Of a DNA stretch of 30,332 bases, positions 1-30,332 are shown piece after piece. This stretch comes from a virus. The stretch is taken from the IMG/VR virus record IMGVR_UViG_3300042894_000117, positions 1 through 30,332 of that record, one strand, 5' to 3'. The notes beneath the pieces were generated by a model that was not told where the DNA came from, searched no databases, and saw nothing but the letters and a program-made list of their open reading frames with translations. The translations under genes and the position numbers were made by a program. The stretch's first letter is position 1; each line of letters opens with the position of its first letter.

Positions 1-856
1 TAGCAACAGAAGACGCCCAAAGGTCGTCAGCGCATTGTATGACTTCTCTGACATCGGGAGGCACCTCCTCTGGATCGTCTATGGCCAGTAGGTTAGCCCT
101 GACGGTTTTGTCAATGGAGATCTTGCCGTCTCGCTCCATGAGTTTGAGGGCTTCAGGCCCGACGCGCTCTTGCACCCACAGTCGCATTCTAGGACTTCTA
201 ACAGTCTCGATCTGACCGTTAGTGATTTTCTTAACAGCAGCTTCGATCTCTTGAAGCTCAGTAGACGCGTATTTGACCGCCGCACGGCATAGTAGCTGAT
301 CGACAAGAACGCCGCGATCATTGATGCGCTCATTAACATGGTAATCCTCCAACTCTTCTGGCGTCAGTTCCCGCATGGCTTTGCTGGCTGCACGCATTGT
401 TCGCACGTCCTGCTCACAATATTCGATGAGATCTGGGATAAGGTCATCCCTGTAAGGAGGTATGCAACAAGCTCGAACAAGAGCAGCACCACGATGATCT
501 TTACGCATGTCCGTGCCAGCAAATCGCGCAACATCTTCTAAACTCCCCGGTGCACAGTTCGCCCGCGCTTGCGCAGCGGTGCAGTAGAATTGTTCTAGTG
601 GTATCGGCATATTCAGGACATGCCAGAAGATTAGCCGCTCGAACGCCGCGTTGTGGGCTCGAAATTGTGTTCCGTGCTGCGCGGCCATATACACGGCTTC
701 AGGGAACTTTTGCCCCGGAACCCATGTTTTGACCTCGCTGCCGCGCCGCGCCCATGACATGCAAATTACTTGCGTGGACGGATGACGGGCGTAGTTATAT
801 ACGCCCGCTGTCTTCAGATCGCACTCGCTGCGCGTCTCAAAGTCTAGCCAGATCAT
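1..856 (-). CDS. Family A DNA polymerase with N-terminal 3'-5' exonuclease (partial, C-terminus outside window)
   Basis: Hand translation of the minus strand from the ATG at 856 stays open for 285 codons to the window edge. The N-terminus carries the three motifs of a DEDDy proofreading exonuclease: LDFETRS (residues 4-10, ExoI), HNAAFE (68-73, ExoII) and EYCEQDV (145-151, ExoIII, with Tyr146 and Asp150). INDRGVLVD (178-186) is a segment typical of phage Pol I-type polymerases just after the exonuclease. The polymerase palm and fingers would lie beyond position 1. Its ATG overlaps the stop of the upstream gene as ATGA, so translation is probably coupled. It is the expected replicative polymerase, downstream of the DUF2800 nuclease. 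The family is confident; full length and polymerase motifs cannot be seen. Confidence 0.9.
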   Translation of the reverse strand, partial: MIWLDFETRSECDLKTAGVYNYARHPSTQVICMSWARRGSEVKTWVPGQKFPEAVYMAAQHGTQFRAHNAAFERLIFWHVLNMPIPLEQFYCTAAQARANCAPGSLEDVARFAGTDMRKDHRGAALVRACCIPPYRDDLIPDLIEYCEQDVRTMRAASKAMRELTPEELEDYHVNERINDRGVLVDQLLCRAAVKYASTELQEIEAAVKKITNGQIETVRSPRMRLWVQERVGPEALKLMERDGKISIDKTVRANLLAIDDPEEVPPDVREVIQCADDLWASSVA

Positions 857-1242
857 TTTTTCAGACTCTGGTAGGCGCGCTTGACGCGCGCGCGTTTAAT
901 AAGGAGAGCTATGGTCGCTCTAGCCATATGTTCTTTTTCAGCTATGACGGCGTGAGAGAAACCATCATTGACAAGACGCTCGACCAGTAGCTCACGTTCG
1001 GTCAGCGGTTCGGCCTTGACCATCTCGCACCATTTGTCGCTATGCGACGGCGCGACGACGACCGGCTCTTCTGTTAGCGCGGCGTATTTGTGATAATATT
1101 CTGTTGCGTCGTTCTCTAGCCATTTTATGCGCGGTATGGATAACAGCATGTGCCGCACGGAGCTGCCATTTTCTTGACCGCGACCGCTACGCGATGGCGT
1201 AACAACCGGAATATACCGGCTTACCTTTTCGATTCGATCCAT
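853..1242 (-). CDS. Small protein with C-terminal LuxR/sigma-like helix-turn-helix
   Basis: This is a 129-aa protein of unknown role. Residues about 79-125 (starting LTERELLVERLVNDGFSHA) resemble the LuxR/sigma-region-4 helix-turn-helix pattern, where LTxRExxVxxLV is followed by a turn and a recognition helix (RATIALLIKRARVKRA). The first 75 residues match no family I recognise. It ends with ATGA overlapping the polymerase start and begins 22 nt inside the preceding 34-aa gene, so it belongs to the same transcript. A DNA-binding regulator or polymerase accessory factor is possible. The HTH call is by eye only. The Shine-Dalgarno (AGGGA about 11 nt before the ATG) is weak, in line with translational coupling. 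Confidence 0.7.
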   Translation of the reverse strand: MDRIEKVSRYIPVVTPSRSGRGQENGSSVRHMLLSIPRIKWLENDATEYYHKYAALTEEPVVVAPSHSDKWCEMVKAEPLTERELLVERLVNDGFSHAVIAEKEHMARATIALLIKRARVKRAYQSLKK

Positions 1243-1325
1243 GACACAAAGATCCCTGAGATTAGCCCGAAACCATAAAAGAAAAGATGGAGTGACGTGT
1301 CTGTCAGCATTTCAGTATAGGTCAT
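1221..1325 (-). CDS. 34-aa single-span membrane peptide
   Basis: This short frame runs from the ATG at 1325 to TAA at 1221. A very good Shine-Dalgarno (GGGAGAGAAGGA) lies immediately before the ATG, and the start overlaps the upstream stop as ATGA. The peptide begins MTYTEMLTDTS, has a hydrophobic stretch (LHLFFYGFGLISGIFVSW, about residues 12-29), and ends in IESKR. That is the layout of a small one-span membrane protein with a basic C-terminal end. The final 22 nt overlap the next gene. No homologue is recognised. It might be a small inner-membrane anchor or a superinfection or host-interaction peptide; that is inference. The strong RBS and tight packing are the main evidence that it is expressed. 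Confidence 0.55.
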   Translation of the reverse strand: MTYTEMLTDTSLHLFFYGFGLISGIFVSWIESKR

Positions 1326-1621
1326 TCCTTCTCTCCCAAAGCAGCGCGGGCGGCGCGGACAGTTACTATGTCTCTGTCGTATTGAAATTTGCATTGGGAG
1401 AAAACACTTCCGTCACTGCTTTTGTATGTCTCATCAATCCACGCTTCCAATTCGTCGGCGCAGTCTTTCAGCGCCGCTTTAAGCTCCGCGATGCGCTTCT
1501 CTTGCTTGCGAATTAAACTCATCGCCTGATGACACGCTCCCGCTTCGCCCGTGTAGCCCTTTGCGTTGAGCCAGTCCTCGACGTTCACAAGGTCGGGGTA
1601 GGTGTTGGTGTGGTCAATCAT
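1322..1621 (-). CDS. Hypothetical phage protein, coiled-coil-like, 99 aa
   Basis: The ATG at 1621 is preceded by GGAGAAGAAGA and sits inside the end of the upstream gene (8-nt overlap). The central part (about residues 33-62, around IRKQEKRIAELKAALKDCAD) is rich in Glu, Lys, Ala and Leu and looks like a coiled coil. The C-terminus RAARAALGEKE is nearly the same as the end of the neighbouring 62-aa protein (RAARAALEKKND). The DNA coding for it is also duplicated together with the ribosome binding site of the next gene. I do not recognise a family and assign no function. Its position between the replication proteins suggests a small early accessory protein. Confidence 0.7.
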   Translation of the reverse strand: MIDHTNTYPDLVNVEDWLNAKGYTGEAGACHQAMSLIRKQEKRIAELKAALKDCADELEAWIDETYKSSDGSVFSQCKFQYDRDIVTVRAARAALGEKE

Positions 1622-1802
1622 TCTTCTTCTCCAAAGCGGCGCGGGCGGCGCGGAGGTCGGCGCTCTCCGGCGAACTGTCAGACTTTACTTGACGGTTGGC
1701 CTTCGCCTTCCGGACCTCTTGGACATACTGTTCACTCTTGTCATATTCTTCCCGCGTGACCATAGACCCGTCGCGTATCCGTATAGTAGGCTCGTCAGTC
1801 AT
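1614..1802 (-). CDS. Hypothetical phage protein, 62 aa
   Basis: The ATG at 1802 follows GGGGGAGAAGGA, a strong Shine-Dalgarno. The protein is short, charged and hydrophilic (MTDEPTIRIRDGSMVTREEY at the N-terminus) and ends in ADLRAARAALEKKND. That end is shared with the next gene of the operon. It overlaps that gene by 8 nt. The gene begins just after the intrinsic terminator that follows the 208-aa gene, so its expression may depend on read-through or on a promoter I cannot see. There is no recognisable domain. Gene status is supported by the RBS and close packing, not by homology. Confidence 0.65.
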   Translation of the reverse strand: MTDEPTIRIRDGSMVTREEYDKSEQYVQEVRKAKANRQVKSDSSPESADLRAARAALEKKND

Positions 1803-1817
1803 TCCTTCTCCCCCAAA

Positions 1818-1852
1818 AGAAAAGGGCGGCGCAGCCCTACTACGCCGCCCTC
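1818..1852 (-). terminator. Intrinsic terminator after the 208-aa gene
   Basis: AGGGCGGCG (1823-1831) pairs perfectly with CGCCGCCCT (1843-1851) around an 11-nt loop. Read on the minus strand, the stem is followed at once by TTTTCTTTT, as in a rho-independent terminator. It lies 7 nt beyond the stop at 1859 and just before the RBS of the 62-aa gene. It probably reduces transcription from the nuclease and 208-aa genes into the small genes and polymerase. Confidence 0.7.
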
Positions 1853-1858
1853 CTATTA

Positions 1859-2485
1859 TCAGCCGCGACGACGACGGCCAGTGTCACCGGCAGAGCCATC
1901 GACCGTTTCAGCCGGCGCACCGTCGAGCGAGATCCATTCGATCACGTCAAACACCGGAGTGTAGACGCGGCCGTAGGACTTGTGCTGATAATATTCCGAG
2001 CCGAGTTTCACGACGGCCACCGGCGCGTCCTGATTCTTCTCGACCTGATCGGCAACCTTCATGGCAAGCTGGTGCATAGCGCGTTTGCCGCCAACGGACG
2101 TGACCGTATAGCGGGCTTCAACGCCAGCATCCTCACCGTCAAGGCACTTGACGCTCATGCCGACCTGCGGCTCCCATCCGCGCTTAGCGCCAGGCGGGGG
2201 CACGTCCAGTTCGGGAAGCGGCTCCGTAATGGACACCATCTTCTCGCCAAGCACCTCGCCTTCTCCCCACGCGATGAAACCGTGGACGAACGAGAACGGA
2301 TTGACCGCCCAGCGTCCATCTTTGTCGATCTCAGTCTGATCCGCGCCGTAAACCCAATGGCCGGTCTTATCCATTTTCAGGATCGCCGAACCAACTGAAG
2401 CATCAGTATCGAGTTTACGCAACGACTCAGCCAGAGACGCAGCGGTGGGGAGATTGGCGTTGCCGAACTTCACAATATTAGACAT
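1859..2485 (-). CDS. Conserved-looking phage protein in the ssDNA-binding-protein slot, 208 aa
   Basis: The ATG at 2485 follows AAAGGT with 6-nt spacing and begins 2 nt after the stop of the DUF2800 nuclease, so the two are one operon. The protein starts MSNIVKFGNANLPTAASLAE. It has mixed beta-type sequence with aromatic residues (HWVYG, WAVNPFSFVHGFIAWGEGE) and ends with a basic tail, GRRRRG. In many phages the gene between the DUF2800 nuclease and a family A polymerase is DUF2815 or a similar predicted ssDNA-binding protein. That position, the size and the aromatic beta-rich middle make an SSB-like role a reasonable inference. I do not see a direct DUF2815 signature, and the tail is basic rather than acidic as in T7 gp2.5. 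Confidence 0.7.
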   Translation of the reverse strand: MSNIVKFGNANLPTAASLAESLRKLDTDASVGSAILKMDKTGHWVYGADQTEIDKDGRWAVNPFSFVHGFIAWGEGEVLGEKMVSITEPLPELDVPPPGAKRGWEPQVGMSVKCLDGEDAGVEARYTVTSVGGKRAMHQLAMKVADQVEKNQDAPVAVVKLGSEYYQHKSYGRVYTPVFDVIEWISLDGAPAETVDGSAGDTGRRRRG

Positions 2486-2487
2486 GA

Positions 2488-3573
2488 CTAGACCTTTAGC
2501 TTAGAGAAGGCAGAACGGATGTCCTTGCCTATTGTAAGCACCGCCGGCCGGGGATCGCTCTCCGGCGCGATTGTGTTACCTGTTGACATGGAAACGGTAA
2601 AACCTTCCGGCATCGCAATATGACGCTTTTTAAGCGCCTTTTCGATTTGTGCCGGCGATTTTAATTCCATGAACTCCGTGAAACCCAATCCCATTTCATT
2701 AAAAGTCGCTTCCGCCGTAACAGGATCAGCCCATTGACGAGTGGCCCGTTTGGGCACGAGCTTCCACCCCGGCACTGGCGCGTTGTTTTCCAGCATTGTT
2801 TGGGCCAATTCACGCACGCTCTTAGCCCACTCTTCCGCAAGGATCGCAAACGCCAGAGCATTGCCGACTTTCTCCACATCAATAGCCTTAACTTTCGTCG
2901 CGACGGCGCGCTCAAGCTGACCCGTCAGCAAAGGACAGACAGGCTTGGCGGCGCACCAACGACAATGATCTCCAGCAGCGAACGGCGCGTTAGGCTTGAA
3001 CGACGCTTGCACGGCGTCATACAACGTACGCTCGAATGCTTTAATGCGGCCGGGGGTTGTAAGCCAACGCTTTACATACGGCGGCTGCACGATGATAAGT
3101 TCGATCTCATCAACACCTTCAAAGACCCAGCGCAGTTCTTCCGTCCGCATACCTGCGGCCGTGTAGAACATAAGCTGTTCATTTTCTTCGGCGTCTACCG
3201 CGACGCCATCCCCAAACTTCCAGTCTAGGACTATCGCACGATTGCGTATACGGCCAGCGAGATCGCAAGAACCGTAAACTCCGGCAAGAAAGTCATTGAA
3301 ATGGACATTTACCTCCGTGGCGAACTCAAGCTCACTATTAGGGTCGATCTGGTTAAGTGAGTCAAGAGCAAGGATTAACTTCTCATTGTCAGGATAATCT
3401 TCAACGCTTGCACCATGCGACAAAATCATGTGCATCGCGTCATGCAGACGTGAGCCTTCTTCCGCATACTTAGAGCTTGGTTTTTCAGGCACTGTGTTGA
3501 CTAGCGCCCGCGAACCGGGGCAGTTAATCAAGCGCTTAGCGGTCGAACCGCCGACGATATTGCTATGAGACAT
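2488..3573 (-). CDS. DUF2800 family PD-(D/E)XK nuclease (Cas4/RecB-like, probable Fe-S protein)
   Basis: This is a predicted RecB/Cas4-type exonuclease for phage DNA replication or recombination. The start at 3573 (MSHSNIVGGS) is preferred because GAAAGG lies 7 nt upstream. An in-frame ATG at 3606 and a TTG at 3624 are alternatives. Counting from 3573, the visible motifs are Cys18 (INCPGSRA), EEGSRLHD with His44, GSCDLAG with Asp104, the catalytic LDWKFG (Asp117, Lys119), and QLMFYT (133-138). Then come three clustered cysteines in CRWCAAKPVC (204, 207, 213). Cys18 plus these three match the four-cysteine iron-sulphur arrangement of Cas4/AddB-like nucleases. It reads away from the VRR-NUC gene across a short divergent spacer and is followed 2 nt later by the 208-aa gene. 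Confidence 0.88.
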   Translation of the reverse strand: MSHSNIVGGSTAKRLINCPGSRALVNTVPEKPSSKYAEEGSRLHDAMHMILSHGASVEDYPDNEKLILALDSLNQIDPNSELEFATEVNVHFNDFLAGVYGSCDLAGRIRNRAIVLDWKFGDGVAVDAEENEQLMFYTAAGMRTEELRWVFEGVDEIELIIVQPPYVKRWLTTPGRIKAFERTLYDAVQASFKPNAPFAAGDHCRWCAAKPVCPLLTGQLERAVATKVKAIDVEKVGNALAFAILAEEWAKSVRELAQTMLENNAPVPGWKLVPKRATRQWADPVTAEATFNEMGLGFTEFMELKSPAQIEKALKKRHIAMPEGFTVSMSTGNTIAPESDPRPAVLTIGKDIRSAFSKLKV

Positions 3574-3635
3574 TAGTGAACCTTTCGATGATTCGACACT
3601 AGACATCTTTTTATTTCTGTGCAAGAGATTTTTTT
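3574..3635. promoter_or_regulatory. Divergent spacer between the two replication blocks
   Basis: About 62 bp separates the DUF2800 start (minus) from the VRR-NUC start (plus). It is clearly AT-richer than its surroundings and holds both ribosome binding sites (GAAAGG on the minus strand, AAGAGA on the plus strand). Divergent early promoters are expected here or just inside the flanking genes. I could not identify convincing -35/-10 hexamers; TTGCAC with TAGTGT 17 nt away on the minus strand is a poor match. The call rests on gene orientation and composition. Confidence 0.4.
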
Positions 3636-3953
3636 ATGCTTGAGAAAGACATTGAAAAATATCTTGTGAAGTGCGTCGCGCAAGCTGGCGGCAAAGCCTA
3701 TAAATTTGTCTCGCCATCGAATCGCGGCGTATCCGACCGAATTGTCTGCCTACCAGACGGCAGCACACATTTCATAGAGTTAAAACGCCCCGGCGGCAAA
3801 GTATCGCCGCTTCAGTTAATGTTCGCGCGTGAAATGATGACGCTAGGCCAGAGCTATGACGTGCTGTGGTCTAAAGAAGAAGTTGACAAATGGATCTTAG
3901 ACCATACCAACACGAAGCCGCCGACTTCCTCTTCAGCCGCGACCGGGCCATGA
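3636..3953 (+). CDS. VRR-NUC domain nuclease
   Basis: This 105-aa protein is essentially a single VRR-NUC domain (PD-(D/E)XK superfamily), a family of phage enzymes often found beside a SNF2 helicase and predicted to cut branched or flapped DNA. The core is visible as GVSDRIVCLPDG (31-42, catalytic Asp34), HFIELKRPGG (45-54, Glu48 and Lys50 of the ExK) and VSPLQ (56-60, conserved Gln60). The length is typical of the stand-alone phage form. The N-terminus MLEKDIEKYLV is the usual first helix. The ATG at 3636 has a modest Shine-Dalgarno (AAGAGA). Its 3' end overlaps the helicase gene by 64 nt in another frame, which suggests coupled translation. Confidence 0.92.
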   Translation: MLEKDIEKYLVKCVAQAGGKAYKFVSPSNRGVSDRIVCLPDGSTHFIELKRPGGKVSPLQLMFAREMMTLGQSYDVLWSKEEVDKWILDHTNTKPPTSSSAATGP

Positions 3954-5170
3954 TCCTTGCGCCAGTCGGCGCGGGTAAGACAGCGATTACGTTGACGGCG
4001 ATGTCGGACATGACGGCTAAAGGCCATTGCGACCGTTGGCTTGTGTTAGCGCCGAAACGCGTTTGCACTGACGTATGGCCTGTTGAGCGTCCTAAATGGG
4101 CTGAACACATGAGCATGGCTATTGCGGTCGGCACGCCAGCGCAACGCAAGAAAGCGTTCGCAGCAGACGTTGATATAGTCGTCACCAACTACGACAATAT
4201 TCCGACGATTGACCCTAAAGACTTTGACGGCATTGTATTTGACGAGTTAACGCGGCTAAAAGACCCGTCCCGCAAGCGCTTTAAGTTCCTGCTCAAGATC
4301 CTCGATCAGTTCAAGATTCGATGGGGGTTGACCGGATCATTTACGTCGAACGGCCTAGAAGACGTGTTCGGCCAGTGCAAGGTCGTCGATCAGACGCTGC
4401 TAGGCCGCAGCAAGGGCGCGTTCTTGCAGCAATATTTTTACTGTGTAAACCGCGACTATGGGCAGTGGGAGCCGTTGCCGCAAGCGCTGCCGAAGGTCAT
4501 GGAGGCGATCAAGCCGGCGACCTATGTGCTGGAGCCTGGCGAATATAAAGACAAGCTGCCGCCGCTCCATGTCGTGCAGATTCGATGCGATCTCGACGAC
4601 CGCGAACCCTATGAAAACATGAAAAAGGAATGTGTGCATGAGGAGATCACGGCTCCGACAGCGGCTGCTGTCACAAACAAACTTCAGCAGCTTACCTCCG
4701 GCTTCGCTTATGATAGCCAAGGCGTTGCTAAGTGGTTTGGCCGCCAAAAGTTTGAATCTCTCCGAGACATCCTCGACGAAAACCAACGCGACAACACCAT
4801 CATCGTCTACAATTACAAAGAAGAATTAGCCGAGTTACAACGTCAGTTCAATGTGTCGACGATTGACGAACCGAACGCCATTGAGCGATGGAATGCCGGC
4901 AAAATCGAACTGTTGGCGATTCACCCCAAGAGCGCCGGCCACGGGCTGAACCTGCAATTCGGCGGCAACAAGATCGTCTTTCTGTCGCTGCCGTGGTCGC
5001 TCGAACTGTTCGAGCAAACGGTCGGTCGTCTGCACCGCAGCGGACAGACGCGTGATGTGTGGTGTTATGTCATCATGTGTAATAAAACTATTGACGAGCG
5101 CATATGGGATGCGCTACACGACAAAAAATCTTTAGCGGAGGTGGCCCTTGCAGAATTGTCAAACGACTAA
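3890..5170 (+). CDS. SNF2-type (superfamily 2) DNA helicase/translocase
   Basis: This 426-aa ATP-dependent DNA helicase has both RecA-like lobes visible. MDLRPYQHEAADF (1-13) is the Q-like motif. APVGAGKT (24-31) is Walker A, LVLAPKRV (51-58) is motif Ia, IVFDELTRLK (115-124) is the DExx motif with Asp118 and Glu119, and WGLTGSF is motif III. HPKSAGHGLNLQFG is motif V and QTVGRLHRSGQ (376-386) is motif VI with arginine fingers. The LHRSGQ form is typical of SNF2 proteins. Pairing with VRR-NUC is a known phage replication arrangement. The start at 3890 lies inside the VRR-NUC frame behind AAAGAAGAAG. It lacks the accessory insertions of cellular Swi2/Snf2 proteins, as is usual for phage members. 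Confidence 0.93.
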   Translation: MDLRPYQHEAADFLFSRDRAMILAPVGAGKTAITLTAMSDMTAKGHCDRWLVLAPKRVCTDVWPVERPKWAEHMSMAIAVGTPAQRKKAFAADVDIVVTNYDNIPTIDPKDFDGIVFDELTRLKDPSRKRFKFLLKILDQFKIRWGLTGSFTSNGLEDVFGQCKVVDQTLLGRSKGAFLQQYFYCVNRDYGQWEPLPQALPKVMEAIKPATYVLEPGEYKDKLPPLHVVQIRCDLDDREPYENMKKECVHEEITAPTAAAVTNKLQQLTSGFAYDSQGVAKWFGRQKFESLRDILDENQRDNTIIVYNYKEELAELQRQFNVSTIDEPNAIERWNAGKIELLAIHPKSAGHGLNLQFGGNKIVFLSLPWSLELFEQTVGRLHRSGQTRDVWCYVIMCNKTIDERIWDALHDKKSLAEVALAELSND

Positions 5171-5507
5171 AAAGGTAGTCATTAACGCTTGTTTTGGAGG
5201 CTTTAGCATTTCCGACAAAGCAACGCGCCATTTTGCCAAACTTTCCGGTTTAACTCTTGAGGAGCGGCCGTCCTGTAGCGTCTTTCGCAGCGTAGACTTC
5301 TATACGCCGGACGGAAGCCAGTTTTGTGACTGGGATATGAATCGCGATGACCCGCATCTCGTTGCAACAGTCGAAACGCTTGGGGCTTCTGCTAACGGCG
5401 ACCATGCAGCGCTGAAGGTTGTAGAAATTCCTTCCGATGTTGAATGGGAAATTGTTGATTACGACGGGTGCGAACATATCGCCGAACGTCATCGGACATG
5501 GTCTTAA
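5148..5507 (+). CDS. Conserved phage protein, 119 aa, UUG start
   Basis: The start is taken as TTG at 5148 because a near-perfect GGAGG lies 6 nt upstream and the conserved-looking N-terminus (TKKVVINACFGGFSISDKA) follows directly. No ATG gives a better start. The first 23 nt overlap the helicase end. The pattern VVINxCFGGFxxSxxA at the N-terminus and a C-terminal WEIVDYDGCEHIAERHRTW is one I associate with a widespread small phage family of unknown function. The C-terminal block is acidic and aromatic. No catalytic motif is evident. It is part of the plus-strand early operon. Confidence 0.8.
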   Translation: MQNCQTTKKVVINACFGGFSISDKATRHFAKLSGLTLEERPSCSVFRSVDFYTPDGSQFCDWDMNRDDPHLVATVETLGASANGDHAALKVVEIPSDVEWEIVDYDGCEHIAERHRTWS

Positions 5508-5508
5508 T

Positions 5509-5715
5509 ATGACAGTCACATGGAAAACTCTTAACGATCAGCTTGCTGATCTTACCGAACAGGAGGTCTTAGACCTACTGGAGATGGAACAACGTCACGC
5601 CCGGCGCTCGACCATCTTAGTGCGTTTGCATCAGCGTTACACGGTGCTGCGCATGTTAAGAGAAAGGGCGGCCATCATGGAGATGATAAATGAACCCTCA
5701 AGAACTGCTGTATGA
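5509..5715 (+). CDS. Small helical phage protein, 68 aa
   Basis: The ATG at 5509 comes 1 nt after the preceding TAA. An in-frame ATG at 5437 would put 72 nt inside the previous gene and is less likely. There is no clear Shine-Dalgarno, so re-initiation from the upstream gene is probable. The protein begins MTVTWKTLNDQLADLTEQE and is almost wholly alpha-helical and charged (EVLDLLEMEQRHARRSTILV, LHQRYTVLRMLRERAAIME). That style is common in small early podophage and siphophage proteins of unknown role. The last 26 nt overlap the DUF6378 gene. Confidence 0.72.
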   Translation: MTVTWKTLNDQLADLTEQEVLDLLEMEQRHARRSTILVRLHQRYTVLRMLRERAAIMEMINEPSRTAV

Positions 5716-6079
5716 AGCTGCTAAGATCATTGACCAGCGCGGTCAGGGATACGGCGGCATAGAAAACAATTTCCAGCTTGCGGCCGACTTGGCCACGCTG
5801 CGTCTGGGGCGCGAGTTTCACCCCTACGAGATTGCGATTATTCTGGCTTGCGTTAAGAACGCCCGCGCGTTTGCGTCACCTACCCACATGGACAGCCATG
5901 TCGACGCGGTGAACTATGAACTGTTCGCTGCGACATTTGCCGAAGATTATGCGCAGGCGCGGGGTCTTCAGGACGTGTCGTATAGGGCTAAGAAAGACTT
6001 AAAGCCGGCACGTGCGGCGAAGCTGGCCGTAGTCGACGACAAGTCTAGCAACAGCGCTGTCGCGGGGGAGAGCGCGTAA
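5690..6079 (+). CDS. DUF6378-like phage protein, 129 aa
   Basis: The ATG at 5690 follows GGAG with 7-nt spacing. The segment DQRGQGYGGIENNFQLAAD (about residues 15-33), followed by a helix (PYEIAIILACVKNARAFASP) and HMDSHVDAVNYELFAATFA, matches the layout I recall for DUF6378. In that family a short RGxxYGxxxxNF motif precedes helices, and the fold has been compared with MazG-like nucleotide pyrophosphohydrolases. Function is not established. The C-terminal 30 residues are low complexity. The gene is the last of the plus-strand block, and its final 81 nt overlap the 3' end of the oppositely oriented spanin gene. Confidence 0.72.
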   Translation: MNPQELLYEAAKIIDQRGQGYGGIENNFQLAADLATLRLGREFHPYEIAIILACVKNARAFASPTHMDSHVDAVNYELFAATFAEDYAQARGLQDVSYRAKKDLKPARAAKLAVVDDKSSNSAVAGESA

Positions 6080-6214
6080 CTCTTTGGCCGCTTTGGTTTG
6101 GAGTTCGGCCGAATAGTCGACCAGCGGGGGACACCTGCTGGTCGACTGACACCCACTAAAACTTGCCAGCATCAAGATCAGCGGCAGTCTCATCTTTGGT
6201 TTTAGGTTCTGCAA
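5999..6214 (-). CDS. Spanin-like outer-membrane lipoprotein (Rz1-type)
   Basis: A signal peptide with lipobox is clear: MQNLKPKMRLPLILMLASFSGC has a basic n-region, a hydrophobic core and LASFSGC, where the Cys would be lipidated. The mature part (CPPLVDYSAEL, then AAKELRALPRDSAVARLVVDY) has the CPPLxxYS...LPxxSxxxxxxxDY pattern seen in many phage Rz1-like lysis lipoproteins. The TTG at 6214 has AGGGG 5 nt upstream and is preferred. The ATG at 6193 is the alternative but has no good RBS. It is last in the lysis cassette, after the endolysin and the 58-aa membrane protein. No separate inner-membrane Rz partner is obvious, so it may act alone or with the membrane/coiled-coil protein at 7026-7289. 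It overlaps the convergent DUF6378 gene by 81 nt. Confidence 0.75.
   Translation of the reverse strand: MQNLKPKMRLPLILMLASFSGCQSTSRCPPLVDYSAELQTKAAKELRALPRDSAVARLVVDYGQLRRTCRL
6115..6147. repeat. Perfect 11-bp inverted repeat at the convergent gene junction
   Basis: AGTCGACCAGC (6115-6125) is exactly complementary to GCTGGTCGACT (6137-6147) around an 11-nt loop. It lies 35 bp past the stop of the last plus-strand gene and within the coding region of the spanin on the minus strand. No T-tract follows in either direction, so it is not a standard intrinsic terminator. It could still end or slow converging transcripts. Confidence 0.6.
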
Positions 6215-6224
6215 CCTGTCCCCT

Positions 6225-6401
6225 TCAATCCTGATACTTAGAGCCGCCCGTGACGTTCCAGTCTTTAGCGGCGACAAGGCCCAGACCGACAAGCGCCGTC
6301 TGAAGATCATCCCAGTTCACAGTCTTCGTCTGCCAAGCGTGCCACAGCACAGTAATAAGGGCCAGAACGCCGCTAAAAGTCGTGTAGGGGTTATTTACCA
6401 T
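6225..6401 (-). CDS. 58-aa membrane protein of the lysis cassette, candidate holin
   Basis: Hand translation from the ATG at 6401 gives 58 residues. GAAGGA is 6 nt upstream and the start lies 1 nt past the endolysin stop. There are two hydrophobic stretches, FSGVLALITVLWHAW (9-23) and LQTALVGLGLVAAKDW (33-48), separated by a charged polar segment (QTKTVNWDD), with a hydrophilic end NVTGGSKYQD. The AAKDWNVTGG ending is a pattern I associate with small membrane proteins beside phage endolysins. Two short spans next to endolysin and spanin fit a class II-like holin or antiholin, but the helices are short and the function is inferred from context. Confidence 0.7.
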   Translation of the reverse strand: MVNNPYTTFSGVLALITVLWHAWQTKTVNWDDLQTALVGLGLVAAKDWNVTGGSKYQD

Positions 6402-6402
6402 C

Positions 6403-7029
6403 TTATTTCCTTCTGCAAAGTTGCCGAACCAAGTCCTGAATCTGGGGGTCGCTTGTCAGAGCAACAGCAAGCATCTGGTTAAAACGGGCTTGGAGATCAT
6501 CGTCGGCAGGGGGAGCAACGGGATCTTGCGCAGCGATAAGGGCGGTGCGATAGGCGTCCGCAATCTGCGCTATCTCTTTGGCGCGATCAGTCCCGTTAAT
6601 GATCCGCCGCGCGTTGATGTAATCGCGCTTATTGTCGTTGATATAGTCGTCTAGTTTTTTGCCGGTGAACAGGCCCTTGGTCATGCCGTCGAACAGCACG
6701 AACAGCGACGATTCCCATTCCAGCGCCTTGTCCGGCGTCTTCTCTAGTCCGTATTTGGCGTAGTTGTCACGCCAGGTTAGCTGGACTAGCCCGCGCCCGT
6801 AATAGGGCCAGTAAGGCTTGGACTTCAGATAAGCCGTCGAGCCATACTCTTTGATCGGCTGCATCGTGTGCGCCGTCTCCCATTTGACGGTCGCAAGAAC
6901 ATACGCCAATTGGTCGAGGCTAATGGTCGAATAGTTAATGATTTTTTCCATGCCTTCGACTTGGCCCTGCGACAGTTTGCCGCCGAATAGGCTGTTACGC
7001 ACATCGTCGAAGAAGATCTGGAAGTTCAT
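6403..7029 (-). CDS. Endolysin, GH19 chitinase/lysozyme-like muramidase
   Basis: This 208-aa enzyme probably cleaves the peptidoglycan glycan strand at lysis. VKWETAHTMQPIKE (48-61) carries the GH19 general acid Glu51 and a second Glu61. YYGRGLVQLTWRDNY (76-90) is the family signature, and ARRIINGTDRA supplies the C-terminal NG element. The catalytic domain ends near residue 165. A proline/aspartate linker (PVAPPADDD) and a short helical tail with basic end follow, which may be a cell-wall or oligomerisation element. There is no signal sequence, so export needs a holin. Its ATG overlaps the stop of the upstream membrane protein as ATGA. Confidence 0.92.
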   Translation of the reverse strand: MNFQIFFDDVRNSLFGGKLSQGQVEGMEKIINYSTISLDQLAYVLATVKWETAHTMQPIKEYGSTAYLKSKPYWPYYGRGLVQLTWRDNYAKYGLEKTPDKALEWESSLFVLFDGMTKGLFTGKKLDDYINDNKRDYINARRIINGTDRAKEIAQIADAYRTALIAAQDPVAPPADDDLQARFNQMLAVALTSDPQIQDLVRQLCRRK

Positions 7030-7289
7030 CGGTCAGCCTTTGTGCTGAGCATGTCACGAATTTTATCAAGACGTTCAAACACTTGGTTGAGCGTCAAATT
7101 GAATTCTTCGCGCGTTATATAGCGGCCGGCAACCAGCACTTCAATCTGGCCAACTTTTTCCGCCAACTCTTTGTCGGCCTCTTGGAGATCCTTCACAGCC
7201 GCCCAAACCGTATTAAGCGTCCAGCCGCCCAGCACGCCGATCACGCCAATGGCTACATCAAAAAGAACTTGGTATTCGACCATAATCAT
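7026..7289 (-). CDS. Membrane-anchored coiled-coil protein, lysis-associated, 87 aa
   Basis: The N-terminus has one hydrophobic segment (FDVAIGVIGVLGGWTLNTVW, about residues 10-29). A coiled-coil-like region follows (KDLQEADKELAEKVGQIEVL), then a hydrophilic helical end (FERLDKIRDMLSTKADR). This one-span plus coiled-coil design is common directly upstream of phage endolysins. Such proteins have been annotated as holin-like or XhlA-like, and the topology also fits an inner-membrane spanin. The start is either ATG 7289 (overlapping the previous stop as ATGA) or ATG 7283. Family and exact role are inferred from topology and location. Confidence 0.78.
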   Translation of the reverse strand: MIMVEYQVLFDVAIGVIGVLGGWTLNTVWAAVKDLQEADKELAEKVGQIEVLVAGRYITREEFNLTLNQVFERLDKIRDMLSTKADR

Positions 7290-9922
7290 CTCGCCATAGC
7301 GTTGCGGTTTTCGGGTGACATATTGTTTTGCATAGCAATACCGCCGGTTATAGCTGTGCGGCTTAACGTGCGACGGCGCGATTCAGGCGCAGGTGTCGCA
7401 GCTTTAGCCCGGCGCGTTATCTCACGCTCAATAAGATCAGCGGCCTTTTCAGGATTACGGATTAACGCGTCCGCCAGCACGGCCGTGGTTTTGCGGTTTA
7501 TATATTTACCCGCAAAATCAAGTATCTTTTCCATGATCGACAAACGGCTGTCGATAAAATCAGGTTTAAGCGCCTTGGCCGTTTTAATGTCTTCCGTTCC
7601 AATTTCACCAATCTTTTGCGCCGGGCGCAGACCGGACATTTCTTCCGCCGCTTTAACGCGCTGAAGTTCACGCGCCACCATATTGAAATCGGTCATTATT
7701 TCCGGCGGCACATTAGACAGATCAACGTCTAATTGAACCGTAGGCTTAACCGCGCGCTTTTCAACGTCAAGCAGCGCTTGCTGATTCTTGGCCAAGTTCT
7801 GAAGACGATCAAAACCGGACTTATCCAGCACCATGCGAATAGTGCCTTTGTTCTTATCCAAATAGTTCAATGCTTTATCGGGCGAACGCGTATTAATCTC
7901 GCGGATCGCACGATCCGTAATTTCTTTAGTAAGCGCCGCGCGTCCGGCTGGCGAAAGCCGGCGTACGCCAACATCCATAGCGGCCGGATTTTTCAGTAGT
8001 GCGTCAGCATATTCCGCGCCTGTGCGCAGAGCTTCGCCACGATCCGTGCGGAAGAACGATGCGTCGCGCTCAAGTTCGCGTCGACCTTCAAGAAACGTCT
8101 GAGCCTCACGACGAACAGGATCAAGAATCTGTTCGGCGTCTATACCCATAAGGTCAAACTTAGACTGATTATCCGCGATAAACGAAGTTATCTTATCTGG
8201 ATCAACAGCATGTGTGATGGGATCAACGGCCTTGACCCGCGCCATGTCCTGAATACCAGCTTCCATAGCCCGACGCGCCACGGCGTCATTTCCAAATGTC
8301 GTCGCAAACTGCGCGGCAGCGTCTTCGTCGGCTAAAAATCGGCCGACAGTTTTGCTAGACAGAATGCCGGACTGGTTCTTTTTGGTCGTGCGAAGAATAT
8401 CCGACACAACGCCGGTCTTAAACCGAGGAACAAACTCGCTACGGTAAAGATTAAGCGCGTTAGAATATTGAAGCTGCGCCCGCATTGGTAAGTCACTGGC
8501 GCGGACAGCCTCGTCGATAGAATTATGGAGATCCATAAGATCGCCCAATGGACGACCCGCCGATTGCGCCGCCGCGATGTCTTTGTTTACAGACTTACGG
8601 ACGCGGTCAAGCTGGCGCAATGTCGCGCCATTTTGCAATTCTCTAAGATCGGCAACAGTGCGATTGGCCACGCCAAGTGGCACATCCGCCAGCCGCGCGC
8701 CAATAATACGTTCGGCGTCAGCGATGACATTATCTACCGGAATGCGTTGGTTACCGGCTGACCGAAAAGCGGCCTCGTATGCCGGCGATATTCTTTCTTC
8801 GCGGAATGCGTCGCGGATCTGCTGAGTACGCGCTGCCACAGCTTCGCCAGAGGTAAGCGGATTAGTCGCTGGAATCTGAGCGCCAGTCTGGCTCAGTCCT
8901 TGCTGAATACGTTGTTCACCCGCCGCTATAGACTGAGTGATGTCGTTGCGAATGCGAGAGACAGACGCCGCTTCTTGCGGCGACATCGCTTGGCCACGCT
9001 GAAGAATATCTTGGTCAATAGCATGAAGTTGTTGCTGAAGCGCCGAAAGGCGGCGCTGTTCAGTCAAGATTGATTCACGCCCTATCGCCGTTTCGCCGGT
9101 CATAAGATCGGCCTGAAGCGTGGCAAGCCCAGGCTCGAATTGTCTAGCTTCAGCCAGCCTTTGTGCCGCCGGCACCTCGCCTATAATACTGAGCGGTTCT
9201 CGACGCATAGCTTGCGCCGCTGCTGCGGGATCAAACGCAGTCTCATATAGCTTTGATCCTGCCGCGCGTTCAGCGCCAGCCTGAGAAACAATGGGCGACA
9301 CAAAGCGCTCATACCCGCCGGTGACGCCGCGCGCCGCCATTTCAGGAACCGCAAGCGGATTAGTAGCCTGGGAAATACGGGCGAGCATATTGCCGGGACG
9401 CGCTAAAGCGCCGATACCGCCCGTAAGCGCGGAGACACCCGCCATCGTGCCAAGCGGATCAGTTCTGAACGACTCTTTTATTCTGCCGGCTGTTTTTAGC
9501 GGACTTACGACCGCGCCCATAATCTCTTTATGAACAGCCTGCGGAATGCCTTGGATAGCTTCGCCGGCAGCAGCGCGGCCTTCTGGCGTCGCTAAGCCGA
9601 TAAGACCTTGCGCAATGTCATATCCTCTAGCGCCCATGCCGATGGCGCTTTCAGGTATATTCTCAATCGTTTCGCCAAGATAGCCAAGCGTTTTGCCGGT
9701 TGCGGTTTCACCAAACCCGCCCTTAGGAAGCCGCCCTATTCTTGTGCCGCCGACTCCTTCAGGCGAGCTTAAAAACCCAACTTCGCCAGTGACTTCGGGC
9801 TGTTTAGCTTCAAGCGAACTGACATCATAACCGTTAGCCTTCAGCTTAGTTAAAAGCTGCGCTTTAGTAGTGCCTTCCGGCACATTATTGATGACCGTTC
9901 CATCAGGAAGCCTAACGTCCAT
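7286..9922 (-). CDS. Large ejection-slot virion protein with N-terminal DG-V-I-NVPEG motif, 878 aa
   Basis: This is the largest gene of the window. It begins with DVRLPDGTVINNVPEGTTKA, a short module I associate with the start of phage internal or DNA-transfer proteins. The remainder is Ala/Arg/Gln-rich and mostly helical, with glycine-rich weakly hydrophobic stretches near residues 155-180 (GTMAGVSALTGGIGALARPG). The middle is long helical sequence, and the end has Arg-rich helices. There are no cysteines of note and no enzymatic motif I can identify. As the third large gene after the tail genes and directly before lysis, it occupies the position of P22 gp16. It shares one base with the previous stop (TAATG). 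The specific function is inferred from position. Confidence 0.72.
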   Translation of the reverse strand: MDVRLPDGTVINNVPEGTTKAQLLTKLKANGYDVSSLEAKQPEVTGEVGFLSSPEGVGGTRIGRLPKGGFGETATGKTLGYLGETIENIPESAIGMGARGYDIAQGLIGLATPEGRAAAGEAIQGIPQAVHKEIMGAVVSPLKTAGRIKESFRTDPLGTMAGVSALTGGIGALARPGNMLARISQATNPLAVPEMAARGVTGGYERFVSPIVSQAGAERAAGSKLYETAFDPAAAAQAMRREPLSIIGEVPAAQRLAEARQFEPGLATLQADLMTGETAIGRESILTEQRRLSALQQQLHAIDQDILQRGQAMSPQEAASVSRIRNDITQSIAAGEQRIQQGLSQTGAQIPATNPLTSGEAVAARTQQIRDAFREERISPAYEAAFRSAGNQRIPVDNVIADAERIIGARLADVPLGVANRTVADLRELQNGATLRQLDRVRKSVNKDIAAAQSAGRPLGDLMDLHNSIDEAVRASDLPMRAQLQYSNALNLYRSEFVPRFKTGVVSDILRTTKKNQSGILSSKTVGRFLADEDAAAQFATTFGNDAVARRAMEAGIQDMARVKAVDPITHAVDPDKITSFIADNQSKFDLMGIDAEQILDPVRREAQTFLEGRRELERDASFFRTDRGEALRTGAEYADALLKNPAAMDVGVRRLSPAGRAALTKEITDRAIREINTRSPDKALNYLDKNKGTIRMVLDKSGFDRLQNLAKNQQALLDVEKRAVKPTVQLDVDLSNVPPEIMTDFNMVARELQRVKAAEEMSGLRPAQKIGEIGTEDIKTAKALKPDFIDSRLSIMEKILDFAGKYINRKTTAVLADALIRNPEKAADLIEREITRRAKAATPAPESRRRTLSRTAITGGIAMQNNMSPENRNAMAR

Positions 9923-11262
9923 TATTTAAGACTCCCCCAATCAACAATGCCGCCTGTCGGCTTAGACTCTTCACCAGCTCTACCGCGTGTCGTCGGTTTA
10001 GCAGTTTCACCGCCGCCCAACAATTTGCGCAGGGCTTCAACAGAAGCATAGCCTTCACTAAGACCTTTTATTTTGTCTGGGTTAAGAAACGCCGCGTCAA
10101 GTTTTTCGGCTTCTTTAACCGCGTCCATCTGGGTAATACCCATTTCAAGACCTTTACGGAGCTGGGCCTTGAGAACCGCCGACGTGGTGCGGAGCGCCGC
10201 AAGCTGCGCATTAACCTCGCTGTCGCTAAGACCGCCAAGCGCCTGACCTGTCGGGCTTTTACGAAACGCGGCTTTCCAATTCGCCGCAGTAGACGCGCCA
10301 GCCTGCGGAATACCGCCGGCTTCTGCCAAAGCACCAAGTCCCGTGCTGACCGTGTCAAGTGTATCGCGCAGATCCATACGCGCGCCAGCCGTCTCGCGCG
10401 CCGGGCCAGGCGGCAACTGCTGAAGTGTCGCTTGTTTGCGAAGCGCCCTAGCGACAATCGGGTCAACGGGTGCGTTAACGTCGGCGGCAATAGCAGGCAT
10501 GCGACCTTGCTGCGCCAATACATTCATCCCCGGCTGATTCGTCACCATTGCGTTTGGCGCGCGGTACTCTGGCTCAACAGCAATAGCTGGTTCGCCCGGA
10601 CGGCCAGTCGGCGTCACAATCGTTTCGCCGGCTTTTACGCCAGAAATAGGTTTGCGGGCCTGTAAAATTTCTTCCGGCGTCGACAAGAACGCTTCAATGT
10701 CTTGCATTTCCGGCCGCGCGCCAAGACGCTTTTGCACACTAGCAGGAAGATCCGGGTAAACTTGAGCATACCGCGCCGCAAAAGTTTCCGGGTCACGGGC
10801 CATAAACGCCGGCGCAACAAGACGCTGTGCGGCTTTAATATCTTCGCCGGTTGCCGCCGCCGTTTCTTTACGGCCTTTAGCCATAATTTCAGGCGTCTCT
10901 AACTGTTGTTTTTGCCGAGCGAGGCCCAACATCCCGGTATGATAACCGGCCGCCGCGCGTTGCGCCTCTTCGGTGGCTCTTTGCGCTGCGCCCTGTCTTA
11001 TGACATTTTGAACCTGCATGGCAGTTTCGGGGTCATACTGCCAAGTTTGCTGCGCAAAACGCGGGTCTTCGAAATTAGGAGATATACCGCGAAGCTGCTG
11101 CATAGCTTGCAACTTACGCGCGTATTCAGCCATTTGCATTTCTGCGAGCGCATTTTGACGCTGGCGATAATCCATCGTCTGCATCTGCGCGAACATATTC
11201 ATGGGGTCGAAGCCGCCGCCATACTGCGGGACTTGAGCGGCGATGTCATAACGAACGGGCAT
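9922..11262 (-). CDS. Ejection-slot virion protein, Gln/Ala-rich helical, 446 aa
   Basis: The ATG at 11262 has GGGAGC upstream and starts 2 nt after the previous stop. The N-terminus (MPVRYDIAAQVPQYGGGFDP) leads into a Met/Gln-rich helical stretch (MNMFAQMQTMDYRQRQNALA) and long helices with many Gln, Ala and Arg residues. A proline-rich, less ordered centre lies around residues 200-280. A further helical segment ends near GGGETAKPTTRGRAG. The composition and position match the set of proteins injected by P22-like phages (gp7, gp20, gp16). No motif gives a more precise role. It could alternatively be an internal core protein. Confidence 0.7.
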   Translation of the reverse strand: MPVRYDIAAQVPQYGGGFDPMNMFAQMQTMDYRQRQNALAEMQMAEYARKLQAMQQLRGISPNFEDPRFAQQTWQYDPETAMQVQNVIRQGAAQRATEEAQRAAAGYHTGMLGLARQKQQLETPEIMAKGRKETAAATGEDIKAAQRLVAPAFMARDPETFAARYAQVYPDLPASVQKRLGARPEMQDIEAFLSTPEEILQARKPISGVKAGETIVTPTGRPGEPAIAVEPEYRAPNAMVTNQPGMNVLAQQGRMPAIAADVNAPVDPIVARALRKQATLQQLPPGPARETAGARMDLRDTLDTVSTGLGALAEAGGIPQAGASTAANWKAAFRKSPTGQALGGLSDSEVNAQLAALRTTSAVLKAQLRKGLEMGITQMDAVKEAEKLDAAFLNPDKIKGLSEGYASVEALRKLLGGGETAKPTTRGRAGEESKPTGGIVDWGSLK

Positions 11263-11264
11263 TA

Positions 11265-13097
11265 TCAGCTCCCGAAGATAGAATTAAGAACGCCGCCGCT
11301 TCTATAAATGCCGGGCAACTGACTTGCGCCGGCATATTGCGTGCCCTGCGGCGCAAACTGATTCATCATGCTATACGCCATGTAGTTCTGCATAGGCGAC
11401 TGGAGCGCCTGACCAAGAGCAGTCGCGCCGCCCATGTAGCCGGACGCACGCGCCTGCGCGGCGTTCTCCAATCCAGTGCCAAGCGCCTGCCCGGTGCCAA
11501 GCGAAATGTTGGCGAGCTGCGGCGCGGTGCCCGTGTAGATATTCGCCAGATTGGTGCCAGTGCCCGAATAGACATTGGCGATGTTCTGTCCAGTGCCCAG
11601 CACGTTAGCCGCCAGATTGGTGCCTTGCTGCGCCTGAAGGTTCGCAAGGTTCTGACCTGTCGCGGCCTGAATATTGCTGACGTTCTGGCCGGTCGTGCCG
11701 TAGATGTTAGCCAAGTTTGGCGCGAGCGCGCCGTAAACATTGGCGACATTCTGGCCCTGCGCGCCGGCGATGTTCGCCAAATTCTGCGAACCGGCTCCGT
11801 AAATGTTAGCCAAGTTCTGCGCGCCCGTGCCGTAGATATTGGCGAGATTAGCGCCAGTCGTTCCCTGCACGCCGGCGACGTTCTGCCCGGCCGCGCCGTA
11901 GATATTGGCGAGGTTCTGGGCTTCCGTTCCGTAAATATTAGCAAGATTAGCGCCCGTCTGAGCGCCGAGCCCGGCCCGCGAAGCCGCGCCGGTTTGCATC
12001 AGACCCGCCGCGCCAGTTCCATAATTGCCGGCTGCTTGCGACATAACATTGGCCGCGCCTTGACCAGATCCAGCAAGCCCCTGAAGCCCTGCCGCAACCG
12101 CCTGACGATTAGCCATGAAACGATTATATGCGTTGGCATATTCTTGACTGCCAGCCTCTTGGCCGTAGCGCGTCGCAGCCTTCAGCGCTGCGCCAGACCC
12201 GCGCATACCGGACGCACCTGACGCCGCCTGCATGGCTTGCTGCCCTTGCGCTAAACGAAACGCATAGCCAGGATCCATCTGAAGCTGGTCAAGTGTTGGC
12301 TGCTGCGTAAACGATCCGTAACCCGGTGCGCTAGTGTCGCCGCCGACGCCATACAGCGCGGCCATAGTATTCTGCGCGGCCGTTCCAGTGTTGTAATACG
12401 GAAGTTGATAGCCGGTCTGAGCGCCATACGCGCCACCAAGCGCGCCAAGGCCGCCCAGTTCAGCCGTTGTATATTCGCCCAGCCCGCGAGCTTCAGCGCC
12501 CGTGAGAGCGCCGGTAGCCTGCCCCGCGCCCTGTTGAATAGCTCTCGCGCCAGCGCCGGCCGAGCCGTAAAGCGCCGCAAGCTGCTGCTGTTGGGCGTTT
12601 GTAAGAGCGCCGACGCCCTGACCCATGCCGCGCTGGATAGCGCCGCCGCTCTGCATCATGCCGCGCTGAATAGCCTGCGCGCCCTGCTGAGCGCCGCCTG
12701 TCAGCGCGCCGATCTGACCGCCTGCGCCGCCGTAAAGCGCCTGCTGCTGAGCCGCCTGCGCTTGAATCAGCGGGTCAATAGAAGCCTGACGGGCCGCCTG
12801 AAGTTCCGCAGAAGCGGCGGTCGTGCCGCCACGAAGAAGATCTTGCGCCTGCTGCGATGATGTGCGAAGCGACTCAAGCGTCGGCCCTTGCGCGCCCGTA
12901 ATCGCCTGCGCCGCCTGACCCTGACCGCGAAGAATGTCTTGCCGCGCCTGTTCGGCTTGCTGCGCCTGAATAATAGCCGACATCATGGCGGCTTGAGACT
13001 GTGCCTGAGAGGCCTGGCCGGAAGCGCGGGAGCCGAGGAACGCCGAGCCAAGACCCGTCGCCGTGCTACCCAAAAGGGCCATTGTAAACGGATCCAT
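11265..13097 (-). CDS. Ejection-slot/tail protein with 11-residue repeat array, 610 aa
   Basis: The N-terminus has a glycine/alanine hydrophobic segment (MALLGSTATGLGSAFLGSRA) and then a Gln/Ala-rich helical region. Residues about 128-228 contain loose Gly-Ala-Ile-Gln repeats. Residues 275-330 (DPGYAFRLAQGQQAMQAA, GSGAALKAATRYGQ, SQEYANAYNRFMANRQ) form a block that I recognise from many phage virion proteins of this location. Residues about 379-535 hold around 14 consecutive 11-residue units of the type GxxxQNLANIY. The end is less repetitive. It is the first of three large proteins between the fibres and lysis. Ejection protein is the best inference; a tail-associated structural protein is the alternative. 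Confidence 0.75.
   Translation of the reverse strand: MDPFTMALLGSTATGLGSAFLGSRASGQASQAQSQAAMMSAIIQAQQAEQARQDILRGQGQAAQAITGAQGPTLESLRTSSQQAQDLLRGGTTAASAELQAARQASIDPLIQAQAAQQQALYGGAGGQIGALTGGAQQGAQAIQRGMMQSGGAIQRGMGQGVGALTNAQQQQLAALYGSAGAGARAIQQGAGQATGALTGAEARGLGEYTTAELGGLGALGGAYGAQTGYQLPYYNTGTAAQNTMAALYGVGGDTSAPGYGSFTQQPTLDQLQMDPGYAFRLAQGQQAMQAASGASGMRGSGAALKAATRYGQEAGSQEYANAYNRFMANRQAVAAGLQGLAGSGQGAANVMSQAAGNYGTGAAGLMQTGAASRAGLGAQTGANLANIYGTEAQNLANIYGAAGQNVAGVQGTTGANLANIYGTGAQNLANIYGAGSQNLANIAGAQGQNVANVYGALAPNLANIYGTTGQNVSNIQAATGQNLANLQAQQGTNLAANVLGTGQNIANVYSGTGTNLANIYTGTAPQLANISLGTGQALGTGLENAAQARASGYMGGATALGQALQSPMQNYMAYSMMNQFAPQGTQYAGASQLPGIYRSGGVLNSIFGS
11490..11965 (-). repeat. Tandem 33-bp (11-aa) coding repeats, about 14 units
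   Basis: Successive units read GTEAQNLANIY, GAAGQNVAGVQ, GTTGANLANIY, GTGAQNLANIY, GAGSQNLANIA, GAQGQNVANVY, GALAPNLANIY, GTTGQNVSNIQ and further divergent copies. The Asn-Leu-Ala-Asn-Ile-Tyr core is written with several synonymous codon choices, so the DNA copies differ more than the protein does. One unit near AQQGTNLAANVL has an extra residue. Confidence 0.85.
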
Positions 13098-13143
13098 AGC
13101 TCAGTTCCTGCTAATTACGAGATGCGATGATATAGTAATCAAT

Positions 13144-13764
13144 TTATGCTGTCCATGAAACAGACGCGGTGCCGGCCGCGCCAGTTGCGCCCGTGCCGGC
13201 GTATCCGACAAACACATACACCGACCCATTCCAGTTATAGATCGGGCCGCCCTGACCCCCCGCGCCGCCTGCGCCTAACGTGACAGTTACTGTTCCGCCG
13301 GATGTGGGCCCGCTGCCGCCTATCGCCGGGTTAGTCAACGCGCCGGATGACGCTGTCGTGCCTGCCGCGCCAGGACCGCCGCCAGCGCCTGTAACATAGG
13401 TGCCCACCGACGAAGCAGAGCCGGAAGACCCAGCCGATCCGCTTGTAGGCGCGCCATTAAGCGGGCCACCAGAATACACGCCGTTAGCGCCCGTTGCGCC
13501 GCCCGCTCCGCCCGTAACAGTAAACGTGATCGTTCTATAGATTGGGACGGTATAGCTGCCCGCCGAAAGACTGGTAGGGCCGCCAGCCGTTACCTTCTGA
13601 GTGCTGTAAAAGTCTGACAGACTAATAGTGCCAGCCGGAAAAGCGCCGGCTGTTCCGCTCGTCGTGCCATAAAGCTGGCCCTGATAAGCGTTCATATTTT
13701 GGCCGAGCGCAAACTCAGTATTAATGTCATTAATAGAGATTGTTCCGCTTGCCGGCAAAGCCAT
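13144..13764 (-). CDS. Gly-rich virion protein, candidate receptor-binding adhesin, 206 aa
   Basis: The N-terminal part has GTISINDINTEF and AGTISLSDFYST, a short ISxxDI/ISLSDFY pattern common at the start of small phage tail-tip proteins. After YTVPIYRTITFTVTGGAGGA (71-90) come about 100 residues dominated by Gly, Ala, Ser and Thr, including TGAGGGPGAAG and LGAGGAGGQGG. These resemble glycine-rich phage adhesin domains, which can form polyglycine-type packing with variable loops. The start shares one base with the stop of the S74 fibre gene (TGATG), so the two are coupled and probably work together. The adhesin role is inferred from composition and location. Confidence 0.72.
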   Translation of the reverse strand: MALPASGTISINDINTEFALGQNMNAYQGQLYGTTSGTAGAFPAGTISLSDFYSTQKVTAGGPTSLSAGSYTVPIYRTITFTVTGGAGGATGANGVYSGGPLNGAPTSGSAGSSGSASSVGTYVTGAGGGPGAAGTTASSGALTNPAIGGSGPTSGGTVTVTLGAGGAGGQGGPIYNWNGSVYVFVGYAGTGATGAAGTASVSWTA

Positions 13765-15761
13765 CAGCGAGACTCCACTTTAGCTGACAATTCTTTGATA
13801 GCTTCGATCAGAACGCCGATGACATTACCATAAGCGACTGAAAGCGCATCGTCATTCTGTTTAACGACCTGCGGCAACACCGCTTGCATTTCCTGCGCGA
13901 TAACGCCAACGCCGGCCTCGCCGCTGTCAATGCGGTCGTAATAAACGCCGCGCATCTTATTGACCAACTCAAGAGCGTTCGTGATCGTGGTCACGTTTTT
14001 CTTGAGTCGCGCATCAGAATAGGCCGTTACGTTAGAGGCAGCGGTAAGATTGCCGCTCGTATCCCAATATACCTTCGCGTTGCCGCCTGAATCTTTCCAG
14101 CCTATTTGCGTGGCGTTGCCATAGAAATAACCGCCGGACGATCCGACCGTAATGGTGCGTTCAGTCGTGCTGCTGATAATCGAAAGATTGCCGGTCAGCG
14201 ACGTTGCGCCGGTGACGCTCAAAGTGCTGGAAACGCCAAACGTGCCCGTCACGGAGCTATTGCCCGTGATCGTAGCACCGCCAGCCGAAACGGTTAGGCC
14301 ATTAGACGCCGTAAGCGTGCTACTGGCCGTCAAGGTTCCGGTAACGGAACTGTTGCCCGTAATCGTCGCGCCGCCGGCCGATACGGTCAACGTGCTACTG
14401 ACGCCAAGCGTTCCGGTAATGGAGCTGTTGCCCGTGATCGTAGCGCCGCCAGCCGAGACGGTAAGACCGCCAGCGGTAACGGTAGCGCCGCCAGCCGAGA
14501 CGGTCAGACCATTAGACGCCGTAAGCGTGCTACTGACACCAAGCGTGCCCGTGACAGAACTATTGCCCGTAATAGCCGCGCCGCCAGCCGAGACGGTCAG
14601 ACCGCCAGCGGTAACGGTAGCGCCGCCAGCCGAGACAGTCAGACCATTAGAAGCGGTCAATGTGCTGCTAACGCCGAGCGTGCCAGTAATCGAGCTGTTA
14701 CCCGTGACAGTAGCGCCGCCAGCCGAGACGGTCAGACCGCCCGTGGTTACAGTAAGCGCGTTGCTAACGCCAAGCGTGCCCGTGACTGTGCTGTTGCCCG
14801 TAATGGCCGCGCCGCCACCAGAAACCGTCAGGCCGCCCGTGGTTACGGTCAGACCGTTAGAAGCTGTGAGCGTGCTGCTAACGCCCAACGTGCCCGTGAT
14901 CGAGCTGTTGCCCGTAATAGCCGCACCGCCAGCCGAGACGGTGAGCGCGCCGGTTGAGCCAAACGTGCCCGTGACCGTGCTATTACCGGTGATCGTAGCG
15001 CCGCCAGCCGATACGACTAAGCCGCCAGAAGAAACTGTAAGCGTGCTGCTTACACCCAGCGTGCCCGTGACCGTGCTGTTGCCGGTGATAGCAATACCGC
15101 CAGAGAACGTGACCGCGCCAGAGAAAGTTGCAGCGCCAGCGCCCGAGATCGTAAGGCGGTTGCCGCCGTTCGTTCTGACGATAAAGTTGCGGTTGTCGCG
15201 GACATCGAACGTCGAGTTAGATGCGTCCGCCGAGATAACCGTGCGCGGCGTGCCGTTAGCAGAGAACTGGATCTTACCGGCATTGTCAATGTCGAGCGCT
15301 TCCGCCGGAGCGACAGTGCCAAGACCGACAAGACCAGCCGAATTAATGACAAACGGCGTCAGATCAGGGTCGACGCTGTCCTGCACGCGCATAACGTCGC
15401 CGGTGCCGGTCTGTGTAACTTTGAGCGCCGGGCCAGACGAGTCAGTCGAGATCGTGACGTTACCCGTCAGAACTGGCGACACCGCCGTTGTCGGCGCGGA
15501 AATATAATCGACCGTCCATTGTTCAACGTCATTGGAATCGGTCAGTTTGAACTTATAGGTCGCTTCGCCAAGCCAAATATCGGCCTCGCCGCGAGAGTCT
15601 AAGATAATCGGGTTAGTATTAGGTGTAGCGCCGGTCGAGTCTGTATAAGTAACCTGCGGACTGGTCGTGCCGGCCGCGTAAGTATAGACCTTACCGCCAA
15701 CCAACGGAATGCCGTCAGCTCCGATAAACTGCGTTTTAGGGATTGGAGTGATAACGGCCAT
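13764..15761 (-). CDS. Tail fibre with repeat shaft and C-terminal S74 intramolecular chaperone, 665 aa
   Basis: Residues 1-90 (PIPKTQFIGADGIPLVGGKV, then GEADIWLGEATYKFKLTD) form an N-terminal virion-attachment type domain. Residues 144-210 are a beta-rich fibre module. Residues about 215-520 are a shaft of repeats such as GLTVSAGGATITGNSS and VTGTLGVSSTLTASN. Residues about 580-665 are a Peptidase_S74 chaperone: YSDARLKKNVTTI has the Ser-Asp cleavage site and Lys, followed by GVIAQEMQAVLPQVV and GVLIEAIKEL. Such domains trimerise the fibre and then cut themselves off. The ATG follows directly on the stop of the jelly-roll gene, with AGGTGG as RBS. It is probably a host-recognition fibre. 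Confidence 0.9.
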   Translation of the reverse strand: MAVITPIPKTQFIGADGIPLVGGKVYTYAAGTTSPQVTYTDSTGATPNTNPIILDSRGEADIWLGEATYKFKLTDSNDVEQWTVDYISAPTTAVSPVLTGNVTISTDSSGPALKVTQTGTGDVMRVQDSVDPDLTPFVINSAGLVGLGTVAPAEALDIDNAGKIQFSANGTPRTVISADASNSTFDVRDNRNFIVRTNGGNRLTISGAGAATFSGAVTFSGGIAITGNSTVTGTLGVSSTLTVSSGGLVVSAGGATITGNSTVTGTFGSTGALTVSAGGAAITGNSSITGTLGVSSTLTASNGLTVTTGGLTVSGGGAAITGNSTVTGTLGVSNALTVTTGGLTVSAGGATVTGNSSITGTLGVSSTLTASNGLTVSAGGATVTAGGLTVSAGGAAITGNSSVTGTLGVSSTLTASNGLTVSAGGATVTAGGLTVSAGGATITGNSSITGTLGVSSTLTVSAGGATITGNSSVTGTLTASSTLTASNGLTVSAGGATITGNSSVTGTFGVSSTLSVTGATSLTGNLSIISSTTERTITVGSSGGYFYGNATQIGWKDSGGNAKVYWDTSGNLTAASNVTAYSDARLKKNVTTITNALELVNKMRGVYYDRIDSGEAGVGVIAQEMQAVLPQVVKQNDDALSVAYGNVIGVLIEAIKELSAKVESR
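14204..15119 (-). repeat. Tandem repeats in the fibre shaft
   Basis: The coding DNA for shaft residues 215-520 is built of near-identical blocks coding for TVSAGGAxITGNSSxTGTLGVSSTLTASNGL. The clearest is a head-to-tail duplication of about 135 bp (45 codons, residues 373-417 and 418-462). The copies are strongly alike at the nucleotide level too, pointing to recent expansion by slippage or recombination. Confidence 0.85.
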
Positions 15762-16358
15762 TTATCCACCTACGATACTGGTAACGGTTAAAATAACCGA
15801 AGGAATGGCGGGAACATGCCCCGATGCAGTAGCAGCTAATATCGAGACGTTCGTATTCGTCGTTTCCCAATATAGCTCAAAATAATCGCCTGCGGTTAGA
15901 CTTACCACAAAATTCCATGCCGCAACATAAGCGTTGCTAGACCCTGACAAGGTAATCTTGGTAGCTGAATCCGGCACATTTGTGCCGTTCACACTAAGCC
16001 ATATGTAAACATCTTTAGAGCTAGCGTTAGCGCTAATAAATTGCGCCGAAAACTGTATGTTATAAGTGCCTGTATTGTCTACATAGACGCGCGAATTTGG
16101 CGTGCCTACATACACTCCATATTCTAGAGGGCCGGCGTTAATTTTAGTTGCAACGCTATTTAATTTCATGGCGTAGGCGGTATTAGCCGCCGCCGCAGTT
16201 TGCGTCGTCGTGTCGTAATACGACCCGTATCGACGGCCGTTTTCGACGGAAACATAGATATTATAAAACCAGCGATACCATTCGCGGGTCACATAGTTTG
16301 TTATTTTGTCCCAGATCGGAACACGCGCTGCCGGGATAAGTGTATTATTATCAGGCAT
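15762..16358 (-). CDS. Virion protein with C1q/TNF-like jelly-roll C-terminus, 198 aa
   Basis: The N-terminal NTLIPAARVPIWDKITNYVT and REWYRWFYNIY is a short anchoring motif I associate with small phage fibre or tail proteins. The C-terminal two thirds (TQTAAAANTAYAM; then TGTYNIQFSAQF, DVYIWLSVNGTNVPDS, AAWNFVVSLTAGDYFELYW) is the strand pattern of a trimeric C1q/TNF-type jelly roll. It directly follows the gp10-like gene with an 8-nt overlap, the slot of the tail needle (gp26) in P22. It lacks the long coiled coil of the needle. It is either a knob-like tail-tip protein or a short fibre. The fold call is by pattern only. Confidence 0.75.
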   Translation of the reverse strand: MPDNNTLIPAARVPIWDKITNYVTREWYRWFYNIYVSVENGRRYGSYYDTTTQTAAAANTAYAMKLNSVATKINAGPLEYGVYVGTPNSRVYVDNTGTYNIQFSAQFISANASSKDVYIWLSVNGTNVPDSATKITLSGSSNAYVAAWNFVVSLTAGDYFELYWETTNTNVSILAATASGHVPAIPSVILTVTSIVGG

Positions 16359-18078
16359 TTGTGCGGTCCATTATGAGTTCAGCGCCCATAATGGCGATCT
16401 TAACCGGATCAGTGCCCGATATTTCATATACGCGGTCGCGGATTTTCATGGTCATGCCAAGCCGCCGCCAGATCGTGCGGTAGCCGAACTGGCCAATACG
16501 GCCCATCGACTTCCAATGCTCGTTAGACCAAGTATGGCCGCCATCATCTGACCAACGGAGCATAACTTGCGGGACGACGCCAGGGCGCAACGCAGGCGCT
16601 TGAGCGATTATATACTCGCCGTTTTCCGTCAAAAGTCGCTCGCTGGCTTCGGTCGTAATGTAATCACCTTCTAGGTAATCGTAATCGTCGCCAACAAGCC
16701 CAACGCCTGTTTCACAATCAAGCTGAAGGCTATGTTGCGTCGTGCGTTTTAAATCATTTTGGCCAGTCGGCAATGCGCGCCATGAGCGCAGCCATTTTTG
16801 AATCGAGCCGGCTTCCGTATAGACCGTAGAATCATAAGCAAAAAGCCCGCCGCCAACATAATCGCCAATGACAATCTCATTGTTATAGTTCATCTGGCAG
16901 TTGCCGCGATGACGCGTGAACTGGTTATTTTCCCAGCCAGCGCGCTCATGCCAAACGCCAGTCGACACGTCATAAACCCATGTCGTATCAGCGGTTGGAA
17001 AATTCAGCACATAGAAGCTGTGGCCATCTTGCTGATAGGTATAGGCCACGGCGTCAGCAAGCGTCGAATATTGTTGGATCTGCCATTCGACAGCGTGCGT
17101 CGATATGCGCTCTCCAGAGTAGCCTTTGGAGCGATAAACGATACCATTACCGCGCGCATCGCGGCCAAGCCAAAACAGGCCATTGTCCAGTTTGGCGACT
17201 GAATAGGCGGCGAGACAGCCAATTTCGTTAAACGCGCCTTGGATACGCGCAAGAGGAAAATCAGGCGTGCCGGCGTCATACCAGACTTCGACCGTGTTAA
17301 CGCCAAACAACCAGATTTCACGATGGTCGACGATCAGCGTGACAAGATTGTCCGGCGAGCCTTCCGCGCTGGCAAAATCCAGCGCGTCAATATTTAAGCC
17401 ATTGTAAGATTCCGTGACCCAAAAACGCTGACTATTAGGCTCATTAAAGACAAAATAGCCGTCAATAAAACCAACGCCGACAGCGCCTGGAAAGTCAGGA
17501 TCGGTAATCTCACTGAACAACGGCGAGAACGTCAGATCGACCGTCGCCGTCGCCGTTGCGTTAGCCGACAGTTCAAACGTTGTGGCGTCCGTTATGCTAA
17601 GAACCGTTGTACCGCTGGGTATGCCAGAGCCCGTGACGGGAAGCCCGACCCAAATCAGCGACGTGTCAGCGGTCGTGACCGTGGCGTCGCCGTTCGTTGT
17701 ACCGCAGCTCAGCGTAACATCAGTATTATTGTAGATGTAGCCGTTAGCGCCGGCGGCTATGAATAGCTGCGTGCCGTTGTCGACCATGTTGACCGGGCCA
17801 GCGCCGGCGACAGTGCCAAGCTCGTGATACGACCAGTCCGTATCGACGCGGTATAGTTTCGTGCCGGCGACCGCATAGCCATAGTCGCCATACTGCCAAA
17901 GACCGCGCACGGGGCCAGTCGGGAACACGGCGAGCTGACGCAAACCAGGCGCACGCTGAAGCCATGCGGCCTCTTTGCCGCCTTCTGGCACGATCTCAGG
18001 AAAGATATTGACCATGCGGCTGTCAGCCGCATTTGGGCTACGCAAGACATAAGACGAGCCAAGGATCGGCGTCTTCAT
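16351..18078 (-). CDS. P22 gp10-like packaged-DNA stabilisation / tail hub protein, 575 aa
   Basis: It begins MKTPILGSSYVLRSPNAADS and contains blades of a beta-propeller-like protein: VRGLWQYGDYGYAVAGTKLY, GYFVFNEPNSQRFWV, EIWLFGVNTVEVWYDAG, FNEIGCLAAYSVAKLDNGLF and WLGRDARGNGIVYR. These are features of the P22 gp10 family, which plugs the portal channel and carries the needle. Residues about 118-185 (starting VTLSCGTTNGDATVTTADTS) are a separate small beta domain inserted between two blades. The gene starts in TAATG with the end of the gp4-like gene. The gp4-gp10 pair is the usual order. Family assignment is firm, while fine structure is inferred. Confidence 0.85.
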   Translation of the reverse strand: MKTPILGSSYVLRSPNAADSRMVNIFPEIVPEGGKEAAWLQRAPGLRQLAVFPTGPVRGLWQYGDYGYAVAGTKLYRVDTDWSYHELGTVAGAGPVNMVDNGTQLFIAAGANGYIYNNTDVTLSCGTTNGDATVTTADTSLIWVGLPVTGSGIPSGTTVLSITDATTFELSANATATATVDLTFSPLFSEITDPDFPGAVGVGFIDGYFVFNEPNSQRFWVTESYNGLNIDALDFASAEGSPDNLVTLIVDHREIWLFGVNTVEVWYDAGTPDFPLARIQGAFNEIGCLAAYSVAKLDNGLFWLGRDARGNGIVYRSKGYSGERISTHAVEWQIQQYSTLADAVAYTYQQDGHSFYVLNFPTADTTWVYDVSTGVWHERAGWENNQFTRHRGNCQMNYNNEIVIGDYVGGGLFAYDSTVYTEAGSIQKWLRSWRALPTGQNDLKRTTQHSLQLDCETGVGLVGDDYDYLEGDYITTEASERLLTENGEYIIAQAPALRPGVVPQVMLRWSDDGGHTWSNEHWKSMGRIGQFGYRTIWRRLGMTMKIRDRVYEISGTDPVKIAIMGAELIMDRTNA

Positions 18079-18788
18079 TAGTAGTTTCCGGCGTAGATAT
18101 TATAGCGCTGACGCGTGCCGACGATGCTGTAAGGCAGCGCCATGATGTCGTCAGGATTGTTGATGCGCTTCAGATTGCGCTTGCTATACATAGCGATGCG
18201 CTGCACCTGCGCGGAAGGCTCGACGCCAAACTCCGGGGCCATTTCGCAGGCCAGATTATAGCGGAACGCCCGCAGGTAGCCCGGTGGGAACGTCAACTGT
18301 GTCGCCAGCGCGGCCGGCTGCGTCAGTTCCTCGACCGAAATGAAATGCCACTCAAGCTCGCGCAGCGGCTTGGGGTAGATAAACATATCAATGTCGGGGA
18401 ACGTATTGTTGACGAATATGACCTGCGGGTAGGTGGACGTAACAGTTTTGACGGCGATACCGTCATACTGTTGCTGGTTAATAAACTTTATGCCGTAAGA
18501 CACATTCGTCTGCGGGTCGCGGAAATAAGTCGCGTCGTCCAGCAAGACAGGTCGATTACCGACAAAATCGCCAGTCGGGCCAAGCGTCCGGTTAAGTTCG
18601 CCGGGCGGCCATAGAAATACTTGATCCTGAGTCGAAAAGACCGCCAGACGCTCCGTGTTCCACGAGTCGATCATCTGGTTCAGCGCCATCAGCGCGTCCT
18701 GCGCCGTCTCCGCTGAAGGCGTTTCGCCTTCTGCGAGGACGCCCAACAGCCTCAGCGCCCCGTTGATCTGATCGTACGCTGTCGTCAT
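18078..18788 (-). CDS. P22 gp4-like tail accessory / head completion factor, 236 aa
   Basis: The N-terminus AYDQINGALRLLGVLAEGET, followed by ALMALNQMIDSWNTERLAVF, is the helical signature of the P22 gp4 family. Members bind below the portal and begin assembly of the tail. The rest (FINQQQYDGIAVK, FPDIDMFIYPKPL, FPPGYLRAFRYNLACEMAPE, RRNLKRIN-like basic region) is consistent with phage members of similar length. It precedes the gp10-like gene and shares its stop with that start. The ATG at 18788 has a weak AAGG. The first 197 nt are also open in another frame, used by the upstream short gene. Confidence 0.87.
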   Translation of the reverse strand: MTTAYDQINGALRLLGVLAEGETPSAETAQDALMALNQMIDSWNTERLAVFSTQDQVFLWPPGELNRTLGPTGDFVGNRPVLLDDATYFRDPQTNVSYGIKFINQQQYDGIAVKTVTSTYPQVIFVNNTFPDIDMFIYPKPLRELEWHFISVEELTQPAALATQLTFPPGYLRAFRYNLACEMAPEFGVEPSAQVQRIAMYSKRNLKRINNPDDIMALPYSIVGTRQRYNIYAGNY

Positions 18789-18894
18789 TTGGATCGAACC
18801 TTTCCCAGCCGTTCTCTTCGTCGGCTTCGGCTTCTAATTCTAGCGTAGCGATCTTAACGCCATGAACCTCATGACGCAAATAAATCAGGGCCAT
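18592..18894 (-). CDS. Short conserved-looking phage protein with out-of-frame extension into gp4-like gene, up to 100 aa
   Basis: The first 35-40 residues (MALIYLRHEVHGVKIATLEL, then EAEADEENGWERFDP) look like a genuine small phage protein of a kind usually about 50-60 aa and found just upstream of gp4. Here no stop occurs before the gp4 ATG at 18788. The frame continues to 18592, adding about 65 residues of Arg/Gly/Ala/Asp-rich sequence that reads like a shadow of gp4. Either the gene truly ends inside gp4 or a stop has been lost by mutation or sequencing error near 18790. I am confident in the N-terminal part and doubtful about the tail. Confidence 0.6.
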   Translation of the reverse strand: MALIYLRHEVHGVKIATLELEAEADEENGWERFDPNDDSVRSDQRGAEAVGRPRRRRNAFSGDGAGRADGAEPDDRLVEHGASGGLFDSGSSISMAARRT

Positions 18895-18916
18895 TTTACA
18901 CCTATGGGAAGGGCCA

Positions 18917-18934
18917 GGCGGGCCGTAGCCCGCC
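18917..18934 (-). terminator. Hairpin with UACG tetraloop, possible terminator or RNA stabiliser
   Basis: GGCGGGC (18917-18923) pairs with GCCCGCC (18928-18934) around a 4-base loop. On the minus-strand RNA this reads GGCGGGC-UACG-GCCCGCC, a C(UNCG)G loop of high stability. It lies 12 nt past the stop of the 147-aa gene. No U-tract follows, so it may be a weak terminator, a processing barrier or a 3'-end protector. Confidence 0.5.
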
Positions 18935-18946
18935 CGTAGGATTAAA

Positions 18947-19390
18947 TTAGGACGCTACGAGCGGAACTGAGAACCAGTCCGTCGTATCATACGCAACAAA
19001 CAGACAGGCTGTTTTAGCCGCCATGCTGAAAGCGGTAGAGCCAGCCACGCCATTTATCTTGGCGCTGCTTGGAGCGTAAACTTTCAGAACCGCGTTAGCC
19101 GTATCATCGTTTTTGACGATGATGACGCGGCCGGCCGTCGGAGCCGGGATGATGACGCCTTTAGTGGCGTCCGCAGCCGTGACCCAATTAAACGAAGCCG
19201 TCATAGCCGTCGCGTCGGCGCGGGTAGACCCTGCCGCAGCGGGCTTGGCGACATCGACGGCTAAGCTGGTGATTCCAGACGTAGACGCCGCAGAGATTGT
19301 GCCTCCACTGATCGTCGCACCCGTGATGGTCGTGCCAGCAACGAGTTCGGGATCAGAGAAGGCAACACCGACAGATTTAGTGTTAGGCAT
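18947..19390 (-). CDS. Small beta-rich structural protein downstream of coat, 147 aa
   Basis: The ATG at 19390 has AGGAGAAGG 5 nt upstream. The N-terminus (VAFSDPELVAGTTITGATIS) leads to an Ala/Thr/Ser-rich region. A compact beta-rich end follows with GVIIPAPTAGRVIIVKNDD, KVYAPSSAKING and CLFVAYDTTDWFSVPL. It is the second of two small proteins after the coat gene. Proteins here in P22-like phages are often capsid decoration or minor structural proteins. No named family is recognised, and the decoration role is inferred. Confidence 0.68.
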   Translation of the reverse strand: MPNTKSVGVAFSDPELVAGTTITGATISGGTISAASTSGITSLAVDVAKPAAAGSTRADATAMTASFNWVTAADATKGVIIPAPTAGRVIIVKNDDTANAVLKVYAPSSAKINGVAGSTAFSMAAKTACLFVAYDTTDWFSVPLVAS

Positions 19391-19405
19391 TGCCTTCTCC
19401 TGTGA

Positions 19406-19870
19406 TTACGCGATGCGATACAGCGCCCAAGTGCTCGAACCCGTCTTGCGGGCGCGGAACATCTGAGCGGTGCCGGCCGTAGCAACAACCGTCATCAGAC
19501 CAACCAGCGTCCAGCCGGTGTTAGTCGTCAGGGTGATGACGCCCGAACCCGAGCCATCGACGTTGATGACCGAGAAGTCGAAGCTGTCGCCGACATTCGC
19601 CGATGGGATACCAGCTTCAAGCGTAGCGACCGTCGGAAGCTGGTAGGACGCCGCCGAGCTGCCCGGCGAGCCAAGCAGAATGCCGTTAAGCACCTGCGAA
19701 GCCGTCAGAGTAGCCGAGGCCGTCGCCGTCGCCGGAACGGCTACAGCGTTCATGGCCGGCTCATTAAGATTGCCAGCCGTATACTGATAGCCGCCGGTGC
19801 CCGACGGAAACGCCGGATTGGGGCCAAACGATTCGAGCGGATAAGAAGCGCCCTGAGTAGTGATAGCCAT
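19406..19870 (-). CDS. Small beta-rich structural protein directly downstream of coat, 154 aa
   Basis: It starts MAITTQGASYPLESFGPNPA. The body has VGDSFDFSVINVDGSGSG, ITLTTNTGWTLVGLMTVVAT and AQMFRARKTGSSTWALYRIA, which form a beta-sandwich-like pattern ending in a strand with Tyr-Arg. This pattern recurs in phage proteins beside capsid genes. A good AAGGAG lies about 10 nt before the ATG. It is separated from the coat gene by a strong hairpin. The best inference is a capsid decoration or stabilising protein; an unrelated minor head protein is possible. Confidence 0.7.
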   Translation of the reverse strand: MAITTQGASYPLESFGPNPAFPSGTGGYQYTAGNLNEPAMNAVAVPATATASATLTASQVLNGILLGSPGSSAASYQLPTVATLEAGIPSANVGDSFDFSVINVDGSGSGVITLTTNTGWTLVGLMTVVATAGTAQMFRARKTGSSTWALYRIA

Positions 19871-19897
19871 GATTCAATGCTCCTTAATTTGAGAGGA

Positions 19898-19919
19898 AGA
19901 AGGGGCCGAAGCCCCTTCT
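19898..19919 (-). terminator. Strong hairpin with UUCG tetraloop after the coat gene
   Basis: AGAAGGGGC (19898-19906) and GCCCCTTCT (19911-19919) form a perfect 9-bp stem. On the minus-strand RNA the loop is UUCG closed by C-G, the most stable tetraloop class. It begins 2 nt past the coat stop at 19921. It is followed by UCCUCUC rather than a full U-run, so partial termination or 3' protection of the coat mRNA is more likely than complete stop. Confidence 0.6.
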
Positions 19920-19920
19920 G

Positions 19921-21117
19921 TTAGCCCCAAAGGCGAACCGCCATCTGCGGACGAATGACGCTGTACCCATACAGAACGTCAATACGGCAGGGCAGTCGGT
20001 CGTTGTTGATGTCATACTGACGGACAACGCGGAGCGAGATACCATTGTGAACTTGGCGCGAGGCCATGTCGACGCCCTGCGGAAGCAGGAGATCGGCCGT
20101 GGCGAACGCGATGGCGTCCTTGTGGTAGATCATGTTCTGCGGGTACTGCGTCGAAGCAGCGCCGAAGAACGTGACAGCCTTACCGGAGACCGGCAGAGCG
20201 TCGACCGTGGCAAGAGCCTGCGAAGCCGAATACATCGCCGGGACAGTGACCGAAGCGGTGGTCGACGCCGTAACGTCAGCCAGAGCAACGAACTGAAACA
20301 GCGAGCCGGTCGACTCACGGGTCTGCGGGTTGACGGCATAGCAGTCGGCAATCGTGAACACGTCGCCGGCCTTAATAACCGTCGAGCCAAGGCCCGTCAG
20401 GACGATGGTGGTCGCGCCTTCGGTCGTGACCGAGGTGCTGACCGTCACGGTGCCCGTGCGCGAGCCAGTCGTGAACTGCTTGATCGACTGCGACATATTC
20501 AGCTCTTCATAGCCGAGAATGCCTTCGCCGAAGATGCCGTTCTTAAACTGCTTCGAAATGGCCGAAACAGGGTTGAACAGGCCCTTCATGCCTTCGATCA
20601 GCGACGCGTTAGCGGCCGGGTTGACCGTCGCGTAGCGCGGCGACATGACAGCGGCGTTCTCGTTCAGCTTCTGCTGCGCCTGCAACAGAACGAGCGAGGT
20701 GGCCGGGGTCGTGCCGGGTGTGCCGACCGAGTTGCCGATATATTTGAAGCTATTGGCAACGTCAGCGTCGATGCTGGAAGCAAGCTGCGAAATACGCGGC
20801 TTCAGCACGCGTTCCGCGAAGTCGTCCAACTGCATCGTCAGTTCAGCAGTCGTGAAGTTGACGCCGATGTGCTTCTGCGACGAAACGGTCAGGGTCGTGT
20901 ACTGCTCGTTGTCGTCCTGAACCTGAAGCGCAGCGCCGTCCGTGACCAGAGCGCGGTCGGGCAGGCGGATACGCAGGGTCGAGCCGATCTTAGCGCCTTC
21001 GACGGCGAAAGAATCGTCATACTGACGGTTGACGGTGCGGGTCAGGACAAGGTTGTTTTCTAATATTTCCAAAGCCTTGCGTGTAATCATGTCAATAGTA
21101 AGAAGTGAGTTACTCAT
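19921..21117 (-). CDS. Major capsid (coat) protein, P22 gp5-like, 398 aa
   Basis: It forms the icosahedral shell. The N-terminus (NSLLTIDMITRKALEILENN, then RQYDDSFAVEGAKIGSTLRI) and the following EGAKIGSTLRIRLPDRALV match the P22-type coat family within the HK97 fold. FTTAELTMQLDDFAERVLKP is the long spine helix region. Residues about 220-300 (TGTVTVSTSVTTEGATTIVL onward) form a beta-rich insert, as expected for the P22 I-domain. The end GYSVIRPQMAVRLWG is typical. AAAGGA lies 7 nt before the ATG. It comes after scaffold, with an HNH gene in between, and is followed by a strong hairpin. Confidence 0.9.
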   Translation of the reverse strand: MSNSLLTIDMITRKALEILENNLVLTRTVNRQYDDSFAVEGAKIGSTLRIRLPDRALVTDGAALQVQDDNEQYTTLTVSSQKHIGVNFTTAELTMQLDDFAERVLKPRISQLASSIDADVANSFKYIGNSVGTPGTTPATSLVLLQAQQKLNENAAVMSPRYATVNPAANASLIEGMKGLFNPVSAISKQFKNGIFGEGILGYEELNMSQSIKQFTTGSRTGTVTVSTSVTTEGATTIVLTGLGSTVIKAGDVFTIADCYAVNPQTRESTGSLFQFVALADVTASTTASVTVPAMYSASQALATVDALPVSGKAVTFFGAASTQYPQNMIYHKDAIAFATADLLLPQGVDMASRQVHNGISLRVVRQYDINNDRLPCRIDVLYGYSVIRPQMAVRLWG

Positions 21118-21137
21118 CTTGTAGTCCTTTCAAGAAG

Positions 21138-21647
21138 CTAGGAAGACTGGTGAGGGCAAACGCCGCCGTTTTTATGTTTGCCTATCTGACAGTTCATACA
21201 AAGAACTTGATACCCGGTAGGAAAACCATTTTTTCTGAGCCATCCATAGAAAGCTGTCCCGCTTCCTGCGTAAAGCCCTGATTTTCTTTCTTTGGCACCG
21301 TCGTTATCTATGTGATCTATAGATAGGAACATAGGCTCTGTCTCTCCGCAACAAGAACATTTATAGCCGCCATAAGCCGCAAATACCTGTTCTTTACACC
21401 GAGCGTTAATTCGATTGGTCTTATCCCGTTCCGCTTGCCGCATAGCGGCTACTTCTTCAGGTGTTCCATTCGCTAACTTTCGGTTGCGCCATTCGCGGGC
21501 ATGTTCACGGGATTTCTCCCGGTTATTTTCCCGCCAATCGCGCATACGCAGATTGACTTTTTCCCGGTTTCGTTCGCGGTATCGCGCTGCCGCTTCTCTG
21601 TTACGTTGCCGCTTCAGATCATCAGCAGTTTGATCTTCACTCTCCAT
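21138..21647 (-). CDS. HNH homing-type endonuclease between scaffold and coat genes
   Basis: The start at 21647 (MESEDQTADDL) is chosen because GGAGG lies 5 nt upstream. An ATG at 21659 is in frame but lacks such an RBS. The first 70 residues are repeated Arg/Glu-rich helix units (RYRERNREKV, WRENNREKSREHAREWRN), probably DNA-binding. The C-terminal part is a zinc-supported HNH: YKCSCCGETEP, then LSIDHIDNDGAKE with His-Asp, WLRKNGFPTGYQVLCMNCQIGK. It sits alone between two genes that are normally adjacent, in the usual manner of a mobile homing endonuclease. It is not needed for virion assembly as far as is known. Confidence 0.88.
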   Translation of the reverse strand: MESEDQTADDLKRQRNREAAARYRERNREKVNLRMRDWRENNREKSREHAREWRNRKLANGTPEEVAAMRQAERDKTNRINARCKEQVFAAYGGYKCSCCGETEPMFLSIDHIDNDGAKERKSGLYAGSGTAFYGWLRKNGFPTGYQVLCMNCQIGKHKNGGVCPHQSS

Positions 21648-21661
21648 TTCTGCCTCCATTT

Positions 21662-21679
21662 TCGAGTTATCATACTCGA
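21662..21679. repeat. Short inverted repeat upstream of the HNH gene
   Basis: TCGAGT (21662-21667) and ACTCGA (21674-21679) flank a 6-nt spacer in the short gap between scaffold end and HNH start. It could be a small RNA hairpin that limits early translation of the endonuclease, or part of the insertion boundary. It is short and may be chance. Confidence 0.35.
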
Positions 21680-21694
21680 CAATGGCGGCTTAGT

Positions 21695-22474
21695 CTATCG
21701 TCTGTTCTGCGCTTCCCACTTCTTGATCTGTCTTTGCCGTTCCGCTTCTATCCAATCCGACGTTGACATTGACTTTAATGACCGAGGGTCAGTCGTATCA
21801 TAACGCGGGCCTGAGTTTGACCGGGTAGCTGTGACAGGAGCAAGAGGTGCGGGCGCGGTTGAGGTTCTCTTAACCGGCGGATTGTCGGCCAATTTGGCTT
21901 CAATCTTTCCGATCTCTTTTGCCTGCAAGACTGGCGGCAAATTAGCTATCCGTTGGGCTTCTTTCGGATTAGACCCAAGGTGATAGATCACTTCGGGGCC
22001 AATATCGGAAGCCTGGATAGCTTGGGCCATAATGTCCGTGACGGGAAGGTTAGGATTATACGCGACTTGTTCAAAGTCCTCGTAACGATCCCGCGCTTCT
22101 TCTTCGCGGTCTTTATAGCTGTCTAAGATCGCGGCTTGCTGCTTTGCGGCCTCTCGCTGCGCTAGAAGCTGTTGAGCGCGCTGTTCAGCCAATGCTTCCG
22201 CATAATGCTGAGCGTTCTCAAAATCATCCGGCGCGGGTGGAGGTGCGGCCGGCTGTTGACGAGCCTGCTGCTCCGCAAGCCGTTGGGCCTGCTCTCTTTC
22301 CCATTTGCGCTGTTCTCTTGCAAGGCGCTTGCTGACAATCGCGTCCAACTCTTCTTGAGAGAACGATTTTGTCGGCTGCTGTTCCTCCGGCGTCGCTTCC
22401 ACAGATTCCGGTGCTGCCGTAGCTTCCGGTTCCGGCGCGGGGCTGATCTCCGCTACAGCCTGTTCATCTTCCAT
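21695..22474 (-). CDS. Capsid scaffolding protein, about 259 aa
   Basis: The protein is hydrophilic, highly charged and nearly all helical. It has an acidic proline-rich N-terminus (AEISPAPEPEATAAPESVEA) and a central Glu/Gln/Arg coiled coil (REQRKWEREQAQRLAEQQAR). It ends in a basic region (DWIEAERQRQIKKWEAQNRR) suited to binding the coat shell. This composition, together with its place just before the coat gene, identifies it as the scaffold that guides procapsid assembly and then leaves. The ATG at 22474 with AGGTGA upstream is preferred over GTG at 22480. An intervening HNH gene separates it from coat. Confidence 0.88.
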   Translation of the reverse strand: MEDEQAVAEISPAPEPEATAAPESVEATPEEQQPTKSFSQEELDAIVSKRLAREQRKWEREQAQRLAEQQARQQPAAPPPAPDDFENAQHYAEALAEQRAQQLLAQREAAKQQAAILDSYKDREEEARDRYEDFEQVAYNPNLPVTDIMAQAIQASDIGPEVIYHLGSNPKEAQRIANLPPVLQAKEIGKIEAKLADNPPVKRTSTAPAPLAPVTATRSNSGPRYDTTDPRSLKSMSTSDWIEAERQRQIKKWEAQNRR

Positions 22475-22510
22475 TTTCACCTAGCTTTCCGGCCAGTCGG
22501 TTAATCGAAA

Positions 22511-22666
22511 TTACTCTTCTTCGGCTTTGTCGTCAATAAGACCTTTACCGATCTCTTGAATCTTAGCCGCAAGCGGCAGCGCTTCACTAGCGACGGTCAA
22601 GCCTCCGGCTTTGGTCGCAATGTCCAGCAACTGCAACAGCTTGTTTAGTTCTTCTACTGTAAACAT
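22511..22666 (-). CDS. 51-aa phage protein upstream of scaffold
   Basis: Hand translation from the ATG at 22666 gives a short helical protein (MFTVEELNKLLQLLDIATKA at the N-terminus) with an acidic end DDKAEEE. It has a strong Shine-Dalgarno (GGAGAAGG) and no stop before 22511. Tiny proteins starting MFTVEELN are frequent in the head modules of related phages, but I know of no function. The helical profile could suit a small scaffold or portal accessory. A hairpin lies just upstream. Confidence 0.72.
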   Translation of the reverse strand: MFTVEELNKLLQLLDIATKAGGLTVASEALPLAAKIQEIGKGLIDDKAEEE

Positions 22667-22681
22667 TACCTTCTCCAAGGT

Positions 22682-22718
22682 GTTCGCCCGGTGGAGAACT
22701 GACGCGGGCCGGGCGAAC
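22682..22718 (-). terminator. Perfect 10-bp hairpin before the 51-aa gene
   Basis: GTTCGCCCGG (22682-22691) and CCGGGCGAAC (22709-22718) are exact inverted copies around a 17-nt loop in the 72-bp gap after the DUF7936 gene. There is no U-tract on the minus-strand RNA, and the RBS of the 51-aa gene starts about 7 nt later. Terminator-like, RNA-stabilising or translational roles are all possible. Confidence 0.5.
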
Positions 22719-22738
22719 GTCCTCCCGCGCCAATCTTG

Positions 22739-23068
22739 TTACGCCTGCCAGGGCAGCGGCGGCGAAACCACGGGCGGATTGATCTGGTTAGCGATCTGCT
22801 GATCAAGCGCTGCGACCTGCGCCGCAAGCGTTTCAGGGCCGAACGCCTCTTCAAGCCAGCCGATAACCTGCGCTTCCGTCAAATCGGCATAGGGCGTGAA
22901 CGGCGCTTCGGCGTCGAGCGTCACAGCCTGTGAACCGTATATATCCGCGTTATAGGTGCCGTCAGTCGCCTGACGCCGCCAGTGGACGGTGAACACAACG
23001 TCCGTGTGGCCGTCCTGTTGCGGGTATGCGTCAAGCTGTGAGATTACCCATGTGTATGTGTTAGCCAT
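22739..23068 (-). CDS. DUF7936-like phage structural protein, 109 aa
   Basis: The sequence starts MANTYTWVISQLDAYPQQDG, continues with TDVVFTVHWRRQATDGTYNA, and ends in ITNQ-type sequence (DQQIANQINPPVVSPPLPW). The TYTWxIxQxDxYPxxxGxTDVVFxVHW opening and the QQIANQINPPVVxPPLPW ending are hallmarks I associate with DUF7936, a small family next to phage fibre genes. It has an N-terminal beta sheet and a helix (EAQVIGWLEEAFG). AAGGA precedes the ATG. It lies 10 nt after the fibre gene and may help attach or assemble that fibre; this role is inferred. Confidence 0.75.
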   Translation of the reverse strand: MANTYTWVISQLDAYPQQDGHTDVVFTVHWRRQATDGTYNADIYGSQAVTLDAEAPFTPYADLTEAQVIGWLEEAFGPETLAAQVAALDQQIANQINPPVVSPPLPWQA

Positions 23069-23077
23069 GGTAGTTCC

Positions 23078-24508
23078 TTATGCGTTTGCGATAGTCGTAA
23101 CGGTTCCAGAAGAACCACGGTATTTCAGCGCGCCGCCTTCTACGTAGAGGTAACCTCCACCGCTAAAGTTAGCCGCAGGAACAGACGTAGAGTTTTTGAT
23201 GCCTATATTTCCGCTGGCGTCAATCCTAGCGCGCTCGGCTGAATCGGTGGTGAACACTATTGGGTACGCACCAGATGAGTATAAAACTCTTCCGTATGCA
23301 CCGGCAGAAAAACCAGAGCCTGTAGAATTATCTATACCAAAGTAAAAATCACCGCTTGTATTTTTGGCTTGAAATACTGAATAGTTTGTTGTGCCGTTTA
23401 ATTGAACTCTACAAGTCGAAGCGCCTGTGTTAGATAAAGTTAATACGCCAGCGCTACTAGTCGTCCCAACCAGCAGATCACCCGATGCTGTCAGCGTCAT
23501 CGCCTGCGTGAAGCTGATGGCATTGCCTGCGGTGCCGGAGGGTGCTGTATGCCAAGTGTGAATGCCGTCATTTTGCTGATAGTATGACGCCGGTTTACTA
23601 GAAACGTCGTATTTATAGCCGCCATCAAAATAGGCGTTGCTTAACACAAAGATGTTTCCGCTTGTTGTCGCACTCCAAACGCTACTACCCGTAAATCCAA
23701 CACTAAACGCTTTTCCTGTAGACCATGTTCTCGGCGTAACACCCAGTCCTAAATTTCCTGCGGCGTCTAGGCGCATTAACTCGTTAGCGGAAAATGAACC
23801 GTTTAGGTTTGATTGTCCAAAGGTAAGCGCGTTACTTGGATTACCAATATAGAAATGCTGGTATGAGCCAGAGGTATTAGTGAATGTCTGATATACAGCA
23901 GACGTTCCTCCAGACAGGTTGAATGCTGTAATTGGCGACGAAGTGCCAACGCCCACCAGCCCGCCGGAGGTGATACGCATACGCTCTGTATCTGATGTGG
24001 AAAACAAGATTGGCGCGCTGGCGCTATTCCACATCACTAGCCCATAAGCAGAACCGAAAGGCGATCCGCCACTACCGTCCATACCAACGTATGCTATGCT
24101 ACTACCGACCCTATATTGAGTGTAGACAGGGTTTGTATCTGTGGACGAGTATATACGCATCTGAGAGGACGCACCTGCTACGTCCAGTTTTAGAACTGGC
24201 GAACTTGTTCCAATGCCAAGCCGACTATTTGCGCTGTCCCAAAACAGACTACTGCTATTCCCAAACGCACCCGTCCCATTGCCAAACGGAATGTAGCCAG
24301 CGGTAAGCGAGGTGAGGCCGGTGCCGCCGGACGCAACGCCGAGCGGCGTGGTCGTAAGCGTCAGGGCCGCCGCCGACATGGTGCGGCCCGCCGTAAGATC
24401 CGAGATAGCGACTTTCTTGGTCGTGCTGGACTGCACGATAGGCAGAACTTCCGTTCCTGCGACAGGCGTCGTAGCAGCGGGAAGAGCGGAGATTTTTACG
24501 TCAGCCAT
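23078..24508 (-). CDS. Fibre protein within the head module, lacking an S74 chaperone, 476 aa
   Basis: The N-terminus (MADVKISALPAATTPVAGTE, then VLPIVQSSTTKKVAISDLTA) is a common attachment domain of phage fibres, followed by GVASGGTGLTSLTAGYIPFG. The body has three fibre modules, each introduced by a short motif: RLGIGTSSPVLKLDV, LVGVGTSSPITAFNL and NLGLGVTPRTWSTG. The C-terminus ends in a small strand-rich tip (YLYVEGGALKYRGSSGTVTT) with no S74 chaperone. The middle of the gene is visibly AT-richer than its neighbours, a sign of acquisition. Its place between portal and scaffold is unusual for a tail fibre and raises the option of a capsid-attached fibre. Confidence 0.83.
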   Translation of the reverse strand: MADVKISALPAATTPVAGTEVLPIVQSSTTKKVAISDLTAGRTMSAAALTLTTTPLGVASGGTGLTSLTAGYIPFGNGTGAFGNSSSLFWDSANSRLGIGTSSPVLKLDVAGASSQMRIYSSTDTNPVYTQYRVGSSIAYVGMDGSGGSPFGSAYGLVMWNSASAPILFSTSDTERMRITSGGLVGVGTSSPITAFNLSGGTSAVYQTFTNTSGSYQHFYIGNPSNALTFGQSNLNGSFSANELMRLDAAGNLGLGVTPRTWSTGKAFSVGFTGSSVWSATTSGNIFVLSNAYFDGGYKYDVSSKPASYYQQNDGIHTWHTAPSGTAGNAISFTQAMTLTASGDLLVGTTSSAGVLTLSNTGASTCRVQLNGTTNYSVFQAKNTSGDFYFGIDNSTGSGFSAGAYGRVLYSSGAYPIVFTTDSAERARIDASGNIGIKNSTSVPAANFSGGGYLYVEGGALKYRGSSGTVTTIANA

Positions 24509-24519
24509 TCGAGTAGTCC

Positions 24520-24678
24520 TTAAAGAAGAATAAGCCCGCCGTCCTCCTGGACGAGATTAGCGCCGGCTTCCGTCGCCAGATTTGCCGTTAGATCGGTCTC
24601 GCCCTTACCCGAGGTAAGAGATACGATACCGCCCAACCCAAGAGCCAGAGCGTTTCGGAGTGCGACGCCCCAGCTCAT
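24520..24678 (-). CDS. 52-aa phage protein beginning MSWGVALRNA
   Basis: Hand translation from the ATG at 24678 gives 52 residues. An N-terminal glycine/leucine-rich hydrophobic stretch (MSWGVALRNALALGLGGIVS) is followed by a polar part ending in LVQEDGGLILL. The ATGA overlap with the upstream 100-aa gene supports it as coupled. There is no strong RBS, as expected for coupling. Small proteins beginning SWGVALRNAL appear in other phages beside fibre genes. Role unknown; a fibre- or head-associated peptide is possible. Confidence 0.65.
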   Translation of the reverse strand: MSWGVALRNALALGLGGIVSLTSGKGETDLTANLATEAGANLVQEDGGLILL

Positions 24679-24977
24679 CGTATGTTAATCGGCTTGCAGT
24701 AGATGTCGCCGCCCGTGCCGACCTGAATAGCACTAACACGCCACGGCGCACCCGTCCCCGAAGGCACAGTAAACGGAATCGGCGTGTTCGCCGGAATCGG
24801 CGTAGAAGCCGTCGTAGCCGTGACGCCCTCGCCGACAATCACATAGCATTCCGTCGTCGACCAGATAACGACGCCCTGCGGACCTGCGGGCCACGTCGCG
24901 GTAGAGCCGGCCGTGCCGGTATAGCTGACCGTTCGGGCCGGAAAGTTGCCGTCAGCAAGCGGATTCAGAAGTTCCAT
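24675..24977 (-). CDS. Small phage structural protein, 100 aa
   Basis: The ATG at 24977 has GAGG upstream. The sequence MELLNPLADGNFPARTVSYT, then WPAGPQGVVIWSTTECYVIV, TPIPANTPIPFTVPSGTGAP and WRVSAIQVGTGGDIYCKPI reads as a compact beta-sandwich. It is a pattern I have seen in uncultured phages between portal and fibre genes. It might be a minor capsid or fibre base protein. It overlaps the 52-aa gene by 4 nt. No named domain is recognised, and function is not known. Confidence 0.72.
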   Translation of the reverse strand: MELLNPLADGNFPARTVSYTGTAGSTATWPAGPQGVVIWSTTECYVIVGEGVTATTASTPIPANTPIPFTVPSGTGAPWRVSAIQVGTGGDIYCKPINIR

Positions 24978-24984
24978 ATCAGCC

Positions 24985-25341
24985 TCACGCCAAGAATTTC
25001 AATTTATACAGCGTTTTCAGATACAAGCCAACTATCTCGTCGACAATGTTCTGAATAGCCGTGTCGTCGCCGAACTCTTCGCGGCCTTTTTCGATCTTTT
25101 TCAGCGAATCTTCAAGAAATTCAACGACATTTCCTGTTTTTTCAGCCGAATGAAGCGTAATTGGCCCGATCAGACCATGCCGGCCCTGATAGGTTTCCAC
25201 CAAATCATCGGCCAAATCTATGATTTTGGGGTAAAACGAGCCCAAAGCCTTATGTTTGGCGTAAGACCGCGTGTTGAGATGCACAGAATGCGTCACGTCG
25301 CGCGCTAAGAACAAGTGTCCGATCAGATCCGCGCAGCTCAT
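24985..25341 (-). CDS. DUF5856-like helical phage protein, 118 aa
   Basis: The sequence starts MSCADLIGHLFLARDVTHSV, then has HLNTRSYAKHKALGSFYPKI. It contains DLADDLVETYQGRHGLIGPI and AIQNIVDEIVGLYLKTLYKL. The helical pattern with conserved His, Asp and Glu (HSVHLNTRS, LADxLxExYQGRHG) is that of DUF5856. The arrangement of helices recalls ferritin/Dps-like four-helix proteins, but that is only a suggestion. The role in the phage is unknown. The ATG overlaps the stop of the HNH gene as ATGA. Confidence 0.78.
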   Translation of the reverse strand: MSCADLIGHLFLARDVTHSVHLNTRSYAKHKALGSFYPKIIDLADDLVETYQGRHGLIGPITLHSAEKTGNVVEFLEDSLKKIEKGREEFGDDTAIQNIVDEIVGLYLKTLYKLKFLA

Positions 25342-25820
25342 GCCACCCTCGCAAATTCGCCGTGATATTTGTCACGGGCTTCCGAAGCCACAAGAGCGGC
25401 TAGTTCAAGGTCTTCAAAATACCCAAAATGGCGTATTTTATTGTTTACGGACAGGGAAACACCCCATTTATTCAATCTTTTATGCCAGCACACATTTTTT
25501 ACGCCAGAAGTATTATCTTTTCGCTTTTTTGCATTCTGAGCGTTACCTAAATGCGTAGCGGCGCGAAGATTTTCAGAACGATTATTCGATATATTTCCGT
25601 CTATATGGTCGATAATATTGGCCATATATCCATGAAACATTAAAAATATGAGCCTATGCGCTTTATAAATCTTACGCGCATATTGAATGTGCGTGTATCC
25701 CCGTTTGCCGGCATATCCGGCTATAGATCCTCGCGGCGTTTTTGCCGGATTTGTCGGATTCTTCCAATAAAGAACGCCGTCTCTGTATTCAAACAGATGA
25801 TGTGCTAATTCGGCGTTCAT
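25338..25820 (-). CDS. HNH endonuclease with C-terminal AP2-type DNA-binding region, 160 aa
   Basis: The N-terminal part has YRDGVLYWKNP and AGYAGKRGYTHIQY. An HNH core follows (YKAHRLIFLMFHG, IIDHIDGNISNNRSENLRAA), with His-Asp and the two Asn. TSGVKNVCWHKRLNKW is an AP2/ERF-like DNA-binding segment. This is the standard layout of phage HNH-AP2 homing endonucleases. The gene is clearly AT-richer than its neighbours, suggesting recent transfer. It is joined at ATGA overlaps at both ends to the portal gene and the DUF5856 gene, so the insertion has preserved translational coupling. Confidence 0.92.
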   Translation of the reverse strand: MNAELAHHLFEYRDGVLYWKNPTNPAKTPRGSIAGYAGKRGYTHIQYARKIYKAHRLIFLMFHGYMANIIDHIDGNISNNRSENLRAATHLGNAQNAKKRKDNTSGVKNVCWHKRLNKWGVSLSVNNKIRHFGYFEDLELAALVASEARDKYHGEFARVA

Positions 25821-27946
25821 TGAGGCTCCATTCCCGGCAAAGTCTGCATGGGAGTGTTTCGCGGAACTATATCGCCCGTATCCAAAGCAGCGGCAATAGT
25901 TCCCTGAACTATATCACTAATCTGCTCTGGCGACAAACCAGCCTGCATGGCCGAAAGACGTTTTGTCTCGGCGTCGTAAGCCTTGATCTGCGCGTTCTGC
26001 TCGTCAATCGCCAATTTCTGCATTTCATACGACTGCATGAGCTGCTGAATCTGAGCGTTGGTCTGCTCCATCATCTGCGACATTTGAACGATCTGCTGCC
26101 GCATAGCCTGCGCTTCCGGCGATTCGTCCGTATCCTGAAGCACCTTCGGGTCGAGCATCTTTTCGAACCGCTTGGCCATCGTCTCCGCGCCTGGCCAGTC
26201 CATGTTCTTGACGAACAGATCGCCCGCGACGCCCCAGAGAGCCGGGTTTGTCTGGAGGATCTGGCCCATCGTGTCCATGGCCTCCTGCTTACGGGTCATG
26301 TAGCTGGGGCCAGACGACACATGCACGTCGTAGGTGCCGACGTTCGGGTTGTAGATCTTCATGATCTCAATACCCTGCTCGTCGACGATCTTGCGCACGG
26401 CCTCCGGCTGCTGCGGATTGATCCGCGCCATACCGACTTCGCCCTCGACATTGATGATTCGAGCGACGCGCTGCGTGTCATAGATCTTCGGAATCAGATC
26501 GACGAGCTGACGGGCGACGTATTTTACCGCGCGGGCGAGGTTGTCGACATAATGATAAGTGCTCGTGTCGCCTTGCCGCTCCCGAGCGAGGATCGCACGA
26601 CCCGTCCGTTCGTTGGAAGTCGCCCCAATGCTACTGTCGTATTGGCCAGTGGTCGACTTAATGTCTTCGCCTGCGCCCATTTTGGCTTGGATAAGGCCCG
26701 TTTGAGCCATCGGAGGCTGGGCGCGTTCAGGTAGCGGAAGCGGGTTTCCAGCTCCGTCAGTGACATCAGGATTGACCTCCAGATACGGCCAGTTGTTCGT
26801 ATTGGCCGTCTTCCAGTTAATTTCATAACCTTCGAACTGGCCGCCATAGCCAATGAAGGGCGCTTTAGGAGCCAGCGCCAGCATTTCCGCTTCCTGGCTG
26901 ACCCAGTAGTTATACATGCGCTGCGCGTCTTTGGCGTTGCGCACCAGACCGCTAATGTAGATCTGACCGTCGACCTCGAATTCGTTGCCGATCACGCGAA
27001 TGACGGGGATGTATTTGCCCGCCCATTCCCGCTCTTCCAGCACCTCATAGCCATTAGTCTTAATCCACATGACCTTGCGGCGGTCGCTTTCACGGCTACG
27101 CAACGGCTTCCCATAGGCGCTCTTTAGCCGACGATCCTCCGGCGTGCCATCGAACGCCGTGATGTTGTCTGGGTAAAGATTCAGCTTCGCCTTCTGCATA
27201 TCAACGTAGAAATACTCAGCGATGCGCACCGTTTCTTGGCTGACCCACATGCTCAGCGTCTGGTCGCCCACACCCTGCGACATCATGCCAGTCACAGGCG
27301 TCGCGTCTGGGTACATGCGCTCGTATTCAGCCTTCGGAATGTCTTCCGTAATAAAGCAATAGTTCGCGTCCTGACCGCACGGATCTTGAATCATCGGGTC
27401 CATGTAGACGCTGAAGCTGCTACGGACGCGACCGATCTTGATGTCCTGCTCGAAAGAGTCCTCTTTCGTGTATTCGGTCAGGATGCGGATATAGCCTTCG
27501 CCGTAGGTGACTTGGTTATCACAGGCCGTGTCATAGGCAACATCGGCGTCCGACATATACTCAATGTGCCGCACGATACCGTCGAAGATCTCCGCGACTT
27601 CCGGGTCGGCGTTCTCATCGGCTGGGATAACGCGCGCGGTCGGGCGGTTTTGGCGTTGCTCGTTCGTGACCAGCCTGACGTGTTGGGGCAGCTTGTTAAT
27701 CGTCAGGCACGGCCGTGCGTTGATCGTCTGGCCTTGCACCGCGCCGCGTGTCGCCAGCACGTCCGCCGGCCATTGCCACGCGTTGTCCGGCGAGCCCGCC
27801 ATGAAGCGCAGATCGTCTAGCTCGTCTTCGCGGCTGTCTGAATAGGCCGCCATCGCCACCGTAAAGCGGTGACGCATGGTCGCCAGACGGTCATCATCTG
27901 GATTGTCGGAGACTTTGCCAGCGGCAATTACGTCGTCACTTGCCAC
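25817..27946 (-). CDS. Portal protein, P22 gp1-like, 709 aa
   Basis: This large protein forms the dodecameric ring at the packaging vertex. The start is GTG at 27946 (MASDDVIAAGKVSDNP), which overlaps the preceding gene by 11 nt. The N-terminal part has DDLRFMAGSP and NKLPQHVRLVTNEQRQNRPT. The centre has YDTACDNQVTYGEGYIRILT and RIAEYFYVDMQKAKL. The core has IYISGLVRNAKDAQRMYNYW and GATSNERTGRAILARERQGD, as in P22-type portals of about 700 aa. The long C-terminal Gln-rich helix (QQIVQMSQMMEQTNAQIQQL) would form the barrel inside the capsid. Confidence 0.93.
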   Translation of the reverse strand: MASDDVIAAGKVSDNPDDDRLATMRHRFTVAMAAYSDSREDELDDLRFMAGSPDNAWQWPADVLATRGAVQGQTINARPCLTINKLPQHVRLVTNEQRQNRPTARVIPADENADPEVAEIFDGIVRHIEYMSDADVAYDTACDNQVTYGEGYIRILTEYTKEDSFEQDIKIGRVRSSFSVYMDPMIQDPCGQDANYCFITEDIPKAEYERMYPDATPVTGMMSQGVGDQTLSMWVSQETVRIAEYFYVDMQKAKLNLYPDNITAFDGTPEDRRLKSAYGKPLRSRESDRRKVMWIKTNGYEVLEEREWAGKYIPVIRVIGNEFEVDGQIYISGLVRNAKDAQRMYNYWVSQEAEMLALAPKAPFIGYGGQFEGYEINWKTANTNNWPYLEVNPDVTDGAGNPLPLPERAQPPMAQTGLIQAKMGAGEDIKSTTGQYDSSIGATSNERTGRAILARERQGDTSTYHYVDNLARAVKYVARQLVDLIPKIYDTQRVARIINVEGEVGMARINPQQPEAVRKIVDEQGIEIMKIYNPNVGTYDVHVSSGPSYMTRKQEAMDTMGQILQTNPALWGVAGDLFVKNMDWPGAETMAKRFEKMLDPKVLQDTDESPEAQAMRQQIVQMSQMMEQTNAQIQQLMQSYEMQKLAIDEQNAQIKAYDAETKRLSAMQAGLSPEQISDIVQGTIAAALDTGDIVPRNTPMQTLPGMEPQ

Positions 27947-28100
27947 AAGACTTGCCCTTGCTCATCTTGCCCGGCTTGGCAGCCGCGCGCTTGGTAGCGT
28001 ATGCTATCGCAACGCTTTGTTTTACGGGTTTCCCCGCTTTGATCTCAGCGGCGACGTTCTTACGGAACGCGTTCTTTGATGTTGACTTAACTAACGGCAT
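27936..28100 (-). CDS. Small basic phage protein, DUF6496-like, 54 aa
   Basis: Hand translation from the ATG at 28100 gives 54 residues starting MPLVKSTSKNAFRKNVAAEI. The segment AGKPVKQSVAIAYATKRAAA is the AGKPxKQAVAIAYxxKR pattern of DUF6496. It ends KMSKGKSCGK. The start shares one base with the previous stop (TAATG), and the end contains the portal GTG start. It is rich in Lys and Arg. It could be a small head or DNA-associated protein, but function is unknown in the family. Confidence 0.8.
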   Translation of the reverse strand: MPLVKSTSKNAFRKNVAAEIKAGKPVKQSVAIAYATKRAAAKPGKMSKGKSCGK

Positions 28101-28255
28101 TAGCGTTTTCCCTTAGCTGTCTTAGCAGATTGTTTGAACGCCTTGGCGGTCGGTGCGCCCTCTGCACCCGGCTTGCGCATCTTCTCGCCTGACCCGGCCT
28201 TGATGCGCGCCCGCTTAGCGTGAATGTTGGCGTAGAGCCCCGGCTTACTTGCCAC
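28100..28255 (-). CDS. Small basic phage protein with GLYANIHAKR motif, 51 aa, GUG start
   Basis: The start is GTG at 28255 (decoded MASKPGLYANIHAKRARIKA), inside the last codons of the preceding gene with 11-nt overlap. The GLYANIHAKRxRI-GSGEKMRKPG pattern is familiar from small proteins in this region of many environmental phages. The rest is Lys/Ala-rich (KAFKQSAKTAKGKR). There is no separate RBS, so translation is probably coupled. The role is unknown. Its high positive charge would suit binding to DNA or acidic proteins. Confidence 0.78.
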   Translation of the reverse strand: MASKPGLYANIHAKRARIKAGSGEKMRKPGAEGAPTAKAFKQSAKTAKGKR

Positions 28256-28496
28256 AGTTCCACCTCTTCATGCTGGCCTTCGCCCGCTCTGCGTTCTTCG
28301 ACTTAGCGACCACGCCGCCCATGCGCGCACAGAACGACTTTTTACGCCCCTCATCGGCCTTGGTCTTAGGGTTGGGAGCCGGCGGCTTGAGCTTGCTGCC
28401 CGTCGCGGCGTTATACTTAGCCCGGCCCTTGGCCGTCAGCCCAGCGCCCGCCTTAGTCGACAGCTTCTCGCCACGTCCTACTGACAGCGATACCAT
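28245..28496 (-). CDS. DUF6321-like small basic phage protein, 83 aa
   Basis: The protein reads MVSLSVGRGEKLSTKAGAGL, then TAKGRAKYNAATGSKLKPPA, KTKADEGRKKSFCARMGGVV, ending RWNCGK. The run GRGEKLSTKAGAGLTAKGRAKYN and KSFCARM are the marks I associate with DUF6321. It is strongly basic with two cysteines. It starts directly after the terL stop (TAG then ATG) and ends overlapping the next gene. No function is known for the family; DNA packaging or head assembly is a positional guess. Confidence 0.85.
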   Translation of the reverse strand: MVSLSVGRGEKLSTKAGAGLTAKGRAKYNAATGSKLKPPAPNPKTKADEGRKKSFCARMGGVVAKSKNAERAKASMKRWNCGK

Positions 28497-30050
28497 CTAG
28501 TGTCCCATCCATCCTGAAGAGGCTGCGTTGCCACCATAACTGACGCGTGGTCTGTTGTCCATTGGTCTAGCCTCCCTGTGCGCCACCGGATACGCGAACG
28601 TCACCGCGATAGCGTCGGCGGCGTCGGGGCTCGCCAGCCCTCTCGCCTTCATGTCTTTCTTGCTTTCTAGGAATATAGTCCCTTTACTGTCGGGCTTCAT
28701 CATGGGGCCTGTAAGATCGGACTTTAGGAATCGGTCGTTTGGTATGCTGGCGGTCTTCAGCCATTCCCGCATGGCGTGCCACATCTCGGCGCGCTTGTTC
28801 CCGAACATGATCGGTTTGCTTGAGCGCTGTCCGAAGTTCACGCCCCGGATCTTGTATCGCTGCTCCTTCAGCCGGTCGACCACGCCTGCGCCCAGGCCGC
28901 CCTCGTCCACGACGACGAGCGCTGGGCGGAACTCTTCGATGATGTCGATGACGCGCCCCACGACCTCCATCGTGTCGTCACCCCTGTATCGCCGGATAGC
29001 GATAATATCGCGCCCTTGTCGAATGGCGATGACCGTGGCGTCCGCTCCGAACCGCGCCGGGTCGACACCCACGATTATCGGTGCCGTCTGGTCTTTTTGT
29101 GGTTCGCGTGTCTGCGCTTCCATGACCAGTGATGACGGTATGAACTGGTCATCGCTCGCGTTCGGGAAGGCTCCGTAGACCTCGACGTGAGCTTGAGCGC
29201 TGTCGGGGCCGTATTCGTCGATAATCTGCTGATAGACTGCCTTATCAGTTCCCTCCACGCTTCTGGCGTCAACAACCTTGTTTCGCCAGAAGTCGCGCTT
29301 GTTGTGGAAGCACTCGTAGAAGTATCCGCTGTTACGGCGGGGGTTGCTAAAGCTAAGCCAAAAACGATTAGGAGTGTTCTCTGTAAAGAAGCCACTGGCC
29401 ACCGCCCAGATAGAGTCATCAATACCGCTGGCTTCGTCGAACACCAGCATGACGCCCGCGAAGTTGTGCACGCCCGCGTAGCTGTCCGGGTTCTCGGCCG
29501 ACCACAGCCGCCCCTCGACGCCCCAATAGCGCGTGCCCAGCTTCAGATCCCGCTCGACCAGTTCCGCGATCCACTTGGCCGGCAGCACGCGGGTGGCGCT
29601 TACCTCGAACCAATGGCTGTTGAGCGACATGCTAAGCCACTTGGTGATCTCGGCCCAGGTGACGCTGCGTAGCTGCGCCTCACTGTTGGCCGACACGATG
29701 GTCGTCGAGCCGATCCTTGTCGTCAGCATCCAGATCACAAGCCAGCTCACAAGGGCCGACTTGCCGATACCGCGGCCGGAGGACGTGGCCATGCGGAAGG
29801 TTTCGAAGTTTCGAGACAGCGTAGCTGGATCGATGTCGCGGTCGCCGTTTGTTTTAATGTGGTCGCGCAGATCTTGGAGGACTTCTAGCTGCCATTTGCG
29901 CGGGCCTGTGAAGTGTTCGAGCGGCGTGCCAGCCTTACCCCACGGGAACGCCATCCTCACGAACGCGACCGGATCGTTCTTCACCTGCGCCGACCATAGG
30001 GTCGCCATCAGCTTCTGTTCCTCGTCCGCTGAGTAGATCGGCACTTGCAT
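28497..30050 (-). CDS. terL: Terminase large subunit, 517 aa
   Basis: The ATPase-nuclease motor that packages DNA. Walker A is SSGRGIGKS (90-98), Walker B is GVMLVFDEASG (199-209, Asp205 and Glu206), and the coupling motif is in FWLSFSNPRRNSGYF. The RNase H-like nuclease has GVDPARFGAD (first Asp330), VVVDEGGLGAG (Asp382) and SPDAADAIAV (Asp479). The start at 30050 has GGAG about 9 nt upstream. A second ATG at 30008 is possible. The first 116 nt overlap the upstream terS-like frame. It is followed at once by the three small basic genes and portal. Both catalytic domains appear intact. Confidence 0.95.
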   Translation of the reverse strand: MQVPIYSADEEQKLMATLWSAQVKNDPVAFVRMAFPWGKAGTPLEHFTGPRKWQLEVLQDLRDHIKTNGDRDIDPATLSRNFETFRMATSSGRGIGKSALVSWLVIWMLTTRIGSTTIVSANSEAQLRSVTWAEITKWLSMSLNSHWFEVSATRVLPAKWIAELVERDLKLGTRYWGVEGRLWSAENPDSYAGVHNFAGVMLVFDEASGIDDSIWAVASGFFTENTPNRFWLSFSNPRRNSGYFYECFHNKRDFWRNKVVDARSVEGTDKAVYQQIIDEYGPDSAQAHVEVYGAFPNASDDQFIPSSLVMEAQTREPQKDQTAPIIVGVDPARFGADATVIAIRQGRDIIAIRRYRGDDTMEVVGRVIDIIEEFRPALVVVDEGGLGAGVVDRLKEQRYKIRGVNFGQRSSKPIMFGNKRAEMWHAMREWLKTASIPNDRFLKSDLTGPMMKPDSKGTIFLESKKDMKARGLASPDAADAIAVTFAYPVAHREARPMDNRPRVSYGGNAASSGWMGH

Positions 30051-30332
30051 CTAATATCTCTCCTTGGATCACGCGCTGCTGCGCCTCTTCTAGCGCCGCT
30101 ATGATGGATATGCGCTGCTCGACCTGCACCTGCACCGACTGCGGGGCCGTCCACTTGTGGACGTGCTTGAGGATGTCCAGCGCCGCTTTGGTGTCGCCGC
30201 TGCGGGCGGCGTTGTGCAGCACCTCGGACATTTCCGCCTCGCCCTCGGCGCGTCCTTTCTGCTCAGCATACTCCGCGATGGGGTCGAACTGCACCAGCCG
30301 CCGATACTCGGTCGGGGTCATGCCCGCGGCGT
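29935..30332 (-). CDS. Terminase small subunit, C-terminal part (runs off right edge)
   Basis: The frame is open to the right window edge. An ATG lies at 30319-30321, but the residues before it (AAG) continue in frame and read like the end of an upstream segment, so the true start is probably outside the window. RRLVQFDPIAEYAEQKGRAE, then MSEVLHNAARSGDTKAALDI, LKHVHKW and VEQRISIIAALEEAQQRVIQ fit TerS-type proteins. In those an N-terminal HTH, not visible here, is followed by an oligomerising helix and a tail. It would recognise the packaging site. The last 116 nt overlap terL in another frame, with a low-complexity tail that may be an unreliable end. Confidence 0.6.
   Translation of the reverse strand, partial: AAGMTPTEYRRLVQFDPIAEYAEQKGRAEGEAEMSEVLHNAARSGDTKAALDILKHVHKWTAPQSVQVQVEQRISIIAALEEAQQRVIQGEILDASADLLSGRGTEADGDPMVGAGEERSGRVREDGVPVG

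Follow-up and report, generated by a model that had tools for sequence, protein, structure and literature searches.

Length-matched 11-residue repeat arms in a P22 gp7-type DNA-ejection protein, a candidate for an antiparallel helical hairpin of adjustable reach

The window, a 30.3-kb virus record, carries its genes in the order known from phage P22: portal, scaffold, coat, gp4, gp10 and fibre/needle genes, followed by the slots of genes 7, 20 and 16. Two synteny markers were identified by profile matches, the head closure protein Hc3 (P22 gp10-like; 16351–18078, minus strand; phrog_578, E = 2.5e-127) and the tail accessory factor (P22 gp4-like; 18078–18788, minus strand; phrog_637, E = 2.5e-11, with PF11650 just under the cut-off). 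Downstream of the gene under study, the P22 gene 20 slot (9922–11262, minus strand; 446 aa) and gene 16 slot (7286–9922, minus strand; 878 aa) were assigned by position only, and neither product had a significant Pfam or PHROG match. The tail-fibre gene at 13764–15761 (minus strand) encodes a C-terminal S74 endosialidase chaperone domain (E = 4e-14) and also contains nested repeats of 135, 42 and 21 bp, with the array at 14316–14846.

The gene in the gene 7 slot (11265–13097, minus strand) encodes a protein of 610 aa that includes both of the arms described below. By its sequence, this protein is a P22 gp7-type DNA-ejection protein of PHROG 598 (phrog_598, 'DNA ejection', E = 3.1e-11); the match and the P22-like gene order together support the ejection-protein identity that had been read from the locus in an earlier note on this DNA. 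P22 gp7 itself matches phrog_598 at 2e-95, and shorter relatives of the window protein match it at values down to 9e-53. A direct hhalign comparison with P22 gp7 was weak (Prob 1.6%, E 0.03), and thus the link to P22 rests on the PHROG model and on synteny. Relatives are present in annotated phages, among them Rhodoferax phage P26218 and Vibrio phage VvAW1. Sequence searches of a PDB set returned no solved homologue for the window protein, the family profile or P22 gp7, and the family profile reached no ejection-protein chain in that set, though it includes T7 gp14. The 610-aa protein is probably injected ahead of the DNA.

All segments of the protein lie on the minus strand. The N-terminal leader (residues 1–24; 13026–13097) was modelled by AlphaFold2 (AF2) with a pLDDT of 42–49, the segment 8–26 falling below 50; in P22 gp7 the first 20 residues are removed by host OpdA (PMC8402733; also the P22 record). 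The leader is followed by the N-arm, a predicted long helix (residues 25–230; 12408–13025; AF2 helices 23–146 and 160–249), and by a conserved core or tip (residues 231–326; 12120–12407), which is marked by the invariant columns of an 83-sequence alignment (QxPY...DPGYxFR...SGxALKA...QEYxNAYxR) and reaches a pLDDT of up to 94. The C-arm, a second predicted long helix (residues 327–548; 11454–12119), includes an array of NLANIY repeats and ends at the distal anchor ARASGYMGGA (residues 549–558; 11424–11453), a conserved end point for C-arm length. Both arms have a hydrophobic-moment peak at 98 degrees and take part in the length lock reported below. The protein closes with a tail (residues 559–610; 11268–11423) ending in GVLNSIFGS, for which the DNA is identical in the window protein (L003) and its relative L019. 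The C-terminal 20–40 residues (...QSGGVLNSIFGS/R) are common to L003, L017, L019, L029, L048 and L074 despite their different arms, while close relatives have other tails, which suggests that the C-terminal module is swappable.

Residues 380–533 (11499–11960, minus strand) form 14 consecutive 11-residue units with the consensus xTGxNLANIYG, and the strict core [NQ][LIVM][AGS]N[ILVM] is present in 12 of them. Self-identity at lag 11 was 0.46 over residues 360–550, compared with 0.12 ± 0.02 for shuffled sequence (z = 14.5), and the peaks recur at lags 22, 33 and 44. The approximately 14 tandem 11-mers that the earlier note had placed at 11490–11965 are therefore real. Tandem Repeats Finder (TRF) detected 33-bp DNA repeats at 11697–11834 only, the best-preserved stretch, so that the array is much clearer at the protein level. 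Between units, pN/pS was 0.38/0.71 overall, and at N5, A7 and N8 of the unit pN was 0.11–0.21 against a pS of 0.69–1.38. As pN is below pS and is lowest at these three positions, it is the protein sequence that is kept, and selection on the array acts at the protein level; the same had been claimed before this between-unit comparison, which the earlier note had itself proposed, was made. DNA slippage was rejected as the origin of the array because the units differ mostly at synonymous sites and the arms are under purifying selection.

A second 11-residue array lies N-terminal of the core in the same protein (residues about 112–221; 12435–12764). This array is more degenerate than the C-terminal one (lag-11 z = 4.3 over residues 125–230), and TRF found 33-bp arrays within it at 12606–12761. 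The original description of the repeats was thus sound but incomplete, since it overlooked the N-terminal array and the locking of both arms in length. An antisense ORF of 294 codons runs across the C-terminal array (11337–12221, plus strand) and is the largest to do so on that strand. It was not taken to be a gene, given its TTG start and its position antisense to a conserved family, and probably results from the codons that the repeats use.

Homologues were gathered from viral contigs, two of the searches yielding 214 and 290 relatives, and 74 proteins of 248–770 aa could be anchored. N-arm length was counted between the start codon and the QxPY motif, and C-arm length between the last residue of the QEYxNAYxR block and the distal motif, ARASGY or AxxPTN; both were thus taken from conserved anchors outside the repeats and not by aligning the repeats. 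Over arms of about 50–337 residues, N-arm length equalled C-arm length plus a constant, with r = 0.9995 and 0.999998 in the two anchor groups. In the ARA group (n = 55; 12 length classes; N-arms of 51–230 residues) N minus C was 8, to within ±3 in 53 of 55 proteins, and in the PTN group (n = 19; 8 length classes; N-arms of 75–318 residues) it was −20 or −19 in all 19. Shuffles of the length classes matched the observed fit 0 and 6 times per 100,000 in the two groups. Closely related pairs that differed in length changed both arms by an identical number of residues in 66 of 72 cases. Of the 17 disjoint close pairs, 15 showed identical changes, the steps being 7, 11, 22, 33, 44, 66 and 77 residues, to which further, non-disjoint matched pairs add steps of 26, 88 and 110.

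Five of the six mismatched close pairs involve a single protein, L188 (IMGVR_UViG_3300020043_002332), in which the N-arm is 7 residues shorter than its C-arm predicts. Its shorter N-side is that of one subgroup and its longer C-side that of another, which suggests that L188 is either a recombinant or a chimeric contig. The sixth pair, L182 and L063, differs by 5 residues near the N-terminus. L186 was only an apparent exception to the lock: its true start is likely MDPFTIAML..., 14 residues downstream, and the arms agree when counted from there. In L210, L211 and L228, an unrelated N-terminal domain of ~300 residues is fused to a short-armed gp7-type protein, and these three were excluded from the length-lock statistics. 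Further distant relatives, which have inserts or additional domains, had no anchors or did not belong to the family; the lock is therefore claimed for the anchored set of the window protein's family. A recognisable 11-mer unit was absent from 22 of the 74 anchored proteins. The earlier note had held that homologues lacking any repeat, with function intact, would refute its reading; homologues without the NLANIY motif do exist, which bears this out in part, and P22 gp7 itself has only 229 aa. These proteins indicate that the array is a length module and not the basic functional unit.

The positions of insertions and deletions in the two arms were also matched. For an indel lying d residues from the core in the N-arm, the counterpart in the C-arm lay at d + 26 ± 8 (r = 0.93; 15 matched disjoint pairs), whereas random placement of indels gave a spread of about 50, and the observed spread was never reached in 20,000 trials. 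A parallel arrangement of the arms fitted the indels badly (r = 0.37, spread 52). Pairing of the two arms side by side is well supported by these comparisons of sequence, and since the arms are locked in length residue for residue, an antiparallel hairpin is indicated, with an implied register of i + j near 582 in the window protein. When the AF2 model was aligned to known hairpins, the aligned stretches spanned residues 165–413 (SMC) and 173–406 (chemoreceptor), with sums of 578 and 579, an agreement that is not fully independent because the model used the same alignment.

The hydrophobic moment peaked at 96–98 degrees in 11 of the 14 arms tested, and at 98.18 degrees it was well over shuffles in most arms, very short arms being noisy. 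The C-arms of the window protein (L003) and L032 had a second peak of about equal height at 131 degrees, the 11-residue harmonic. AF2 was run on the window protein and on a short relative (83 and 67 sequences, respectively), and in both models long helices flank the core and there is no strand. Confidence was moderate (mean pLDDT 68 and 65; pTM 0.34 and 0.39), with low-confidence breaks near 145–158 and 434–444 in the window model. The moment peak and the AF2 helices at 302–434 and 446–522 agree with the alpha-helical hendecad suggested in the earlier note. The beta-solenoid that it had offered as an alternative is disfavoured by the lack of strand in either model and by the alpha-type moment, and disorder of the array was rejected on the predicted helices and the same alpha-type moment. 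On a helical wheel of 126 distinct C-arm units, unit positions 6, 9 and 10 were hydrophobic, 3, 7 and 11 small, and 1, 4, 5 and 8 polar, with mostly Thr at position 2; positions 5, 6, 7 and 9 are partly fixed by the search pattern, and 1, 3, 4, 8, 10 and 11 are the informative ones.

A Foldseek search of the full window model against the PDB returned nothing significant, and against viral models only 'DNA transfer protein' relatives were recovered. The structural neighbours of the models are hairpins, including SMC arms (5xg2), the antifreeze protein Maxi (4ke2) and T7 gp14 in its infection state. The short-armed model matched T7 gp14 chain 8e4g_a with Z 8.1 and rmsd 4.1 over 127/127 residues, where a Z of about 8 may reflect the common helical-hairpin arrangement and values under 13 are not decisive for such folds.

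Arm length appears to have changed repeatedly, with at least 27 C-arm length changes by parsimony on a core-domain tree that has few columns and many unresolved forks. Several strongly supported groups in this tree combine cores bearing arms of differing type and length, which suggests that the tip has been exchanged between arms with the length match surviving. Between the window protein and L019 each of the two arms differs by 66 residues, yet the C-terminal tails are identical, as is the downstream DNA across the 1.3 kb compared; thus both arm lengths occur above the same downstream gene. Tuning of arm length to the gene 20-slot product was rejected, as the correlation was weak or absent (rho 0.30, −0.28 and 0.21; p = 0.10 for the last).

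Other architectures were observed among gp7-type relatives. Two relatives from bacterial genomes, L250 (Phenylobacterium sp. J367) and L260 (from a Gammaproteobacteria MAG), have a charged, non-hendecad tandem array directly after the core, of FESDRNNLNNNFxSDRxYGRxV-like and NRDSQMRDQDNQFRTDTF-like types, another kind of arm extension. The relative PAE2_13 of Pseudomonas phage PAE2 is annotated with an S74 intramolecular-chaperone-like C-terminal domain, and L232 and L244 have, as judged by eye, an apparent S74-like C-terminal domain, which is usual on tail fibres.

The interpretation that we favour, with moderate confidence, is that the NLANIY array is the C-terminal arm of an antiparallel helical hairpin in an ejected protein, and that such hairpins are the staves of a channel of adjustable reach. 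The N-arm, an equally long hendecad helix, would pack alongside the C-arm, placing the core (residues 231–326) at the hairpin tip and bringing the start of the N-helix and ARASGYMGGA together at the base. Each unit would present a hydrophobic face (L6, I9, Y10), a small-residue face (G3, A7, G11) and an amide or polar face (N5, N8 and positions 1 and 4). The protein would exit the virion before the DNA and, on the pattern of T7 gp14, several hairpins side by side would form the staves of a tube extending the tail, the hairpin segment leading the DNA through the outer membrane. Matched units gained or lost in both arms would alter the reach of the tube by about 1.65 nm per 11-mer; straight helices with a rise of 1.5 Å per residue would give the window protein arms of about 31 nm and L032, the longest, arms of about 44 nm. 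We infer that the hairpin forms within one chain and not between neighbours, that it assembles as a barrel with the amide face lining the lumen, and where it sits in the envelope, and the same applies to the number of subunits in the assembly and the determinant of its length. A role in bracing or lining the conduit, as the earlier note had envisaged, is plausible.

The length lock and the indel heights would be identical if the N-arm ran antiparallel to the C-arm of a neighbouring molecule in a domain-swapped ring, an arrangement that cannot be told from an intrachain hairpin at the level of sequence and that would suit proteins acting as oligomers, with about 12 gp7 per P22 virion (PMC8402733). 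We regard this as unlikely, given that ejected T7 gp14 is an intramolecular antiparallel hairpin (PMC11784390) and that the core joining the arms is short (88–96 residues) and lies at the same end of both. Equal arm lengths would likewise result if the arms were unpaired and each lay along the same external ruler, such as the portal barrel, the tail tube or a partner protein; in mature T7, helices of gp14 wrap the portal barrel (PMC11784390). A shared ruler alone, however, predicts neither the same-height indels in both arms (r = 0.93) nor the 7-residue steps in both arms (L047/L052 and L197/L193). The occurrence of a 610-aa and a 478-aa protein above 1.3 kb of identical downstream DNA makes a ruler in that product improbable, and the length of the gene 20-slot product hardly tracks the arms overall. 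We therefore give a ruler a slight chance.

An amphipathic, apolipoprotein- or synuclein-like helix lying on or in the outer membrane and opening it, which had also been proposed for the array, would accord with the 11-residue periodicity and its hydrophobic face. Known lipid-surface hendecads are charged, unlike the C-arm of the window protein, in which 1% of residues are charged and GRAVY is near 0, and lipid contact alone would not lock the arms to equal length; no specific support for lipid-surface binding was obtained. Even with the lipid pores formed by T7 gp14 (PMC8954989) and by its proposed equivalent DEV gp73 (PMC10925440) in its favour, we consider this very unlikely. Lastly, neutral expansion, in which 33-bp slippage occurs in a permissive linker and matched lengths spread as a recombination cassette around the core, seems a highly improbable explanation: more divergent inner blocks than distal arms in most pairs and the swapping of cores between arm types indicate that cassette exchange does occur, but one-arm slippage should make mismatches common where a single clear one was seen (L188), dN was well below dS in nearly all distal-arm comparisons, as expected under purifying selection, and the matched steps include 7 and 11 besides 22 and more.

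The residue-exact coupling of the arms is evolutionary evidence for an antiparallel paired rod that is independent of structure prediction, and the register of i + j near 582 in the window protein is a testable prediction of the hairpin. More tentatively, it is possible that the hairpin makes for a genetically adjustable DNA conduit, in which one gene sets the length of the tube (about 4–44 nm) to the host surface or envelope, independent of the downstream ejection genes. The matched-arm family provides a natural length series with which to ask how the reach of a phage DNA channel is determined. The family and its general role were known already; neither the length-locked, extendable double array nor any description of hendecads or of arms matched in length in proteins of the gp7/gp14 type was found in a literature search that covered few subscription journals.

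Several known systems offer comparisons. Maxi, the hyperactive type I antifreeze protein of winter flounder (4ke2), scored highest among the structural neighbours of the short-armed relative (Z 9.7). Maxi is an alanine-rich helix of 11-residue repeats folded back upon itself; unlike the window protein, it is eukaryotic, and its function is unrelated. SMC arms, also among the top structural neighbours (5xg2), resemble the window protein in being built from N- and C-terminal segments that lie far apart in the chain and need to be of equal length; natural SMC arm lengths are constrained (PMC5344682). The SMC coiled coil differs in being joined to ATPase heads and has no homology to the window protein. 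The H pilot protein of phiX174 forms an alpha-helical tube for DNA translocation, which has three hendecads and a lumen rich in amides (PMC7354561). It is a decamer of single helices, with arms unpaired within the chain and no homology shown, unlike the proposed hairpin, and serves as a working analogue, not as a relative.

T7 gp14 has been described as the counterpart of P22 gp7 (PMC8954989), and in T7 that has ejected its DNA it consists of two antiparallel helices with a short loop between them, the channel in the nozzle and outer membrane being built of six copies (PMC11784390). It is like the window protein in being a small ejection protein and in its weak structural match to the model (8e4g_a), and unlike it in its 196 aa, its short arms and the lack of detected sequence similarity; no hendecad array was reported in the T7 gp14 literature examined. 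The gp14-like proteins of 14 reference phages span 181–240 aa (PMC8954989), and a class reported as nearly constant in size thus varies threefold, by matched extension, in the present family (248–770 aa). P22 gp7, gp29 of Rhodoferax phage P26218 and gp03 of Vibrio phage VvAW1 share with the window protein the PHROG family, the gene order, the slot ahead of the other ejection genes and the probable role. These proteins have 228–246 aa (P22 gp7, 229 aa), against 610 aa in the window protein, and what is new relative to them is the pair of hendecad arms, which reach about 330 residues.
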